Below are positions 1 to 64,000 of a DNA stretch of 64,000 nt, in pieces. A model generated the notes under the pieces. It saw nothing but the letters and a program-made list of their open reading frames with translations, was not told the DNA's origin and did not search any database. Every line of letters begins with the position of its first letter. The first letter of the stretch is position 1. Origin of the DNA: Nocardioides panacis (lineage in GTDB: Bacteria > Actinomycetota > Actinomycetes > Propionibacteriales > Nocardioidaceae); the NCBI RefSeq assembly GCF_019039255.1, contig NZ_CP077062.1, positions 496,001 through 560,000 of the forward strand, in the 5' to 3' direction. Position numbers and translations under genes: made by a program.

Positions 1-1
1 C

Positions 2-436
2 GTCGGGGTCACGTTCACGGCGGCCACCATGGCCACCCGGGTCTCCGACGGCCTGCCCCGCTGGACGCTTCCCGACCGGTTCGCGCACGCGGTCGTCCCG
101 ATCATCGTCGGCTACATCACCGCGCACTACCTGTCGTACTTCGTCGAGGTCGGCCAGCAGACGCTCGTGCTGCTCTCCGACCCGATGGGCACCGGTGCGA
201 ACCTGCTCGGCACCGGGAACCTGACCGTGAGCTACTGGCTGTCCACCCACCCGACGGAGCTCGCGGTCATCAAGGTCCTCGCGGTGGTCACCGGCCACGT
301 CCTAGGGGTGATCGCCTCGCACGACCGGGCCATCAGGCTGCTGCCCAGGCCCGACCAGCTCACCGGCCAGCTGCCCCTGCTGATGGTGATGGTGGTCTAC
401 ACCGCCACCGGTCTGTACCTGCTGTTCGGTGCCTGA
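2..436 (+). CDS. C-terminal part of a membrane protein (partial)
   Basis: The reading frame is open from the left edge of the window to a TGA at 434-436, so only the last 144 or so residues are present and the gene starts outside. The first ATG inside the window (29) sits in an already open frame and is probably internal. The sequence shows hydrophobic stretches around residues 30-50, 85-100 and 120-140, consistent with several membrane spans and a short cytoplasmic or periplasmic tail ending in LYLLFGA. I do not recognise the family. It converges with the GAF-ANTAR gene that ends nine bases later, so nothing in the neighbourhood indicates its job. Confidence 0.7.
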   Translation, partial: VGVTFTAATMATRVSDGLPRWTLPDRFAHAVVPIIVGYITAHYLSYFVEVGQQTLVLLSDPMGTGANLLGTGNLTVSYWLSTHPTELAVIKVLAVVTGHVLGVIASHDRAIRLLPRPDQLTGQLPLLMVMVVYTATGLYLLFGA

Positions 437-444
437 CCGGGGCG

Positions 445-1179
445 TCAGCGCCGCGGGCTGGTGAGTGCCGGGACACTCGTGGGGTCGTGCACCACGGCGG
501 TGGCCACGTCGCCGAGACGGCGGTTGTGCGAGCGGCAGTAGGAGCGCAGGACCGTGAACGCCTCGTCCGGGGTGAGGCCGTGGATCTGGGCGAGCGCGCC
601 CTTGGCCTGCTCGATGGTGATCCGGCTGGTCAGGGCGGTCTGGAGCTGCTGGGAGAGGAGCTCGCGCTCGTGGATGGCGCGCTGCTGGAGCAGGCCGATG
701 GTGGCCACGTCGGCCAGCGCCTGCACGATCCGCCCGTCCGCCTCCGGCATCTCCCCGGTGGTCGTGCCGAACAGGTTGAGAGCACCGATCACCTTCTGCC
801 GCAGCCGCAGCGGGAACGCGTGCACCGAGCGGTAGCCGGCGGCCACCGCGCGCGGCGCGAAGCGAGGCCAGCGGTCGAAGGCGTTCCTGAGGTCCGCGTT
901 GACGACCGCCCTGCCCTGGGTGAAGCAGTCCTGGCAGGGACCCTCGTGGGCCTGGACCTGGAACAGCTCGACCATCTGGGCGCGCTCGTCGGAGGCAGCC
1001 ATCAGCTGCAGCCGGTTGTCCTGGTCCGCGAGCAGCAGGCCCGCGGCGTGCGCGTCGAACAGGTCGGACGTGTGCGTCGACAGCATCTGGAGGAACTCGA
1101 TCAGGTCGAAGTCGTCCACCAGGGTGTCGGCCACCTCGACGAACACCTCGGCCAGTCGCTCGGGTGAGACCCCTGGCAT
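445..1179 (-). CDS. GAF and ANTAR domain response regulator
   Basis: Predicted RNA-binding antiterminator with an N-terminal GAF sensor (about residues 15-165, including the GPCQDCF segment with paired cysteines) and a C-terminal ANTAR helical domain (about residues 175-235, containing EQAKGALAQ and the conserved A..LR..C..HN.RL pattern). ANTAR proteins bind dual stem-loops in leader RNAs. I chose the ATG at 1179 because GAGGAA lies 12 bases upstream; a GTG at 1191 in the same frame is the alternative but leaves almost no spacing to that ribosome site. A second GAF-ANTAR gene lies immediately upstream on the same strand. Ligand and RNA targets cannot be read from the sequence. Confidence 0.9.
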   Translation of the reverse strand: MPGVSPERLAEVFVEVADTLVDDFDLIEFLQMLSTHTSDLFDAHAAGLLLADQDNRLQLMAASDERAQMVELFQVQAHEGPCQDCFTQGRAVVNADLRNAFDRWPRFAPRAVAAGYRSVHAFPLRLRQKVIGALNLFGTTTGEMPEADGRIVQALADVATIGLLQQRAIHERELLSQQLQTALTSRITIEQAKGALAQIHGLTPDEAFTVLRSYCRSHNRRLGDVATAVVHDPTSVPALTSPRR

Positions 1180-1266
1180 CTTGCGATTCACTTCCTCACT
1201 GTTCCGATCGGACCCGACTGCTCACCGAGCGCTGCCGGCCCAGCACCGTCGCTGCCTGCGCGCCGC

Positions 1267-1992
1267 TCACGTGTCGGACTCCAAGACCAGCCTACGGGCA
1301 ACGATGTCGTGCGCCACCTCGCGGAGCGACCGGTTCTCGGCGAACGCGTAGCCCCGCATCCGGGCCAGCGCCTCTTCCGGTGGCACGGCGAGCTGGACCA
1401 TCACCATCCCCTGCGCCTGGTAGACCTCGAAGCCGACGTCCTGCTGGTCCCACACGTCTGATCCGTCGACGGCGGCGACCCCTCCGCCCTCCAGGATGGT
1501 GTCCATGGCCACCTCGGCGAACCCCAGGGCACGGGCCACGGCCCAGTCCGACAGCTCACCGGGGCGTTCCCGGTAGACGTCCAGGGCCCCCAGTCGCGTC
1601 GCACCGTCCTGCATCGGGAACGCGAACACCGCCTGCACGCCGTGGGACAGGGCAGCCGAGGCGTAGCCCGGCCACGTGACGGCGACCGTCTGCTCGAGGT
1701 CGGGCACCAGCACGGGACTGCCGGTGCGGCAGGCGGTCAGGCACGGTCCCTCTCCCAGCTCGAACTGCAGCTCCTCCACCCGCGAGCTGCGCGGGCTCGA
1801 CGCGGCGGTCGCCACCACGCCACCCGCCCGCGACATCACGCTGACCCCGACGCCACTCGCGGTCAGGTCACGAGTCGCCGCGCGGCACAGCCGCTGGAGC
1901 CGTCCCCCGATCGAGGGCCCCTCGTCGCGGGCGAACGGCTCGAAGTCCACCAGCTTCCGCGCCGCCGACGCATGGCCGTCCGGCCCCGTCAC
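1267..1992 (-). CDS. GAF and ANTAR domain response regulator
   Basis: Second member of a same-strand pair of GAF-ANTAR proteins. The GAF region spans about residues 25-165 (GEGPCLTACRTGSPVLVPDL is the conserved GPC segment; here the second cysteine of the partner's CxxC is kept as C..AC). The ANTAR region covers about residues 180-240, with YQAQGMVMVQL followed by the A..LRGYAF..NRSLREVA type helix. The start is a GTG at 1992. The two proteins are clearly diverged rather than a recent duplication. Predicted role is ligand- or redox-dependent antitermination in the cytoplasm. Confidence 0.88.
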   Translation of the reverse strand: MTGPDGHASAARKLVDFEPFARDEGPSIGGRLQRLCRAATRDLTASGVGVSVMSRAGGVVATAASSPRSSRVEELQFELGEGPCLTACRTGSPVLVPDLEQTVAVTWPGYASAALSHGVQAVFAFPMQDGATRLGALDVYRERPGELSDWAVARALGFAEVAMDTILEGGGVAAVDGSDVWDQQDVGFEVYQAQGMVMVQLAVPPEEALARMRGYAFAENRSLREVAHDIVARRLVLESDT

Positions 1993-2083
1993 GATGCGCG
2001 CACCCCACGTCGGCTCATCACCCCAGCGTAGGCGCAGTCGAGCGAGTCCGACGTCGGCCGGGTTCAGAACTTCTCGATCTCCG

Positions 2084-2524
2084 CTACTGGTCCGACCGGG
2101 CCTCCCGCCGGGGAGGCGGACGCCCTTCCTCGGACGCTCGTGCGGGATCGAACTCGGCCCACACCGACTTGCCGTCGCCGTCCTCGAGGTAGCCCCAGGA
2201 CCGGCTCAACAGGCTCACGATCTCGAGACCGCGGCCACTGGTGTCCAGCGGCTCCGCGGCCAGGTGCACCGGTCCGAGGGTGGACCCGTCGGACACCGTG
2301 AGCCGGAGCGTGTCGTCGAACGCCTCCAGCCGCAGGTGGAACGGCGTCCCGGCATGCTGCATGGCGTTGGTCGCCAGCTCGCTGGCCACCAGCTCCACGT
2401 CGTCGGCCAGCGCGCCGAGCTGGTGGGAGCCGAGGTGCTGCCGGACGAAACGCCGGGCCTGGGCAGCGCTGGTCGCCTGGGACTCCAGGGTGAGGTCGCG
2501 CGTCCAGAGGGCATCTCGGGGCAT
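2084..2524 (-). CDS. RsbW-like ATP-binding protein (HATPase_c_2)
   Basis: A 146-residue single-domain GHKL ATPase of the anti-sigma-factor/serine kinase type. The N box is visible as ELATNAMQHAGT (about residues 68-79), the G1 box as VSDGS and the G2 box as GRGLEIV. Proteins of this class act in partner-switching cascades, phosphorylating an anti-sigma antagonist or sequestering a sigma factor. No antagonist or sigma gene is adjacent; the nearest candidate partner is the GAF-PP2C phosphatase at 10633. It shares strand with the GAF-ANTAR genes but is separated by 91 bases. The ATG at 2524 is the only sensible start. Confidence 0.85.
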   Translation of the reverse strand: MPRDALWTRDLTLESQATSAAQARRFVRQHLGSHQLGALADDVELVASELATNAMQHAGTPFHLRLEAFDDTLRLTVSDGSTLGPVHLAAEPLDTSGRGLEIVSLLSRSWGYLEDGDGKSVWAEFDPARASEEGRPPPRREARSDQ

Positions 2525-2922
2525 TTAGCCCACCACGTTCCGTCGCACCGCGCTACGGCCGGCGTCAGTGCGAGGTCTAGGCAGCGACAGGCCGTATGCC
2601 GTCAGTGTAGACCCGGGTAGTCCGGACGGGCGGGCCCTCATGGGCCACCAAGACCGCGCGGACGATGCGCCAGGTGGACGTGCGTCGGCCACCCGCGCGG
2701 GGGGATCTGGAGGAGGGCTATACCCCGCGCGGGGCCGACTTCACACCGCAGGGGTGCGGGGAGTCGGCGATCACGGGGTCCGGATGATCAGCCACGTCCA
2801 GTGAAGCACGCTGCGTCGGCTCGGTCCAGACCCGAGAACGCCTTGCTGCACAACGTTTGCCGTGGCCTCCGGGTACGGTTCCGCCGACGACTGCGGACCC
2901 TCGGACACCGGGCTCGAGCTGC
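2525..2922. other. Intergenic region, no gene seen
   Basis: About 400 bases between the start of the RsbW-like gene and the end of the LysR gene. Short open frames here have no family resemblance and no ribosome site. It holds a 12-bp palindrome CCCCGCGCGGGG at 2723-2734, a degenerate copy of the recurring 17-bp operator at 2741-2757 and a better copy at 2771-2787. Confidence 0.5.
2771..2787. promoter_or_regulatory. Copy of the 17-bp TCAYCC-N5-GGRTGA repeat
   Basis: TCACGG-GGTCC-GGATGA. The right half is perfect, the left half has two mismatches. It lies 247 bases upstream of the RsbW-like start, further than is usual for this element. Confidence 0.35.
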
Positions 2923-3846
2923 TCATCCACCGACCCGGACCCGCTCCTGCCGGTAGTCGCGAGCGCGGGCCAGCAGCGCCGACTGCATGACCCGGACGGC
3001 GGCCGGGACCACCGCGACGTCGCGGGTCACCAGGAGCAGCCGGACCGTGGTGTCGTCACCGGCGATCGGCCGGTGGGTGATCAGCCCGGCGGTGCACAAG
3101 GGGTCGCCGACGACGCTGTAGTCCGGCAGCACGCTCACGCCCAGGCCCTCGGCGACCATCAGCTTGCCCATCTCGGCGCCGTCCGTCGCGAACGACGTCG
3201 CGGGAGGGCTGCCCGCGAACAGCCGGTGCGTGAACCGGTGCATCAGGTAGCCGGCGCGCATCGTGATGAACGGCTCCCCGCGCAGCTGCTCGGTCGTCAC
3301 CGCGTCGAGCCGGGCGAGCGGGTGGTCGGTGCGCAGGCAGGCCACCGGCCGGCCCTGGACCAGCTCGAGGGCCGCGAGGTGCGGGGGTACGTCGTCCCCG
3401 GGGAGGACGTTGACCAGGCCGAGGTCGAGGGAGCCCTCGCCGAGCCCCTGGTAGATATCGCTCTGCTGGGTGCTGAGCACCTCCACGCCCGTGCCCCCGT
3501 GCAGCAGCCGGAAGTCCTGGACCGCCGGCACGAGCAGCGAGGAGTTCGCGGCGTTCACGGTGCCGATCCGCAGGGTGCGCGAGACGAGGGTCTGGTCGCC
3601 CGCGGCCTGGCGGAGCCGGTCCACGGCGTCGAGGACCTCGGTCATGTAGGGCAGCAGGTCCTGGCCCTGGCGGCTGATCCGTGCGCCCGAGCGACGACGG
3701 TCCAGCAGCGCCACACCGAGCTCGCGCTCGAGCTTGCCGAGCGCCTCGCTCAGGGCCGGCTGGGAGAGGTGCAGGGACTCGCTGGCCCGGCGCAGCGAGC
3801 CGTGCTGGGTGACGGCGGCGAGGTACTCCAGCTGTTCGATGCGCAC
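2923..3846 (-). CDS. LysR-family transcriptional regulator
   Basis: 307 residues, the usual length for LysR regulators. The winged helix-turn-helix occupies residues 1-60 (MRIEQLEYLAAV then SLHLSQPALSEALGKLE), followed by a substrate-binding domain to the C terminus. It diverges from the SsuD-like monooxygenase operon that starts at 3993, with a 146-base shared promoter region containing an inverted repeat at 3949-3967. By analogy with Cbl/CysB-type or SsuR-type control, it probably regulates that operon in response to sulfur supply or the sulfonate substrate. That assignment is inference from position only. Confidence 0.9.
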   Translation of the reverse strand: MRIEQLEYLAAVTQHGSLRRASESLHLSQPALSEALGKLERELGVALLDRRRSGARISRQGQDLLPYMTEVLDAVDRLRQAAGDQTLVSRTLRIGTVNAANSSLLVPAVQDFRLLHGGTGVEVLSTQQSDIYQGLGEGSLDLGLVNVLPGDDVPPHLAALELVQGRPVACLRTDHPLARLDAVTTEQLRGEPFITMRAGYLMHRFTHRLFAGSPPATSFATDGAEMGKLMVAEGLGVSVLPDYSVVGDPLCTAGLITHRPIAGDDTTVRLLLVTRDVAVVPAAVRVMQSALLARARDYRQERVRVGG

Positions 3847-3948
3847 GCGGTGGCCCGTCCGTAGCGGTGAGGTGCAAGGTCTCGCCGATCACCCCGTCGA
3901 CCGTTCCACCGACCGGATGAGCCGTTTCTCCTTGCCTCGAATCATTTA

Positions 3949-3967
3949 GTCTAGCAACTTAGTAGAC
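3949..3967. promoter_or_regulatory. Inverted repeat GTCTA-N9-TAGAC upstream of ssuD-like operon
   Basis: Perfect 5-bp arms separated by nine bases, in an unusually AT-rich island (TTTAGTCTAGCAACTTAGTAG and onward, listed here by position 3945-3970) within a very GC-rich genome. It lies 25 bases before the monooxygenase ATG and in the divergent LysR promoter region, so it is a plausible LysR-type binding site or overlaps the promoter itself. Confidence 0.4.
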
Positions 3968-3992
3968 ATACGCATTCGACGAGAGGCGCACC

Positions 3993-5147
3993 ATGTCGCT
4001 GAAGTTCCACTGGTTCCTGCCCACCAACGGGGGCGACGGCCGTCACGTCGTCGGCGGCGGCCACGGCGTCGGGGCCGGCCCCGCGGGTCGTCCCGCGAGC
4101 GTGTCCTACCTCGGCCAGATCGCCCGGGCCGCCGAGGACGTCGGCTTCGAGGCGGCGCTGACCCCTACCGGTGCCTGGTGCGACGACGCCTGGCTGTCGA
4201 CCGCGATGGTCAGCCAGGTCTCCGAGCGGCTGAAGTTCCTGGTCGCGTTCCGGCCGGGCCTGACCGCGCCGTTCCTGGCCGCCCAGATGGCCGGCACCTT
4301 CCAGAACCTCACCGGCGGGCGCCTGCTGCTCAACGTGGTGACCGGCGGCGAGAGCCACGAGCAGCGGATGTTCGGCGACTTCCTCGACAAGGACGCGCGC
4401 TACGCCCGGTGCGAGGAGTTCCTGCACGTCGTCCGGGCGCTGTGGCGCGGCGAGACGGTGACGTTCCACGGCGAGCACCTCCAGGTGGAGGACGCCACCC
4501 TCGACCAGCTCCCGGACCCGGTCCCCGAGATCTACTTCGGCGGGTCGTCACCCGCGGCCGGGACCGTCGCCGCCCGGCACGCGGACGTCTACCTCACCTG
4601 GGGCGAGCCGCCCGCGGCCGTGCGCGAGAAGATCGAGTGGATCCGCAAGCTCGCGGCCGACGAGGGACGCGAGGTCCGCTTCGGCATCCGGATGCACACG
4701 ATCACCCGCGACACCGCCGAGGAGGCCTGGGCCGAGGCCGACCGGCTGCTGGCCGGCATCGACCCGGCCGCGATCGAGAAGGTGCAGGCCGGGCTGCGCC
4801 GCAGCGAGTCCGAGGGACAGCGCCGGATGCTCGAGCTGAACCAGGGCAGCAAGGACGGCCTGGAGATCTACCCCAACGTGTGGGCGGGCGTGGGCCTGGT
4901 CCGCGGCGGTGCGGGCACCGCGCTGGTGGGCAGCCATGAGCAGGTCGCCGACCGCATCGAGGAGTACGCCGACCTCGGCATCGACGAGTTCATCCTGTCC
5001 GGCTACCCGCACCTGGAGAACGCCTACTGGTTCGGGGAGGGCGTGCTGCCGATCCTCGCCGCCCGCGGTCGCTGGGGGCACCCGGCCCCACCGCGGCCCG
5101 CCTCGCAGGCGGTGCCGTTCGCGGCCCGGACGGGAGCCACCGCATGA
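3993..5147 (+). CDS. ssuD: SsuD-like FMNH2-dependent alkanesulfonate monooxygenase
   Basis: LLM-class flavin-dependent oxidoreductase of 384 residues, close to the 381 of Escherichia coli SsuD, and with the same landmarks along its length: FHWFLPT at the N terminus, the LKFLVAFRPGLTAP segment, NVVTGGE, the YFGGSS and LTWGEPP segments, and NVWAGVGLVRGGAGTALVG near the end. The family cleaves the C-S bond of alkanesulfonates with reduced FMN and oxygen, releasing sulfite and an aldehyde. It is the first gene of an operon; its stop overlaps the ATG of the flavin reductase (ATGA), which would supply FMNH2. A dimethylsulfone-type monooxygenase is the main alternative for substrate. GAGAGG lies just before the ATG. 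Confidence 0.9.
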   Translation: MSLKFHWFLPTNGGDGRHVVGGGHGVGAGPAGRPASVSYLGQIARAAEDVGFEAALTPTGAWCDDAWLSTAMVSQVSERLKFLVAFRPGLTAPFLAAQMAGTFQNLTGGRLLLNVVTGGESHEQRMFGDFLDKDARYARCEEFLHVVRALWRGETVTFHGEHLQVEDATLDQLPDPVPEIYFGGSSPAAGTVAARHADVYLTWGEPPAAVREKIEWIRKLAADEGREVRFGIRMHTITRDTAEEAWAEADRLLAGIDPAAIEKVQAGLRRSESEGQRRMLELNQGSKDGLEIYPNVWAGVGLVRGGAGTALVGSHEQVADRIEEYADLGIDEFILSGYPHLENAYWFGEGVLPILAARGRWGHPAPPRPASQAVPFAARTGATA

Positions 5148-5653
5148 CCGGGCGCAGCCTGTCCACGAACCAGGACCTCGACCCGGCCCGCCTGCGCGAG
5201 GTGTTCGGCGTCTTCCCCAGCGGGGTGGTCGCGGTGGCCGCGGAGGTCGACGGCGTGCCGGTGGGCCTGGCGGCCAGCTCGTTCACCTCGGTGAGCCTCG
5301 ACCCGCCGCTGGTGTCCTTCTCGGTGGCCGGCACCTCCAAGACCTGGCCCACCCTGCGCCGGGCCCGCCACCTGGGCGTGACGATCCTGGCCGACCACCA
5401 CGACCGGGCCTGCCGCCAGCTCGCCGGCCCGGTCGGGCACCGCTTCGACGGGCTGCAGCTGACCGCCACCGAGGACGGCGCGCTCACCCTCGACGACGGG
5501 CTGGCCCGGTTCGACTCCACGATCCACGACGAGGTCGAGGCCGGCGACCACGTCATCGTCCTGCTGCGGGTGCACGCCATCGAGCACGCCGACACCTCCC
5601 AGCCGCTGGTGTTCCACCGCAGCGGCTTCGGGTCGATCAGCCGCATCGCCTGA
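5144..5653 (+). CDS. Flavin reductase (HpaC/SsuE-role) partner of the monooxygenase
   Basis: 169-residue flavin reductase-like domain protein with the family pattern FPSGVVAVAA, GLAASSFTSVSLDPPLVSFS and FDSTIH...DHVIVLLRV. It is predicted to use NAD(P)H to make free reduced flavin for the upstream SsuD-like enzyme. The ATG overlaps the monooxygenase stop codon, indicating translational coupling. It belongs to the HpaC-type fold rather than to the flavodoxin-like SsuE of enteric bacteria, an exchange that is common in actinobacteria. Confidence 0.9.
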   Translation: MTGRSLSTNQDLDPARLREVFGVFPSGVVAVAAEVDGVPVGLAASSFTSVSLDPPLVSFSVAGTSKTWPTLRRARHLGVTILADHHDRACRQLAGPVGHRFDGLQLTATEDGALTLDDGLARFDSTIHDEVEAGDHVIVLLRVHAIEHADTSQPLVFHRSGFGSISRIA

Positions 5654-5691
5654 CCCCGCCACCCCGACCCCACGACACCGAAAGGCCTTCC

Positions 5692-7059
5692 ATGGCTTCG
5701 TCCCTCGCCCCTGCCCCGTCGCTGTCGCCGTCGCTGTCGCCGTCCCCCCGCCGGGTCGCCGTCGCGTCCGCCGTCGGCGCCACCATCGAGTGGTACGACT
5801 TCTTCCTCTACGGCACGGCCGCCGGGCTGGTCTTCGAGAAGCTGTTCTTCAGCGGACTGTCCGGGCCCGCCGCGCAGTTCGCGTCCTTCGGCACCTTCGC
5901 CGTCGGCTTCCTGGCCCGGCCGATCGGGGGGTTCGTCTTCGGGCACTTCGGTGACCGGCTCGGACGCAAGAAGATGCTGCTCCTCACGCTGGTGATCATG
6001 GGGGCCGGCACCGCCGCGATCGGGCTGCTGCCGTCGTACGACGCGATCGGCTGGTGGGCACCCGTCCTGCTGGTGACGCTGCGGGTGCTGCAGGGCATCG
6101 GGGTCGGCGGAGAGTACGGCGGCGCGGTCCTGCTCGCGGTGGAGTACGCCCCGGCCGAACGGCGCGGGTTCTTCGGCAGCTTCGCGCACATCGGCGTCCC
6201 CGGCGGGCTGCTGCTCGCGAGCGGCGCGTTCTCGCTGGCCAGCCTGCTGCCCGACGAGGCGTTCCTCGCCTGGGGCTGGCGGGCCTGCTTCGTGGCCAGC
6301 GTCCTGCTGCTCGCGATCGGTGCCTACATCCGGCTCTCGGTGATGGAGACCCCGGCGTTCGCGCTGGTCCAGGAGCGCAAGGAGGTGTCCCGGATGCCGC
6401 TGCGCGACCTGCTCGCCGCGCAGCCCAGGCGGCTGCTGCTCGGCATGGGCACCCGGTTCATCGAGGGCTTCACGTTCAACTTCTTCTCGGTCTACCTGCT
6501 TGCCTACGTGGTCACCACGCTCGGGCTGCCGCGCTCGCTCGCGCTCGGCGGGGTGATGGTCGGCGCCGCCCTCGGCGTGGTGCTGGTGCCGATCACCGGC
6601 GCCCTCTCGGACCGCGTCGGACGCAAGCCGGTCTTCCGCGTCGGGGCGTGGCTCGCGCTGGTGGTGGCCTTCCCGGTGGCCGCCCTGGTGCAGTCCGCCG
6701 ACGAGGTCGCGGTGTTCGCGGTCTTCGTGGTCGGGCTCGGGCTGCTCTACGGGACGATCTACGGCCCGCTGGCCGCCTTCTGGTCCGAGCTCTTCGACAC
6801 CCGCTACCGCTACACCGCGCTGAGCACGCTCTACCAGGTCTCCGGGGTCGTGGCGTCGGGCCTGACCCCGCTGATCGCGGCGTGGCTGGTGACCCGGGGC
6901 GGGGGCAGCCTGTGGCTGGTCGCGGGCTATAACGTGGTGGTGGCCGCGATCAGCCTGACCTCCGCGCGGTTCCTCCCCGAGACCCGGGGACGCGACCTCG
7001 ACGCAGCGGTGCACGGCGAGCCGGCGCAGCACGTCCTCGAGCCCACCCCCGCGCGGTGA
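5692..7059 (+). CDS. MFS transporter, metabolite:H+ symporter (MHS) family
   Basis: 455-residue, 12-span major facilitator of the ProP/ShiA type. The N-terminal ATIEWYDFFLYG motif is diagnostic for MHS transporters, with GHFGDRLGRKK and SDRVGRKPVF as the two conserved loop motifs. I chose the ATG at 5692, preceded by GAAAGG; the open frame extends further upstream but lies inside the reductase gene. The first 15 residues are a low-complexity SLSP repeat from a 12-bp tandem duplication in the DNA. Position as third gene of the operon suggests it imports the sulfonate or related organosulfur substrate, replacing the usual SsuABC transporter. Confidence 0.9.
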   Translation: MASSLAPAPSLSPSLSPSPRRVAVASAVGATIEWYDFFLYGTAAGLVFEKLFFSGLSGPAAQFASFGTFAVGFLARPIGGFVFGHFGDRLGRKKMLLLTLVIMGAGTAAIGLLPSYDAIGWWAPVLLVTLRVLQGIGVGGEYGGAVLLAVEYAPAERRGFFGSFAHIGVPGGLLLASGAFSLASLLPDEAFLAWGWRACFVASVLLLAIGAYIRLSVMETPAFALVQERKEVSRMPLRDLLAAQPRRLLLGMGTRFIEGFTFNFFSVYLLAYVVTTLGLPRSLALGGVMVGAALGVVLVPITGALSDRVGRKPVFRVGAWLALVVAFPVAALVQSADEVAVFAVFVVGLGLLYGTIYGPLAAFWSELFDTRYRYTALSTLYQVSGVVASGLTPLIAAWLVTRGGGSLWLVAGYNVVVAAISLTSARFLPETRGRDLDAAVHGEPAQHVLEPTPAR

Positions 7060-7084
7060 CCGCCTGCGCCGTGAGGACCACGGG

Positions 7085-8976
7085 CTAGCGTCCGACGGCG
7101 ATGCCGTCGACCTCGACCGGCTTGCCGCTGCTGACCACGGTGACCCTGACCGCCTGGGTGTGCACCCGGCCGTACGACGCGATCGGGAGCACCCGCCGCT
7201 CGAGGGTCCGGGCGGATGTCAGTGAGATCCGCCGGACCACCCGGGCCCCGAGCGAGACCGTGACCGCGCCGCAGGAACGGCAGGTCGTCGCCACCAGCGA
7301 GTATGCGGTGCCGTGGCCGCCGGTGAGCGTCAGCCGGGCCCCCTGTCGGGCAGTGACGGTCTCGGTGCCGAGGTAGGTGCCGGTCACCTTGGCGCGCCGC
7401 CAGCCCTGGCCGGCGCGCGCGGTGCGGTCGTCGACCGGCGTCGTACGGCACTGCTCGGCCGTCCAGGCACCGACCCCGCCGACGGCGTCGGTGCTGCGGG
7501 CCCGGAAGCAGTAGGTGCGCGCGGCGCCGCCGGCGTTCGTGACCGTCGTGCTGCCGCCGCCGTGGCTGGTCGCCCACGTCGACCACGCGCCGAACCCGCC
7601 GCGCCACGTCGCGACCCGGCGTTGCACCTCGGTCCGGGCGATCGCCAGCGTCGACCCGCTCGACGTCCAGCTCACCGGGAACCTGAGCCTGGTCACCGTC
7701 GTGCTGCCCGGTGCCGTGAGGCGGGTCACCGGTCCGGCCGGCGCCGGTGCGGACGGCGGGGGCGACGGTGCGGGACCCGCTGGTGCGGGCGGTGTCGAGG
7801 TCGTCGCGGGCGGCGGCGGGACCGGGGCGGACCCCGGGGCCGGGGGAGCGCCGGTCTGGTAGGCGTCGTACGTCGGGTCCACCAGCAGCGGCTGGGGGTA
7901 GGCGGCCGCGATCGCCTGCCACGGCACGAGCTTGAAGTTCTGGTTGCCCACGTCGTCCTTGGTGTCCTGGGTGACCAGGAAGCCCTGCGGGAACGGTCCG
8001 CCGACCCCGAAGTTGGTGACGTCGATGCCGTCCATGCCGGTCACCGCGTCCACGCCGTTGCCGTCCACGATCTCGAAGGCGCCCAGCGGACGGTTGTCGT
8101 CGCGGGTGTAGGCGTGGAACGTGTTGGTCCCCTGGCTGGCGGCGAGCAGGTAGCCACCGCCGCCGCGGCCGTAGTAGATCGTGATGCCCTTGACGTCCTG
8201 GCCGATCTCGCCGTTGTCCTCGGTGGTGCTGACGACCTTCGTGCCGGTGACCGGGTCGCCGGGCTCGGCGCCGTACCGCCAGATCCCGCCGATGTCCTCC
8301 TGGGCGAGGTAGATCCGTTGCATCTCGTCGTCGGCGACCAGGCCCTCGGAGTGCAGGGGGGGGCGCTCAGGGTCCAGTGGCGCACGAGGCGTCCCTTGAC
8401 CGACCCGCTGGAGCCGTCGAGCTCCCACTGCTCGGTCGTGCCGCTGTCGGTGACGAACGCGAAGAACCTGCCGGTGTCCGGCGAGTGGTAGAGCGCGAAC
8501 CCGCGCGGGGTGGCGATGTCCGTGCCGGGCGCGAAGCTGCCCACCTTGGTCAGCGACCGGTCGGCCACGTCGACCTTGTAGAAGTCCAGGCTGCGCACCC
8601 GGTTCGTCACGCCGACCAGCGCGACCCGGGCGTTGCCGAGCGGGAAGTCGTAGCGGACGTCCACGTTGTTCATCCGCCCGTCCGGGTAGGAGAACAGCTC
8701 GCGTCCCGACAGGTCGTAGACGACGAGACCGCCCCCGACGTCGCTCTTGTCGGTGCCGATGATCGTGCTCTTCGAGGCGTCGGTCGGGTGGATCCAGATC
8801 GCTGCGTCGTCCGCGGCGTCGCCGCCGTTGTGCATCGGCGCCGTCTCCACGGTGGCGCTGACCCGGGCCACGTCGGCCGCCTGCGTCGGTGTCGCCACCG
8901 CGACCAGCAGGCCGGCGACGACGAGCAGTGACAGCACCAGGGCGACCGGCCGCACGTGCCTTCCGAAAGCAGACAT
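7085..8976 (-). CDS. Phytase-like beta-propeller secreted protein (frameshifted)
   Basis: Exported protein with a signal peptide (residues 1-33, ending TPTQAA) followed by a 3-phytase type beta-propeller: DDAAIWIHPTD, IIGTDKSD.GGLVVYDL, VTDSG...WEL, and after the frameshift LHSEGLVADDEMQRIYLAQE, GGGYLLAASQG and VTNFGVGGPFPQGFLVTQD. A proline/alanine-rich linker and a C-terminal fibronectin-like region complete about 630 residues. The frame breaks at a run of eight G at 8356-8363; adding one base (or removing two) rejoins the propeller. Beta-propeller phytases release phosphate from phytate using calcium, but similar domains occur in other secreted phosphoesterases. No phosphate-regulation gene is adjacent. 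Confidence 0.75.
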
Positions 8977-9138
8977 GGCAGTTCCCCCACAGGATCGAAC
9001 GCCCCCACGCAGCCGATCCCCGCCCCCGGAGGTCGGCCCCGGACCACAGGATGCCCAGCCTCCGCCCCCGGGGACAAGAGCCGAAGAGATCAGAGGAACC
9101 TGGTCATTCCGGCGCAGGCCGGCCCGACGCGCGGCGGG

Positions 9139-9697
9139 CTAGCGAGGCCCGGGGGGACGACCCGCGAACGCCGCGAGCCGGTCGTAGACGGGGGCGTCGT
9201 CCGGCACCTGCACCGCCGGCCCGAACACCTCCCCGCGGTTCTCCGGGGTCAGCATCGCCGACATGAACGCCAGCCCTCGCTCGGCGACCTCCGGCAGCAG
9301 CCGGGCCGGCTGACCGGTGGCGCGGACCACGTCCCAGGTGTGCACGGCGATCTCCGCGGTCTGCCAGTCCACCTGCCCGGCGTCCGCCGCGTCCCCTGCC
9401 TGGTGCCAGTGGTGGATCAGGTCGTCGGCGTGGGACCGGAAGTCCGCCGCCCAGCCCGCGGTGACCGGCGGGGGGGACCGCCGACCAGTCGGGCTCCCCG
9501 CCCCGGGCCATCTGCAGGAACCGCACCGGGGCGCCGACGAGATGACCGATCAGCCGGGCCACGTCCCAGTCGGCGCAGGGTGTCGGGCGCGCCAGCTGGT
9601 CCGGGTGCACGGCGGCGAGCACGTCGCCGGCCTGGTCGAGCGCCCGGGACAGGACGACGACGGCCTCGACCGCGGCCGTCGGACGCCGGTGGGTCAC
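9139..9697 (-). CDS. TIGR03086-like/DinB-fold metal-binding protein (frameshifted)
   Basis: The N-terminal part (9477-9697) has the maleylpyruvate-isomerase-like four-helix pattern: LARPTPCADWDVARLIGHLV, in which the histidine is a likely metal ligand. The C-terminal part, in another frame, carries HADDLIHHWHQAGD and TAEIAVHTWDVVRATGQ, the other ligand-bearing helices. The break is at a run of seven G (9470-9476); removing one base gives a continuous 185-residue protein of normal family length. Relatives are mycothiol-dependent enzymes or uncharacterised DinB-superfamily proteins. Function here is unknown. Confidence 0.7.
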
Positions 9698-9789
9698 CTG
9701 CGGCGGCGCGCGACGCGCCGCGACGTGCGCCGTGCGACTCTGCGGGACGCGAACATGGGATCACCCCTTCTCGGACGGGTACGGCGCGC

Positions 9790-10320
9790 TCACGGGGCGG
9801 ACTGCTTCTGCAGGCCGACGGCCTCCTCCGCGCTGAGCAGGCCGATCCCCACGAGGTCCAACGGGCTGATGAACGCGTCGCTGATGCGGTAGCCGTTCGC
9901 CCGCACCAGGGCGTCACGCAGCGGCACCGCCCAGTGGTGCTCGAGGAGGACGAGCGCGGCCGCGGAGTCGTCCGGGATGTCCGCCAGGATGTCCCAGGCC
10001 TCCTCGTCGCTGAACACCTCGAGCCCCTCGGCGCCGGCCTCGGCCCCGGCTTCGGCGCCGGCCGCCATGCCTTCCTCGCCCTCGATGCCCAGCCCGATCA
10101 GCGCGCCGATCGTGCTGCCCACCTCGATCGCCTCCTCCCGCGAGAGGTTGCCCAGGTGCTCCACCTCGATCTCGCCGGCCGCGTCCTTGTAGACCGCGAG
10201 CGCGTCGATGACGCGCACGGTGTCACTCGCCCGGAGCCGCTCGAGCTCGGCGACGATCTCGCCGTGGAAGTTCGGCTGGCTGAATCCCAGGACGAGCAGC
10301 TGCACGGGTCCTACGGTCAT
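9790..10320 (-). CDS. DUF6325/DUF1269-type protein
   Basis: 176 residues. The N-terminal half (VQLLVLGFSQPNFHGEIVAELERL...VIDALAVYKD) is the DUF1269/DUF6325 pattern, followed by a glycine-rich, possibly membrane-associated SEEAIEVGSTIGALIGLGIEG segment and an AGAE tripeptide-like repeat near residues 105-117. The C-terminal half contains IPDDSAAALVLLEHHWA. The ATG at 10320 has GAGGAGG seven bases upstream. Family function is unknown; two shorter relatives occur at 39124 and 49857. A degenerate copy of the 17-bp repeat lies 98 bases upstream. Confidence 0.8.
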   Translation of the reverse strand: MTVGPVQLLVLGFSQPNFHGEIVAELERLRASDTVRVIDALAVYKDAAGEIEVEHLGNLSREEAIEVGSTIGALIGLGIEGEEGMAAGAEAGAEAGAEGLEVFSDEEAWDILADIPDDSAAALVLLEHHWAVPLRDALVRANGYRISDAFISPLDLVGIGLLSAEEAVGLQKQSAP

Positions 10321-10417
10321 GGTGCCTCCTCGGGTCGACGGGGCGGCGCGGCCCCGGAGCGGTGGAGCCGGTGGGTCGTCCCGCCGTCCACGATGTCGCG
10401 GGCCTACGGAGGCTGCC

Positions 10418-10434
10418 TCATCCGGCCCGAGTGA
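10418..10434. promoter_or_regulatory. Degenerate copy of the 17-bp repeat
   Basis: TCATCC-GGCCC-GAGTGA, left half perfect, right half with two mismatches. It is 98 bases upstream of the DUF6325-type start at 10320 on the minus strand. Confidence 0.35.
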
Positions 10435-10547
10435 GGTGGCGGGCCACGAGGGGCCGTCGCTGCCGGCCGCAGCTGGCAGGGCTACCCCGCGGCCCGCGGG
10501 CTTCCTTGGCGCCGGACCCCACGGTGGCGGAAGTCCCCTCACCAAAC

Positions 10548-10561
10548 GGGACGAAAGTCCC
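10548..10561. promoter_or_regulatory. DosR/DevR-like box GGGAC-GAAA-GTCCC
   Basis: Perfect 5-bp inverted repeat with a 4-bp spacer, matching the core of the mycobacterial DosR consensus (GGGAC-N4-GTCCC). It is flanked by a second inverted repeat, CTCACCA (10538-10544) and TGGTGAG (10562-10568), and by another half site AAGTCCC at 10531-10537. It lies about 70 bases upstream of the GAF-PP2C gene. Confidence 0.55.
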
Positions 10562-10609
10562 TGGTGAGCGGCCGGCCCTCCCGCGAGGGTGAGGTACAGG
10601 AGGCAGCGC

Positions 10610-10636
10610 ATGACCGACGCTTCGGACAGCGCGTGA
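10610..10636 (+). other. Possible eight-residue leader peptide coupled to the phosphatase gene
   Basis: An ATG at 10610 sits seven bases behind a good ribosome site (AGGAGG at 10598-10603) but its frame ends at TGA 10634-10636, overlapping the GTG start of the phosphatase by GTGA. Either this is a coupling leader, or the phosphatase start is disturbed by another sequence error. Confidence 0.3.
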
Positions 10637-11881
10637 TCGAGGCGCGCGAAGACGCTCTGCTCGGGCCGTCGGCCTCCGCCGAGGCTCCCGGCTTCCGCGC
10701 CACGACGATCAGCACCGGCGAGTTCAGCTGGCTGCTCACCGACCTGCTGCGGCTGGTGCGCGAGTTGCTGCGCTCGGACACCGCCACCGTCCTGCTGCTC
10801 GACGTGAGCGGGACCGTGCTCGAGACGGCGGCGTGCGTCGGGCCGGAGGACACGGTGCTGCACGCGTTCCGGGTCCCGGTCGGGCACGGGTTCGCGGGGA
10901 CGGTCGCCGAGCGCCGTCACCCGGCCACGATCACCGAGGTGACCCCGCAGTCCGTGGTGAACCCGCACCTCGTCGAGCGGGGGGATCCACTCCCTGCTCG
11001 GCGCACCGCTGGTGCACGACGGTCGCCTGCTCGGGGTGGTGCACGTCGGGAGCCTGCACCGCCGGGAGTTCACCGACGCCGAGGTGGTGACGCTGGTCAG
11101 GGCCGCGGAACCCATCGCGCACACCCTGGCCTCGAACTCGAGCATCGCCGAGAACGCGCTCGCGACCGCCCTGCAGAGGACGCTCATCCCCGAGACGCCG
11201 CCACGGGTGGCGGGGCTGGAGCTGGCCGGCCGGTACGTCCCGGCGGACGGCAAGCTGGGCGGCGACTGGTACGACGTCCTGGTGCTGCCCGACCAGCGGG
11301 TCGGGCTCGTCATCGGGGACGTCGCCGGGCACGGCCTGGAGGCCGCGGTCGTGATGGGGCGGCTGCGCAGTGCGTTGCGGGCCTACGCCCTCGAGCACGC
11401 CGACCCCGCCGTGGTGCTGGGCCTGCTCGACACCAAGCTGCACGCCTTCGAGGAGGCGGCCATGGCGACGGTGCTCTACGCCGTCACCGAGCCGCCGTTC
11501 ACCGAGGTGCGGATGTCGTCGGCGGGACACCTGGCCCCGCTGCTCGCCGCCCACGGCGACCGGGCGTTGGAGCTGGCCGTCGAGCCGGACCCGCCGCTCG
11601 GCGTCGACCCGTCCGTGGGGCGGCGCACCCACCGGGTCGTGTGGCCCTCCCGGTCGGCGCTCTGCCTGTTCACCGACGGACTGGTGGAGCGCCGCCCGCC
11701 CCCAGGAGGCGAGGGCGTCGACCAGCTGGACGGCGGGGTGCGACGGGTCCTGGACACCTTCGCCTACGAGCCCGCGGACGTGGCCTGCGCGCGCGTGCTC
11801 GACGCGGCGCTGTCCGACCTCTCGGTGGTGCAGGACGACATCGCCCTGCTCGTCGCCCGCCCGAGCCACGGAGCCCGCTGA
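10633..11881 (+). CDS. GAF domain PP2C (SpoIIE-type) protein phosphatase (frameshifted)
   Basis: An N-terminal GAF sensor (FSWLLTDLLRLVRELL, TATVLLLDVSG, VPVGHGFAGTVAE) is followed by a PPM/SpoIIE phosphatase domain with GGDWYDVLVL, GDVAGHGLEAAVVMGRLR, SSAGHLAPLL and LFTDGLVE, the metal-binding aspartates being present. The frame breaks at a run of six G (10979-10984); deleting one base joins VERG to IHSLLGAPL and gives 415 residues. The GTG at 10633 overlaps the stop of a nine-codon leader frame that begins with ATG at 10610 behind a strong GGAGG site, so translation may be coupled. Predicted role: dephosphorylating an anti-sigma antagonist in a partner-switch pathway. Confidence 0.8.
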
Positions 11882-11998
11882 GCGGCTCGGCCCGGGGACC
11901 AATGGCCCTGCCGTGGCCGTGCCCCGGAGCCTAGGTTCGCCTGCGTCAGGGGGATCCGGAGCCGCGGCTCGGGCCGGGCGCAGCGCGAAGGAGTCCAG

Positions 11999-13054
11999 AT
12001 GTCCATCGACGCACGGCGGGCCGGAGTCCCCGCCCAGGCACGAGAGCCGGCACGGCCCGCACCCCTCGACCCCGAGGTCCGGGTCGAGCTCTTCGAGACG
12101 ATGGTCCTGTGCCGGTCCTACGAGGAGGCCATCCTGGCGGCGTACCACGCCGACAAGGGTCCGGGCTTCGACATCGGCAAGGGGCTGGTCCCCGGCGAGA
12201 TGCACCTGTCGGCCGGGCAGGAGCCGGTGGCGGCCGGGGTGTGCGCGCACCTGACCGTCGACGACGCGGTCACCGCCACGCACCGCCCGCACCACCTCGC
12301 CGTCGCGCACGGCGTCGACCTGCGCCGGATGACCGCGGAGATCTTCGGTCGCGAGACCGGCCTGGGCCGGGGCCGCGGCGGCCACATGCACCTGTTCGAC
12401 CCGGCCACGCACTTCTCCTGCTCCGGCATCATCGCCGAGGGCTACCCGCCGGCGCTCGGCCAGGCCTTCGCCTTCCTGCGCTCCGGCACCGACCGGGTCG
12501 CGGTGGCGGTCACCGGCGAGGGCGCCGCCAACCAGGGCGCGTTCCACGAGTCGTTGAACCTGGCGGCGCTGTGGGCCCTGCCGGTCGTGTTCGTGGTCGA
12601 GGACAACGACTGGGGGATCTCGGTGCGCCGGTCGGCGTCGACCTCGGTCTCCTCCAACGCGGTGCGCGCCGCGGCGTACGGCATCCCGGGCGAGCGGATC
12701 GAGGACAACGACGTGGAGGCGGTGTACGCGGCAGCGGGCCGCGCTGTCGCGCACGCCCGTTCGGGTCGCGGACCGTCGCTGGTCGAGGTCCGGACGCTGC
12801 GGATGTGGGGACACTTCGAGGGGGACGCGCAGGGCTACCGCGACGACCTCGACGGCATCGAGCACCGTGACCCGATCACCCGCTACGAGCAGGTCCTCCT
12901 CGACGCGGACCTGCTCGACACAGAGACCGCCGCCGGGATCCGGGAGCGGGCCCGCGAGCGGGTCGCCGACGCCGTCGACTTCGCCCGGGAGAGCCCGCTC
13001 CCGGACCCGTCCACCGCCACCGACTACGTGTTCGCCGAGGAGGCGTCGTCATGA
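11999..13054 (+). CDS. Thiamine-diphosphate dehydrogenase E1 component, alpha subunit (AcoA/PdhA-like)
   Basis: 351 residues. The family signatures are GRGRGGHMHLFD (about residues 123-134), the thiamine-diphosphate binding motif GEGAANQGAFHESLNLAALW...VEDN and the phosphorylation-loop-like region near RSGRGPSLVEVRTLR. The E1 alpha-beta heterotetramer decarboxylates a 2-oxoacid or acetoin and transfers the acyl group to a lipoyl domain. ATG at 11999 follows GAAGGAG. The E1 beta ATG lies inside its last codons (ATGA overlap). Absence of branched-chain markers makes acetoin or pyruvate the better guess; the substrate is not certain. Confidence 0.9.
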   Translation: MSIDARRAGVPAQAREPARPAPLDPEVRVELFETMVLCRSYEEAILAAYHADKGPGFDIGKGLVPGEMHLSAGQEPVAAGVCAHLTVDDAVTATHRPHHLAVAHGVDLRRMTAEIFGRETGLGRGRGGHMHLFDPATHFSCSGIIAEGYPPALGQAFAFLRSGTDRVAVAVTGEGAANQGAFHESLNLAALWALPVVFVVEDNDWGISVRRSASTSVSSNAVRAAAYGIPGERIEDNDVEAVYAAAGRAVAHARSGRGPSLVEVRTLRMWGHFEGDAQGYRDDLDGIEHRDPITRYEQVLLDADLLDTETAAGIRERARERVADAVDFARESPLPDPSTATDYVFAEEASS

Positions 13055-14085
13055 GCATCACCGAGACCCGGCCCGGGACCTCGCGCCGGCTGACCACCTC
13101 CAAGGCGATGGTGGCGGCGCTGACCGAGGAGATGGAGCGCGACCCCTCCGTGTTCTACCTCGGCGAGGACGTCGGCGCCTACGGCGGGATCTTCGGGTCC
13201 ACCACCGGCCTGCTCGAGCGCTTCGGCCCGGAGCGGGTCATCGACACCCCGATCTCCGAGACCGCGTTCATCGGCCTCGGCATCGGCGCCGCGGTGGAGG
13301 GCATGCGTCCCGTCGTCGAGCTGATGTTCGCCGACTTCCTGGGCGTCTGCCTGGACCAGATCTACAACCACATGGCGAAGATCCACTTCGAGTCCGGCGG
13401 CCACGTCCGGGTGCCGATGGTGCTGGCCACCGCGGCCGGCGGCGGCTACTCCGACGGGGCCCAGCACTCGCAGTGCCTGTGGGGCACGTTCGCGCACCTG
13501 CCCGGGATGAAGGTGGTGGTGCCGAGCAACCCCGCGGACGCCAAGGGCCTGATGACCGCGGCGATCCGTGACGACAACCCGGTCGTCTACGTGTTCCACA
13601 AGGGCGTCATGGGCCTGCCGTGGATGGCGAAGAACCCCCGCAGCACCGACGAGGTCCCCGACGGCGAGCACGTCGTCCCGATCGGCAAGGCGCGGATCGC
13701 GCGTGCCGGGACCGACGTTACGGTGGTCACCCTGTCGCTGTCCGTGCACCACGCGCTCGACGTGGCCGACACGTTGGCGACGGACGGGATCGACGTCGAG
13801 GTGCTCGACCTGCGCAGCCTGGTCCCGCTGGACCGTGAGGCCATCCTCGGGTCGGTCTCGCGGACCGGGCGGCTGGTCGTCGTCGACGAGGACTACCAGT
13901 CCTTCGGTGTCTCCGGCGAGGTCGTCGCGACGGTCACCGACCAGGACCCCGGCCTGCTGCGCGCCCCGGCCCGCCGGGTGGCGACGCCCGACGTGCCGAT
14001 CCCGTACGCCCACGGCCTGGAGTACGCCGTGCTGCCCCGCCACGACCGGATCGAGCGCGCGGTCCGGGACGTCCTGCAGTGGTGA
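13051..14085 (+). CDS. Thiamine-diphosphate dehydrogenase E1 component, beta subunit (AcoB/PdhB-like)
   Basis: 344 residues with the transketolase-type pyrimidine-binding domain (SKAMVAALTEEMERDPSVF, GEDVGAYGGIF, ETAFIGLGIGAAVEGMRPV, DQIYNHMAKIHF) and a C-terminal transketolase C domain (VEVLDLRSLVPLDREAI...VVVDED). It completes the heterotetrameric E1 with the upstream gene. Its stop overlaps the GTG of the lipoyl protein, so the three genes form one tightly coupled operon. Confidence 0.9.
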   Translation: MSITETRPGTSRRLTTSKAMVAALTEEMERDPSVFYLGEDVGAYGGIFGSTTGLLERFGPERVIDTPISETAFIGLGIGAAVEGMRPVVELMFADFLGVCLDQIYNHMAKIHFESGGHVRVPMVLATAAGGGYSDGAQHSQCLWGTFAHLPGMKVVVPSNPADAKGLMTAAIRDDNPVVYVFHKGVMGLPWMAKNPRSTDEVPDGEHVVPIGKARIARAGTDVTVVTLSLSVHHALDVADTLATDGIDVEVLDLRSLVPLDREAILGSVSRTGRLVVVDEDYQSFGVSGEVVATVTDQDPGLLRAPARRVATPDVPIPYAHGLEYAVLPRHDRIERAVRDVLQW

Positions 14086-14315
14086 CCGAGGTGCTGTTCC
14101 CCCCGCTGTCCAAGGAGGAACCGGACGGCCAGGGGGTGCTGGCCACCTGGTTCGTCCGCGACGGCGAGCGGGTCGAGGAGGACCAGCTGCTCGCCGAGGT
14201 GCAGGTCGACAAGGTCGCCGCCGACGTGCCGGCCCCGGTCGCCGGCGTGGTGCACCTGCTGGTCGAGGAGGAGCAGGCGGTGCGCCAGGGGACGGCCATC
14301 GCGCGGATCGGCTGA
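14079..14315 (+). CDS. Stand-alone lipoyl (biotinyl/lipoyl attachment) domain protein
   Basis: 78 residues consisting of just one lipoyl domain: VLFPPLSKE...GVLATWFVRDGERVEEDQLLAEVQVDKVAADVPAPVAGVV. The lysine of QVDKVAA is the expected lipoylation site at the tip of the hairpin. There is no E1/E3-binding domain or acyltransferase domain; the frame ends cleanly at TGA 14313-14315 and other frames downstream show no E2 sequence. GTG at 14079 or 14082 are both possible starts. It should serve as the acyl acceptor for the adjacent E1, but an acyltransferase E2 and E3 must come from elsewhere. Confidence 0.85.
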   Translation: MVTEVLFPPLSKEEPDGQGVLATWFVRDGERVEEDQLLAEVQVDKVAADVPAPVAGVVHLLVEEEQAVRQGTAIARIG

Positions 14316-14359
14316 CGAGGCGCCGTACGACGGGGGCGGGCGCGTCCGGCGCCGCCGCA

Positions 14360-14376
14360 TCATCGTCCAGGGATGA
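14360..14376. promoter_or_regulatory. Copy of the 17-bp TCAYCC-N5-GGRTGA repeat
   Basis: TCATCG-TCCAG-GGATGA, one mismatch in the left half, 73 bases upstream of the sulfatase GTG. Confidence 0.5.
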
Positions 14377-14449
14377 GTCATTCGTCCGGGCCAGCGGCTT
14401 GACTGCCCCTCGTCAGCCAACCAGCCCACCAGCGTGACGAGGGGTCGAC

Positions 14450-16808
14450 GTGAGCCAGCCGTTCAGCGGGAAGATCGAGATCGACATCCGGGACTCCGAG
14501 CCGGACTGGGCGCCGTTCGAGCCGCCCCGGGCTCCGGCGGGCGCGCCGAACGTGGTCTACATCGTGCTCGACGACGTGGGCTACTCGGCGATGTCCGGCT
14601 ACGGGGGACCGATCGAGACCCCGAACATCGACCGTGTCGCCGCCGACGGCCTGCGCTACACCCAGTGGCACACCACGGCGCTCTGCTCGCCCACCCGCTC
14701 CTGCCTGCTCACCGGCCGTAACCACACCCGCAACTCGATGGCCTGCATCACCGAGGCCGCCATCGGCTTCCCCAACGCGAGCGGCACGATCCCGCCGGAG
14801 AACGGCATGCTGTCGGAGATCCTCGGCGAGCGCGGCTGGAACACCTACCTGGTCGGCAAGTGGCACCTGTGCCCCGACGACGAGATGAACGTCGCGTCGA
14901 CCCGGCGGAACTGGCCGAGCGGTCGGGGCTTCGAGCGTTGGTACGGATTCCTGGGCGCCGAGACGAACCAGTACTACCCCGACCTGGTGCACGACAACCA
15001 CCCGGTCGACCAGCCGTCGTCACCGGAGGAGGGCTACCACTTCTCCGTGGACATCACGGACAAGGCGATCGAGTTCATCAAGGACGCCAAGGTGATCGCG
15101 CCCGAGAAGCCGTTCTTCCTCTACTACGCCCCGGGCGCGGCGCACGCGCCCCACCAGGCGCCGAAGGAGTGGGCCGACCGCTACCGCGGCCGGTTCGACG
15201 CGGGCTACGAGGCGATGCGCGAGCAGACGCTCGCCCGCCAGAAGAAGCTGGGGATCGTCCCCGCCGACACGGAGCTGCCCCCGATCAACCCGATCGGCAC
15301 CGCGGAGACCCGGAGCGGCCCGGACGGCATCCCGTTCCCGGCCATGGACGAGACCCGGCCGTGGGACTCGCTGTCGCCCGAGGAGCGGCGGCTGTTCGCC
15401 CGGATGGCCGAGGTGTACGCCGGGTTCCTCGCGCACGCGGACCACCAGATCGGCCGGCTGCTCGACTACCTCGAGGAGACCGGCGAGCGGGAGAACACCC
15501 TGGTCGTCGTGGTGTCGGACAACGGCGCGAGCGGCGAGGGCGGCCCGCACGGCTCGGTCAACGAGATGAAGTTCGTCAACGGCCTCCCCGACGAGATCGA
15601 GGACAACCTCCGGATGCTCGACGAGCTCGGTGGCCCGAAGACCTACAACCACTACCCCAACGGCTGGGCGATGGCGTTCAACACGCCCTTCAAGATGTGG
15701 AAGCGCTACGAGTTCAACGGCGGCACCGCCGACCCGTGCATCATCTCGTGGCCGGCGGGGATGGCGGCCCGCGGCGAGCTGCGCGACCAGTACCACCACG
15801 CCGTGGACATCGTGCCGACGGTCCTCGACGTGCTCGGTGTGCAGCCGCCCGCCCGCATCAAGGGACACGTCCAGGTGCCGTTCGACGGGGTCAGCATGCG
15901 CGGCAGCTTCGACGACGCCACGGCGCCGAGCAAACCGCCGTACGCAGTTCTACTCGATGCTCGGCTCGCGCGGGATCTGGCACGACGGCTGGAAGGCGGT
16001 CACCACCCACCCGACCCTGAGCGGCTGGAGCCACTTCAACGACGACGAGTGGGAGCTGTACCACACCGAGGTGGACCGCGCGGAGGTCCACGACCTCGCG
16101 GCCGAGCACCCCGAGAAGGTCCGGGAGCTGGTGAACCTCTGGTTCGCGGAGGCCGGCTCCAACGGCGCGTTCCCGCTGGACGACCGGTCGGCGCTGGAGA
16201 TCGTGCTGACCCCGCGCCCGGTGCTGTCCCCCGCACGGAACCGCTACGTCTACTACCCGGACGCCGCCGAGGTGCCGGAGTCGCAGGCGGTGAACGTCCG
16301 CAACCGGTCGTTCGTGATCGCGGCGCGCGTGGACCTGCCGGGTCCCGGGGCGCAGGGCGTGCTGCTGGCGCACGGCTCCCGGTTCGGCGGCCACGCGCTC
16401 TACGTCAGGGACGGCCGGCTGCACTACGCGAACAACTTCGTCGGCCTCGAGGAGCAGCGGGTCGACGCCACCGAGGACCTGCCGACCGGCAGGGACCTGA
16501 TCCTGTCGGCGTCGTTCGTCAAGGACGGCGAGGACCCGCCGCACGTGTCGACCGGCCTCCTGTCGCTGTACCACGACGACCGGCTGGTCGGCGAGGCCCG
16601 GATCAGGACCCAGCCGGGCAAGTTCTCGCTGGCGGGGGAGGGTCTCACCGTGGGCCGCGACGGCGGTGAGGCGGTCTCCCCGGACTACCCGGGCACCCGG
16701 CCGTGGGCCTTCACCGGCGGGACGCTGCACCGGGTGGCGATCGACGTGAGCGGCGAGCCGTACGTCGACCTGGAGCGCGAGGCCCAGGCGATGCTGATGC
16801 GCGAGTAG
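14450..16808 (+). CDS. Arylsulfatase (frameshifted near 15942)
   Basis: Type I sulfatase of about 785 residues once repaired. Asp41-Asp42 in VLDDVGY are predicted calcium ligands and Cys79-Ser-Pro-Thr-Arg83 is the core sulfatase signature whose cysteine is converted to formylglycine. VSDNGASGEGG supplies the second metal-binding segment. The C-terminal third (after GSRGIWHDGWKAV) is the beta-sheet tail typical of long actinobacterial arylsulfatases. The frame shifts between about 15926 and 15944; one base must be removed, but unlike the other breaks there is no long homopolymer. No signal peptide is evident, so it is probably cytoplasmic. GTG at 14450 follows GAGGGG. No formylglycine-generating enzyme is nearby. 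Confidence 0.8.
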
Positions 16809-16822
16809 GGGCGGGACGCGGG

Positions 16823-17191
16823 TCAGAGCTGCCGGTCGGGTGGCGGGGAGGCGTTGCGGCGCCAGGGCGCGACCCCGTCGATCTCCACCTCGAGGGAGAA
16901 GCTCAGCACCGTCCGGATGACCACGATCAGGCCCAGCACGGTGACGCTCTCCAGGGTGGGCTCGACCGCCACCGTGCGGATCAGGTCGGCCGCGACGAGG
17001 ATCTCCAGCCCCATCAGCAGCACCCGCCCGAAGGAGGCCCGGCCGGCCTGGTAGCTCTTCCACCCCTGGTGGGACCGCCGCCACACCGAGACGGCTAGCC
17101 AGGTCGACCCGAAGATGCCCGACACCAGCACCAGGACCCCCAGGATCTCGAAGGCCTGCGCGACGTGGTCCATCGTCTCGGTGAAGGTCAT
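16823..17191 (-). CDS. DUF1622 membrane protein
   Basis: 122 residues with three probable membrane spans (about 12-35, 60-80 and 85-105) and the DUF1622 pattern with GRVLLMGLEILVAADLIRTV and a final hydrophilic tail. I chose the ATG at 17191 (MTFTETMDH), preceded by GGAGGGACAGGGCG within about 14 bases; the longer upstream frame is proline/glycine-rich and not family-like. Function of the family is unknown. The gene diverges from the DUF7144 gene at 17379, and a perfect copy of the 17-bp repeat lies between them. Confidence 0.85.
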   Translation of the reverse strand: MTFTETMDHVAQAFEILGVLVLVSGIFGSTWLAVSVWRRSHQGWKSYQAGRASFGRVLLMGLEILVAADLIRTVAVEPTLESVTVLGLIVVIRTVLSFSLEVEIDGVAPWRRNASPPPDRQL

Positions 17192-17294
17192 CGCCCTGTC
17201 CCTCCGGTCGGCGACGGTGCGTCCGGGGACGCCCGTGCCCACATGCTCGACCGGTCGGGGCGACCCAGCGCCCACCGCGCCGGATGATTCCCGC

Positions 17295-17311
17295 TCACCC
17301 GCCCGGGATGA
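17295..17311. promoter_or_regulatory. Perfect copy of the 17-bp TCAYCC-N5-GGRTGA repeat
   Basis: TCACCC-GCCCG-GGATGA. It lies 67 bases upstream of the DUF7144 ATG (17379) and 103 bases upstream of the DUF1622 start on the other strand, so it may control both. Confidence 0.6.
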
Positions 17312-17378
17312 CGTGGGGAGCGACCGGTCGTCCCAGCCTGGGAGGACCAGGACGGGCCGAGGAGAGAGAGGAACCGAG

Positions 17379-17837
17379 ATGACGCAGTCGACGCAGCCAG
17401 GGCGCTCGGCGAGCCAGAGCGCGGGCGGAGGAGGTCAGCACGTCGAACCCACCGAGATGACGGGTTGGGTGGGCTGGGTGGCCTTCGCCGGAACGATGAT
17501 GGTGCTGCTGGGCACCTTCCACGTCATCGAGGGGATCGTCGCGCTGTTCCGGGACCAGTACTTCCTGGTCGGGGACACCGGTCTGACGATCCACGTCAGC
17601 TACACGACGTGGGGGTGGGTGCACATCCTCGGAGGCCTGGTGGTGGCCGCCGCCGGCGTCGCGGTGTTCACCGGGAAGGTGTGGGCGCGCACGGTCGGCG
17701 TGGTCGTGGCGTTCCTCAGCGCGCTGGTGAACGTGGCCTTCCTCGCGTCGTACCCGGTGTGGTCGGCGCTGATGATCGTCATCGACGTGCTGGTGATCTG
17801 GGCACTGACCGTGCACGGCTCCGAGCTCAAGGAGTAG
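17379..17837 (+). CDS. DUF7144 family membrane protein
   Basis: 152 residues: a polar N-terminal 30 residues, then four predicted membrane helices with the family pattern GWVGWVAFAGTMMVLLGTFHVIEG, TTWGWVHILGG, ARTVGVVVAFLSALVNVAF and MIVIDVLVIWALTVHGSE. The ATG at 17379 follows a purine-rich GGAGAGAGAGGAA. Function is unknown. Two paralogs occur at 44339 and 56168, and all three have the 17-bp repeat in front of them. Confidence 0.85.
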   Translation: MTQSTQPGRSASQSAGGGGQHVEPTEMTGWVGWVAFAGTMMVLLGTFHVIEGIVALFRDQYFLVGDTGLTIHVSYTTWGWVHILGGLVVAAAGVAVFTGKVWARTVGVVVAFLSALVNVAFLASYPVWSALMIVIDVLVIWALTVHGSELKE

Positions 17838-17855
17838 CGCGCCCGGACGCGTGAG

Positions 17856-18551
17856 TCAGGACCTCCGGCGGTCCTCGAGGAAGGGCAGCGGGTTGCCCGA
17901 GGCACGCGCGCCGGAGTCGAGCCAGCGGCTGACCCCGGCCGGGCTCCGGCGCTGGAGCTCCTCGAGGTACCGCTCGCGGAGGGTGACGACGACCAGCTTC
18001 TCCCGGGGCGAGGTGGCCTCGTTGAGCAGCACGAAGCTGCGGCGCCAGGCCAGGCAGAGCTCGGCGTCGTCGAGGGCGCCGAGGATCGCGACCAGGGCCG
18101 GGACCCGCTGCTCGAGGTCCGAGGGGACGCCCGGGACCTCGGAGGCCGGTCCCGGGGTCGCCTCCTGCTCCACCGGCGGTCCACCGGCGAGGATCCGCCA
18201 GACCCGGACCCGGGACCACAGGGCGGGCGCGGTCGCGGCGAGGGGGAGGAGGACGAGCAGGCTGAGCGGGCCGGTGAGCTGCACCAGCCCCGCGGTCCCG
18301 GCGACCAGGGCGCCCCAGAGGGCCGAGATCCGGACCAGCCGGCCGGGCCGTGCCGGGCCGGTCACGGTGGCGAGGCACCCCGCGCACAGGCCGGAGCTCA
18401 GGACCACCGCCAGGCAGGTGCCCCACCCCCACAGCGTGGTCGCGGCCAGCAGACCGATCGTGGTCACCACGGTCAGGACGAACGTCCACGCCCCCGCGCC
18501 GGCGCGGCCGAGGCGGTGCCGCCGGGTCAGTCCCCGCTCGTGGGCGCTCAT
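17856..18551 (-). CDS. Membrane protein of unknown function (paralog of 57345-58010)
   Basis: 231 residues, with four hydrophobic segments in the first 120 residues and a soluble C-terminal domain of about 80 residues ending GARASGNPLPFLED. The C-terminal domain contains LCLAWRRSF, LRERYLEEL and GVSRWLDSGARA, shared almost position by position with the protein at 57345-58010, so the two are paralogs. I chose ATG 18551 (MSAHERG), with AAGGGGTG about eight bases upstream. No named family is recognised. It converges with the DUF7144 gene, leaving only 18 bases. Confidence 0.75.
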   Translation of the reverse strand: MSAHERGLTRRHRLGRAGAGAWTFVLTVVTTIGLLAATTLWGWGTCLAVVLSSGLCAGCLATVTGPARPGRLVRISALWGALVAGTAGLVQLTGPLSLLVLLPLAATAPALWSRVRVWRILAGGPPVEQEATPGPASEVPGVPSDLEQRVPALVAILGALDDAELCLAWRRSFVLLNEATSPREKLVVVTLRERYLEELQRRSPAGVSRWLDSGARASGNPLPFLEDRRRS

Positions 18552-18754
18552 CGCCCGCACCCCTTCGGCCGAGACCCCGTCGGCCAGGACCCGTGCATGC
18601 GTGGCGCACGTCGGGGCGGACCGCTCGACGGCGTCGGAGCTCTGGTCGGTGACGGGTTGCTGTTCACGGTGGACCGCCCTCACGGACAGGAACGGACAGG
18701 GCCTGGACGAGGTGCCCGAGGCCGCCAGGATCCATCGCCGCGCCCGCGACTGCC

Positions 18755-18771
18755 TCACCCCTCACGGGCGA
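18755..18771. promoter_or_regulatory. Near-perfect copy of the 17-bp repeat
   Basis: TCACCC-CTCAC-GGGCGA, one mismatch in the right half. It is 204 bases from the minus-strand start and 240 from the lipid kinase start. Confidence 0.4.
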
Positions 18772-18783
18772 TGTCTCCGCCGG

Positions 18784-18820
18784 TCCCACTCCCCGTCCAC
18801 CCGGTCGGCGGGGAGTGGGA
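18784..18820. repeat. Perfect 12-bp inverted repeat, 13-base loop
   Basis: TCCCACTCCCCG at 18784-18795 is exactly complementary to CGGGGAGTGGGA at 18809-18820. It is not followed by a T run and lies between two gene starts, so an operator or structured 5' leader is likelier than a terminator. Confidence 0.6.
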
Positions 18821-19010
18821 CTCATCCCTCGTGGGGGGTGCCCGGGGACGCGAGGGTGTCGACGATGGGGACGGGTGAGGTGCGTAGCCACCCCGTGCAG
18901 GACGGCGGAGCCGGCGAGCGGGTAGGGCGGGCCGAGGACGAGAGGAGTCCCAGCCATGGGTCGAGAGTCGCGATCCGGAGCGCACGCGGGCCGAGCCGCG
19001 GCGGCCGGCG

Positions 19011-20330
19011 ATGGGTAGGCGGCTCGCGGCGATCGGCGCCCTGGTGGTGGGTGCGGCGACCGCCGTGCTCGGGGTGGGGGTCGCGGTGGACCAGTTCCCG
19101 CGCGGCCTGGTGCTGCTGGTCTGCGTGGTCCTCGCCGGTACGGCGGCCTGGTACGGCGTCCTGCGACGGGGGGCGTTCCGGGTGGCGGGGCTGACCGTCG
19201 CCGGGCTGGCCCTCGTCGGCGCCCTGGTCCTGGTGGCGGTGACCGGCGCCGTCCTCGTCGACCTGCTGGTGGTGGCCGGGCTGGTGGCCTCCCTGGTGCT
19301 GGCGCGCGCTGCCCTCGTCAGCCACGCCGACCTGCCACGGGCCCCGGCCCCGCACCGGGCGGTGCTGTTCTACAACCCGAAGTCCGGCGGGGGGAAGGCG
19401 GAGCAGTTCGCGCTGGCCGAGCAGGCGGCGAAGCGGGGGATCGAGGCGGTCGAGCTGAAGCCGGGCGACGACCTCGAGACGCTCGTCCGGGCAGCCGTCG
19501 AACGAGGTGCCGACGCGCTCGCGATGGCCGGTGGAGACGGCTCGCAGGCGATCGTCGCAGCGGTGGCGGCGGAGTGCTCCCTGCCCTACGCGTGCGTCCC
19601 GGCCGGCACCCGGAACCACTTCGCGCTGGACCTGGGCGTGGACCGTGACGACGTCGTCGGGGCGCTCGACGCCTTCGTCGAGGGCGGGGAGCGCCGGGTC
19701 GACCTCGCCGAGGTCAACGGCCGCGTGTTCGTCAACAACGTCTCGCTCGGTCTCTACGCCGAGGCGGTGCAGCGCGCGGGGTACCGCGACGCCAAGCTCC
19801 GCAGCCTCCTGGACACCGCCCCCGACGTGCTCGGGCCGGGGGGCAGCGAGCTCGACATGCGGTGGGAGGGGCCGGGCGGGCACGCGCACCGCGGGGGCGC
19901 CGCCGTGCTCGTCTCCAACAACCGCTACCGCCTGGGACGCGCGGTGGGCTCCGGGACCCGGCCCCGGATCGACGACGGGCTGCTCGGGATCACCGTCGTC
20001 GGGGCGCCGTCCGCGGGCGCAGACCACGACCGCGCCCTGCAACGGCCCTGGCGGGAGTGGTCGGCGCCGACCTTCGAGGTCGACGCGGACCGGCCACTGC
20101 CGGCCGGCGTGGACGGGGAGGCGCTCGTCCTGGACCCGCCGCTCCGCTTCCGCATCCTCCCGGGCGTGCTGCAGGTGCGGATCGCCCGCGCGCACCCCGG
20201 CGCGTCCCCGTCGGCGACCGCGCCGGAGGGCCTGCGCGCGGGGGTCGCCGAGCTGGTCAGGGTCGCCCTCGGCCGGGAGGGCCGGCCGGCCACGTCCTCG
20301 TCAACAGGAAGGAGGTCCTCATGGACCTGA
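19011..20330 (+). CDS. Diacylglycerol/lipid kinase family protein with membrane N terminus
   Basis: 439 residues. About three membrane helices occupy residues 1-105; a DAGK catalytic domain follows with LFYNPKSGGGKAE, the nucleotide-binding AMAGGDGSQAIVA and GTRNHFALDLG, and FVNNVSLG. Soluble DgkB/YegS-type kinases lack the membrane section, so this is an anchored version. Predicted to phosphorylate diacylglycerol or a related lipid at the membrane. ATG at 19011 is inside a GC-rich leader with CGGCCGGCG before it and no strong ribosome site. Its last bases overlap the amphi-Trp gene, and a PAP2 phosphatase follows, giving a kinase/phosphatase pair for lipids. Confidence 0.88.
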   Translation: MGRRLAAIGALVVGAATAVLGVGVAVDQFPRGLVLLVCVVLAGTAAWYGVLRRGAFRVAGLTVAGLALVGALVLVAVTGAVLVDLLVVAGLVASLVLARAALVSHADLPRAPAPHRAVLFYNPKSGGGKAEQFALAEQAAKRGIEAVELKPGDDLETLVRAAVERGADALAMAGGDGSQAIVAAVAAECSLPYACVPAGTRNHFALDLGVDRDDVVGALDAFVEGGERRVDLAEVNGRVFVNNVSLGLYAEAVQRAGYRDAKLRSLLDTAPDVLGPGGSELDMRWEGPGGHAHRGGAAVLVSNNRYRLGRAVGSGTRPRIDDGLLGITVVGAPSAGADHDRALQRPWREWSAPTFEVDADRPLPAGVDGEALVLDPPLRFRILPGVLQVRIARAHPGASPSATAPEGLRAGVAELVRVALGREGRPATSSSTGRRSSWT

Positions 20331-20539
20331 TGGAGATCAGCGAGAAGCAGACGATGAGCCGGGAGGAGGCGGCAGCCCGCCTGCACACGCTCGCCGACGC
20401 GCTGGCGCAGCACAACGACGTCGAGTTCGAGCGCGGCGGCATGCGGATCAAGGTGCACGTCCCCGACCAGGTGCACGTCAAGCTGGAGGTCGAGATCGAG
20501 GACGACGGGAACGAGCTGGAAGTCGAGCTCACCTGGTGA
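20321..20539 (+). CDS. Amphi-Trp domain protein
   Basis: 72 residues with the amphi-Trp pattern: EISEKQTMSREEAAARLHTLADAL, then alternating charged beta-strands IKVHVPDQVHVKLEVEIEDDG and a terminal ELEVELTW carrying the characteristic tryptophan. ATG at 20321 has a strong AGGAAGGAGG site and lies inside the end of the kinase gene. Biochemical function of the domain is not established. The stop overlaps the GTG of the PAP2 gene. Confidence 0.85.
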   Translation: MDLMEISEKQTMSREEAAARLHTLADALAQHNDVEFERGGMRIKVHVPDQVHVKLEVEIEDDGNELEVELTW

Positions 20540-21102
20540 CCCGCGCGGCCTCGGTGCTGCGCCGCCTCGACGAGTGCGACCGGTGGCTCTACGGGGTGGT
20601 GGGCCGGTGGTCGGCGCCGCTGCTGGACGAGCCGCTGCGGAAGGTGACCCAGCTGGCGGACTTCTCCAAGCCCTGGTTCCTCGTCGCCGGCGCCCTGGGG
20701 GTGCTCGGAGGCCCCCGCGGACGGCGGGCCGCGGTCACCGGGCTCGCGGCCGTCGGCGTCACCTCGCTGGTGGTGAACCAGCCCCTCAAGGCCCTGGGCG
20801 GGCGGCGCCGGCCCGACCGCGGCGTGCTGGGCGCGCCGCAGCCCCGCTGGGTGCGGATGCCGACCTCAGGGGCCTTCCCCTCGGGGCACGCCGCGTCCGC
20901 GGCCGCGTTCACGGTCGCGGCGGGGGACGTGCTGCCGGCCCTGCGACCGGTGCTGGGTGCGGCGGCGTCGGTCGTCGCGTTCTCCCGGGTCTACACCGGC
21001 GTGCACTACCCCAGCGACGTCCTCGTCGGCGCGGCCGTGGGGATGCTGGTCGGCCGTCTGGTCGGTGGCGCGGCGGTGCGGTGGGTGCCCGCCCCGGGGT
21101 GA
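20536..21102 (+). CDS. PAP2-family membrane phosphatase
   Basis: 188 residues with all three PAP2 motifs: Lys85 to Arg92-Pro93 (KALGGRRRPDR), Pro115-Ser-Gly-His118 and Arg151...His157...Asp161 (SRVYTGVHYPSD). Five or six membrane spans are likely. The family removes phosphate from lipid phosphates such as phosphatidate or undecaprenyl diphosphate. The GTG at 20536 overlaps the stop of the amphi-Trp gene, so kinase, amphi-Trp and phosphatase are one operon. Confidence 0.9.
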   Translation: MTRAASVLRRLDECDRWLYGVVGRWSAPLLDEPLRKVTQLADFSKPWFLVAGALGVLGGPRGRRAAVTGLAAVGVTSLVVNQPLKALGGRRRPDRGVLGAPQPRWVRMPTSGAFPSGHAASAAAFTVAAGDVLPALRPVLGAAASVVAFSRVYTGVHYPSDVLVGAAVGMLVGRLVGGAAVRWVPAPG

Positions 21103-21115
21103 GACGGCGGACGGC

Positions 21116-22537
21116 TCAGCGCAGCAGACGGCCGAAGAGGTCGACGTACGCCTCGAGGTGCCGGTCCCCGAGGTAGTTCTCGTGGACGCTGGCCCGGCCG
21201 GCGGCCGCGACCGCCGCGGCGCGCACCGGGTCGCCGAGCACGGTGCCCAGCGTGGCGCCCAGGCCCGCCAGGTCCGTCGGGTCGGGGAGCAGCCACCCGG
21301 TGCGGCCGTCCTCGATCTGGTCGAGGAGGCCGCCGACCGCCGAGGCCACGACCGGACGCTCCTTCCACATCGCCTCGGTGACGGTCAGCCCGAACCCCTC
21401 GACGAGGCTCTTCTGGACGATCACGGTGGCCCGGCGCTGCAGCGCGTTCACGAGGTGCGCGTTCTCGTCGACGGAGTCCATCGGCAGCCGGACCAGGTGC
21501 ACCCGCAGCCGCTCGGCCGGGGCCAGCCCGCGCCACAGGTCGCGGCACTCCTGCAGCACGACGGCACCCTCGGGGTCATCGGACACGTAGGAGGGGTCCG
21601 GCCCCGCCAGCACCAGGTGTACGTCGCCGGGCAGCGTCCCGAGCGCGCCGACGAACCCGCGCAGCACGCCGGCCATGTCCTTGAGCCGGTCCCAGCGGCT
21701 GACCTGGACCACCAGCCGGGCGCCGGCGGGCACGGGGCCGCCGTCGGTCACGAGGTCCCGGTGCCGGCGCACGGTGCCGGCGGCCCCGTCACGCCGGACG
21801 TAGTGCAGGTCGGGGAGGGTGTTGGGGCCCGCGACGAGGCCGGTGTGCACGAGCGCCGCCTGCACCTCGGCGGCGGAGAGCGGACGGTTCTTCGCGCTGA
21901 GCGGGTCGATCGAGGGCGCGATGACCCGCATCCGGTCCGTGCGGCACCAGTCGGGGGCGTAGGCCTCCCGGGAGAACACGAAGCCGTCGGCCGCCTGGAG
22001 CAGGGGGCGGAGGAACTCCCAGGCCCGGTCGGTGAGTCCGTTCGGGGTGTCCCGCCCGACGTGGCAGCGCCACACCACCGCGACGCCCCGGGCCCGGAGC
22101 CGGTCCACCATGCCGGCCGTCTGCGGGTCGTGGAGCAGCACGACGTCGCCCGGCGAGACGCGTGCGGCGAGGTCCTCGACGTCGTCGGCGAGGGCCGCCA
22201 GGACGGTCGCGAGCTCGGCCGGTCCCAGGGGGCCGCCGTCGCCGGGCTCGCCGTGCAGCAGGTTGTGCACGCGCTTGGTGACCGTGAACAGCTCGGGAGC
22301 GCCGGTGAGCACCAGCCAACGGGTGTCCACCCCGACGCCCCGGACGTAGGACAGCAGCGTCTGCAGCATCTCCGCGACGCCGCCGCCGTGGGCGGTGGCG
22401 CTGACGTTCCACACCACGCCGCCGTGCAGCAGCGACCGCGCCACGGCCGCCCGCTCCTCGAACTGCGCGACCCGCTCGGCCGGGAGCAGCGCGTAGAGCT
22501 GGTCCAGCTTCATCGGGACGACGTCGATCTCCTGCAC
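21116..22537 (-). CDS. GT-B glycosyltransferase, trehalose-synthase (TreT)-like
   Basis: 473 residues. The N-terminal half has VVWNVSATAHGGGVAEML and LLHDPQTAGM, the C-terminal half VQVSRWDRLKDMAGVLRGFVGAL, the VLAGPD segment, VQKSLVEGFGLTVTEAMW and KERPVVASAVGGL, matching retaining GT4 enzymes of the trehalose glycosyltransferring synthase group. Predicted to make trehalose or a related disaccharide from a nucleotide sugar, a compatible solute. I chose GTG 22537 (VQEIDVVPMKLDQ); ATG 22513 (MKLDQLYALL) is equally possible. It converges with the PAP2 gene. Confidence 0.82.
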   Translation of the reverse strand: MQEIDVVPMKLDQLYALLPAERVAQFEERAAVARSLLHGGVVWNVSATAHGGGVAEMLQTLLSYVRGVGVDTRWLVLTGAPELFTVTKRVHNLLHGEPGDGGPLGPAELATVLAALADDVEDLAARVSPGDVVLLHDPQTAGMVDRLRARGVAVVWRCHVGRDTPNGLTDRAWEFLRPLLQAADGFVFSREAYAPDWCRTDRMRVIAPSIDPLSAKNRPLSAAEVQAALVHTGLVAGPNTLPDLHYVRRDGAAGTVRRHRDLVTDGGPVPAGARLVVQVSRWDRLKDMAGVLRGFVGALGTLPGDVHLVLAGPDPSYVSDDPEGAVVLQECRDLWRGLAPAERLRVHLVRLPMDSVDENAHLVNALQRRATVIVQKSLVEGFGLTVTEAMWKERPVVASAVGGLLDQIEDGRTGWLLPDPTDLAGLGATLGTVLGDPVRAAAVAAAGRASVHENYLGDRHLEAYVDLFGRLLR

Positions 22538-22704
22538 GGTGAGCCCATCGTCCCTCCCAGGACTGGTCCGGTCCAGGGTCGACGGACCTCCCGCGGGGGG
22601 CGCCCCAGGTCGGGACCTCTTACCCTGTCCGGCCGCCCGGGATCGGGCTGTGCTGGAGGCACCAGAGCACGGTGCCACCACGCAGCAGGGCGGGAGGACA
22701 GGTC

Positions 22705-22902
22705 ATGAAGGCAGCAGTAGGCGACCGTCTGGTGGTGCACAGCGTGCACGTCGACGGTCCGGTGCGCGACGGCGAGATCGTCGAGGTGCGGGGACCCGAC
22801 GGGCTGCCGCCGTACGTCGTCGAGTGGTCGGACACCGGGCACCAGTCGCTGTACTTCCCCGGCGCGGACGCCACCGTCGAGCACTTCGTCGGGCAGGAGT
22901 GA
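22705..22902 (+). CDS. DUF1918 domain protein
   Basis: 65 residues forming one SH3-like beta-barrel: AVGDRLVVHSVHVDGPVRDGE, VRGPDG.PPYVVEWSDTGH and a C-terminal LYFPGADATVEHF. GGGAGGA lies eight bases before the ATG. DUF1918 proteins are small actinobacterial proteins of unknown role, often found with stress genes. It is transcribed divergently from the glycosyltransferase. Confidence 0.88.
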   Translation: MKAAVGDRLVVHSVHVDGPVRDGEIVEVRGPDGLPPYVVEWSDTGHQSLYFPGADATVEHFVGQE

Positions 22903-22910
22903 GCGACCGC

Positions 22911-24219
22911 TCAGGACTGGTAGACGTCCGGGATGCCGTCGGCGTCGTCGTCGCGCTCCTCGTCCACGCAGATCGCCCGGTAGACCCGGTTGCGGGCACG
23001 CAGCACGACGGTCGCCAGCACGGCGGCGACGACGGACCCGACGAGCACGCCGATCTTCACATGGTCGTCGCGCAGGCTCGTCGGCCCGAAGGCGAGCTCC
23101 CCGATCAGCAGGGACACGGTGAACCCGATGCCGGCCAGCACCGCCAGGCCGAAGACGTCGATCCAGGACAGCCCGTCATCGAGCTCGGCGCGGGTGAAGC
23201 GGGACAGCAGGTACGTCGAGCAGAAGATCCCCACCGCCTTGCCGACCACCAGGCCGGCGACGATGCCGAGGGCGACCGGGTCGGTCAGGGCCTCCCGGAG
23301 CCCGGTGAGCCCGCCCACGGTGACGCCGGCCGCGAACAGCGCGAAGACCGGCACCGCGAACCCGGCGGAGACCGGCCGCAGCCGGTGCTCGAGGTGCTCG
23401 GCCATCCCCGGACCGGCCTCGGGGCCGCCGGCCGCCTGGCTGCGGGCGACCGGCACCGTGAGGGCCAGCAGCACCCCGGCGACCGTCGCGTGCACGCCCG
23501 AGGCGTGCACCAGCGCCCAGGCGACGAAGGCGAGGGGGAGGAGCAGCCACCAGGACCGCACCCGACGCTGCACGAGGACCCCGAAGGCGGCGATCGGGAC
23601 GAGGGCGAGCAGCAGCCACAACGGCTCCAGTGCACGCGTGTAGAACAGCGCGATCACCGTGATCGCGAGCAGGTCGTCGACGACCGCGAGGGTGAGCAGG
23701 AACGTGCGCAGGGCCGCCGGCAGGTGGGTGCTGATCACCGCGAGCACCGCGACCGCGAAGGCGATGTCCGTGGCGGTCGGGATCGCCCAGCCCTGCAGGG
23801 CCACCGACCCGGCGACCAGGTTCACCAGCACGTAGACCACCGCGGGGACGGCCATCCCGCCGACCGCAGCGAGCACCGGGATGGCGGCGCGGCGCGGCTC
23901 GCGCAGGTCGCCGGCCACGAACTCGCGCTTCACCTCGAGCCCCGCGACGAAGAAGAAGATCGCCAGCAGGCCGTCGGCCGACCAGGAGGCCAGGCTCAGG
24001 TCGAGGTGCAGCGCCGCGGGCCCGACCGTGAGCTCCTTCAGCGAGGTGTAGGCCGACTCCCAGGGCGAGTTGGCCCAGACCAGCGCGACCACGGCGGCGA
24101 CCAGCAGCAGCGCGCCGCCGACCGTCTCCTGGCGCAGCAGCTCGGTGACGCGGGAGGTCTCGGCCCACGAGCCGCGGCTGAGCAGCCGGGTCCGGTGGGG
24201 CGGGGGGAGAGGTGCTCAT
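22911..24219 (-). CDS. nhaA: Na+/H+ antiporter NhaA (frameshifted near the start)
   Basis: About 435 residues when repaired. The body reads as a normal Nha[40 protein letters not shown] with the pore aspartate, and a second half with [15 protein letters not shown]. The true ATG is at 24219 (MSTSPP); a run of six G at 24202-24207 breaks the frame, and removing one base continues into [25 protein letters not shown], a typical NhaA N terminus. Without repair, translation could only start at 24092 and would lose the first helix. NhaA exchanges protons for sodium in pH and salt homeostasis. Its C-terminal tail has an acidic extension ([17 protein letters not shown]). Confidence 0.88.
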
Positions 24220-24279
24220 CAGGTGGGGGCCTTCGGGGTCGACGACACTGTTGCCGACCAGACTTCCCGGCGCACCGCG

Positions 24280-25329
24280 CTACAGCCTACGGGGTTCTTC
24301 GGGGGAGAGGGACACCACCGCCGCCCCGGCCAGGCGGCCGGCCTCGAGGTCCGCGAGGGCGGCCGGCGTCTCCCGGAACGGGTAGACGGTCACCCGCGGA
24401 CGGACCCCGAGGGTGACCGCCAGCCGCAGCAGGTCGTCCCCGTCGGCGCGCGTGTTGGACGTGACGCTGGTCAGGCTGCGCTCGCGGAACAGGTGCCGCT
24501 GGTAGTCCAGGGCGGGTACGTCGCTCAGGTGGATGCCGGCCGTCACCAGCGTGCCGTTCGCGTCCAGCGCCTCGAGGGCCGTCGGGACGAGGTCCCCGAC
24601 GGGCGCGAAGAGGATGGCGGCGTCGAGCGGGGACGGTGGCCGGTCCCGGGCCCCGCCCACCGAGGCGGCACCGAGCTCGCGGGCCAGGTCCTGCGCCGCC
24701 TCACCCCGGGTGAGCACGTGCACCTCGAGACCCTGGGCCACCGCCACCTGGGCGGTGAGGTGTGCGCTGGCCCCGAACCCGTAGATCCCCAGCCGGCCGC
24801 CCGGTGGCACCCGGGCGCGGCGCAGCGCGCGGTACCCGATGATCCCCGCGCACAGCAGCGGGGCCGCCTCGTGGTCGTCGTACGCGTCGGGGATCCGGTA
24901 GGCGTAGGCCGCCGGCACGGTGGTGTACTCCGCGAAGCCGCCGTCCGCGTCCCAGCCGGTGTACGTCGACCGGGTGCAGAGGTTCTCGGCGCCCCGGCGG
25001 CACCACCGGCAGGCGCCGCACGTGGAGCGGAGCCAGGCCACCCCGACCCGTTCGCCCGGGTTCGTGCCGGTGACGGCGGTGCCGCACTCGGTCACCGTGC
25101 CGACCACCTCGTGCCCGGGGACGACCAGCGGGCGGACGGCCGGCAGCTCGCCGCAGGCCAGGTGCAGGTCGGTACGGCACACGCCGCACACGTGCACCCG
25201 CACCCGGATCTCGTCCTCGGCCAGCGGGGGGTGCGGCCGCTCCACGAGCGAGAGCCGGTCGGCGGTCCCGGCCGAGCCGGTGACCGCCCAGCCTCGGAAG
25301 GTGCTAGTGGTCGAGGTCGACGTGCTCAT
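24280..25329 (-). CDS. Zinc-dependent alcohol dehydrogenase (TIGR02822-like)
   Basis: 349-residue medium-chain dehydrogenase. The catalytic zinc site begins with CGVCRTDLH and VPGHEVVG; the structural zinc cysteines are in [15 protein letters not shown]. The Rossmann segment [17 protein letters not shown] binds NAD(P). TIGR02822-type enzymes are actinobacterial alcohol dehydrogenases of uncertain substrate. The start at 25329 lies 26 bases inside the end of the DUF1876 gene, so the two are an operon; a run of STS residues forms the extreme N terminus. Confidence 0.88.
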
Positions 25330-25591
25330 GCGTGAGGTTCTCGATGTCGCCGGCCGCGGCGTCGAGAAGCTCGTGCGCCAGGCGCGAGAGCGCCCGGGCG
25401 GCGGCGAGCTCGTCGCCGATCTCGGGCACGTCCCGGTCGCGGGGGCTCAGCCGGGCCGACCCGCTCGCGGAGAGCGACGTGGCGTCACCGGTGTGCAGCC
25501 GGGCCTGCGCGTGCGTCTCGCCGTCGTGCTCGTCGATCCGGATCTCGACCGACCAGGTGCGGGTGCCGGTCGGTGCGGTCCTGGTGCTCAT
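25304..25591 (-). CDS. DUF1876 domain protein
   Basis: 95 residues with the DUF1876 pattern: [56 protein letters not shown] and a final H.HV..L-type tail. ATG 25591 is preferred because GAAAGG lies eight bases upstream; the in-frame GTG at 25600 abuts the ribosome site. This small actinobacterial family has no assigned function and often sits with stress genes. It overlaps the dehydrogenase gene. Confidence 0.87.
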
Positions 25592-25690
25592 CGGTTCCAC
25601 CTTTCAGGGTGCAGCGGGTGCGGACGACGTACGACGCGCGGTCCGCCTCCCAGCCGACCAGCCGCGACCGGCCGGGCACAGGGCCGAAGG

Positions 25691-26158
25691 TCACGGGCCG
25701 CCCGGGGAAGGCCCGCAGGGCTCCTCGACCACGGTGAGCGGCAGTCCCGCGAAGCGGCCGGCCCACCGGGCGGCCGCGTCACGGTCCAGCACGACCTCGG
25801 TGACCCGGCCCGACAGCGCCGACTCCCAGCCCGGGGCGTCCCGGAGGCCCAGGTTGACCCGGACCTCGAGCAGCGGGAAGGCCGTCCGGGCGACGGTCAG
25901 GGCGTGGTCGACCGCCACCATGCAGCTGCGCAGCGAACGGTTGCGGTCCGCGAACATCACCAGGTCGAGCGGCTCGGAGCGGTCCGTCGCCGCCTTCGCG
26001 CCGGCCAGCACCGTATGCACCTGAGGGTCGGTTGACACCACGGCCACCACGACCCCGTCGCGGCTGCGGTGCCGCTGTCGCGGGACCGGCGACCCCGCGG
26101 GTCCCGGTCCGGCGTCGTTCGTGCGGTGCCCCCGACGGAATCGTTCCTGCGCGTCCAT
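25691..26158 (-). CDS. Hypothetical protein
   Basis: 155 residues. After a polar N terminus (25 residues) there is an alternating hydrophobic/charged pattern, GVVVAVVSTDPQVHTVLAGAKAATD, LDLVMFADRN and AFPLLEVRVNLGLRD, consistent with an alpha/beta fold that could be a distant universal-stress-like protein, but I see no nucleotide-binding motif. ATG 26158 has GGAGGAG ten bases upstream. It diverges from the SHOCT gene at 26319 across a 160-base region that carries a near-perfect 17-bp repeat. Confidence 0.65.
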   Translation of the reverse strand: MDAQERFRRGHRTNDAGPGPAGSPVPRQRHRSRDGVVVAVVSTDPQVHTVLAGAKAATDRSEPLDLVMFADRNRSLRSCMVAVDHALTVARTAFPLLEVRVNLGLRDAPGWESALSGRVTEVVLDRDAAARWAGRFAGLPLTVVEEPCGPSPGGP

Positions 26159-26249
26159 AGTCAGCTCCTCCGTGGTCAGGCTGTCCGGGCGGACCGCCCC
26201 TGGCCAGGGCACAAGGTCACGTCCCGGTCGCTCGCCCGGTGCGCCGACC

Positions 26250-26266
26250 TCATCCGTGCCGGGCGA
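26250..26266. promoter_or_regulatory. Near-perfect copy of the 17-bp repeat
   Basis: TCATCC-GTGCC-GGGCGA, one mismatch. It is 52 bases upstream of the PLDc_N/SHOCT ATG (26319) and 91 bases from the divergent start at 26158. Confidence 0.45.
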
Positions 26267-26318
26267 TGCGGGCCCGCACCGGCGCGGACACGATGGGGCC
26301 TCGAGCGAGGGAGCGACG

Positions 26319-26714
26319 ATGGACGCGATGACCAACAACTTCGGGGAGGTCCTGCTGTGGACCTTCTGGTTCTTCATCTGGATCGGCGCGGTGATGGTGT
26401 GGATCCGCTGCGTGTTCGACCTGTTCGGGGACCGGGGGCTCAGCGGGTGGGCCAAGGCCGGGTGGGCGATCGTGCTGGTCTTCCTGCCCTGGGTCGGCGC
26501 CCTCATCTACCTGATCGCCCGGGGCAGGAGCATGTCGGAGCGGCAGCGGGCCGCGGCGGCCGAGCGGGAGTCCGCCCAGAAGGAGTACATCCAGCAGGTC
26601 GCGGGCGGGTCGCCCAGCCCAGCCGCCCAGATCGCCGATGCCAAGCAGCTGCTCGACTCCGGCGCCATCAACCAGGCGGAGTTCGAGGCCCTCAAGGCGA
26701 AGGCAGTCGCCTGA
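26319..26714 (+). CDS. PLDc_N and SHOCT domain membrane protein
   Basis: 131 residues: two N-terminal membrane helices of the PLDc_N type (LLWTFWFFIWIGAVMVW and WAIVLVFLPWVGALIYLIARG with the conserved G-W-AK.GWA between), a charged linker and a C-terminal SHOCT helix hairpin (ADAKQLLDSGAINQAEFEALKAKA). It closely resembles the protein at 53636 and, in its membrane half, the one at 36481. SHOCT domains are thought to mediate oligomerisation. GGGAGCGACG precedes the ATG. The PPK2 gene starts two bases after its stop. Confidence 0.85.
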   Translation: MDAMTNNFGEVLLWTFWFFIWIGAVMVWIRCVFDLFGDRGLSGWAKAGWAIVLVFLPWVGALIYLIARGRSMSERQRAAAAERESAQKEYIQQVAGGSPSPAAQIADAKQLLDSGAINQAEFEALKAKAVA

Positions 26715-26716
26715 CC

Positions 26717-27610
26717 GTGCAGCAGATGGGGCTGCGCGAGTACATCGACTCCCTGGGCAGCCAGGGCTACACCGTGCGTGACGACCACGGTGAGGACCCG
26801 GTCCTGATCCGTCCCGACGGGAGTGCCGTCGAGACGTGGCGGGAGGGCTACCCGTACGACGAGCTGATGAGCCGCAACGACTACGAGGTCGAGAAGTACC
26901 TCCTGCAGATCGAGCTGCTGAAGTTCCAGTACTGGGCGCAGGACACCAACCAGCGCCAGGTGATCGTCTTCGAGGGGCGTGACGCCGCGGGGAAGGGCGG
27001 GACGATCAAGCGCTTCATGGAGCACCTGAACCCGCGCTCCGCGCGCGTCGTCGCGCTGACCAAGCCCACCTCCACGGAGCTGGGCCAGTGGTACTTCCAG
27101 CGCTACGTCTCCCATCTCCCGACGTACGGCGACATCGTGCTGTTCGACCGCTCCTGGTACAACCGCGCCGGTGTCGAGCGCGTGATGGGGTTCTGCGACG
27201 AGGACGAGTACCGCACGTTCATGGGGCAGGCCCCGCTGTTCGAGGAGATGCTCCTCGAGTCGGGCGTCAACGTGACCAAGCTGTGGTTCTCGGTCACCCA
27301 GCAGGAGCAGCGGACCCGGTTCGCCGTGCGTCAGCTCGACCCGGTGCGTCGGTGGAAGCTCTCCCCGATGGACCTCGAGAGCCTCGACAAGTGGGAGGCC
27401 TACACGGCGGCCAAGGAGGAGATGTTCCTGCGCACCGACACCGACCACGCGCCGTGGTACACGGTCAAGAGCAACGACAAGAAGCGGGCCCGGGTCAACG
27501 CGCTCCGGCTGTTCCTGAGCCTCGTGGACTACGACGGCAAGGACGAGCAGATCGTGCTCCACCCCGACCCGCAGCTCGTCCAGCGCGGCCGCGAGGCCGT
27601 CGGCGACTGA
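26717..27610 (+). CDS. ppk2: Polyphosphate kinase 2 (PPK2)
   Basis: 297-residue single-domain PPK2. Walker A is GRDAAGKGG (residues 87-95), Walker B is within DIVLFDRSWYNRAGVERVMGF, and the lid region follows with SVTQQEQRTRFAVRQLDPVRRWKLSPMD. These enzymes transfer phosphate between polyphosphate and nucleotides, usually regenerating GTP or ATP. GTG at 26717 lies three bases after the SHOCT stop, indicating cotranscription. Class assignment (nucleoside mono- or diphosphate acceptor) cannot be settled by eye, though length and motifs fit the single-domain diphosphate-acting group. Confidence 0.92.
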   Translation: MQQMGLREYIDSLGSQGYTVRDDHGEDPVLIRPDGSAVETWREGYPYDELMSRNDYEVEKYLLQIELLKFQYWAQDTNQRQVIVFEGRDAAGKGGTIKRFMEHLNPRSARVVALTKPTSTELGQWYFQRYVSHLPTYGDIVLFDRSWYNRAGVERVMGFCDEDEYRTFMGQAPLFEEMLLESGVNVTKLWFSVTQQEQRTRFAVRQLDPVRRWKLSPMDLESLDKWEAYTAAKEEMFLRTDTDHAPWYTVKSNDKKRARVNALRLFLSLVDYDGKDEQIVLHPDPQLVQRGREAVGD

Positions 27611-27620
27611 CCCCGCCCAC

Positions 27621-29300
27621 CTACTGCCGGTCCTGCTGCCACCGCCGGAACGCCTCGACGGCCGTCGGCAGCGTCGGGAACAGGTGGTCCTCGCCGATCC
27701 GCTCCAGCAGCCCGGCCCGCGCCAGGTCGGTGCGCAGGTCCTGCTTCATCCGTGCGAGCGCGAAGACGATGCCCTTGTCGGACAGGTCCTTGCGCAGGCT
27801 CTCCAGCGCGTCCACCGCGGTGATGTCGACGTCGATGATCGCCTCGGCGTTGAGCACGAACCACCGCACCGGCTCGGCCGCGCCCTCGACCGCGGCCAGG
27901 GCGCGGCGGCGGAAGTCCTCGGTGTTGGCGAAGAACAGCGGGGAGTCGTAGCGGTAGACCATCAGCCCGGGGACCACCTCGGCGCCGGGGTAGTCGTCGA
28001 CGTCGTGCATCCCGGCGAGGTCCGGGACGAACCCCTCGATGGCGTCGTGCGGGCGTACGACGCGGCCGAGCAGCGCGAGCACCGACAGGCCGATCGCGAC
28101 CAGCACCCCCAGCAGCACCCCGACGACCAGGACGGCGACCGTGGTGGCGAGGGCGATCAGCAGCTCGGTGACCCGGAACCCGGCCAGCCTGCGGAACTCC
28201 CCGACGTCGACGAGCCGCACCGCGGCGTACACCACCACGGCGCCGAGGGCGGCCGTCGGGAAGGACGCCAGCAGCGGACGGAGCGTCAGCACGGCCAGCA
28301 CGGTGGTGGCCACGGTGACCAGGCCGGTCAGCTGGGTCCGACCTCCCATCGCGTGCCCGATCGCCGTGCGGCTGCCGCTGCTGCTGACCGGGAAGCCGTG
28401 CATCAGGCCGGAGGCGAGGTTGGCGGCGCCGAGGGCCAGCAGCTCCCGCTTGGCGTCGACCCGCTCGGCGCGGCGGTCCGCGAAGGCCCGACCGGTCAGG
28501 ATGTTGTCGGTGTAGGCGACGAACGCGACGCCCAGCGCCGACGGCAGCAGCGACAGCACCCCGCCGAGCGACACGTGCGGCAGGGCGGGGACCGGGAGCC
28601 CGACGGGGATGTCGCCGATGACCGCGATCCCCTGCGCACGCAGGTCCAGCAGGGCCACGGCCGCCGCGGCGCCGACCATGCCGATCAGCGCCATCGGGGC
28701 GCGCGGCAGCAGCGCGCTGCCGACCAGCAGCGCGACCAGGGTGACCAGCCCGAGCATCAGCGTCGGGCCGTGCGCCGACCCCAGGTGGTGCGCCACGTAG
28801 TCGAGCTCCGGCCAGAAGCCCTCCGCCGCCACGTCGATCCCGGTCAGCTTGCCGAGCTGGGAGACGATCATCAGGGCCGCGACCCCGGACATGTAGCCGA
28901 CCAGCACCGGCCGGGACAGCAGCTCGGCCAGGAAGGCCAGCCGGGCGAACCAGCCCAGCACGCACAGCGCCGCCACCACCAGGCACAGCGCCGAGGCGAG
29001 GTCGGCGTAGGTGTGCGACCCGGTCGTGGCCAGGGCGCCGACCGCCGCGGCGGTCATCAGCGCGGTGGTCGACTCGGGGCCGACCGAGAGCTGGCTCGAG
29101 GACCCCAGCGCGGCGTACGCGAGGAGTGCCCCGACCGAGGCCCACAGCCCCACCACCGCGGGCAGGCCGGCCACCTCGGCGTAGGCCATCACCTGCGGGA
29201 TGAGGTACGCCGTGATGGTCACCCCCGCGAGGAGGTCGCCGCGCAGCCAGCCGCGTCGGTAGCCCACGGTCCACGCCGGAGTGGGAAACCGCCGGGCCAT
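27621..29300 (-). CDS. SulP-family inorganic anion transporter with STAS domain
   Basis: 559 residues. The membrane part (residues 20-420) starts with the SulP signature TITAYLIPQVMAYAEVAGLP and continues with SVGPESTTALMTAA and GFPVSSSGSRTAIGHAMGGRTQLTGLV. The C-terminal STAS domain (about 440-545) has VYRYDSPLFFANTEDF and VLNAEAIIDVDITAVDALESLR. Substrates of the family include sulfate, bicarbonate and other anions; sulfate fits loosely with the organosulfur genes at the start of the window, but there is no operon link. It converges with PPK2. ATG at 29300. Confidence 0.9.
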   Translation of the reverse strand: MARRFPTPAWTVGYRRGWLRGDLLAGVTITAYLIPQVMAYAEVAGLPAVVGLWASVGALLAYAALGSSSQLSVGPESTTALMTAAAVGALATTGSHTYADLASALCLVVAALCVLGWFARLAFLAELLSRPVLVGYMSGVAALMIVSQLGKLTGIDVAAEGFWPELDYVAHHLGSAHGPTLMLGLVTLVALLVGSALLPRAPMALIGMVGAAAAVALLDLRAQGIAVIGDIPVGLPVPALPHVSLGGVLSLLPSALGVAFVAYTDNILTGRAFADRRAERVDAKRELLALGAANLASGLMHGFPVSSSGSRTAIGHAMGGRTQLTGLVTVATTVLAVLTLRPLLASFPTAALGAVVVYAAVRLVDVGEFRRLAGFRVTELLIALATTVAVLVVGVLLGVLVAIGLSVLALLGRVVRPHDAIEGFVPDLAGMHDVDDYPGAEVVPGLMVYRYDSPLFFANTEDFRRRALAAVEGAAEPVRWFVLNAEAIIDVDITAVDALESLRKDLSDKGIVFALARMKQDLRTDLARAGLLERIGEDHLFPTLPTAVEAFRRWQQDRQ

Positions 29301-29361
29301 GAGGTCAACCTAGCGACACCGCGACCGGTTGCGGACCCGGAACGTCGGGGAGACTGCGGGC

Positions 29362-29979
29362 ATGGACGCGGTCGAGGTGGTGTGGGCGCGCACCGACGAC
29401 CGGGGCGCGGCCGACCACCTGCTGCGCACCCTCGCCGAGCGGCACGGCGAGGTGGTGACGGTCGGCCGGGTCTGCCCGGGATGCGCCTCGCCCGACCACG
29501 GCCGGCCCTACCTGCGCGGCTGGCGCGGTGCCCGGCCGCCGGGCGTGAGCCTCTCCCGCACCCCCGGTACGACGGTCGTGGCGCTGTGGCCGGACGGGCA
29601 GGTCGGCGTCGACGTGGAGCGGGTCGACCGGTTCGCCGACCCCGGCCTCGCCGAGGTGCTGCTGCACCCGGGTGAACGGGCCGACCCGGTCGCCGGTCCG
29701 GCCGCCACGTGGGTGCGCAAGGAGGCGCTGCTCAAGGCGAGCGGCACGGGCCTCGCGGTCGACCCGCGCGCGGTGCGCCTGGACGTCGTCGACGGGACCC
29801 CGTGCGTCGCGGCGTGGCCGGCCGGGGTGCCGCAGCCCGGCTGGGTCGTCGACCTGGAGCTCGCGGACGGGCTCGTCGCGGCCCTGGCGGGGCAGGGCAC
29901 GGCGCCCCCCGACGTCAGCGTGCGGCGGGCAGGTCCGGGAGCGCCTCGCGGTGGAGCCACGCGTCCAGCAGGGCGGTGA
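29362..29979 (+). CDS. 4'-phosphopantetheinyl transferase (Sfp-type)
   Basis: 205 residues with the superfamily motifs VGVDVERVDRF (magnesium-binding aspartate/glutamate, about residues 74-84) and WVRKEALLKASGTGL (about 114-128). It transfers the phosphopantetheine arm of CoA to carrier-protein serines. The peptide synthetase at 31216 carries one such carrier domain, making it the obvious client. The C-terminal 25 residues overlap the convergent M1 peptidase gene by 65 bases and look less family-like; a run of six C at 29904-29909 nearby may hide another sequence error. ATG at 29362. Confidence 0.85.
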   Translation: MDAVEVVWARTDDRGAADHLLRTLAERHGEVVTVGRVCPGCASPDHGRPYLRGWRGARPPGVSLSRTPGTTVVALWPDGQVGVDVERVDRFADPGLAEVLLHPGERADPVAGPAATWVRKEALLKASGTGLAVDPRAVRLDVVDGTPCVAAWPAGVPQPGWVVDLELADGLVAALAGQGTAPPDVSVRRAGPGAPRGGATRPAGR

Positions 29980-31219
29980 GGTCGCACCCGGTGGAGAGCT
30001 CGGCGAACTCCACGAACGCGCCGGTGTTCACCGTCCCGTGCGCGTGCTTCGCGGTCCAGCCGCGCAGCAGGTCGAAGAACGCGGCGTCCCCGACCGTGAG
30101 CCGCAGCGCGTGCAGGGTCAGCGCGCCGCGCTTGTAGACCCGGTCGTCGAACATCAGCGCCGGCCCGGGGTCGGCGAGCACGAGGTCCTGGTCGAGGTCC
30201 CGGAGCCGCGCGTGGTGCTCCCGCGCGCGCCGGTGGGCGGTCGGGCCGCCGGACTCCTCGGACCAGATCCACTCGGCGTAGCAGGCGAACCCCTCGTGCA
30301 GCCAGATGTCCTGCCAGCGCCCGAGCGTCAGGCTGTTGCCGAACCACTGGTGCGACAGCTCGTGCGCGACCAGCCGGACCGAGTCCCAGTCGGAGGTCAG
30401 CAGGTTCGCCCCGAACGCGGAGAGCCCTTGTGCCTCCAGGGGGATCTCCAGGTCGTCGTCGGTGACCACGACGGTGTAGGCCTCGAACGGGTAGGGCCCG
30501 AACAGCCGCGTGAACGTGTCGACCATCTCCCGCTGGCGGCCGAACGCCGCGTCGTACCGTCCGAGCAGGCGCCGCGGCAGGACCGCGTGGATCGGCACGT
30601 CGCCGTCCTCGGTGCGCACCACGTAGCGGCCGACGTGCACGGTCGCGAGGTACGTCGCCATCGGCTCGTCCTGCTCGTAGACCCAGGTGGTCGAGCTCGC
30701 GTGCCGGCGGCTGCTGGTCAGCCGCCCGTTGGCGACCACGTGGTAGCCCGAGGCCACCGTCAGGCTGATCCGGTAGGTCGCCTTGTCCGACGGCCGGTCG
30801 TTGCAGGGGAACCAGCTCGGGGCGCCGTGCGGCTGACCCGCGACGATGACGCCGTCGGTGAGCTCCTCCCACCCGGCGGTGCCGAGGCTGCGGGTCTTCA
30901 GCGGGGTGGGGTGGCCGGCGTAGCGGACGGTGACGGTGAACTCCTCGCCGACCGGCACCGGTGCCGCGGGGCGCAGCAGCAGGGACCCGCGGCGGTCGCG
31001 GTAGCGCACCGCGCGGCCGTCGAGGGTGACCTTGGAGACGTCGAGCAGGTGCAGGTCGAGGGTGATCTCGCCGGTCTCCTCGCGGGCCACGCACTCGAGC
31101 CGCGCGGTGCCCTCGAGGCGGTTGGTCTCCACGTCGTAGGCGAGGTTCAGGTCGTAGTGGGTGACGTCGTAGTCGAGGGCGCCGTGCCCGGGGACGTAGG
31201 GGTCCGCTCCGGACGTCAT
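29915..31219 (-). CDS. M1-family zinc metallopeptidase
   Basis: 434 residues. The zinc site is His286-Glu287-x-x-His290 with Glu309 in WLHEGFACYAEW. The exopeptidase GxMEN motif is replaced by LEAQG (residues 261-265), as in the short, single-module M1 branch that lacks the C-terminal helical domain of aminopeptidase N. No signal peptide is visible. Its ATG overlaps the stop of the Pls/PosA-type synthetase (ATGA), so it is translationally coupled to it and may process or degrade the synthetase product. That link is inference. Confidence 0.88.
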   Translation of the reverse strand: MTSGADPYVPGHGALDYDVTHYDLNLAYDVETNRLEGTARLECVAREETGEITLDLHLLDVSKVTLDGRAVRYRDRRGSLLLRPAAPVPVGEEFTVTVRYAGHPTPLKTRSLGTAGWEELTDGVIVAGQPHGAPSWFPCNDRPSDKATYRISLTVASGYHVVANGRLTSSRRHASSTTWVYEQDEPMATYLATVHVGRYVVRTEDGDVPIHAVLPRRLLGRYDAAFGRQREMVDTFTRLFGPYPFEAYTVVVTDDDLEIPLEAQGLSAFGANLLTSDWDSVRLVAHELSHQWFGNSLTLGRWQDIWLHEGFACYAEWIWSEESGGPTAHRRAREHHARLRDLDQDLVLADPGPALMFDDRVYKRGALTLHALRLTVGDAAFFDLLRGWTAKHAHGTVNTGAFVEFAELSTGCDLTALLDAWLHREALPDLPAAR

Positions 31220-34200
31220 GGGGTGGGCACGGCGTCGTCGGCCCACGGGCCGATCGGGTTCCCGACCCAGCGGGTCTTGTCCGGCACCAGCTCACCCCTC
31301 ATCACCAAGGAAACGGGGCCAACGGTAGCGTCCCGGCCGATCGTCGCGGCAGGCAGGATCACGCTGTTGGGGCCCAGGGTGGACCCCCGTCGCAGGACCA
31401 CCCTGTCCATGCTCATCACGCGGTCGTGGAACAGGTGTGTCTGCACCACGCAGCCGGCGTTCACCGTCGCGCCGTCCCGGAGCTCCACGAGGTCCGGCTC
31501 GGGCAGCCAGTAGGTCTCGCACCACACGCCCCGGCCGATCGTGGTGCCCAGGGACCGCAGCCACACGTTCAGGGCCGGCGTGCCGGTGGCGGGACGGGCG
31601 AACCACGGCGCGGCGACCAGCTCGACGAACGCGTCCGCGAGCTCGTTGCGCCACACGAACGAGCTCCACAGCGGTCGGTCCACGACCCGCAGCCGACCGA
31701 CGAGCAGCCACTTGGCCGCCGTCGTGACGGCCGCCGCGACCAGACCGGCGAGCATCAGGACCGGGCCGGACAGCACGGCCGCCACCACGAGGCCCAGCCG
31801 GTCGGCCAGCAGCTCGAGCCCGGTCACCACCGCGAGCGCCAGCGCGGCCGCCACCATCACCGGCACCAGCCGGCAGAGCTCGACCGCCGCGCGGGCCAGC
31901 CGCAGCCGCAGGGCCGGGTCGTAGGTGCGGCTGCTGTCGGCGTCGTCGCTGTCCCGTCGCAGCCGGGTCGGCGGGCTGCCCAGCCAGGACGAGCCAGCCT
32001 TGGCGTGCTTGCGGCGGGGAGCGGCCGAGAGCACCGCCACCAGGGACTGCTTGGGCACCTTCCGGCCGGCCGCGGCCATCCCGGAGTTGCCGACGAAGGC
32101 CCGCTTGCCGATCTTCACCCGCTCGACCCGGAGCCACCCGCCGCCGAGCTCGTAGCTGCCGATCAGGGTGTCGTCGGCCAGGAACGCCTGGTCGTTGACG
32201 CTGGTCAGGCTCGGGATCATCAGCACCGTCGACGCCTCGACGTTGCTGCCGATCGTGGCCCCGAGCCGGCGCAGCCACCAGGGCGTGATCGTGCTCGCGT
32301 AGACCGGGTAGAGCCAGGTGCGGGCCTCGTCGAGGACCCGCAGCGTGGCCCACGCCTGGAGGGCGCGCCGGCTGTGCACGGGGTAGTGGCCCGACTCCAG
32401 CCCCAGCGCGCACAGGCGTACGACGGCCACGACGAGCACCGCCAGCGTCACGAGTGCGGCGACCACGGCCGCGGGCAGCAGCTCCAGCGCCGTGAGCGCC
32501 GCGTCCCCGATGCCGGTCGACGCGCGCAGCGCCGGGGTGACGACGAGCAGCCCGACCGCCACGGCGACCAGCGGGAGCAGCGCGAGCCCGACGGCGGCCG
32601 CGCCGTACGCCAGGGTCCAGCGGGTGCTGCGGCCCGGCCGCTCGGTGGACCAGTGGCCCCGGGCACCCGAGACCCGCTCGGCCGGCGACCCGGACCAGGA
32701 CTCGCCACGGGGGACGCGTCCGTGCACCGCGGACCCCGGCGAGACCTCGGCCCCCCGTCCGACCCGGGCGCCCGGGCCGAGGGTGCTGCGGGTGCCGATC
32801 CGGGCTCCCGCGCCGACCTCGACGGCGCCGATGTGCAGCACGTCCCCGTCGAGCCAGTGCCCGGTCAGGTCGACCTCGGGCTCGACCGAGCAGCCGTCGC
32901 CCAGGCGGAGGAAGCCGGTCACCGGCGGCACCGAGTGCAGGTCGACGCCGTCGCCGACCCGGGCGCCCAGCGCCCGTGCGTAGTGCTGCATCCACGGCGC
33001 ACCCGACTGGTTCACCGCCCCGGTCTCGTCGGCCAGCCGCTCGGCCAGCCAGAGCCGCAGGTGCACCTTGCCGCCGCGGGGGTAGGTGCCGGGGACGACC
33101 CGGGCGAGGAGCACCCGGGCGCCGACCGCGCTGATCGTCATCCGGCCCACCGGGGAGACCAGCACCAGCCAGCCGGCCAGCACCCACCACCACGACACGG
33201 TCGGCAGGAAGCCCAGTCCCAGCAGGCCGGAGGCCAGGTTGCTGCCGGCCGCCACCCAGGTCAGCCAGCGCAGGCCGGAGACGGTGCGCAGCGCGACGGT
33301 GAAGCCGAGCTGCCCCACCTGGGTCTTGGTCGGCGTCGGCCGGACCCGGCGGGTGGTGCGCGCCGCGGGCGCCTGCATCGCGTCCAGGGCGCGGGCCAGG
33401 GAGGCGACGGTGGGGTTCTCGTAGAGGTCGGCGACGGTCGTCTCCGGGAAGCGGGTGCGCAGCCGCGAGACGATCTGGGCGGCGGTCAGGCTGCCCCCGC
33501 CGAGCGCGAAGAAGTCGTCGGCGCCGGAGCTGACGTCCGCGCCGATGACCTCCAGCCACAGGTCCGCGACCCACTGCTCGGTCGGCGTGAGCGGCGTGCG
33601 CTCCCGGGGGGCGCCGGCGGTGTCGGGGAGCGGCCAGGGCAGCGCGTCGCGGTCGACCTTGCCAGAGGTCTTGGTGGGGAGCGACGCCACGACGGCCAGC
33701 CGGGGCACCAGAGCCGCCGGGAGCGAGGCGCGGAGCGCCGCGACGGCCGCGGTCTGGTCGAACGTCTCGTCGGTCTGCAGGTAGCCGACCAGCAGCGAGT
33801 TGCCCGCCTGGGTCCGGCGGACCGCGGCGGCGGCGCCCTGCACCCCGGGCAGCCGCCGCAGCGCGCTGTCGATCTCGCCGAGCTCGATGCGCCGCCCGCC
33901 GAGCTTGACCTGGTCGTCGGCCCGGCCCTGGAACAGCAGGCCCTCCCCGTCGAAGCGGACCAGGTCGCCGCTGCGGTAGGCGCGCTCCCAGCCGAGCGTC
34001 GGCATCGGGGCGTACTTCTCGGCGTCCTTGGCCGGGTCGAGGTAGCGCGCCAGCCCGACGCCGCCGATGATCAGCTCGCCGACCTGCCCGGGCTCGACCG
34101 GCGCCCCGGCCGCGTCGACGACCGCGAGGTCCCAGCCGTCCAGCGGCAGCCCGATGCGCACCGGCCCCTCCCGGTCCAGGCGGGCCCCGCAGGCCACCAC

Positions 34201-35115
34201 CGTCGCCTCGGTCGGGCCGTAGGTGTTCCAGACCTCGCGCCCGGGGTGGACCAGCCGGGCGCCGATCTCCGGCGGGCAGGCCTCGCCGCCCAGGATCAGC
34301 AGGCGTACGGCGGCCAGCGACTCGGTCGGCCACAGCGTGACGAGCGTCGGCACCGTGGAGACCACCGTGACGTCGTTGGCCTGGAGCCACGGACCGACGT
34401 CGACGCCGCTGCGCACCAGCGAGCGCGGGGCCGGCACCAGGCAGCCGCCGTGCGCCCAGGCCAGCCACATCTCCTCGCACGAGGCGTCGAAGGCGACCGA
34501 CAGCCCGGCCATCACCCGGTCGCGGCTGCCCAGCGGGCGATCGGTCAGGAACAGCCGCGACTCCGCGTCGACGAAGGCGGCCGCGGACCGGTGCGACACG
34601 GCCACCCCTTTGGGGGTGCCGGTCGACCCGGACGTGAAGATCACCCAGGCGTCGTCGTCCGGAGTCGGGCCCTCGTCGGTGCGGGGCTCCGAAGGCGGTC
34701 GCCGCAGCGCGACGGCCAGGTCGTTGCCGACCACCGCGGCCACCGCGGCCTCCCCGAAGACCAGCCGGGCCCGGTCGTCGGGGTCCTCGGCGTCCACCGG
34801 CACGTAGGCCGCGCCGGCCACCAGGACACCCATGATCGCGACGTACAGGTCGGTGGTGCCGGACTTGACCCGCACGCCCACCCGGTCGCCCGGGCCGATG
34901 CCGGCGGCGTTGAGCTCGGCCGCCAGCCCGGCCGCCGCGTCGGCGAACTCCCGGTAGGTGAGCTGCTCGGCCCCGTTGTCCAGCGCCCGGGCGTCGGGCA
35001 CGCTCTCGACGACCTCGTCGAAGATGTCGGTCAGGGTGCGCGGAGGGGGCGCGGCCGTGGAGCGCAGCAGCACCGCGTCCGCCCGGGCAGGACCGGCGTC
35101 AGGTGGCGTCCGCAC
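31216..35115 (-). CDS. Pls/PosA-family non-ribosomal peptide synthetase (A-T-membrane hexapeptide-repeat)
   Basis: 1299 residues. The adenylation domain spans about 25-500 (A3 motif IFTSGSTGTPKG at 159-170, NTYGPTEA, catalytic Lys486 in TKTSGKVDRD). A carrier domain follows with the pantetheine serine Ser542 in GGGSL. The remaining 750 residues alternate membrane helices with hexapeptide-repeat (left-handed beta-helix) blocks such as GARIGTRSTLGPGARVG and GRDATVGPVSLVM, replacing normal condensation domains, as in epsilon-poly-lysine synthetase. The pocket begins Asp-Ala after FD, with Glu at the position of residue 239 of GrsA; the acid hints at a basic substrate but is weak evidence. I chose GTG 35115; later or earlier starts are possible. 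Confidence 0.88.
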   Translation of the reverse strand: MRTPPDAGPARADAVLLRSTAAPPPRTLTDIFDEVVESVPDARALDNGAEQLTYREFADAAAGLAAELNAAGIGPGDRVGVRVKSGTTDLYVAIMGVLVAGAAYVPVDAEDPDDRARLVFGEAAVAAVVGNDLAVALRRPPSEPRTDEGPTPDDDAWVIFTSGSTGTPKGVAVSHRSAAAFVDAESRLFLTDRPLGSRDRVMAGLSVAFDASCEEMWLAWAHGGCLVPAPRSLVRSGVDVGPWLQANDVTVVSTVPTLVTLWPTESLAAVRLLILGGEACPPEIGARLVHPGREVWNTYGPTEATVVACGARLDREGPVRIGLPLDGWDLAVVDAAGAPVEPGQVGELIIGGVGLARYLDPAKDAEKYAPMPTLGWERAYRSGDLVRFDGEGLLFQGRADDQVKLGGRRIELGEIDSALRRLPGVQGAAAAVRRTQAGNSLLVGYLQTDETFDQTAAVAALRASLPAALVPRLAVVASLPTKTSGKVDRDALPWPLPDTAGAPRERTPLTPTEQWVADLWLEVIGADVSSGADDFFALGGGSLTAAQIVSRLRTRFPETTVADLYENPTVASLARALDAMQAPAARTTRRVRPTPTKTQVGQLGFTVALRTVSGLRWLTWVAAGSNLASGLLGLGFLPTVSWWWVLAGWLVLVSPVGRMTISAVGARVLLARVVPGTYPRGGKVHLRLWLAERLADETGAVNQSGAPWMQHYARALGARVGDGVDLHSVPPVTGFLRLGDGCSVEPEVDLTGHWLDGDVLHIGAVEVGAGARIGTRSTLGPGARVGRGAEVSPGSAVHGRVPRGESWSGSPAERVSGARGHWSTERPGRSTRWTLAYGAAAVGLALLPLVAVAVGLLVVTPALRASTGIGDAALTALELLPAAVVAALVTLAVLVVAVVRLCALGLESGHYPVHSRRALQAWATLRVLDEARTWLYPVYASTITPWWLRRLGATIGSNVEASTVLMIPSLTSVNDQAFLADDTLIGSYELGGGWLRVERVKIGKRAFVGNSGMAAAGRKVPKQSLVAVLSAAPRRKHAKAGSSWLGSPPTRLRRDSDDADSSRTYDPALRLRLARAAVELCRLVPVMVAAALALAVVTGLELLADRLGLVVAAVLSGPVLMLAGLVAAAVTTAAKWLLVGRLRVVDRPLWSSFVWRNELADAFVELVAAPWFARPATGTPALNVWLRSLGTTIGRGVWCETYWLPEPDLVELRDGATVNAGCVVQTHLFHDRVMSMDRVVLRRGSTLGPNSVILPAATIGRDATVGPVSLVMRGELVPDKTRWVGNPIGPWADDAVPTP

Positions 35116-35170
35116 GGTGTCACTGTGGCCTGCGGAGGTGAACAGCCGGTGGACACCGCCGTCGGGTGGA

Positions 35171-35365
35171 TCAGACGGGGGCGTGTGACCTCGGATCCGT
35201 CGACAGGGTGAGCCGGGCCACGGCCGCCCTCTCGACCAGCACCGGGACGAAGTCCCGGATCGGGTCACCGTCGAACTCGTGGTGCAGGGCCTGGACGACG
35301 GCGTCGACGACGTCGGGCCGGGTCTCGGGGAACTTCGCCTGCAGGCGCCGGGTCACCTCGGACAT
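35171..35365 (-). CDS. Three-helix-bundle dimerisation domain protein
   Basis: 64 residues with the pattern SEVTRRLQAKFPETRPDVVDAVVQALHHEFDG and PIRDFVPVLVERAAVARL, matching small actinobacterial proteins predicted to be helical dimers. ATG 35365 has GAAGAGGGG upstream; ATG 35392 is an in-frame alternative. No function is known. It lies upstream of the synthetase on the same strand and diverges from the CHAD gene. Confidence 0.7.
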   Translation of the reverse strand: MSEVTRRLQAKFPETRPDVVDAVVQALHHEFDGDPIRDFVPVLVERAAVARLTLSTDPRSHAPV

Positions 35366-35572
35366 CGCCTGCCCCTCTTCACGAATCTCCATGGGTCGAG
35401 TCAAACGCGCTGCCGGGTCCGGCGGCAATGGCCCGCTCGTCGTACGCACGAGTAGCCCCAAGTGTTCATCTTCGGCGGCCGGACGGGCCGTTCATCCCGG
35501 GCGGCTACCCTGCCCGACCTCACCGGGACACTCTGGTCCTGTGCCGTCACAGTGAGCCCACGAGGAACCCCC

Positions 35573-36484
35573 ATGCCGAAGTCCGACAGCGGCCGGAGCC
35601 GCGTCAGCGCGGCCGAGGTCCTGGCGCCCGTCCTGGCCGCGCAGGTCACCGACCTGCGCGCCTGGGAGGTCGGGGTGCGGCTCGCCCAGCCGGAGGCGAC
35701 CCACGGCTTCCGGGTAGCCGCCCGGCGGCTGCGCAGCATGCTGGCGGCGTTCGGCCCGCTGATGGACCAGGAGGCGGCCGACGAGCTCGCCGAGCAGCTG
35801 AAGCGCGCGGCGGGCGCCATCGGCGGGGCCCGGGACTCCGAGATCGTCCAGGCCCGGGTCGAGGCCCTGCTCGGCGAGGAGGCCGACGACCTCGACGTCG
35901 CCGGGACGCGGGAGCGGCTCAGCCGGCGGCTCGAGGAGTCCTACGAGGCCAGCCGGCAGGCGTCGATCGAACACCTCGACAGCCCGGAGTACGACGCGTT
36001 CGTCCGTCACCTCGAGGCCTTCGTCGACCTGCCCGCGTGGACGGACGCGGCGCGGGGACGCGCCGAGAAGGTGCTGCGGCCGCTGCTGCGGGCGGAGTGG
36101 TCCCGGTTCCGCAAGCGCACCCAGCGGGCGCTCACCGGCACGCCGGGACCGGAGCAGGACGTCCGGATGCACGACGCCCGCAAGAGCGCGAAGCGGGCCC
36201 GCTACGTCGCCGAGTCGCTGGTGCCGCTGTTCGGGCGCAGGGCCAGACGGTTGGGGAAGGCCGCGGAGCGCGTGCAGGTGGTGCTCGGCGACCACCAGGA
36301 CTGCGTGCTCACCCAGCGGGTGCTCCGCGAGGTGGGCGAGCAGGCGTTCCGGGACGGCGAGAACCCGTTCCTGCTCGGCCGGCTGCAGGCCCGCGAGGCG
36401 GCGGCCGCCGCGGACCTGCGCGCCGACTTCACCCGGGTGGCGGCCGCCGCGGACCGGCCGTCGCTGCGCCGCTGGCTCGACTAG
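35573..36484 (+). CDS. CHAD domain protein
   Basis: 303 residues of all-alpha CHAD fold. Conserved basic/histidine motifs are HGFRVAARRLRSML, ARDSEIVQARVE, HDARKSAKRARYVAE and LGDHQDCVL. CHAD domains bind polyphosphate, so this may localise to polyphosphate granules; the PPK2 gene is nine kilobases away. The ATG at 35573 has CGAGGAA upstream. The 207-base divergent region contains only weak TCATCC half sites (35492). Confidence 0.88.
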   Translation: MPKSDSGRSRVSAAEVLAPVLAAQVTDLRAWEVGVRLAQPEATHGFRVAARRLRSMLAAFGPLMDQEAADELAEQLKRAAGAIGGARDSEIVQARVEALLGEEADDLDVAGTRERLSRRLEESYEASRQASIEHLDSPEYDAFVRHLEAFVDLPAWTDAARGRAEKVLRPLLRAEWSRFRKRTQRALTGTPGPEQDVRMHDARKSAKRARYVAESLVPLFGRRARRLGKAAERVQVVLGDHQDCVLTQRVLREVGEQAFRDGENPFLLGRLQAREAAAAADLRADFTRVAAAADRPSLRRWLD

Positions 36485-36741
36485 CGCTCGCGGCGGGGGT
36501 GGTGGGACGCGGCGTCGACGTCGCGGTCGTGCAGGCCGCCGCCGCGGACCGCGAGGTAGAGCAGCACGCCGACCAGCGGGAGCACGAAGACCAGCAGCGT
36601 CCAGGCGGCCTTGGCCGTCCCCGACAGGTCGGCGCTGCGGAAGATGTCGCGGAACATGAAGAACAGGCAGCCGACCCAGGCCACCAGGAGGCAGAAGGCG
36701 ACCATGGTAACCAGCACGTCCAGCACGGGATAGGCATCCAC
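36481..36741 (-). CDS. PLDc_N domain membrane protein
   Basis: 86 residues with two membrane helices (VLVTMVAFCLLVAWVGCLFFM and WTLLVFVLPLVGVLLYLAVRG) around the charged FRDIFRSADLSGTAKAA loop, the PLDc_N pattern seen at the start of cardiolipin synthases. It lacks the SHOCT tail of its relatives at 26319 and 53636. GTG 36741 is preferred with GAAGGAG eleven bases upstream; ATG 36771 would add ten residues. It overlaps the CHAD stop convergently and diverges from AI-2E. Confidence 0.72.
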   Translation of the reverse strand: MDAYPVLDVLVTMVAFCLLVAWVGCLFFMFRDIFRSADLSGTAKAAWTLLVFVLPLVGVLLYLAVRGGGLHDRDVDAASHHPRRER

Positions 36742-36797
36742 GACGACGACGGCTCCTTCGCTCCGCCCCATCGTCGAGCCGCACCGGGCGGCGCGCC

Positions 36798-36814
36798 TCA
36801 TCCCGCACAGGTGA
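36798..36814. promoter_or_regulatory. Near-perfect copy of the 17-bp repeat
   Basis: TCATCC-CGCAC-AGGTGA, one mismatch. It is the left member of a pair in this divergent promoter, 57 bases from the PLDc_N GTG. Confidence 0.45.
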
Positions 36815-36826
36815 GCCGTCCGGATC

Positions 36827-36843
36827 TCATGCGGCCGGGATGA
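36827..36843. promoter_or_regulatory. Copy of the 17-bp repeat
   Basis: TCATGC-GGCCG-GGATGA, one mismatch, 34 bases upstream of the AI-2E ATG. Centre-to-centre distance to the first copy is 29 bases. Confidence 0.5.
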
Positions 36844-36877
36844 CCTTCCGGTGCCGCCGGCCCGCCACCATGAGGGC

Positions 36878-38051
36878 ATGTCGCAGACAGCCGCCCCCGG
36901 CACGGAGTGGCCGCTTCCCCGAGGGCTGATCGTCCTGCTGGGGGCGGCGGCCGCGTCGTTGACGATCGGCGGGATCCGGGAGGCCTCGGAGATCATCGGG
37001 CCGGTCTTCCTGGCCCTCGTGCTCACGGTGGCCGTCCACCCGCTGCGCGGCTACCTCGTGGGATCGCACCGCTGGCCGGCGTGGGCCGGCACGCTGGCCG
37101 CGATCCTGGCGGCGTACGTCGTCGTCAGCTCGGTCGTCGTGGCGGTGGCCTACACCCTCGCGCAGTTCGCCGGCCTGCTCCCGCACTACCAGGAGGACCT
37201 GACGAACCTGGTGACGTCGGCCACCGATGCGTGGTCCCGGGCGGGGCTGCCCCAGCAGCAGGCCGACGCGGTGAACCAGTCGTTCGACCCGGAGCGGCTC
37301 GTGTCGGCCGTCACCGCGGTCGTCTCCGGCCTGGTCGGCACCGCCTCGAGCCTGTTCTTCCTGTTCGTGCTGCTGCTGTTCATGGCCATCGACGCGACCC
37401 ACTTCCCCGCCAAGCTCGCCGAGGAGCGCGGCCGGCGCCTGGCGGTGGTGTCGGGGCTGGAGGCGTTCGCGCACGGGACCCGGCTCTACCTCGTGGTGGC
37501 GACGGTCTTCGGGTTCGTGGTCGCGGTCCTGGACACCGTGTTCCTGTACTTCACCCCGATCCCCGACCCGCTGCTGTGGGGACTGCTGGCGTTCATCACC
37601 AACTACATCCCGAACATCGGCTTCGTGGTCGGCGTGATCCCGCCCGCGGTCCTGGGGCTGTTCGAGGGCGGCCCGGGCCTGATGCTGACGGTGATCGTCG
37701 TCTACTCGCTGCTCAACGCGGTCATCCAGTCGGTGATCCAGCCCCGGGTGGTGGGGGAGACCGTCGGGCTCTCGGGCACCGTCACCTTCGTGTCGCTGGT
37801 GTTCTGGGCCTGGGTGCTCGGTGCGGTCGGCGCCCTCTTCGCGGTCCCGCTGACGCTGCTCGTCAAGTGCCTGCTCATCGACGTGGACGGCCGGGCCTCG
37901 TGGGTGGGCCCGCTGCTGGACGGCGCACCGGCTGCGCCCCCCGGCGGCCGAGGACCCCGGCGGCCGCGAGGAGCGCGCCGAGGAGGAGGCCGGCCCCGGC
38001 CACGGCGGCGGCCCGGCCGCCGGGCTGCCGCGGCCGTCTCCGGCCCGCTGA
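36878..38051 (+). CDS. AI-2E family transporter (frameshifted at C terminus)
   Basis: About 390 residues with seven or eight membrane helices and the PF01594 pattern: EIIGPVFLALVLTVAVHPL, the LLWGLLAFITNYIPNIGFVVG core and QPRVVGETVGLSGTVTFVSLVFWAWVLG. The frame runs on into sequence antisense to the next gene unless one base is removed from a run of six C (37937-37942), after which it ends in an acidic tail (AEDPGGREERAEEEAG) and stops at 38049-38051, three bases before the convergent gene. The family includes transporters of autoinducer-2, sodium/proton and others; substrate unknown. Confidence 0.85.
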
Positions 38052-38053
38052 GC

Positions 38054-38833
38054 TCAGCCACGCACCGGGACCCGGCACCGCTCTCCGGGCCGCGGGAGCA
38101 GCAGGTGGCACGCGGGCGCCCGCTCGGCCAGCGCAGCGGCGAACAGGCCCGCGGGCCTGTCCATCCAGCCCCGGGGGAGGTGGCGGCCGCCGGGCGTGTG
38201 CAGGGTCCCCCAGTGCACCGGGACCGCTGTCCGGGCGCCGACGACCGCGCAGGCCTCGGCCGCCTCCACCGGACCCATGTGGCCGGCCGACAGGCGGGGC
38301 GCCCAGCCGGAGACCGGGACCAGGGCCAGGTCGACCGGGCCGCCGGCCTGGTCGGGGATCGTGGCCATCGCGTCGACGAGCGACGTGTCGCCGGCGAACC
38401 ACACGGTCCCCGACGTCGACCGGACCAGGTGCCCGGTCACGCCGTTGGGCCGGTGCGGCAGGGGACGCGCCCCGTGGACCGCGAGGGTCAGTCGCACGGC
38501 CAGGGGTGACCCGCGCACCGGTTCGATCCAGCGGTCCGGCGCGGGGGAGACCCCGGCCAGCCGGTGGCGGCGCAGCCAGCCGACGTTCTGCGGCGCGGTG
38601 ACGACGGGGATGCCGTCCGGCAGCAGGGCCAGCGAGCGCAGGTCGGCGTGGTCGTGGTGGAGGTGGGAGAGCAGGACCACGTCGGCGTCCTGCCAGAGCC
38701 TGCGGGCCGGCGGCGCACCCCTCCGTCGCAGGGGACCGACGTGGCTGCGGAGCAGCGGGTCGGTGAGCACCCGCACGCCGTCGACGTCGAGCACGACGGT
38801 GGAGTGCCCCAGCCAGGTCACCTCGAGGGTCAC
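38054..38833 (-). CDS. MBL-fold metal-dependent hydrolase (UlaG-like)
   Basis: 259 residues. The metallo-beta-lactamase motif is His57-x-His59-x-Asp61-His62 (LSHLHHDHAD), with later ligands in FAGDTSLVD and VPVHWGTLH. The N terminus VTWLGHSTVVLDVDGVRVLTDP is typical for the UlaG/NAPE-PLD-like branch, which hydrolyses lactones, phosphodiesters or N-acyl lipids. Substrate is unknown. It converges with the AI-2E gene. ATG 38833. Confidence 0.87.
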   Translation of the reverse strand: MTLEVTWLGHSTVVLDVDGVRVLTDPLLRSHVGPLRRRGAPPARRLWQDADVVLLSHLHHDHADLRSLALLPDGIPVVTAPQNVGWLRRHRLAGVSPAPDRWIEPVRGSPLAVRLTLAVHGARPLPHRPNGVTGHLVRSTSGTVWFAGDTSLVDAMATIPDQAGGPVDLALVPVSGWAPRLSAGHMGPVEAAEACAVVGARTAVPVHWGTLHTPGGRHLPRGWMDRPAGLFAAALAERAPACHLLLPRPGERCRVPVRG

Positions 38834-38857
38834 GGCGGGTCCGACCTCAACGGGTGG

Positions 38858-39145
38858 TCACCCGATGATCTTGGCCTTCTGGGCGGCGAACTCCTCGTCC
38901 GTCAGGGTCCCGTCGGCGTGCAGCTCGCCGAGCTGCTTGAGCAGCGCCAGCTGGTCGGCGGCCGACGGCGCGGCGGCCTGGGCCGGGGCAGCGGGGGCGG
39001 GCGCCGGTGGCGGGGCGGCCTCGGCCGCGGCCTGGGCGTCCTGCTGGGCCCAGCGGTTGCCCTGCCGGCGGGACACCCGGTTGGAGACGGCGGTGGCGGT
39101 GCCGGCGATCGCGGCGGTGCGGGCTACCCCGCGGAGAAGTCCCAT
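38858..39145 (-). CDS. SHOCT domain protein
   Basis: 95 residues: a basic/hydrophobic N terminus (MGLLRGVARTAAIAGTATAV), an alanine/proline linker, and a C-terminal SHOCT motif (LLKQLGELHADGTLTDEEFAAQKAKI). GAAGGAG is nine bases before the ATG. The start overlaps the end of the DUF6325 gene by 22 bases, so the two are cotranscribed. Confidence 0.85.
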   Translation of the reverse strand: MGLLRGVARTAAIAGTATAVSNRVSRRQGNRWAQQDAQAAAEAAPPPAPAPAAPAQAAAPSAADQLALLKQLGELHADGTLTDEEFAAQKAKIIG

Positions 39146-39576
39146 GATCTGCTCCTTCGGCTGGACGGGACGGTCGGGCTGGACGGGACGGGAGAGGGGG
39201 TGCGTTGGCGGGGCACGACGACGTCGGGCCGCGCCGGGGACTTCTCGAACACCAGGATCCCGGCCGAGCTGCCGACGTCGATGTGCGTGGCCGCCTCGGC
39301 GATCTCGGCCTCGCCGAGGTGTCCGGTGCGCGCGAGCAGCAGCGCCGACAGGTCGGGGTCGACGCTGACGCCGTCACCGCCGGCGGCCAGGGAGGTCACG
39401 TCGACGATGCTGATCGAGGAGTCCGGCCCCTTGCGGATGAACACGAGGTCGAGCACCCGCCCGACGCCGACCTCCATGATGTCGGCCAGCAGGGCGAGTC
39501 CCGGGCCCCGCATCATGTCGCCCGGGAACTCCATCACCAGGTAGTCGACCCGGGCGAGGTCCTCGTCGTCTGTCAT
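39124..39576 (-). CDS. DUF6325 family protein with altered C terminus
   Basis: 150 residues. Residues 8-115 match DUF6325 closely (VDYLVMEFPGDMMRGPGLALL, VLDLVFIRKG, HIDVGSSAGILVFEK) and align with the protein at 49857. The expected end (NTWAAP and a final VRRAGG...helix) is missing and replaced by a basic, proline/serine-rich tail that overlaps the downstream SHOCT gene. Whether the tail is real or reflects an old frameshift cannot be told. A copy of the 17-bp repeat lies 101 bases upstream. Confidence 0.8.
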   Translation of the reverse strand: MTDDEDLARVDYLVMEFPGDMMRGPGLALLADIMEVGVGRVLDLVFIRKGPDSSISIVDVTSLAAGGDGVSVDPDLSALLLARTGHLGEAEIAEAATHIDVGSSAGILVFEKSPARPDVVVPRQRTPSPVPSSPTVPSSRRSRSWDFSAG

Positions 39577-39677
39577 GGCCCAACCCGCTCTCCCGCGCGG
39601 CCGGGGCACACCCCGCCCGGAGGGCGAGGAGGGGCCGCGCGTGCCGTCGACGGTAGGAGCGAAGCCGGTCCGCGGCG

Positions 39678-39694
39678 TCATCCGGCGAGGACGA
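39678..39694. promoter_or_regulatory. Near-perfect copy of the 17-bp repeat
   Basis: TCATCC-GGCGA-GGACGA, one mismatch, 101 bases upstream of the DUF6325 start at 39576. Confidence 0.4.
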
Positions 39695-39717
39695 GAGACC
39701 GGCCCGGGATGTCGGCC

Positions 39718-39735
39718 TCACCCCCCCCGGGGTGA
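39718..39735. promoter_or_regulatory. Copy of the repeat with one extra spacer base
   Basis: TCACCC-N6-GGGTGA, both halves perfect but the spacer is six bases because of a run of eight C; if that run has one base too many, as elsewhere in this assembly, the site is perfect. It is 84 bases upstream of the holin-phosphatase ATG. Confidence 0.5.
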
Positions 39736-39819
39736 GGCGCCGTCCCGGCCCTCGGCGGCAGGATCGGCGTCGGTGAGGCGGCGCACCGCGGGCTGCCGCT
39801 CGAGGTCCGAGGAGCGGTG

Positions 39820-41985
39820 ATGAAGACCGGCCGGTTCGCGAAGGGGTCCGCCCAGCAGCAGTCGTCGGTCGCGCTGGGCCGGGAGTCGCTCGACGCCCCG
39901 TGGACGGTGCGGGCGCTCGCGCTGCTCGCCCGGATCGCGGTCACCTCCCTCGCCGTGGTGGTGTGCGACTGGGTGCTCCCCGGCTTCCAGACCGACTCGC
40001 CCGAGGGTCCGATCACCTTTGCGGTGCTGCTCGGCGTCGTCTCCCTGGTGATGCAGCCCCTGATGGTGGGCGGGGCCGTCCTGCTGGGGTGGGCCGGCGT
40101 GCTCCTGCTGGCCTTCGTCGGTCAGGCCGCCGTGGTGCTCGTGACCGCGCAGCTGCTGCCGAGCGTCGAGGTCGACGGCTTCGTGACCGCGCTGCTCGTG
40201 GCGGTCGTCGTGGGCCTGGTGGGCTCGGTGGCCAGCTGGTTCAGCACGGCCGGTACGTCGCAGGCGCTCGTCGGGCGGCTGGTGGCGTCGGCCCGGCGAA
40301 GGCCCGCGGTCGTGGCGGATCCCGAGGTCGACGGCGTGGTCTTCGTGCAGCTGGACGGGGTGCCGTTCCCGGTGCTCCAGATGGCGATCACCGCCGGCAC
40401 GGTCCCCACGCTCACGCGGTGGGTGCGCGCCGGCAGCCACACGCTCGGCGAGTGGACCCCGAAGCTGCCGGCCACCACCCCGGCCAGCCAGATGGGCATC
40501 CTGCACGGGGTGATCGACGGGATCCCGGCGTTCCGGTGGTACGACCGGGCCGAGGACCGGGTGATGGTGGCCAACAAGCCCCGGGACGCCGCGCTCATCG
40601 AGGAGTCGCTGACGACCGGTCACGGCCTGCTCGCCGACGGCGGCGCCAGCATCAGCAACCTCTTCACCGGCGACGCCCCGGTGTCGGCGCTGACGATGAG
40701 CCGTCGTGCCGGCGCGGACGACACGACCCGTCGCGCGGTCGCGCACTTCGTGCTGCACCCCACCGGTCTGACCCGGGCCGTGTCCCGGTCTGTCTCGGAG
40801 CTCGCGCGCGACCGGTTCCAGACCCGTCGGGCGATCCACCGCGACGTACGACCGCGGTGCGAACGCACCTGGACGACGGCGCTGCTGCGGTGCGTCACCA
40901 ACGGCGTGCTACGCGACGTCAACACGGTCCTGGTGGCCCAGCACATGCTGGGCGGGACGCGCTCGATCTACGTCGACTACGTGGACTACGACGAGATCGC
41001 GCACCACGCGGGGATGCTGCGGCCGGAGAGCCTCGAGGCGCTGGAGGCCGTCGACGGGGTGCTGCACCAGCTCGAGATGGTCGCCCGGGTGGCACCTCGG
41101 CGCTACCACTTCGTCGTGCTGTCCGACCACGGCCAGTCGCAGGGCGCCACGTTCTCCGACCGGTACGACGAGGAGCTCGGCGCCCTGGTGGCACGGCTCG
41201 CCAGCGCCACGGTCTCCTCCTCCGAGAGCGACATCGAGGGCTGGGGCCGGACCCGGGCCCTCGTCGACGACCTCGGCGCCGGCTCGGGCATGAGCGCGCG
41301 CGCCATGCGCAACGTCTCCGAGGCGATGGACCGGGACAGCCGGCACCAGGACGCCGCCCCGGCGGGCACGCCGGCTGTCGTCCCGGCGCCGGGCCTCGCG
41401 GACCGAACCTTCCACGTCTTCGGCTCCGGCAACCTGGGCCTGGTCTACGTGCGGGGCGAGGAGCGGCAGCTGACCCGGCAGCAGCTCGACGAACGGTTCC
41501 CCGCGCTGGTCGCCGGGCTGGCCGCCCACCCCGGCATCGCGTTCGCCGTCGTCACCGACGAGCTCGAGGGTCCGGTGGCGCTCGGGTCCGGCGGGTCCCG
41601 CCGGCTGCGGGACGGCCTGGTCCGCGGGACCGATCCGCTGCTGCCGTTCGGCGAGCGGGCCAACGACTTCGTGCTGCGCGTCGCCACGCGGCCCGAGGCA
41701 CCCGACATCTACGTCAACAGCCTGCTGGAGCCCGGCACCGAGGAGGTGGCCGCCTTCGAGGGCCTCGTCGGCTGCCACGGCGGTCTCGGCGGCTGGCAGG
41801 AGCGTGCGTGCCTGGTGGTGCCGGCGCACCTGCCCTGGCCGGACGCACCGCTCGTGGGCGCCGATGCCCTGCACGTCGCGCTGCGGGACGTCCTGGTCCA
41901 CCTGGGGCACCGGCGGCAGCTCTCCGAGGCGGACCGGGGACCCGGCGAGCCGGCTCCCCAGGCCCCGGTCGGGACGTCCGGATAG
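39820..41985 (+). CDS. Holin-like membrane domain fused to an alkaline-phosphatase-superfamily hydrolase
   Basis: 721 residues. The first 150 residues contain four hydrophobic helices of the phage-holin/DUF360 type (VLPGFQTDSPEGPITFAVLL, VSLVMQPLMVGGAVLLGW, LLPSVEVDGFVTALLVAVVVGLVG). From about residue 170 an alkaline-phosphatase-like metalloenzyme domain begins: VFVQLDGVPFPVLQMA carries the first metal aspartate, TPKLPATTPASQMGILHG the nucleophile threonine region, YVDYDEIAHHAG and VLSDHGQSQGATF further metal ligands. Predicted membrane-anchored phosphodiesterase or phosphatase. ATG 39820 has GAGGAG five bases upstream; GTG 39817 is too close. Confidence 0.85.
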   Translation: MKTGRFAKGSAQQQSSVALGRESLDAPWTVRALALLARIAVTSLAVVVCDWVLPGFQTDSPEGPITFAVLLGVVSLVMQPLMVGGAVLLGWAGVLLLAFVGQAAVVLVTAQLLPSVEVDGFVTALLVAVVVGLVGSVASWFSTAGTSQALVGRLVASARRRPAVVADPEVDGVVFVQLDGVPFPVLQMAITAGTVPTLTRWVRAGSHTLGEWTPKLPATTPASQMGILHGVIDGIPAFRWYDRAEDRVMVANKPRDAALIEESLTTGHGLLADGGASISNLFTGDAPVSALTMSRRAGADDTTRRAVAHFVLHPTGLTRAVSRSVSELARDRFQTRRAIHRDVRPRCERTWTTALLRCVTNGVLRDVNTVLVAQHMLGGTRSIYVDYVDYDEIAHHAGMLRPESLEALEAVDGVLHQLEMVARVAPRRYHFVVLSDHGQSQGATFSDRYDEELGALVARLASATVSSSESDIEGWGRTRALVDDLGAGSGMSARAMRNVSEAMDRDSRHQDAAPAGTPAVVPAPGLADRTFHVFGSGNLGLVYVRGEERQLTRQQLDERFPALVAGLAAHPGIAFAVVTDELEGPVALGSGGSRRLRDGLVRGTDPLLPFGERANDFVLRVATRPEAPDIYVNSLLEPGTEEVAAFEGLVGCHGGLGGWQERACLVVPAHLPWPDAPLVGADALHVALRDVLVHLGHRRQLSEADRGPGEPAPQAPVGTSG

Positions 41986-41989
41986 GCGT

Positions 41990-42006
41990 TCATCCGTGTG
42001 GGATGA
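41990..42006. promoter_or_regulatory. Perfect copy of the 17-bp repeat
   Basis: TCATCC-GTGTG-GGATGA, immediately after the phosphatase stop codon, 55 bases before a mini-gene at 42062 and 161 before the gene at 42168. Confidence 0.6.
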
Positions 42007-42061
42007 GGCTGTCGGCAGGCCTGGTTGGTGCGATGAGAGCACCTCGTCCTAGGAGACGCCC

Positions 42062-42178
42062 ATGGCCAGGTGCAACGTCGTGCCCCAGCCGCATCCCGCC
42101 CGACCGGTGCGACGGGGGCGTCGCGCGTCGAGGTCCGTTCGCGCGGGTCACGGGAGGGCGTCGGCTCATGGTGGATGA
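42062..42178 (+). CDS. Possible 38-residue basic peptide
   Basis: ATG at 42062 follows AGGAG by seven bases, and the frame codes for 38 residues, ten of them arginine, ending at TGA 42176-42178 inside the first codons of the next gene. It lies at the typical distance (55 bases) from a perfect 17-bp repeat. No similarity is recognised; it could be a real small protein, a coupling leader, or chance. Confidence 0.3.
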   Translation: MARCNVVPQPHPARPVRRGRRASRSVRAGHGRASAHGG

Positions 42179-42473
42179 GGGCCACCGACCTGACGGACCG
42201 CCCGATGCCGAGAGTGCCCCTCCGGAGGAGCGCGCTCGGTTCGAGCGGGTCTTCGAGGTGAGCATCAACGGCCTGGTGCCCGCGGCGCTGCTGGCGAACC
42301 TCGGCGACGTCGAGGTCGCCTCCCAGGAGATGCGGACGGTCCTCACCGGCCACTTCCGGGACCAGGCCGAGGTCTACGGCTTCCTCGAGCGGCTGCGCGC
42401 CTACGCCCTCGAGGTGGTCGAGGTACGTCGCATCGAGCACGACCCGCCCGACCAGAAGACGAAGGGTGCCTAG
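42168..42473 (+). CDS. Small protein of unknown function, tandem relative of next gene
   Basis: 101 residues with a polar N-terminal 28 residues and a compact domain: VFEVSINGLVPAALLANLGDV, MRTVLTGHFRDQAEVYGFLERLRAYALEVVEVRRIE. The strand-helix-strand-strand-helix-strand pattern ending in VVEVRR suggests a ferredoxin-like (ACT-like) fold. The next gene encodes a similar domain. GGGAGGG is eight bases before the ATG. TAG of this gene is directly followed by the ATG of the next. Confidence 0.65.
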   Translation: MVDEGHRPDGPPDAESAPPEERARFERVFEVSINGLVPAALLANLGDVEVASQEMRTVLTGHFRDQAEVYGFLERLRAYALEVVEVRRIEHDPPDQKTKGA

Positions 42474-42734
42474 ATGTCGCACGACCACCGCTCGAGGCCC
42501 GACCCGGCGTGGATGGAGCTCGCCGTCGCCGGCGAGCTCGGCCCGGTCCTGAGGACGGCCCTGCTCACGTTCGCGGCGCCCCGCGCCACCCAGCGCACCG
42601 TGCTGCGCCTCGCGACCTCCTCCGACGTCGACGTCCTCGCGGTGCTGGAGGCGCTGGCCACCGAGGGGCTGGACGTCACCAGCGTGCGACGCGTCCCGCA
42701 CGGACGTCCCCCCGACGCCCGCGCGAGCGGCTAG
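42474..42734 (+). CDS. Small protein of unknown function, tandem relative of previous gene
   Basis: 86 residues sharing layout with the upstream protein: VAGELGPVLRTALLTF, QRTVLRLATSSDVDVLAVLEALATEGLDVTSVRRVP. The two probably form a heterodimer or arose by tandem duplication. The ATG begins at the base after the upstream stop codon, with GAAGGG in the upstream coding sequence as ribosome site. Confidence 0.65.
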   Translation: MSHDHRSRPDPAWMELAVAGELGPVLRTALLTFAAPRATQRTVLRLATSSDVDVLAVLEALATEGLDVTSVRRVPHGRPPDARASG

Positions 42735-42810
42735 GCGTTCGCCCCCCCTCGCCGCGTCGCCCCCGCGCAGCAGGTGCGCCGGGGGTCTCTCCCTACCGGA
42801 AGGTGCCCCG

Positions 42811-44290
42811 ATGGACGTCCTCCTCCTCTCGCTCCCGCGGTCGCTGACCTCCGGGTGGTGGGGGGTGCTGGTGTGGCTGCTCAGCTTCGGCCTCGGGGTC
42901 GCGGCCCTCGGCATCGTCCCCGGCAACCGCAAGCCGTCGTCGGCGATGGCGTGGCTGCTGCTGATCTTCGCGCTGCCGGTCGTCGGGATCGTGCTCTTCC
43001 TGCTCCTCGGCGGCACCGCCGTGGGCAAGAGGCGGGACCTCAAGCAGGCCGCCGCCAGCGCGATGATCCGGGAGCGGACCGCGGCGGCGCGGCTCGGTGA
43101 GGAGACCCGCCCGGAGTACGTGCGGTCGGTCGCCACCTTGAACCGCAACCTGGGCTCCGTGCCCGCCCTGCCGGGCAACGCGGCCGAGCTGTTCTCGGAC
43201 TACCGGGAGTCCATCGAGGCGATGACCGCAGAGGTGGCCACCGCCCAGCGCTTCGTGCACGTGCAGTTCTACATCACCTCCTGGGACGAGGTCACCGGTC
43301 CGTTCTTCGACGCCCTGGTGCGCGCCACCGGGCGGGGCGTGCGGGTGCGGCTGATGATCGACCACCTGGGGTCCCGGGGCATCCCGGGCTACAAGGACCT
43401 GCTCCGCCGGCTCGACGAGACCTCGATCGACTGGCGGCTGATGCTCCCCGTCCAGCCGCTCAAGGGGCGCTTCCGCCGCCCGGACCTGCGCAACCACCGC
43501 AAGATCCTGGTCGTCGACGGGACGTCGGCGTTCATGGGCTCGCAGAACCTCGTGGAGCCGGGCTACAACAAGGAGAAGAACCACCGGGAGGGCCGCGAGT
43601 GGGTCGAGCTGACCTCCCGGGTGACCGGTCCCGTGGTCTCGGCGCTGAACGCGGTGTTCGCCACCGACTGGTACAGCGAGACCGACGAGATCCTCGTCGA
43701 GGAGCTGGTGCCCTGGGACCGGGTGCCCCCCGGCCGGACCGGTGACCGGACAGGTGATCCCGAGCGGGCCCGGCTTCTCCACGGAGAACAACCTGCGCGC
43801 GTTCACGACGCTGATCTACTCCGCGCAGCGGCGGGTCTCGCTGACCAGCCCCTACTTCGTCCCGGACGAGTCGCTGCTGTACGCCGTGACCACAGCCGCC
43901 CAGCGAGGCGTGTCGGTCGAGCTGTTCGTCAGCGAGGAGGGCGACCAGTTCATGGTCTACCACGCCCAGTGCTCCTACTACCGGACGCTGCTCGAGGCCG
44001 GCGTGCGGATCTACCTCTACCCGGCGCCGTACGTCCTGCACGCCAAGCACTTCACCATCGACGACGAGGTCGCGGTGCTCGGCTCGAGCAACATGGACAT
44101 GCGGTCGTTCGCGCTCAACTACGAGGTGTCGCTGATGCTGCTCGGCGCGGACATCGTGGCCCGGATGCGCAAGGTGGAGGACGGCTACCGGGCCCGCTCC
44201 CGCGAGCTCACCCTCGAGGAGTGGGGACGGCGCCCGGCCGGCGCCCGGTACGTCGACAACGTCATGCGGCTCACGGCCGCACTCCAGTAG
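42811..44290 (+). CDS. cls: Cardiolipin synthase, PLD family (frameshifted)
   Basis: About 492 residues when repaired. An N-terminal PLDc_N membrane hairpin is followed by two phospholipase D domains, each with an HKD motif: NHRKILVVDG (first) and LHAKHFTIDD (second), plus GSQNLVEPGYN and GSSNMDMRS. The frame breaks at a run of six C (43726-43731); removing one base gives VPPAGPVTGQVIPSGPGFSTENNL, as expected for the family. The enzyme condenses phospholipids to cardiolipin at the membrane. A strong hairpin terminator overlaps its last codons. Confidence 0.88.
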
Positions 44291-44309
44291 GAGGTGCGGC
44301 CGTGAGCCG
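44267..44309. terminator. Bidirectional hairpin terminator, 16-bp stem
   Basis: Arms at 44267-44282 and 44294-44309 are perfectly complementary (CGGCTCACGGCCGCAC and its complement) with an 11-base loop. The left arm lies inside the last codons of cardiolipin synthase and the stop codon is in the loop. It separates convergent genes. There is no T run, as is common in actinobacteria. Confidence 0.7.
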
Positions 44310-44338
44310 TCGGACTGGTCGCCCGGGCGACGCGGAGG

Positions 44339-44794
44339 TCAGTCCTCGGCCTTGACGTCCGAGCCGTGCACCGTCAGGGCCAGGATCACCATCACGTCCA
44401 GCGCGATCATGATCAGCGACCACAGCGGGTAGGCGGCGAGGAAGCCCAGGTTGAAGACGGCGCTGACCAGGGCGACGATCACCCCGACGGTGCGCGCCCA
44501 GATCTGGCCGGCGAACACGAAGACGCCGGCCACCAGGACCACCACGCCGGTGATCAGGTGCACCCATCCCCACGTCGTGAAGTCGGCCGTGACCACCAGA
44601 CCGCTCCTCGTGACGAGGAAGTACGTGTCGTCCACGAGCGCGACCACACCCTGGATGATGTGGAACGCGCCCAGCATGACCATGAGCGTCCCGGCGAAGG
44701 CGATCCACCCCACCCACATCGAGACGCCTCGGGCCGTCGACTTCGACTTCACCGCGGAGCCCACGTCGGTGCGCCCTACTGCGTGCTGCGTCAT
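44339..44794 (-). CDS. DUF7144 family membrane protein
   Basis: 151 residues with the four-helix DUF7144 layout: WVGWIAFAGTLMVMLGAFHIIQG, TTWGWVHLITG, ARTVGVIVALVSAVFNLGF and MIALDVMVILALTVHGSD. ATG 44794 is preceded by AAGGAGGATGCG. It is very similar to the copies at 17379 and 56168. A perfect 17-bp repeat lies 59 bases upstream. Confidence 0.86.
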   Translation of the reverse strand: MTQHAVGRTDVGSAVKSKSTARGVSMWVGWIAFAGTLMVMLGAFHIIQGVVALVDDTYFLVTRSGLVVTADFTTWGWVHLITGVVVLVAGVFVFAGQIWARTVGVIVALVSAVFNLGFLAAYPLWSLIMIALDVMVILALTVHGSDVKAED

Positions 44795-44853
44795 CGCATC
44801 CTCCTTGAGGTCTACAGGTCCTGCGAGCATCGCGCTCCGGTCCGAGCGGTGAC

Positions 44854-44870
44854 TCATCCGCACCGGATGA
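44854..44870. promoter_or_regulatory. Perfect copy of the 17-bp repeat
   Basis: TCATCC-GCACC-GGATGA. It lies 59 bases upstream of the DUF7144 start (44794, minus) and 218 bases upstream of the LAL regulator. Confidence 0.6.
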
Positions 44871-45088
44871 AGGTGCGGTCGTGCCGGGCGGGGGGGCCAG
44901 GAGGACCGGTCAGGTTTCGCGGACCTTGCCCCGGATTCGATGACCTGATGTGGTCATGCGAACTCCCCGGGCTCGCAATAGCGTTGCCGCAGGTGCACTC
45001 GCGGCGGGGAGCCGCCCCCTGGCCCCGCCGGCACAAAGAAAGATCGGTGTGCGAGCACGGGGACTTGTCGAGAGAGAGCCACGGACAC

Positions 45089-47803
45089 ATGGACCGACAG
45101 CCGTCTTCGCGTCGTCGCCCCGCCCCGGCGGAGGAGGACCCGGCGCCGGAGCAGGCGCCGGAGCAGGCGTCCGGGCCGGGGTGGTACGGCGTCCCGCTGC
45201 TGACCGGGCAGTACGCCAGCCGTCCCCGGCTGACGTCGATGCTGGACCAGGCAGGGTCGGTGCCCCTCGTCCTGCTCAGCGCACCCGCCGGCACCGGCAA
45301 GACCTCGCTGGTGGCGGACTGGGTGCGTCGCTCCGGGGACCTGGACCGGACCGCCTGGGTCACCTTCGAGGCGCCGGACGAGGCCTTCTGGCCCGCCGTG
45401 GTCGGGGGGCTGGAGCGGCTGGCGGTGCCCACGCCGCTCGTGTCCGGCCACGCTCCCGTGGACCGGCAGCTGATGCTGTCGCTCGCCGCGGCGCTCGCGC
45501 GGCTCCCCGAGCGCGTCACCCTCGTGGTCGACGGCTACGAGCTGGTCGACAAGGACATCGCGACCGACCTCGACTTCCTGCTGCGGCACAGCGGCCACCG
45601 CCTGCGCCTGGTGTTCGTGACCCGCTGCGACCCCGTGCTGCCGCTCTACCGCTACCGGCTCGAGGAGAGCGTCGCGGAGCTGCGGATCGCCGAGCTGGCG
45701 TTCACCGACGACGAGGCGTCCGACCTGCTGGTCCGGAGCGGGGTGACGCTGGCCCCCGCCTCGGTCCGCGCGCTGAACACCCGGACCGGCGGATGGGCGG
45801 TCGGGCTGCGGTTCGCGGCGCGCATCCTCGCGGCCTGCGACGACCCCGACCAGGGGGTGGAGGAGGTCACCGGGGACCGCGGGAACATCGCGGAGTACCT
45901 GCTCGGGGAGGTCCTCAACGCCCAGGAGCCGGAGGTCCGCGAGCTCCTGCTGAGCACCAGCGTGGCGGACACGCTCCAGCCGGGGCTGACCGAGGAGCTG
46001 GGCGGCCGGGCCGCCGGACGGACCCTGGCGCTGCTCACCAAGGCCAACGCCTTCGTCGAGCCGGTGCCCGAGCACGACGGCTTCTACCGCTACCAGCCGT
46101 TCTTCCGCGACATGCTGCGCGCCGAGCTGGCGTTCGAGTCGCCGGAGCGGATGGAGGACCTCCAGCGGCGCGCGGCCACGTGGTTCGCCCGCGAGGGGCT
46201 CCTCGCCGAGGCGGTGAGCCACTACGTGGCCATCGGGGCCTGGGTGGACGCGGCGGCCGAGGTCGTGGACGAGCTGGCCGTGGGGGAGCTGCTCCTGGGC
46301 GGTACGACGGGGCCGCTGGCCCGCATCCTCGCCGACCTGCCCGAGGAGCTGGTCAACCCGGCCGTGTGCATCGTCCGCGCCGTGCTGGCGCTCGGCGGCG
46401 GGGACCGGGAGCGCTTCGGGGAGCAGGTGGACCTGGCGGAGATGCTCGTCCCGCCCGAGCCGGGACTGCACCACCGCGCCGTCTCCTTGACCATCGAGGT
46501 GCTGCAGGTCGTCCACGCCCGTCTCCTCGGGGACCCGGGGCCGGTTCTCGCCCTGGTGGAGCAGGTCGAGCAGACGATGAGCGCCCGGGACAACCGGTTC
46601 CGCGTCGAGCAGCGTCCCGAGCTGGTCGCACTGGTGATCGTGAGCAGAGGGGACGCGCTGGCGTGCGCGGGCCGGCTGGCCGAGGCCTACGACGCGTTGG
46701 CTGCGGGCGCGGGCGTGCTGACCCGGCCGGGCCAGGAGGGCCTGCTGCTGGAGTACCTGGGACGCATGGCCGTGCTCTCCTGCTTCGGGGGCCGGCTGAC
46801 CCGTGCGGAGGCGCTGGCGAAGCGGTCGGCGGACCTGGCGGACGGTCTCGGTCTGCCGGCCACCGACCGGCCCACGGGGGCCGCGGCGGCACGCGCCTGG
46901 ATCGCGGCCCAGCGCGACGACCTCCGGGGCGCCTCCGACCACGTCGCGGCCGCGCGCCTGTCGGCCCCGGTGTTCGACGACCCCCTCGCCGACACCCTGC
47001 TCACGGTCGTCACGGCCGGGGTCCAGGCCGCGCGGGGCGACGTGCCCGGAGCCCTCGCCGTCGTGGACCAGGCGGCCGCCGGTCCCGCCGGACGCCACGG
47101 CTGGATGGCCGACGAGCTGCGGGTGGCGCGGGCGCACCTCCGGCTGGCCGCCGGCGAGCCGGACGTGGCGCTGCTCGAGGTGGAGGACGTGCAGGCCGAC
47201 CGCAGCGAGCGGGACGTGGCGCTCGTGCGGGTCGAGGTGGCCCTGGAGCGCGGGGACGACCGGTTGGCGGGCGAGCTGCTGCCGCAGCTGCTCGACAAGG
47301 ACGCACCCCTCGCGACCCAGGTCGCGGGCTGGCTGCTGGAGGCGTCCCGGCAGCTGCGCGCGGGCTCGTCGCTGCGCGCCAGGTCGGCGGTGGACCGGGC
47401 GCTCCGGCTGGCCTCCCGGCACGGGCTCCGGACGCCCTTCCGGCACGCCTCGGCCGACGTCAGGAAGCTGGTCGCCGGCGACCCCCTGCTGCAGGCCGAG
47501 AACCCCTGGCTGGCCCGGTCCCCGCGACCGGCACGCGCCACGCCGGGGCGATCAGCCGCGTCGGCGCCGCGGCCGCGGGACCTCGAGGACGAGGCACCCG
47601 TGGTCGAGAAGCTGACCAGCCGGGAGCTCGAGGTCCTCGGGCACCTCGCCGAGCTGCTGACGACCGAGGAGATCGCGGCCACCATGTTCGTCTCGGTCAA
47701 CACGATCCGGACGCACGTGCGCAGCATCCTGCGCAAGCTCGGGGTGTCGCGCCGCAACGCGGCCGTCCGGCGGGCCCGCGAGCTCGACCTGCTGCGCCCC
47801 TGA
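45089..47803 (+). CDS. LAL-type LuxR transcriptional regulator (MalT-like)
   Basis: 904 residues. An NTPase module with Walker A around Gly68-Thr-Gly-Lys71 (SAPAGTGKTSLVADW) and LVVDGYELVD as Walker B, a long TPR-like helical region, and a C-terminal LuxR helix-turn-helix (LTSRELEVLGHLAELLTTEEIAATM, SVNTIRTHVRSILRKLGV). This is the MalT/LAL architecture, an ATP-dependent activator triggered by a ligand. ATG 45089 has AGAGAGAG upstream, fourteen bases away. It is the only dedicated DNA-binding regulator in the stress-gene half of the window and sits beside a perfect copy of the repeat. Confidence 0.88.
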   Translation: MDRQPSSRRRPAPAEEDPAPEQAPEQASGPGWYGVPLLTGQYASRPRLTSMLDQAGSVPLVLLSAPAGTGKTSLVADWVRRSGDLDRTAWVTFEAPDEAFWPAVVGGLERLAVPTPLVSGHAPVDRQLMLSLAAALARLPERVTLVVDGYELVDKDIATDLDFLLRHSGHRLRLVFVTRCDPVLPLYRYRLEESVAELRIAELAFTDDEASDLLVRSGVTLAPASVRALNTRTGGWAVGLRFAARILAACDDPDQGVEEVTGDRGNIAEYLLGEVLNAQEPEVRELLLSTSVADTLQPGLTEELGGRAAGRTLALLTKANAFVEPVPEHDGFYRYQPFFRDMLRAELAFESPERMEDLQRRAATWFAREGLLAEAVSHYVAIGAWVDAAAEVVDELAVGELLLGGTTGPLARILADLPEELVNPAVCIVRAVLALGGGDRERFGEQVDLAEMLVPPEPGLHHRAVSLTIEVLQVVHARLLGDPGPVLALVEQVEQTMSARDNRFRVEQRPELVALVIVSRGDALACAGRLAEAYDALAAGAGVLTRPGQEGLLLEYLGRMAVLSCFGGRLTRAEALAKRSADLADGLGLPATDRPTGAAAARAWIAAQRDDLRGASDHVAAARLSAPVFDDPLADTLLTVVTAGVQAARGDVPGALAVVDQAAAGPAGRHGWMADELRVARAHLRLAAGEPDVALLEVEDVQADRSERDVALVRVEVALERGDDRLAGELLPQLLDKDAPLATQVAGWLLEASRQLRAGSSLRARSAVDRALRLASRHGLRTPFRHASADVRKLVAGDPLLQAENPWLARSPRPARATPGRSAASAPRPRDLEDEAPVVEKLTSRELEVLGHLAELLTTEEIAATMFVSVNTIRTHVRSILRKLGVSRRNAAVRRARELDLLRP

Positions 47804-47822
47804 GCCCGCCGTCCGCCGGGCC

Positions 47823-47839
47823 TCACCCCTGCGGGGTGA
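47823..47839. promoter_or_regulatory. Perfect copy of the 17-bp repeat
   Basis: TCACCC-CTGCG-GGGTGA, 70 bases upstream of the GTG at 47910. Confidence 0.6.
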
Positions 47840-47909
47840 CGTCGTACCGCGCCCGACGGCCGAGAATGGGCGTTTCGGTGTGGTCGGACGGACGGGTGTG
47901 TGAGCGCTG

Positions 47910-48410
47910 GTGAGACTGACGAGCGTCCTGGTGCCGCACCTGGTGGCGGCGCGGCACACGGTGGACCGCGCGGTCTACGGCACGGTCTCGGTGATCGCGG
48001 TCATCGCCGGCGCCTCCCACGGCGGCGCGTCCGCGGGCAGCCTGCTGGTCTTCACCGCCGTGTCCAGCCTGGTGGTGTGGGGGGTGCACGTCTACTCCTC
48101 GGTCCTCGCCGACACCGGCCCGGCGGGGCTGGCCTGGTCGCCCGCGCTGCGCAAGGCGCTCGTCCAGGAGCGCGGCGTGCTCGGCGGCGTCGTCGTCCCG
48201 CTCGCGGTCCTGTCGCTGGGCGTGCTGAACGTCGTCGACGACCAGCGCGCGATCTACGCGTCGATGTGGTCCGGGGTCGTGGTGCTCTTCGTGACGCCGC
48301 TCGTCTGGCTGCAGCCCCGCGGTGCGGGGTGGGCCGGCTGCCTGCTGGCCTCCTTCGCCGGCGGGCTGCTGGGCCTGGTGCTGATCTGGTTCAAGGTCGT
48401 CCTGCACTGA
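47910..48410 (+). CDS. Membrane protein of unknown function
   Basis: 166 residues, about five hydrophobic helices (VSVIAVIAGASHGG, LLVFTAVSSLVVWGVHVYSSVLA, GVVVPLAVLSLGVLN, VVLFVTPLVWLQ, GCLLASFAGGLLGLVLIWF). I recognise no family. GTG 47910 is the start. It precedes the BrkB-holin fusion by ten bases, so the two form an operon under the 17-bp repeat at 47823. Confidence 0.7.
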   Translation: MRLTSVLVPHLVAARHTVDRAVYGTVSVIAVIAGASHGGASAGSLLVFTAVSSLVVWGVHVYSSVLADTGPAGLAWSPALRKALVQERGVLGGVVVPLAVLSLGVLNVVDDQRAIYASMWSGVVVLFVTPLVWLQPRGAGWAGCLLASFAGGLLGLVLIWFKVVLH

Positions 48411-48420
48411 GGAGGGTGAC

Positions 48421-49713
48421 GTGCTGAACCTGCCCTCCGACGACCTCGCGGCCCTGTCCCTGCGGCTGTGGGGTTCCTTCCTGGGGCGCTGCGCGCGCCG
48501 CTTCCTGTCGATGGAGGGCATCGACCGCTGCATCGTGCTGAGCTCCCAGTGCTTCACCGCCCTGATCCCGCTGCTGATCCTGGTCTCGACGCTGGCGCCC
48601 GCCGGGGCCGAGGACATCGTGTCGCGCACGTTGATCACCAAGTTCGGTCTGGAGGGGTCGGCCGCGGCCGCGGTCGAGCAGCTCTTCACCACGCCGGAGG
48701 GTGCGACGAGCAGCCTCAGCGTGTTCAGCGCGTTCCTGGTGGTGATCTCCGGTGTCTCGTTCACCCGGCGGATCCAGAAGATGTACCGCGCCGCGTGGGA
48801 CGAGCCGGCCGCGGGCGTGCGCAGCAACCTGTTCGCGGCGCTGGGCCTGCTGGCCCTGCTGACCGAGATCCTGGTGCTCTACGGCGTGCGCTCCCTGGTG
48901 CGGCACCTCCCGTGGGACTGGCTGTGGATGCTGCCGATCTCGGCGACCGCCGGCCTCGTGCTCTGGACGTCGATCCCGTACCTGCTGCTCAACCGCCGCG
49001 TGCACTGGCGCCGGCTGCTCTTCGGCGGCGCCGTGTCCGCGGTCGGCACGTCGGTCTTCGGGGTGGCGACGACGATCTACATGCCGCCGATGGTCACGAA
49101 GTACACCAACGAGTTCGGGATGTTCGGGATCACCATCGCCCTGATCGGGTGGCTGCTGGCGGCCTGCGGGGTGCTCGTCGCCAGCGCCGCCGTCGGCGCC
49201 GAGTTCGACGCGTCGCGCGAGTCCTGGGTGGTGGCCCTCAAGACGAGGTACGCGCTGTTCGACCCGGCCGGCGACGTACCGACGGTGGACCCGCAGGCGG
49301 CGGCGTCCGGCCTCAACAGCAGCGACCTGCTGATCCTGTTCCGGGTCCTGGTCAACTGGCTGATCCTCGCGGCCGCGGTCTGGGCGGCCACCGCGATCGT
49401 GCCCGGCATCTCCGTGCCCGGAGGGTTCCTGACGCTCCTGGTGGTCAGCCTGCTGCTCGGCCTGGTCAACGCCGTGCTCGGGCCGCTGCTGCACCTGGTC
49501 GCGCTGCCGTTGACCCTGCTGACGCTGGGCACCTTTGCGCTCGTCGTGAACGGGGTGCTGCTCGCGGTGACCGCCGGCCTCACCGACCAGCTCGACGCGG
49601 ACGGGCTGGGCAGCTGCATCCTGGGCGCCCTGGTGATCTCGGTCGTGACCACGGTGCTCGAGCTCGTCCTGCGGCCCGTGGTCCAGGTCGGGAAGGGGCC
49701 CCGGACCCGCTGA
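48421..49713 (+). CDS. YihY/BrkB-like membrane protein fused to a holin-like C-terminal domain
   Basis: 430 residues. Residues 20-290 look like the YihY/BrkB family with multiple helices (QCFTALIPLLILVSTLAP, GVSFTRRIQKMYRAAW, GLVLWTSIPYLLLNRRVHWRRLLFGG). The last 120 residues form a holin/DUF360-like module: VPGISVPGGFLTLLVVSLLLGLVN, LGPLLHLVALPLTLLTLGTFALVVN and GALVISVVTTVLELVL. The same module is fused to the N terminus of the phosphatase at 39820. ATG 48421 has GGAGG ten bases upstream. Confidence 0.75.
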   Translation: MLNLPSDDLAALSLRLWGSFLGRCARRFLSMEGIDRCIVLSSQCFTALIPLLILVSTLAPAGAEDIVSRTLITKFGLEGSAAAAVEQLFTTPEGATSSLSVFSAFLVVISGVSFTRRIQKMYRAAWDEPAAGVRSNLFAALGLLALLTEILVLYGVRSLVRHLPWDWLWMLPISATAGLVLWTSIPYLLLNRRVHWRRLLFGGAVSAVGTSVFGVATTIYMPPMVTKYTNEFGMFGITIALIGWLLAACGVLVASAAVGAEFDASRESWVVALKTRYALFDPAGDVPTVDPQAAASGLNSSDLLILFRVLVNWLILAAAVWAATAIVPGISVPGGFLTLLVVSLLLGLVNAVLGPLLHLVALPLTLLTLGTFALVVNGVLLAVTAGLTDQLDADGLGSCILGALVISVVTTVLELVLRPVVQVGKGPRTR

Positions 49714-49746
49714 CCGCCGGCGGTCGTGCCGCGCCACCACCCGGTC

Positions 49747-49763
49747 TCATCCCCCGGGGGTGA
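49747..49763. promoter_or_regulatory. Perfect copy of the 17-bp repeat
   Basis: TCATCC-CCCGG-GGGTGA, 93 bases upstream of the DUF6325 GTG. Confidence 0.6.
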
Positions 49764-49856
49764 TGCCCGGCGGGTGGCCGGGACCGCACAGTGACCACGA
49801 CGAGCACCTGCGACCGGGCGGTCCGGCGGGTGGGTGCAGGACCCAGGAGGTCGAGC

Positions 49857-50309
49857 GTGAGCACCGAGACACCCGAGATCGGTCCCGTCGACTACCTGGT
49901 GGTGGAGTTCCCGGGGAACCGCATGAAGGGCGAGGCCCTGGCGAGGCTCGTCGACCTGGTCGACGCGGGCACCATCCGGGTCCTGGACCTGGTGTTCGTG
50001 CGCCGCGAGCTGGACGGGTCCACCGTCATGGTCGAGGTCGCCGACCTGGACGGCGACGGCGAGCTCGACCTCGCCGTCTTCGAGGGCGCCTCCTCCGGCC
50101 TGATCGGTGACGACGACGTGGACGCCGCGGCCGCCGTGATCGACCCGGGCAGCTCGGCCGGCATCCTCGTCTACGAGAACACCTGGGCCGCACCCCTGGT
50201 CTCCGCCGTCCGGCGGGCCGGAGGCGTCCTGGTGGCCGGAGGCCGGATCCCGGTCGAGGACGTCCTCGCCACCCTCGACGACCTGGAGGCCGCCGAGACG
50301 TCCGTGTGA
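49857..50309 (+). CDS. DUF6325 family protein
   Basis: 150 residues, the complete form of the family: VDYLVVEFPGNRMKGEALARL, IRVLDLVFVRRE, AAAVIDPGSSAGILVYENTWAAP and a C-terminal amphipathic helix. GTG 49857 has CAGGAGG eight bases upstream, which decides the start over the upstream ATG at 49791. Family function is unknown; it is probably cytoplasmic. The DUF2252 gene follows after 59 bases. Confidence 0.85.
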   Translation: MSTETPEIGPVDYLVVEFPGNRMKGEALARLVDLVDAGTIRVLDLVFVRRELDGSTVMVEVADLDGDGELDLAVFEGASSGLIGDDDVDAAAAVIDPGSSAGILVYENTWAAPLVSAVRRAGGVLVAGGRIPVEDVLATLDDLEAAETSV

Positions 50310-50368
50310 GCCGCGGGGAGGCCGGCCCCGGGGACCGAAGCAGCACGCCGCTACCTCAAGGAGACCTC

Positions 50369-51856
50369 ATGTCGGGATCGCTGTTGGCCGGGGAAGAGAA
50401 GCTCCTCGCACCGTCGGCCCGCGAGCACGCCGGCAGCCCGGGGGGCAGCTGGCCGGGCGGCCGGTTCGAGCGCCCGACGACCCGGGAGCTGCGGTGGATG
50501 CTGGGCAAGGGGCTGCGCTCCGAGGTGCCCCGCAGCAGCCACGCGGTCTGGGAGACGCCCCCGGGCCGGACCAACCCGGTGGACCGGCTGGTCGACGACA
50601 GCGTCGACCGGATCCCCGAGCTGGTCCCGCTGCGGAACGGGCGGATGCTCGCCTCCCCGTTCTCGTTCTACCGGGGCAGCGCCTCGGTGATGGCCGCGGA
50701 CCTGGCGTCGACCCCGACGACGGGCATCCAGGTCCAGCTGTGCGGGGACGCGCACCTCTCGAACTTCGGCGGCTACGCCTCGCCCGAGCGGCACCTGGTG
50801 TTCGACCTCAACGACTTCGACGAGACCATCCCGGGACCCTGGGAGTGGGACGTCAAGCGGCTGGCCACCAGCCTCGAGGTCGCGGGCCGGGACCGGGGCT
50901 TCGACGAGCGCGAGCGACGTACGGCCGTGCAGTCCGCGTGCGCGGCCTACCGGCAGGCGATGCGGGAGTTCGCCGCGATGACCACGCTGCAGGTCTGGTA
51001 CTCCCGGCTGGGCTCCGACGACGTGCGCGAGCGGTGGGGCGAGCAGGCCGGTCCCAAGGCGCTCAAGCGGTTCGACCGCCAGGTGGAGAAGGCGATGACC
51101 CGGGACAGCGCCCGTGCCGCCGGCCGGCTCACCGAGATGGTGGACGGCCAGGCCCGGATCACCAGCGACCCGCCCCTCGTCGTCCCGGTCGCGGACCTGC
51201 TGTCCAGCGAGGAGTTCGGCGAGTTCGACCGGATCGTGGCCGACACGCTGCGGAGCTACCGGCGGACCCTGCCGGCCAGCATCCGCCACCTGCTGGAGCA
51301 GTTCCACTACGGGGACGTGGCTCGCAAGGTGGTCGGGGTGGGCAGCGTCGGCACCCGGACCTGGGCCCTGCTGATGTCCGGGCTCGACCAGGAGCCGCTG
51401 ATGCTGCAGCTCAAGGAGGCCACCGACTCGGCGCTGGCGCCCTTCACCGGCAAGAGCCGCTACCGCAACCAAGGGCAGCGCGTGGTGGTCGGCCAGCAGC
51501 TGCTCCAGGCCAGCTCGGACGTCTTCCTGGGCTGGACCCGGTCGTTGGCGCTGGACGGGCTGCAGCACGACTTCTACGTCCGGCAGCTGTGGGACTGGAA
51601 GATCTCGGTCGACGTGGAGCGGCAGAGCCCGGCGACGTTGGCGATCTACGGCCAGATCTGCGGCTGGACGTTGGCGCGCGGGCACGCCCGGTCGGGTGAC
51701 CGTTGCGCGATCGCGGCCTACCTGGGGCAGGGCGACGTCTTCGACCTCGCCGTCGGCGACTTCGCCCGTGCCTACGCCGAGCAGAACGAGGCGGACTACC
51801 TCGAGCTCATGCGGGCCGCCCAGGACGGGCGGATCGTCATCGCGCACGACGCGTGA
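50369..51856 (+). CDS. DUF2252 family protein
   Basis: 495 residues with the kinase-like DUF2252 motifs QLCGDAHLSNFG, VFDLNDFDETIPGPWEWDVKRLATS and later VVVGQQLLQASSDVFLGW. The conserved DxHxxN and DxNDFD residues resemble the catalytic and metal-binding loops of aminoglycoside-kinase-like folds. Substrate unknown. ATG 50369 follows AAGGAGA by six bases. The MFS gene starts 22 bases after its stop. Confidence 0.88.
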   Translation: MSGSLLAGEEKLLAPSAREHAGSPGGSWPGGRFERPTTRELRWMLGKGLRSEVPRSSHAVWETPPGRTNPVDRLVDDSVDRIPELVPLRNGRMLASPFSFYRGSASVMAADLASTPTTGIQVQLCGDAHLSNFGGYASPERHLVFDLNDFDETIPGPWEWDVKRLATSLEVAGRDRGFDERERRTAVQSACAAYRQAMREFAAMTTLQVWYSRLGSDDVRERWGEQAGPKALKRFDRQVEKAMTRDSARAAGRLTEMVDGQARITSDPPLVVPVADLLSSEEFGEFDRIVADTLRSYRRTLPASIRHLLEQFHYGDVARKVVGVGSVGTRTWALLMSGLDQEPLMLQLKEATDSALAPFTGKSRYRNQGQRVVVGQQLLQASSDVFLGWTRSLALDGLQHDFYVRQLWDWKISVDVERQSPATLAIYGQICGWTLARGHARSGDRCAIAAYLGQGDVFDLAVGDFARAYAEQNEADYLELMRAAQDGRIVIAHDA

Positions 51857-51878
51857 CGTGCCGGCCCGGGACGCGACG

Positions 51879-53525
51879 ATGACCGGAAGCCCGACCAGCA
51901 CCTCGGTCCCGACCGCGTCCACCGGTGCCGTCCTGTTCACGCTGTCGATGGGCCAGTTCGTGATGGCCCTCGACAGCTCGGTGATGAACGTGTCGATCGC
52001 CACCGTCGCGAGCGACCTCGACACCAGCGTGACCGGCATCCAGTCGGCGATCACGCTCTACACCCTGGTGATGGCCTCGCTGATGATCACCGGCGGCAAG
52101 GTCGGTCAGCTGATCGGCCGCAAGCGCGCCTTCGCGACCGGCTGCCTGATCTACGGCGCCGGCTCCGCGACCACGGCCGTCGCCCCCAACCTCACGGTCC
52201 TGCTGGTGGGCTGGTCGGTCCTCGAGGGCGTGGGCGCGGCGCTGATCATGCCGGCGATCGTGGCTCTCGTGGCGTCGAACTTCGAGCGCGCGGAACGTCC
52301 CCGGGCCTATGGCCTGGTGGCCGCGTCGGGCGCGATCGCGGTCGCCCTCGGGCCGCTGATCGGGGGAGTGCTGACGACGTACGCCTCCTGGCGGTGGGTG
52401 TTCGCCGGCGAGGTGCTGATCGTCGCGGGGATCGTGCTGCTGGCCCGGCGGATGGCCGACGTGCCCGCCGACCGCGGTGCGAAGCTGGACGTCGTCGGCA
52501 CGGTGCTCTCGGCGAGCGGCCTGGGCCTCGTGGTCTTCGGCATCCTCCGCGCCGGCACCTGGGGGCTGGTCCGACCCAAGGCCGACGCGCCGGTGTGGCT
52601 GGGTCTCTCGCCGGTGGTCTGGCTGGTCCTCGCCGGCGGGCTCATCCTGCTCGCCTTCTTCGAGTGGGAGGGGCGCCAGCACGAGGCCGGCCGGCCGGTG
52701 CTCATCGATCCCGGGCTGCTGGACAGCCGCGCGCTCCGGGCCGGCCTGTCGTCGTTCTTCTTCCAGTACCTGCTGCAGTCGGGGCTCTTCTTCGTGGTCC
52801 CGCTGTTCCTCTCGGTGGCACTGGGACTGACCGCCGTCGAGACCGGGGTGCGGATCCTCCCGCTGTCGATCGCCCTGCTCGTGACGGCGGTGGGGGTGCC
52901 CAAGGTGATGCCGCACGCGTCCCCGCGCCGGGTGGTGCGCACCGGCTTCGTCCTGCTGTTCGTCGGCACGGTCACGCTGCTGGCCGCCCTCGACGTCGGG
53001 GTCGGTCCCGAGGTGGTCACCCTGCCCCTGCTCCTGGCCGGGCTGGGGATCGGCGCCCTCGCGTCCCAGCTGGGCAGCGTGACGGTGTCCTCCGTGCCGG
53101 ACGACAAGAGCGCCGAGGTGGGTGGTCTGCAGAACAGCGTCTCGTTCCTGGGGTCGTCGATCGGGACCGCGGTCACCGGCGCGCTGCTCATCTCCGCCCT
53201 CAGCAGCTCCTTCCTCTCCGGCATCGAGTCCAACCCCGCCGTGCCCGACCAGGTCGTCGCCCAGGCCAACGTCCAGCTGGGCGGCGGGGTGCCGTTCATC
53301 TCCGACGCCCAGCTGACCGAGGCGCTCGCCGCGACCGACCTGGACCAGGCGACCACCGACGCGATCGTCTCGGAGAACGAGAGCTCGCGGCTGGCCGGGC
53401 TGCGTGCGGCCCTGGCGTCGCTGGCCGTGCTGGCGCTTCTCGCGCTGCTGGCGAGCCGCAACCTCCCCACCCGCCAGCCGGGCGAGGACGCGGACCCCCG
53501 TGCCCGCGAGGCGGGAGCGACCTGA
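51879..53525 (+). CDS. MFS transporter, DHA2-like drug exporter
   Basis: 548 residues with about 14 predicted helices. MALDSSVMNVSIATVASDL is the DHA2 motif in helix 1, GQLIGRKRAF the loop 2-3 motif A, and GPLIGGVLTTYASWRWVF motif C. A hydrophilic loop near residues 450-490 is longer than usual. Predicted proton-driven efflux of hydrophobic compounds; substrate unknown. ATG 51879, ribosome site weak (CGGGACGCGACG). Confidence 0.88.
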   Translation: MTGSPTSTSVPTASTGAVLFTLSMGQFVMALDSSVMNVSIATVASDLDTSVTGIQSAITLYTLVMASLMITGGKVGQLIGRKRAFATGCLIYGAGSATTAVAPNLTVLLVGWSVLEGVGAALIMPAIVALVASNFERAERPRAYGLVAASGAIAVALGPLIGGVLTTYASWRWVFAGEVLIVAGIVLLARRMADVPADRGAKLDVVGTVLSASGLGLVVFGILRAGTWGLVRPKADAPVWLGLSPVVWLVLAGGLILLAFFEWEGRQHEAGRPVLIDPGLLDSRALRAGLSSFFFQYLLQSGLFFVVPLFLSVALGLTAVETGVRILPLSIALLVTAVGVPKVMPHASPRRVVRTGFVLLFVGTVTLLAALDVGVGPEVVTLPLLLAGLGIGALASQLGSVTVSSVPDDKSAEVGGLQNSVSFLGSSIGTAVTGALLISALSSSFLSGIESNPAVPDQVVAQANVQLGGGVPFISDAQLTEALAATDLDQATTDAIVSENESSRLAGLRAALASLAVLALLALLASRNLPTRQPGEDADPRAREAGAT

Positions 53526-53635
53526 TGGGCGCCCGGGGAAGGTTCATCCGTTCCGGGGGATGCCGGGCGGCACCCCGGATCGGGATTCTGTGGCTGCCGG
53601 ACGCCGCGTCCGGCCCGTGAGCACAAGGAGCCCAC

Positions 53636-54028
53636 ATGTCTGGTGACTTCGGTCTAGGGGACGTCTTAGTCTCGATGTTCTGGTTCATGCTTCTGGTGGT
53701 GTGGATCTGGATGATCATCGCCATCTTCGGGGACATCTTCCGCGACCACGAGCTCGGTGGTGGCGCGAAGGCGCTGTGGACCCTGTTCATCATCATCATC
53801 CCGTGGCTCGGTGCCCTGGTGTACCTGATCGTGCGCGGCCGGTCGATGAACGAGCGCGCGCTCAAGGCCGCCCAGGCCCACGACGAGCAGATGAAGGCCT
53901 ACGTCCGGGACGCCGCCGGTACGTCGACGAGCACGGCCGACGAGCTCCGGAAGCTCAACGAGCTGCGCAGCGAAGGTGTGCTCTCGGAGGAGGACTACGA
54001 GAAGGCCAAGGCCAAGACGCTCGGCTGA
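53636..54028 (+). CDS. PLDc_N and SHOCT domain membrane protein
   Basis: 130 residues with the same build as the protein at 26319: two membrane helices (SMFWFMLLVVWIWMIIAIF and LWTLFIIIIPWLGALVYLIVRG), a charged linker and a SHOCT hairpin (LRKLNELRSEGVLSEEDYEKAKAK). AAGGAG precedes the ATG by seven bases. A degenerate TCATCC half site lies about 90 bases upstream (53544), followed by GGGGGATG. Confidence 0.85.
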   Translation: MSGDFGLGDVLVSMFWFMLLVVWIWMIIAIFGDIFRDHELGGGAKALWTLFIIIIPWLGALVYLIVRGRSMNERALKAAQAHDEQMKAYVRDAAGTSTSTADELRKLNELRSEGVLSEEDYEKAKAKTLG

Positions 54029-54094
54029 GACGCCGGGGGCCGCCGTGAGGGACCTCCCGCACCGGGTCGACGACGCTCTACGAGGGAGCCCACG

Positions 54095-55500
54095 ATGACC
54101 GAGCCGCACCCGACCGGGACGCCCCCCCGACGCGGAGGACCAGCAGGAGCTGGAGCGCCTGCGCAGCGAGGTCACCGAGCTCCGTGCCCGGCTGGCCTCG
54201 TCGGAGCCCGGGCCGGCAGCTCCGGACGGTGCGCCGCCGCCGGCCCCGCGCGCCCGCCAGGGCGGCTGGTGGCGGCCGGTCGTGGTGGTGACGCTGGTGC
54301 TGGTCGCCGCGGTCCTCGCCCCGGCGTCCGTGGTGGCTCGGTGGGCCCACGACGAGGTGGCCGACACGGACCGCTACGTCGAGACGGTGGCGCCGCTCGC
54401 GCACGACCCGGCCGTCCAGAAGGCGGTCGCGGACCGGGTGACCGCGGAGCTGTTCGCCCGGATCGACGTCAAGGCGGTCACCGACGAGGCGGTCGCGGCG
54501 CTGTCCGCCCAGGGCCTCCCGCCCCGGGTCGCGGTGGGCCTGAACGCGCTCTCCGCCCCGCTGGCCAGCGGGATCCAGTCCTTCGTCCACGACCAGATCA
54601 CCAAGCTGGTGCAGTCCGACGTCTTCGCCGCCGCCTGGGTGCAGGCCAACCGGGAGGCGCACGCCCAGATGGTCGCGGTGCTGTCCGGGGAGGGCACCGA
54701 CACCGTCAACGTCAAGGGCGACACCGTGTCGATCAACCTCGCCGCGATCATCGACGTCGTCAAGAAGCGCCTGAGCGACCGCGGCTTCACCCTCGCCGAG
54801 CGGATCCCGACCGTGAACGCGCAGTTCACCATCTTCCAGTCCGCCGACCTGACCAAGGCACAGACGGTGTTCCGGCTGCTGAACACCCTGGCCCGCTGGC
54901 TGCCGGTGCTGGCCCTGCTCCTGCTGGCGCTCGCCGTGTACGTCGCCCGCCGGCGCCGCCAGACGCTCATCTGGTCGGCGGTCGCGGTGGCCGCGTCCAT
55001 GCTGGTGCTCGGTGCGGCCCTGAACATCTTCCGACCGGTGTACCTGAACGCGATCGACCCACGGGTGCTGCCGACGCCTGCCGCGGCCGCGATCTACGAC
55101 CAGCTGGTCGGGTTCATCCGGCTCAACCTCCGCGCGGTGCTGGTGGTCGCCCTGGCGGTGGCGGCGGGCGCCTGGGTCACCGGTCCCGCCGGGGCGACCA
55201 CCCGGACCGCGCTCTCCCGCGGCGTGGGGTGGCTGCGCGGCGGCGCCGAGCACGCGGGCCTGGACACCGGTCCGTTCGGCGCGGCGGTCTACCGCTGGCG
55301 GCCGGCGCTGCGCGGCGTGATCGTCGGGGTGGCGGTGCTCGTCTACCTGCTCCAGGCGCACCCGACGGGGGGCGTCGGCCCTCACCCTGCTCGTGGTCAC
55401 CGTGGTGGCGCTGTTCGTGGTGGAGTTCCTGGGCCGCCCGCCCGCGGAGGGGGAGCCGTCCGCTGCGCCTGGAGAGCCGGCCGGCCGGGCGGCCGGGTGA
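54095..55500 (+). CDS. Membrane protein of unknown function (two frameshifts)
   Basis: About 467 residues after repair. A coiled-coil-like N terminus (ELERLRSEVTELRARLA) precedes one helix (VVVVTLVLVAAVLAPASVVA), a 200-residue soluble region with VADTDRYVETVAPLAHDPAVQKAVADRVT, and several C-terminal helices. Breaks occur at a run of seven C (54122-54128) and a run of six G (55367-55372); removing one base at each gives a continuous frame to TGA 55498-55500 and a total length divisible by three. Relatives are uncharacterised actinobacterial membrane proteins; no function is proposed. Confidence 0.7.
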
Positions 55501-55511
55501 GGGTCCGGTCC

Positions 55512-56138
55512 TCACATCTGCAGCAGCTGGGGCAGCCCGTTGTACAGCGCGACACTCGCGGTGGCGGCGTAGGCCAGCGCCCCGAGGTAGTAGCCGAGCG
55601 CCCGCAGCCGGAGGCTGTCGAGCTCGTCGCCGATGCCCCGCAGCACCAGGCCGACCGCCCCCAGGGACACGACCAGCACGATCCCGATCCCCAGCGCCAG
55701 CTCGCGGCTGAGCGTCCGCGCGAGCACCCAGCAGACCAGCACGGTGAACATGGCCCCGACCAGTGCCGAGGGCCACACGAAGGACCAGGCGCGCACCCGG
55801 TGCCCCGCCGGTGACCGCCGGAGGTCGGCGGCACGGATCGAGGTGCTGGCCGCGGGCAGGGCCGGGCGGAGCCGGAACGACAGGAACCACTGCAGGACCA
55901 GAGAGGTCGAGACGCCGATCACGACGGCGGTGGGGGGATCCACCGAGACGGCGGTCGCCACGACCGCGGCGAGCATCCCGGACCCCAGCGCCCACAGGCC
56001 GCCCACCAGGTAGTAGCCGGGCCGGCGCAGGTGCGTGCCGATCACCCCGGGTGCCGCCAGGGTCCAGCGCAGCAGCACGCCGAGCTCGGCCAGCAGGCCA
56101 CCCAGCACCCCGAACAGCACGGCCCACACCGGACCCAT
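55512..56138 (-). CDS. Membrane protein of unknown function
   Basis: 208 residues with about five hydrophobic segments (VWAVLFGVLGGLLAELGVLL, YYLVGGLWALGSGMLAAVVAT, VVIGVSTSLVLQWFL, SALVGAMFTVLVCWVLA, LALGIGIVLVVSLGAVGLVL). ATG 56138 is preferred with GCGAGG upstream. It converges with the preceding membrane gene and follows the DUF7144 gene on the same strand (gap 29 bases), suggesting cotranscription with it. Confidence 0.7.
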   Translation of the reverse strand: MGPVWAVLFGVLGGLLAELGVLLRWTLAAPGVIGTHLRRPGYYLVGGLWALGSGMLAAVVATAVSVDPPTAVVIGVSTSLVLQWFLSFRLRPALPAASTSIRAADLRRSPAGHRVRAWSFVWPSALVGAMFTVLVCWVLARTLSRELALGIGIVLVVSLGAVGLVLRGIGDELDSLRLRALGYYLGALAYAATASVALYNGLPQLLQM

Positions 56139-56167
56139 CACGTCGACCTCGCCCGTGCGTGCTCCCG

Positions 56168-56581
56168 CTACTCGAGCTCGGTCGCCTCGCTCCCGTGCAC
56201 GATCAGCGCCCACAGCACCAGGACGTCGATGGTGATGATCAGCAGCGCCCAGAAGGGGTACGACGGGAGCTGCATCATCTGCGTGAGCATGTTCAGCGAC
56301 GTGACGACGACGGCCACCGCGATCGCCCACGAGGCGCCGCGGATCACGAAGAAGCCGGAGGTCGCGACCACGATCCCGAGCACCAGGTGGATCCAGCCGA
56401 AGGCCGTCACGTCGAGCAGCACCGACGCGTGCCGACCGACCACGTAGACCTCGTCCTTCGCGATCGCCGCGACGCCCGAGATCGCGTTCATGAAGCCGTT
56501 GATGATCATCATCAGACCGGCGAAGACGACCCAGCCGACCCATCCCGTGGGCACCGCTCGGGTTCCGCTGATGTTCGACAT
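56168..56581 (-). CDS. DUF7144 family membrane protein
   Basis: 137 residues: third DUF7144 copy with GWVGWVVFAGLMMIINGFMNAISG, TAFGWIHLVLGIVV, VVTSLNMLTQMMQLPSYPFW and IDVLVLWALIVHGSE. It is more diverged than the copies at 17379 and 44339. GAGAGAGGAA is a few bases before the ATG. A near-perfect 17-bp repeat lies 88 bases upstream. Confidence 0.85.
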   Translation of the reverse strand: MSNISGTRAVPTGWVGWVVFAGLMMIINGFMNAISGVAAIAKDEVYVVGRHASVLLDVTAFGWIHLVLGIVVATSGFFVIRGASWAIAVAVVVTSLNMLTQMMQLPSYPFWALLIITIDVLVLWALIVHGSEATELE

Positions 56582-56669
56582 GGTGGTTCCTCTCTCGGGA
56601 CGAGGTGCTCAGACGGGACCGGGCACGGAGCTCATGCCCCGACGCTAGGGACCTCCCGGGGCGCCTGGA

Positions 56670-56686
56670 TCACCCGCTGCGGGCGA
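56670..56686. promoter_or_regulatory. Near-perfect copy of the 17-bp repeat
   Basis: TCACCC-GCTGC-GGGCGA, one mismatch, midway between divergent starts at 56581 (minus) and 56772 (plus), 88 and 85 bases away. Confidence 0.45.
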
Positions 56687-56724
56687 GGTGGACGGGTGGC
56701 TGCCGGTTCATCGTGGGGGTACAT

Positions 56725-56746
56725 CCACCGTGCACCCGCACGGTGG
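56725..56746. repeat. Perfect 9-bp inverted repeat before the DUF308 gene
   Basis: CCACCGTGC at 56725-56733 and GCACGGTGG at 56738-56746 with a 4-base loop, 25 bases upstream of the ATG. It could be an operator or a leader hairpin. Confidence 0.5.
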
Positions 56747-56771
56747 GGAACGGACGACGGGAGCACCCGAC

Positions 56772-57323
56772 ATGGCCGAGCACGCGCAGGGCCGGACCGC
56801 CAGCGACCTGATCCTCGGAGCACTGATCGTCCTGCTGGGGCTGGTCGTCCTGGGGCACACGCTGGTCGCCACCAAGGTCTCGCTGCTGTTCCTGGGCTGG
56901 CTGCTCTTCGCCGGCGGCGTGGTCACCCTGGCGGCGACGCTGTTCCGGATCGGCAAGGACGGGTTCTGGCTCGGGGCGCTCGGCGGCGGGCTGATGACGG
57001 TGCTGGGCATCGTCTTCCTGCGGCACACCCACGCGGCGGCCGTCACCGTCACCCTGGTGGCCGGCGCGATGTTCCTCGCCACCGGTCTCGCCCGGCTGGT
57101 GGCGGCGTTCCAGACGCCGGCGGCCCGGGTGCCGCTGCTGGTCAGCGGCGTGGTGTCGACGTTCCTGGGCCTGCTGGTGCTGTTCAACCTCGTGGACGCG
57201 TCCCTGGTGTTCCTCGGGATCATGCTCGGCGTGGAGCTGCTCGCCGAGGGCGTCGCGATCATGATCGTCGGGCGCGACACCCTGGGCACGGCGCGCGCGG
57301 GACGCATCGCCTCGGCCACCTGA
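56772..57323 (+). CDS. DUF308 (HdeD-like) membrane protein
   Basis: 183 residues with six regularly spaced helices, typical of DUF308/HdeD: LILGALIVLLGLVVLG, LFLGWLLFAGGVVTLAATL, FWLGALGGGLMTVLGIVFL and LLVSGVVSTFLGLLVL. HdeD in enteric bacteria is linked to acid and stress resistance; whether that applies here is unknown. ATG 56772 lies after CGACGGGAGCACCCGAC. Confidence 0.85.
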   Translation: MAEHAQGRTASDLILGALIVLLGLVVLGHTLVATKVSLLFLGWLLFAGGVVTLAATLFRIGKDGFWLGALGGGLMTVLGIVFLRHTHAAAVTVTLVAGAMFLATGLARLVAAFQTPAARVPLLVSGVVSTFLGLLVLFNLVDASLVFLGIMLGVELLAEGVAIMIVGRDTLGTARAGRIASAT

Positions 57324-57344
57324 CCGGGGTCGCCGGGCTGCCGC

Positions 57345-58010
57345 TCACGGCGGCCCGTCGCTGTCGGCCAGGAAGGGCAGCGGGTTCCCGGCGGCCCGGG
57401 CGCCCGACGCGAGCCAGCGGGAGACGCCGTCGGGGTGCCGCCGGTCGAGCTCGTCGAGGTACCTTCCCCGCAGCTCCGCGAGCGACGCCCGCTCCTCGGC
57501 CCCGTGGGTGGTCTCCAGCAGCCGGAAGCTGCGGCGCCAGGCCTGGCAGAGCGCCTCGTCCTCGAGGTCCGACAACGCCTCGCGCGGCAGCGTGTCGGGC
57601 TGCGCCGGGTCCGGCTCGCCGGCGGGCAGCGCGGTGACGACCGGCGCGGGCGGGCTGCCGCGGAGCCTCCGGCGGACGGCGGGGTGCCCGGCCACCGCGA
57701 GCAGCAGCAGGAAGAGCCCGGTGAGCCGGAGGACGGCGACCAGCCCGGCCACCGCGACGGTCCACGCCCCGGCCGTCAGCCCGACGTCGGCGACCGTCCG
57801 TGCGGTGAGGCGGCCGGGGACCTCGGGCAGGCAGCACCGGACCAGCGCGGCCAGCACCCCGACCGCCAGCAGCGCGCTCGTCGGGCCGCCCCACCCCCAG
57901 GTGAGCACGGCGCTGACGAGGCCGACCCCGGTCAGCGCGACCACGTAGCCGCGCCACAGCCGGTCGGCCGCTGAGCGGCGGACCGGTCCGGCGGCGTGCG
58001 GCGCGCTCAC
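57345..58010 (-). CDS. Membrane protein of unknown function (paralog of 17856-18551)
   Basis: 221 residues. Hydrophobic helices fill the first 125 residues, then a soluble domain with LCQAWRRSF, LRGRYLDEL, GVSRWLASGARAAGNPLPFL, nearly identical in layout to the protein at 17856. GTG 58010 (VSAPHAAG) has GAGGC upstream; the longer open frame to 58259 has an arginine-rich leader that does not look coding. It converges with the DUF308 gene. Confidence 0.75.
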   Translation of the reverse strand: MSAPHAAGPVRRSAADRLWRGYVVALTGVGLVSAVLTWGWGGPTSALLAVGVLAALVRCCLPEVPGRLTARTVADVGLTAGAWTVAVAGLVAVLRLTGLFLLLLAVAGHPAVRRRLRGSPPAPVVTALPAGEPDPAQPDTLPREALSDLEDEALCQAWRRSFRLLETTHGAEERASLAELRGRYLDELDRRHPDGVSRWLASGARAAGNPLPFLADSDGPP

Positions 58011-58349
58011 GGCAGGTGCCTCGTGCGGGCCACCGCACGGGCCCCGCTGCGGTGGCCGGCCGGCGGCTTCGCGGAGGGGCGGGGGACGTGCGTCCCGGCG
58101 GTGGTCTCGCTCAGGAACGGCGTCACCTGGAGTCTCGTCACGTCCGCTCCCTCGGGACGACGGTGCCCGTCCCACCCGTGGGCGGGTGCCGCGCCTGTCC
58201 ACGGCCTTCACCGGCGTGTGCCCTCGACGGTAGGACCGCCCGCGGGGCGGCGGCCTCACCCCTCGGGGGTGAGAATGTCGCCGGGCAGGGGCGCCGCGAC
58301 CACCGCTGATCCTCGACGGCGGAGCCTCCCCGACGACCAGCAGGCACCG
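58011..58349. other. Intergenic region with operator copy
   Basis: About 340 bases between the start of the paralogous membrane gene and the end of the LssY-like gene. No gene is supported. It contains a perfect 17-bp repeat at 58256-58272. Confidence 0.5.
58256..58272. promoter_or_regulatory. Perfect copy of the 17-bp repeat
   Basis: TCACCC-CTCGG-GGGTGA, 246 bases upstream of the annotated GTG of the membrane gene at 57345-58010. The long distance may mean a distant promoter or a wrongly placed start. Confidence 0.55.
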
Positions 58350-59649
58350 TCAGCTGCCGGGCGACGGCTGGGTCCGGGTGACGGGGGTCCGGGTGGCGGG
58401 ACCACGCGCGGCGGCGTACTCGCGGGCCCGGGTGCTGCTGAGCGCGAGCATCAGCAGGATGCTCAGGGTCACCGCCGGCAGCCCGTTGCCCAGCGTCGGC
58501 CGCGGGCCGCCGGACAGGTTGCTGACCGCCGTGTCGAGGATGAACACCGTGCTGAGCAGCAGCAGCAGGACCCGGGCCGCCGTGCTGCCCCGCACGACCG
58601 CCCGGGCGAGCCACAGGTCGAGCAGGCCGACCGCGGCGAAGGCCAGGACGGTGGCGGTGACGGTGGCTGCCGTCGCGTCGCTGCCCACGAGCCCCGAGGC
58701 GTCTCCGGACACCGCCACGAGCCCCGCGACGGCGAGGGACAGCAGGCCGCGCCCCGCGGCCACGGCGGCGCCGAAGACCGTCGGCGGCGGCGCCCGCAGG
58801 ATCGGGGGCGGCAGCGGCGCCGGCGGCCTCGGGGGAGCCTCGACCCGCGCGAGCTCGAGGACCGGCAGGTCGCCGTCGGTCTCGATGCGGTCCCCGCCGC
58901 CGTTGTGCGAGTGGTAGCCGGTGGAGAAGTTCACCAGCCGGTGCACGGTGACCTCGGGGGGAGGTCGCGGTGACCCCCGCGACGATGAAGTCGCGCTCCA
59001 CGTCGATGTCCTGCGCGATCCGGTGCGTCACCTGGAAGGTGAACAGGGACAGCCCCACGGTGCGGTCGTAGGTGCCGGCCGCGAGCCAGTCCACGGCCTG
59101 TCCGCCGGGCAGCATCCAGCCCGTGGGGCAGTGCCAGAAGCGCACGTGGTGGCGCTGCGCGGGGTTGCCCGCGACCTCCTGCTGGTAGGCGAAATCCTGC
59201 GGCCGCTCGAAGAGGTGCAAGGGACTCACCGGTGCCTCGGGGTAGCTCACCCGGCGCAGCGTGGTGCTCACGATCCGCACGCTGCTGGCGAGGGTCACCT
59301 CGTCGGCCCGCACCCAGCCGGCCCGCTCCATCACCTCGTGAACCTGCTGCTCGTCGCCGCGGAGGGCGAGGTTGACCGGGTCGCCGAGCAGCCCGTCGGA
59401 GGTGCGGGCCCGGCCGATGAAGTAGCTCGGCAGGTAGAGGTAGGTCAGCACCCGGTGCACCCGCGGCAGCGCCAGGTAGGCGGCGATCACCCAGAAGGCC
59501 ACGACGAGCAGCATCCGCCAGCCCAGGGTCAGGCCCTCGCGCAGGATCAGCAGGGCCAGCCAGGTGGCCGCGGCCCCGGCGAGCGCGAAGGCGGCGCCGT
59601 CCAGCACCTCGAGCGGCGAGGGGCGGTCGCGGGGCCGGGTGCCGGGCAC
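58350..59649 (-). CDS. LssY C-terminal domain membrane protein (frameshifted)
   Basis: About 432 residues once joined. Membrane helices at residues 15-70 precede the LssY_C domain: DPVNLALRGDEQQVHEVMERAGWVRADE, RRVSYPEAPVSPLHLFERPQDFAYQQEV, VRFWHCP, DWLAAGTYDRTVGLS and HRIAQDIDVERDFI. After the break the protein continues with VNFSTGYHSHNGGGDRIETDG and three more helices. The break is a run of six G at 58956-58961; one base must go. GTG 59649 is the likeliest start. A DosR-like box lies 38 bases upstream. Confidence 0.75.
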
Positions 59650-59686
59650 GTCGGCCAGTGTTCCGAAGCGCGGCGGCGCTGCGGCA

Positions 59687-59700
59687 GGGACCGAAGTCCC
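59687..59700. promoter_or_regulatory. DosR/DevR-like box GGGAC-CGAA-GTCCC
   Basis: Perfect 5-bp arms with a 4-bp spacer, overlapping the stop codon of the metallophosphoesterase gene and 38 bases upstream of the LssY-like GTG. Same class as the box at 10548. Confidence 0.55.
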
Positions 59701-60713
59701 TAGCCGGGCGGCGGCCGGCTGCCCGAGTCGGTCCCCGGCCCGGCCACGGAGACGAACTTCCACGAGAAGCCGCCGTCGGGCCGCAGGGTGAGGCGCAGCC
59801 AGCCGTGGGTGTCGCTGAACTGGCGGACGATGTAGGCGGGGGAGGAGGTGAACGCGCGGAGCCCGATCCCGCCGGTGGAGACCTGGAAGGCCGTCGTGCC
59901 GGTGCCGTCGTCGGGGGTGCAGGTGTCGTCGGACAGAACCGGGCACGACCGCTCGTAGTTGTGCTGCGAGCCGGACAGGGTCAGCCGGACGTCGTACTTG
60001 TCGATCACGTCGATCCAGGGCTTCACCTCGGTGCTCCGGCTGTGGGCGTCGGTGTCCGAGGTGAAGTACGGGTCGTGGTGGACGACGACCAGGTGCTGTC
60101 CGGCCTTCGTCGCCCGGGCCAGGTCCCGGTCCAGCCAGTCGGTGACCTCGCGGGCGCGGGCCGGGTCGAAGCGCCACAGTGCCGAGCTCAGCATCGCGAA
60201 GTGCCAGCTGCCGAGGTCGAAGGAGTAGGGGTCGCCGTTGCCGATCCAACCGATCTGCCGGTTCGCCCGCGACCGGGTGGTGTCGCCGGGACACTGCCCG
60301 TTCATGAAGTTGTCGAGGTCCTCGTTGCGGTCGGGCTCCCAGTCGTGGTTCGGTGCGCTGACCCAGTAGAGGTACGGCTTGGTGCCGCTCCACAGCCGGT
60401 CCCAGTAGTCGACGTAGTCCGAGCAGTAGGCGGTGCTGTACTGGAAGTCCCCGAGGCCGAGGAACGCGTCGACCGTGCCTGCCTTCAGCGCGGCCGCGAT
60501 GGACGCACCGTTGCGGCCCGAGGCCGACGACGGGTCGCTGGTCCGCTCCCCGTTCATGTCGCCCACGGCGGCGAGGTGCACGGTCCTGCCCCGGGCCCCT
60601 CCGGCCTGGCCGCCCTCGTGGCCCCCCACCGGGCCGCCCGACCGGTCGCCGGCCCCGGAGCAGCCCGCGAGGAGGAGGAAGGCGGCCGCCAGCCACACGC
60701 GCGACGCTCTCAA
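59700..60713 (-). CDS. Secreted lipoprotein metallophosphoesterase
   Basis: 337 residues. A signal peptide ends in the lipobox LAGCS (cysteine about residue 18). The calcineurin-like phosphoesterase motifs follow: AAVGDMNGE, LGLGDFQYS, SAPNHDWE, VVVHHDPYF and SGSQHNYER, with their aspartate, asparagine and histidine metal ligands. The C-terminal part is beta-rich. Related to purple-acid-phosphatase-like enzymes acting outside the cell. The start is a TTG at 60713 with GGAGG five bases upstream, a rare but well supported choice. Confidence 0.85.
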   Translation of the reverse strand: MRASRVWLAAAFLLLAGCSGAGDRSGGPVGGHEGGQAGGARGRTVHLAAVGDMNGERTSDPSSASGRNGASIAAALKAGTVDAFLGLGDFQYSTAYCSDYVDYWDRLWSGTKPYLYWVSAPNHDWEPDRNEDLDNFMNGQCPGDTTRSRANRQIGWIGNGDPYSFDLGSWHFAMLSSALWRFDPARAREVTDWLDRDLARATKAGQHLVVVHHDPYFTSDTDAHSRSTEVKPWIDVIDKYDVRLTLSGSQHNYERSCPVLSDDTCTPDDGTGTTAFQVSTGGIGLRAFTSSPAYIVRQFSDTHGWLRLTLRPDGGFSWKFVSVAGPGTDSGSRPPPG

Positions 60714-60865
60714 CGCAACCTCCGAATCGTGACAAGACGGGTGGCCCCCCGAGCCGACGCCTCATAGATTGCTACCACGTGACGCTGTGGTGCGCGTCGT
60801 CCGCGCGGGTCATTTCCGGTTCGGACGGCGGGCCCTGCGCGACACCCGCCTGGGAGGGGAGGCGC

Positions 60866-62260
60866 ATGACGAAGAAACAGTGGCTCGGACCGGCGGCGGT
60901 GACCACCGCGCTGGTGGCCGTGGTCGCAGTGGGGTTCCTCGGTCCCGGCGCGGGGGAGGACGAGGCGGAGCCGCCGCCCCGCGCGGCCCGGTCGGCGACC
61001 CCGACCCCGAGACCGACGACGACCGCGACGGCGACGGCCCGGCGGGCGACGCAGGTGCCGGACCTGGACCGGGTCGTCGGGCGGCGAGGCCCGGAGGTTC
61101 CACCCGGCGGGCGGTCGCCGACGAGTGACAAGACCCAGAGCAAGCTGTGGTTCCACGACGGCCGCTGGTGGGGACTGCTGTACGACACCCGGGCCGGGGC
61201 CACGCTGATCCACCGCTTGGATCCGCGGCGCCGGGTCTGGGTGAACACCGGGGTGGTCGTGGACGGCCGTGACGGCGCGCGGGCGGACGCGCTGTGGGAC
61301 GGGCACAAGCTGTACGTCGCGACGGGCACGACCTACGAGTCGGGCTGGGGCAGCCCGCCCACCGCCCGTCAGGTCCGCGCGGGGTCGGCGGTGCTGCAGC
61401 GGTTCAGCTACCGCCCGGACAGGAAGACCTACGTGCGCGACCCGGGCTTCCCGGTCCGGATCCACTCCGGGGCATCGGAGTCGATCACCCTCGACGAGGA
61501 CTCGACCGGTCAGCTGTGGGTGACGTACACGCGGCTGCGGAAGGTCTTCGTCAACCGCACCACGGGAGGCGACAGGTCCTGGGGCAGACCGTTCGTGCTC
61601 CCGGGTCCGGCGGCCCGCGTCAACTCCGACGACACCTCGGGGGTCGTCGCGTTCGCCGGAGGCGAGGTCGGGGTCTTCTGGAGCAACCAGAACACCCGGA
61701 CGTTCTACTTCGCGGTGCACGACGACGCCGCAGACGACCGGGCCTGGCGCATCGAGGTCGCCTACGGCCATCACTTCAGCGGCTGTTCCCGTGGCTGCGC
61801 CAACGACCACATGAGCCTCAAGGCACTGCCGGACGGCCGCGTGTTCGTCGCCGTCAAGACGGCGAACCGGGTGGCCGGGCAGCCCTTCATCGTGCTCCTG
61901 GTCCGCTCCGCTTCCGGCTGGGCCGCGCACGTGGCCGGGACGGTCGAGGAGCTGTACACCCGGCCCCTGGTGGTGCTCTCCGCCGAGAAGCGGCTGGTCT
62001 ACCTGTTCATGGTCGTCCCCGAGGAGGGCGGGGCGGTGTACTACAAGAAGTCCGACGTGGACCACATCGAGTTCGGACCCGGTCTGGGCACGCCCGTCCT
62101 CAGCGGGAGCGGACGGATCAACAACCCGACCTCGACCAAGCAGGTGGTCGACGACAGGTCCGGTCTGGTGGTGCTCGGCTCGGACGGCCGGCATGCTCCT
62201 TCCGGACAAGCCGTCAAGACGAGGAGCCGCTACTGGTTCAACACGGTCCCGGTCGGCTGA
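60866..62260 (+). CDS. Exported repeat-type (BNR/propeller-like) protein
   Basis: 464 residues. A signal-anchor (residues 8-28) and a low-complexity threonine/proline/arginine stretch are followed by repeated beta units with WFHDGRWWGLLYD, LWDGHKLYVATGT, LDEDSTGQLWVTYTR, GGEVGVFWSNQ and LPDGRVFVAVKT. The pattern of WDG/DG turns suggests a six- or seven-blade propeller like sialidase/BNR proteins. No catalytic residues can be assigned. GGGAGGGGAGG precedes the ATG. It diverges from the metallophosphoesterase. Confidence 0.72.
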   Translation: MTKKQWLGPAAVTTALVAVVAVGFLGPGAGEDEAEPPPRAARSATPTPRPTTTATATARRATQVPDLDRVVGRRGPEVPPGGRSPTSDKTQSKLWFHDGRWWGLLYDTRAGATLIHRLDPRRRVWVNTGVVVDGRDGARADALWDGHKLYVATGTTYESGWGSPPTARQVRAGSAVLQRFSYRPDRKTYVRDPGFPVRIHSGASESITLDEDSTGQLWVTYTRLRKVFVNRTTGGDRSWGRPFVLPGPAARVNSDDTSGVVAFAGGEVGVFWSNQNTRTFYFAVHDDAADDRAWRIEVAYGHHFSGCSRGCANDHMSLKALPDGRVFVAVKTANRVAGQPFIVLLVRSASGWAAHVAGTVEELYTRPLVVLSAEKRLVYLFMVVPEEGGAVYYKKSDVDHIEFGPGLGTPVLSGSGRINNPTSTKQVVDDRSGLVVLGSDGRHAPSGQAVKTRSRYWFNTVPVG

Positions 62261-62313
62261 GCCCCGAGCCACCGCGATTCCCCCGCCTGACCCGGCGCGT
62301 CTGGCGGCCGGCG

Positions 62314-62490
62314 TCACCCGAGCAACGGGCCGGCCCACCGCCAGTCGCCCTCGGGCCCGAGGTACTCCACCCGCTGGACCTCCTCGAGGTCGTCGTCGCC
62401 GGCCGCCCACGCCAGCGCGTCCGCGTGGGCGTCGAAGGCGGCCTCGGTCACGACCTGGCCCATGCCGTCGAGGAAGCGGTACGTCGTCAC
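62314..62490 (-). CDS. Small hypothetical protein
   Basis: 58 residues from GTG 62490: TTYRFLDGMGQVVTEAAFD, HADALAWAAGDD and VEYLGPEGDWRWAGP. The composition and strand-helix-strand pattern look coding, and the length suits a small actinobacterial protein. An upstream extension to 62565 is possible but overlaps the divergent MmcQ-like gene. No family is recognised. Confidence 0.55.
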   Translation of the reverse strand: MTTYRFLDGMGQVVTEAAFDAHADALAWAAGDDDLEEVQRVEYLGPEGDWRWAGPLLG

Positions 62491-62555
62491 GCCGACGACG
62501 CTAGTCCCCGGACGGGCCCACGTCAGCAGTCGGCGGGGCACGAGATGATGAGCGG

Positions 62556-62906
62556 GTGCCGACACGCATCGCGGAGTTCTTCGAGCTCGTGGACCAACTG
62601 CCGGAGGTCCGGCGCACGGACCACGGCCGCTACGTGAGGGTGATGGTCGGCGACCGGACGTTCGGCTACCTGTGGCCGGCGACCAGCACCGTGGGGCTCA
62701 AGCAGACCGTCGCCGAGCAGCTGTCGCTGGTCGCCGAGCGGCCCGACGTCTTCGAGGTGCAGTTCACCTCCGGCGGGTTCGGCTGGGTGGTGCTGCGCCT
62801 CGCGGGGGTCGAGCGCGACGAGCTCGCCGAGCTGGCCTTCGAGGCCTGGCGGCTGACCGCCCCGGACGACCTCGTCGCCGCCCGCGACGACCGGTTGCCG
62901 ACCTGA
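62556..62906 (+). CDS. MmcQ/YjbR-like protein
   Basis: 116 residues with the CyaY/YjbR-type fold pattern: ELVDQLPEVRRTDHGRYVRVMVGDRTFGYLWP, TVGLKQTVAEQLSLVAERPDVFEV and GGFGWVVLRLAGVERDELAELAFEAWRL. Proteins of this group are small, cytoplasmic and of uncertain, possibly DNA-binding, role. GTG 62556 is the start. Confidence 0.8.
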   Translation: MPTRIAEFFELVDQLPEVRRTDHGRYVRVMVGDRTFGYLWPATSTVGLKQTVAEQLSLVAERPDVFEVQFTSGGFGWVVLRLAGVERDELAELAFEAWRLTAPDDLVAARDDRLPT

Positions 62907-62925
62907 CCGGGGTCGGGGACGGGCG

Positions 62926-63790
62926 TCAGCCGACGTGCAGGACCCGGAGCGTCTGCGCCGCCATCCGCGACTCGCCGAGCGCGTTGGGGTGCACGACGAC
63001 CGGGTTGGTGCCCTGCAGCACCGGCTCCACCCAGCGCACCCCGATCGGCTGGCAGGCGTCGTGGCCCTCCGAGACGCCGGAGAGGTCGACGTACGTCGAC
63101 CCGGTCGCGGCGGCGGCCCGGCGCACGGCGTCGTTGAGGGTGGCCTGGATGCCGCGCAGGTAGGGGACGTCCCCGGTGGCGATCGGCATCCGGTCGAAGC
63201 AGCCGACCGTCTCGGGCAGGATCCACGGGTAGCCGAGGATCGCCACGTCGGCGGTCGGGGACTTCGCGTGGACCGCCTGCAGCGTCCTGACGAGCGCCGG
63301 GTAGGTGCTGGTCCGGATCGCGTCGGCGAACGAGGAGCCGTAGCGGTCCCGGCACGGGCTGCCCTGGCCGAGCGTGGACAGCCCGGCCGTGCCGCAGGAG
63401 AGGATCGAGCCGATGAAGGTGTTGCCGTCGTTGCCGCCGATCGTCATCGTGACCAGCTGGGTGTCGCCGCTCAGCGCGTCCAGCTGCGGTGCCACACCGG
63501 GGGGACTGGGAGGTGAAGTAGTCCTTGGTCTGCGCGGCGCCGCAGGTGACGTCGGTGAGCTGGGCGGTGGTGCGCGCCGCGACCAGGTGGGGGTAGCTGC
63601 GCGTCGAGCGCAGGCACGACGGCGGGGCGGCCGGGTCGGGTGGGAGGACGCCGGAGGCGGCGCTGTAGGAGTCGCCCAGCGCGACGTACCGCAGCGGGCT
63701 CTCGGAGGCGGCGGACGGCACCGCGGCGGGAACGGTCGCGGCCACGACTCCGGCCGCGGCGGTCAGGAGCGAGACGACGGTGCGGCGCAT
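62926..63790 (-). CDS. Secreted SGNH/GDSL hydrolase (frameshifted)
   Basis: 287 residues when repaired. A signal peptide (residues 1-31, ending VPSAAS) precedes ALGDSYSAASGV with the catalytic serine in block I, TIGGND in block III with its asparagine, and HPNALGESRMA with the catalytic histidine near the C terminus. Cysteine pairs (SCLRSTRSYPHLVA, CGAAQ) match the Streptomyces-type secreted lipase group. The break is a run of six G at 63499-63504; one base must be removed, giving SQSPGVAPQLDALSGD. Acts on an ester substrate outside the cell; substrate unknown. AGGGAGACCC precedes the ATG at 63790. Confidence 0.87.
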
Positions 63791-63862
63791 GGGTCTCCCT
63801 GGGTCGACGAGGGGGGTCGCAGGGAGCAACGCTCCACCGGCCGCGGGGTTACGCCGCGCGGG

Positions 63863-64000
63863 TCAGTACGGCGTGGAGGCGACCAGTCGCAGGGCCCGCG
63901 CCATCACGAACGGGTCGGCCTGCCGGTAGAGCCACGGGCGCCCGAACCAGAGGTACCCGTCGACGTACTGCGCGGCCAGGTCCCGCGTCGCCGCGGGCAG
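63863..64000 (-). CDS. C-terminal end of a protein, possibly a glycoside hydrolase (partial)
   Basis: A minus-strand frame enters from the right edge and stops at TGA 63863-63865, giving the last 45 residues: AAQYVDGYLWFGRPWLYRQ and ADPFVMARALRLVASTPY. The VDGYLWFGRPW segment resembles the end of secreted glycoside hydrolases of the GH6 type in related actinobacteria, but the resemblance is from memory and weak. The gene continues outside the window. Confidence 0.4.
   Translation of the reverse strand: MPAATRDLAAQYVDGYLWFGRPWLYRQADPFVMARALRLVASTPY

Follow-up and report, generated by a model that had tools for sequence, protein, structure and literature searches.

Epsilon-polylysine is an antimicrobial polymer that is marketed as a food preservative. 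In Streptomyces albulus the genes for the synthetase, pls, and for a peptidase, pldII, form a single operon with a 4-bp overlap (PMC4361855), and the pairing of the two genes is also described for S. albulus in PMC9223678 and for Corynebacterium in PMC8117764. S. albulus PldII, encoded by a gene of 1404 bp, has been described as being located outside the membrane and as being needed for tolerance (PMC9223678). In Streptomyces sp. NBC_01454, whose genes were compared in place of those of S. albulus, the gene at the pldII place likewise overlaps pls by 4 bp, has a length of 1404 bp and is annotated as 'M1 family metallopeptidase'. It is disputed even for Streptomyces whether the peptidase trims the chains: inactivation of Pld and PldII left the chain length unchanged according to a review (PMC8506220), while CRISPRi repression gave longer chains (PMC9223678); for the locus described here trimming would be an extrapolation from these systems. 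A functional synthetase is present in Corynebacterium variabile, which yielded no polymer in culture (PMC8117764). A further member of the enzyme class is PosA (structure 8G95), the delta-poly-L-ornithine synthetase of Acinetobacter baumannii, which is reported to have no cotranscribed neighbours (PMC10522769). No paper on Nocardioides with poly-L-lysine and a nonribosomal peptide synthetase was found in the open-licence literature.

The window analyzed here, a stretch of 64,000 nucleotides from Nocardioides panacis, contains a locus that, as judged from its sequence, probably represents a pls-pldII-type operon linked to a gene for an activating transferase. The predicted function of the operon is the synthesis and hydrolysis of epsilon-poly-L-lysine. 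A synthetase gene on the minus strand (31216..35115; 1299 aa, putative GTG start at 35115, with a longer in-frame start also present at 35268) is followed by the gene for a short, two-domain M1 metallopeptidase (29915..31219, minus strand, 434 aa), and the stop of the former and the start of the latter overlap by 4 bp in an ATGA (31216..31219). A gene for an Sfp-like 4'-phosphopantetheinyl transferase of 205 aa lies on the plus strand (29362..29979, ATG to stop), and its 3' end shares 65 bp (29915-29979) with that of the peptidase gene. It is convergent to the peptidase gene and therefore lies outside the synthetase-peptidase operon. The three genes and the ATGA coupling thus stand as originally predicted. 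The proposal of a system that makes and trims a homopolymer is supported with respect to the pairing of a synthetase with a degrading peptidase, and the homopolymer can be specified more closely as epsilon-poly-L-lysine. The arrangement itself, however, has been published before. The locus is mostly an ordinary example of the known two-gene unit, and it goes beyond the cited descriptions in two respects, namely, the linked transferase and a peptidase without a leader. A wider conserved cluster was considered and rejected, as most neighbours in the window are rare at orthologous loci: the genes for NhaA, an alcohol dehydrogenase, PPK2, SulP, an AI-2E transporter, a metallo-beta-lactamase fold protein and a phosphodiesterase are each found in zero to two of 80 loci, and a CHAD gene and a small upstream gene recur in one of the 80 (L050). 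A defence system was rejected as well, because PADLOC gave no match for the transferase, the peptidase or the synthetase.

The synthetase has the Pls/PosA-type layout that had been proposed. It matches TIGR02353, 'Pls/PosA family NRPS', with 719.7 bits (cut-off 423.1), the match covering residues 607-1288, and the Pfam domains AMP-binding, PP-binding and Hexapep are present. The adenylation domain (residues ~25-495; 33631..35043, minus strand) is followed by a carrier, or thiolation, domain (residues 514-577; 33385..33576, minus strand; PF00550, 49.1 bits), of which the serine in the motif GGGS is present in 81 of 81 proteins (the window and 80 loci). The C-terminal membrane region (residues 591-1299; 31219..33345, minus strand) consists of three homologous repeats, each with helices and then a hexapeptide-type beta-helix domain, which align with one another by profile (E 5.8e-18, 3.2e-15 and 1.6e-8). 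The structure prediction for this region (pLDDT 89.9, pTM 0.90) matches solved structures mainly over the first hexapeptide domain, which is serine acetyltransferase-like (Z up to 15.6). S. albulus Pls has the same order of parts, with the adenylation and thiolation domains preceding the membrane helices and three acetyltransferase-like domains in tandem, and the adenylation domain scores 624.7-627.4 bits against S. albulus Pls (7wew), compared to 191 bits against PosA (8g95). With the Pls from Streptomyces sp. NBC_01454 the synthetase shares 54% identity. One difference is Phe636, which aligns with the linker Trp of the Streptomyces enzyme; the position is Trp in 70 and Phe in 3 of 81 proteins. 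As mutation of W646 in S. albulus Pls led to shorter chains (PMC8506220), the output of the window synthetase may differ, and the Phe at the linker position offers a testable prediction on chain length.

Biosynthesis would start with the transferase, which is expected to load the phosphopantetheine arm onto the carrier serine. The adenylation domain would activate L-lysine, given its identical pocket, the carrier would hold it, and the three membrane-anchored hexapeptide-type domains would, as in published Pls, join the lysines via the side-chain amino group to epsilon-poly-L-lysine. The translationally coupled M1 peptidase would hydrolyse the polymer, as has been shown for PldII. It presumably acts in the cytoplasm, where it would remove or recycle any polymer that is still inside the cell.

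The conservation survey that had been proposed as a check separates the peptidase from the transferase. At 80 orthologous loci kept from one genome scan, an M1 gene lies downstream of the synthetase in 78, which shows that the linkage is not due to chance. It is located at most 150 bp from the synthetase stop in 72 of these 78 pairs and at a distance of 621-2166 bp in the other six, and in 39 pairs the two genes could overlap by 4 bp. However, the peptidase is not indispensable, because two loci, both from Gordonia, and three of nine plasmid records have no M1 gene nearby. The window peptidase contains the domains PF01433 and PF17900 (90.2 and 63.9 bits). The original prediction had pointed out the lack of the usual GxMEN motif; literally it is missing, but the aligned IPLEAQG retains the Glu, which is kept in 78 of 79 aligned proteins (the window and 77 loci). 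E262, HEXXH at 286-290, E309 and Y362 are found in 78 of the 79 rows, the remaining one (L060) being an incomplete protein that is cut by its contig end. The pls-linked branch reads IP(L/I/V)E with the zinc site and the Tyr intact, and the alignment indicates that the absence of GxMEN is normal for this branch and no sign of an odd activity. The predicted model (pLDDT 95.9) is nearest in fold to the two-domain M1 peptidase of Deinococcus radiodurans (6a8z, 6koz; TM 0.91), which also lacks the literal motif and keeps the Glu (LALETAG), but has only 32% identity to the window protein. The catalytic residues and the gene coupling are thus those of a PldII-type peptidase.

The location of the peptidase seems to be different. 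In the window protein at most 14 residues are available before the first conserved Asp, they contain no hydrophobic stretch, and no export signal fits between the start of the open frame and this Asp. Two Streptomyces orthologues carry a twin-arginine (Tat-like) leader with 15-residue hydropathies of 1.94 and 1.36, whereas the value is at most 0.52 for the other four M1 genes of the plasmid records. A 15-residue window can be placed within the 45 residues before the Asp in 69 of 78 loci, and no value above 1.08 occurs among these. In the open-licence literature no report of a missing leader in such a peptidase was found. It has been proposed for Streptomyces PldII that it guards the cell surface against the secreted polymer, and its position outside the membrane and its requirement for tolerance (PMC9223678) speak for the same role at this locus. 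Nevertheless, we regard this as unlikely, because a protein without room for an export signal does not fit surface self-protection. As its sequence does not place it at the outer surface, the window peptidase was classified as PldII-like and not as PldII. It seems to stay inside the cell, and cytoplasmic action is expected because the export signal is missing; export without a leader may be conceivable.

Sfp-type transferases are characterized by the motifs G-[VI]-D-x-E and W-x-x-K-E-x-x-x-K, and the window transferase contains VGVDVE and WVRKEALLK. It reaches the Pfam cut-off for ACPS (PF01648, 38.3 bits versus 25), while its only match in NCBIfam, PRK00070.3-2, has 24.6 bits at a cut-off of 107. 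A convergent transferase gene is found beside the M1 gene in 18 of the 80 loci, so that the prediction that all three genes form one locus held for the peptidase, but only partly for the transferase. Relative to the stop of the M1 gene, the open frames of these 18 start at -121 to +257 bp. Linkage occurs in 8 of 13 loci of Micrococcales, none of 5 of Kribbella and 10 of 24 others. The transferase might simply be a general-purpose neighbour that lies near the synthetase gene without being related to it in function, in line with its absence at 62 of the 80 loci, including all 38 of Mycobacteriales; at four of the 62 the sequence ends at most 700 bp from the M1 gene, too early for a transferase gene to be seen. 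We consider this to be quite unlikely, as the same convergent orientation recurs at the 18 loci and in two genomes of the same genus (G001, G004), although the transferase is not beside Pls in the family members G011 and G024. Furthermore, a search of the genome with a loose first look, which may miss weak members, yielded two PF01648 matches, one being the window transferase, and two carrier matches, one being the window synthetase and the other a 113-residue frame that is probably the fatty-acid ACP. Among 37 genomes of the family, at least two PF01648 matches are present in seven of seven with a full-length Pls versus 9 of 30 without (Fisher p 0.0011, uncorrected for kinship). The linked transferase therefore probably switches the synthetase on. 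No report of a transferase linked to Pls was found among open-licence papers.

The predicted product follows from the pocket code of the adenylation domain, DAESIGTVVK, read at ten positions that were located through the Stachelhaus motif anchors rather than by an alignment to GrsA. At these positions the printed alignment shows the same residues as 7wew, so that the specificity prediction proposed as a check gave a lysine-type pocket, and the code is found in 81 of 81 adenylation domains (the window and 80 loci). Ala at pocket position 2 has been associated with lysine (PMC10522769). It is very unlikely that the product is a different isopeptide polymer, such as poly-ornithine, poly-beta-lysine or poly-diaminobutyrate, and that the peptidase is a general aminopeptidase: enzymes of the class with other pockets do make other polymers (PMC10522769) and a pocket code is no proof of specificity, but the published codes of PosA (DMEHNGTVSK) and of a poly-beta-lysine synthetase (DGESISVVNK) differ (PMC10522769) from the one conserved here.

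The locus thus predicts a producer of epsilon-polylysine outside Streptomyces. The role of the polymer for its producers is still described as unclear (PMC9606270). One speculative view, which we hold to be rather improbable, is that the pls-M1 pair of many non-Streptomyces actinobacteria constitutes an intracellular make-and-break cycle of epsilon-polylysine, used as a lysine or nitrogen store or as a partner for polyanions, instead of serving for the export of an antibiotic and for immunity at the surface. In this view Streptomyces, with its leader-bearing PldII, would have the derived, antibiotic-producing form. According to the genome searches, the setting in N. panacis is simple, with a single synthetase, a single peptidase and a single candidate for the activating enzyme, and the question of whether the peptidase is active within the cell can therefore be addressed cleanly here. 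If it is, its role would have to differ from the self-protection at the surface that has been suggested for Streptomyces PldII.

The three genes predicted at 29362-35115 are all present, namely, a phosphopantetheinyl transferase gene (29362-29979, + strand), an M1 peptidase gene (29915-31219, - strand), and a Pls/PosA-type synthetase gene (31216-35115, - strand), and the proposed coupling of the latter two by a shared ATGA is evident from the sequence. The transferase gene converges on the peptidase gene, with a 3' overlap of 65 bp, and therefore lies outside the transcript unit of the pair. The original reading, a polymer synthetase with a trimming peptidase and a transferase, was mostly right, but the pair itself is an established system. 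According to the literature, pls and pldII of Streptomyces albulus form a single operon and, like the pair in the window, overlap by 4 bp (PMC4361855). PldII is described as an epsilon-polylysine-degrading enzyme, translationally coupled and located outside the membrane, for which self-protection has been proposed (PMC9223678; PMC8117764), and a Pls homolog from Nocardia was reported in 2014 (PMC4035055). PldII is presumably an M1 enzyme, because the gene in its place in Streptomyces sp. NBC_01454 has, like pldII, 1404 bp and is annotated as M1; the Pls beside it scores 866.9 bits against the adenylation domain structure of S. albulus Pls (7wew).

The synthetase (AMP-binding, PP-binding and Hexapep domains) scores 719.7 bits against the Pls/PosA family TIGR02353 (cut-off 423.1 bits), and a comparison of its adenylation domain with solved structures gives 624.7 bits for 7wew versus 191 bits for 8g95, which is PosA (PMC10522769). 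With the ten pocket positions placed via standard motif anchors, the code is DAESIGTVVK in the window, in the aligned residues of 7wew, and in 80 of 80 orthologous loci, which were kept from a genome scan among the matches listed (hereafter, the listed loci). In contrast, the published code of PosA is DMEHNGTVSK, and Ala at the second position is reported to accompany lysine (PMC10522769). Lysine is thus the predicted substrate. The carrier serine is kept in all 81 sequences (window and listed loci).

The C-terminal half (residues 591-1299), modeled with 58 relatives (pLDDT 89.9, pTM 0.90), comprises three parts that align mutually by profile (E 5.8e-18, 3.2e-15, and 1.6e-8), and hence consists of one unit repeated three times, each copy combining helices with a beta-helix domain; the three-domain layout itself has already been published (PMC8506220). 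The first beta-helix domain of the model resembles serine acetyltransferases (Z up to 15.6). Residues retained by at least 80 of the 81 sequences include Q1225, T1226, H1227, H1230, D1231, and R1232 of the third unit, as well as D725 and H727 of the first, while no His is so conserved in the second, which would make the third unit a candidate reaction center. The position aligned with the linker Trp of Streptomyces Pls is Phe in the window, as in 3 of the 81 sequences in total, while 70 have Trp. It would be equivalent, with numbering off by one, to the S. albulus Trp whose mutation is described as shortening the polymer (PMC8506220).

The predicted three-gene arrangement is conserved only in part. 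An M1 gene follows the synthetase in 78 of the 80 listed loci, within 150 bp of its stop in 72 and at 621-2166 bp in six, and 39 of these 78 pairs could overlap by 4 bp; the two listed loci devoid of it (L099 and L105) are both from Gordonia. Plasmid-collection records contain it in six of nine cases, and it was not found in those of Rhodococcus opacus, Mycobacterium intracellulare, and Streptantibioticus cattleyicolor. Enzymes of this class also occur in another setting: on an M. intracellulare plasmid stretch (L121), a Pls/PosA synthetase gene with no M1 gene lies beside a large NRPS gene and shares 4 bp with a gene of the PLP-dependent cysteine synthase family. Of 296 genomes, an even draw of the phylum including the window's genome, 14 have a match at E 1e-150 or better, and the system is therefore patchy.

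The transferase, by contrast with the M1 gene, adjoins the peptidase in only 18 of the 80 listed loci (two methods agree), convergently in all 18. With genera read from the record titles and grouped into their orders, the listed linked copies occur in 8 of 13 Micrococcales, 0 of 38 Mycobacteriales, 0 of 5 Kribbella, and 10 of 24 other loci (Nocardioidaceae, Micropruina, MAGs); four unlinked listed loci end less than 700 bp from the M1 gene, where a transferase would not be visible. The listed linked copies are divergent, and in several of them the WxxKE motif no longer has its first Lys. The window's genome has two PF01648 matches. It also has two PF00550 matches, of which one is the synthetase and the other a frame of 113 residues that is probably the fatty-acid ACP. 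Among 37 genomes of the family, at least two transferases are present in 7 of 7 with Pls (split over two contigs in one) versus 9 of 30 without (Fisher p 0.0011, kinship ignored). Of these Pls genomes, G001 and G004, from the same genus as the window, have a linked transferase, G011 and G024 have none linked, G012 has a copy about 12 kb away, and the contigs of G022 are too broken for judgment.

The synthetase start is preceded, at a distance of 55 bp, by a 73-codon open frame (35171-35392, - strand), with which the transcript could begin; the part searched had no Pfam match, and a relative upstream of CHAD and Pls genes occurs in one of the 80 listed loci (L050). The locus is flanked by genes for polyphosphate kinase 2 (26723-27610, + strand) and a CHAD-domain protein (35573-36484, + strand). 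In L050, too, a CHAD gene directly precedes Pls, and on an R. opacus plasmid a CYTH/CHAD gene lies about 2 kb upstream. Given the association of CHAD domains with polyphosphate, these few cases make a link between polycation and polyanion conceivable. Further along, a single protein (39817-41985, + strand) combines a "mycobacterial 4 TMS phage holin" type membrane domain with a type I phosphodiesterase domain.

The peptidase is a short M1 enzyme, and its model (pLDDT 95.9) has the fold of the two-domain M1 of Deinococcus radiodurans (TM 0.91). It does lack the usual GxMEN, as had been noticed, but the zinc site, second Glu, Tyr, and GxMEN-equivalent Glu are kept in 78 of 79 aligned M1 proteins (the window's and those of the listed loci), the exception being a truncated protein (L060), so that the missing literal motif is a trait of this branch. 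The Streptomyces NBC_01454 and BHT-5-2 peptidases carry a leader of twin-arginine-like type: they begin with VTRCSRRALLRG, and a hydrophobic stretch comes next. In contrast, no more than 14 residues fit ahead of the first conserved Asp in the window's frame, which contains no such stretch; a stretch of this kind is also absent from the four remaining M1 genes of the plasmid records and from all 69 of the 78 listed loci that leave room for the test. Hydropathy maxima reach 1.94 and 1.36 in the two Streptomyces peptidases versus at most 1.08 in those without such a stretch. The leaderless peptidase and the linked transferase are modest additions to the known system, and neither was met in the portions of literature searched. 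With no such leader, the surface-protection account of PldII should not transfer to the window's peptidase, for which the simplest reading is a role in cytoplasmic clearing or recycling.
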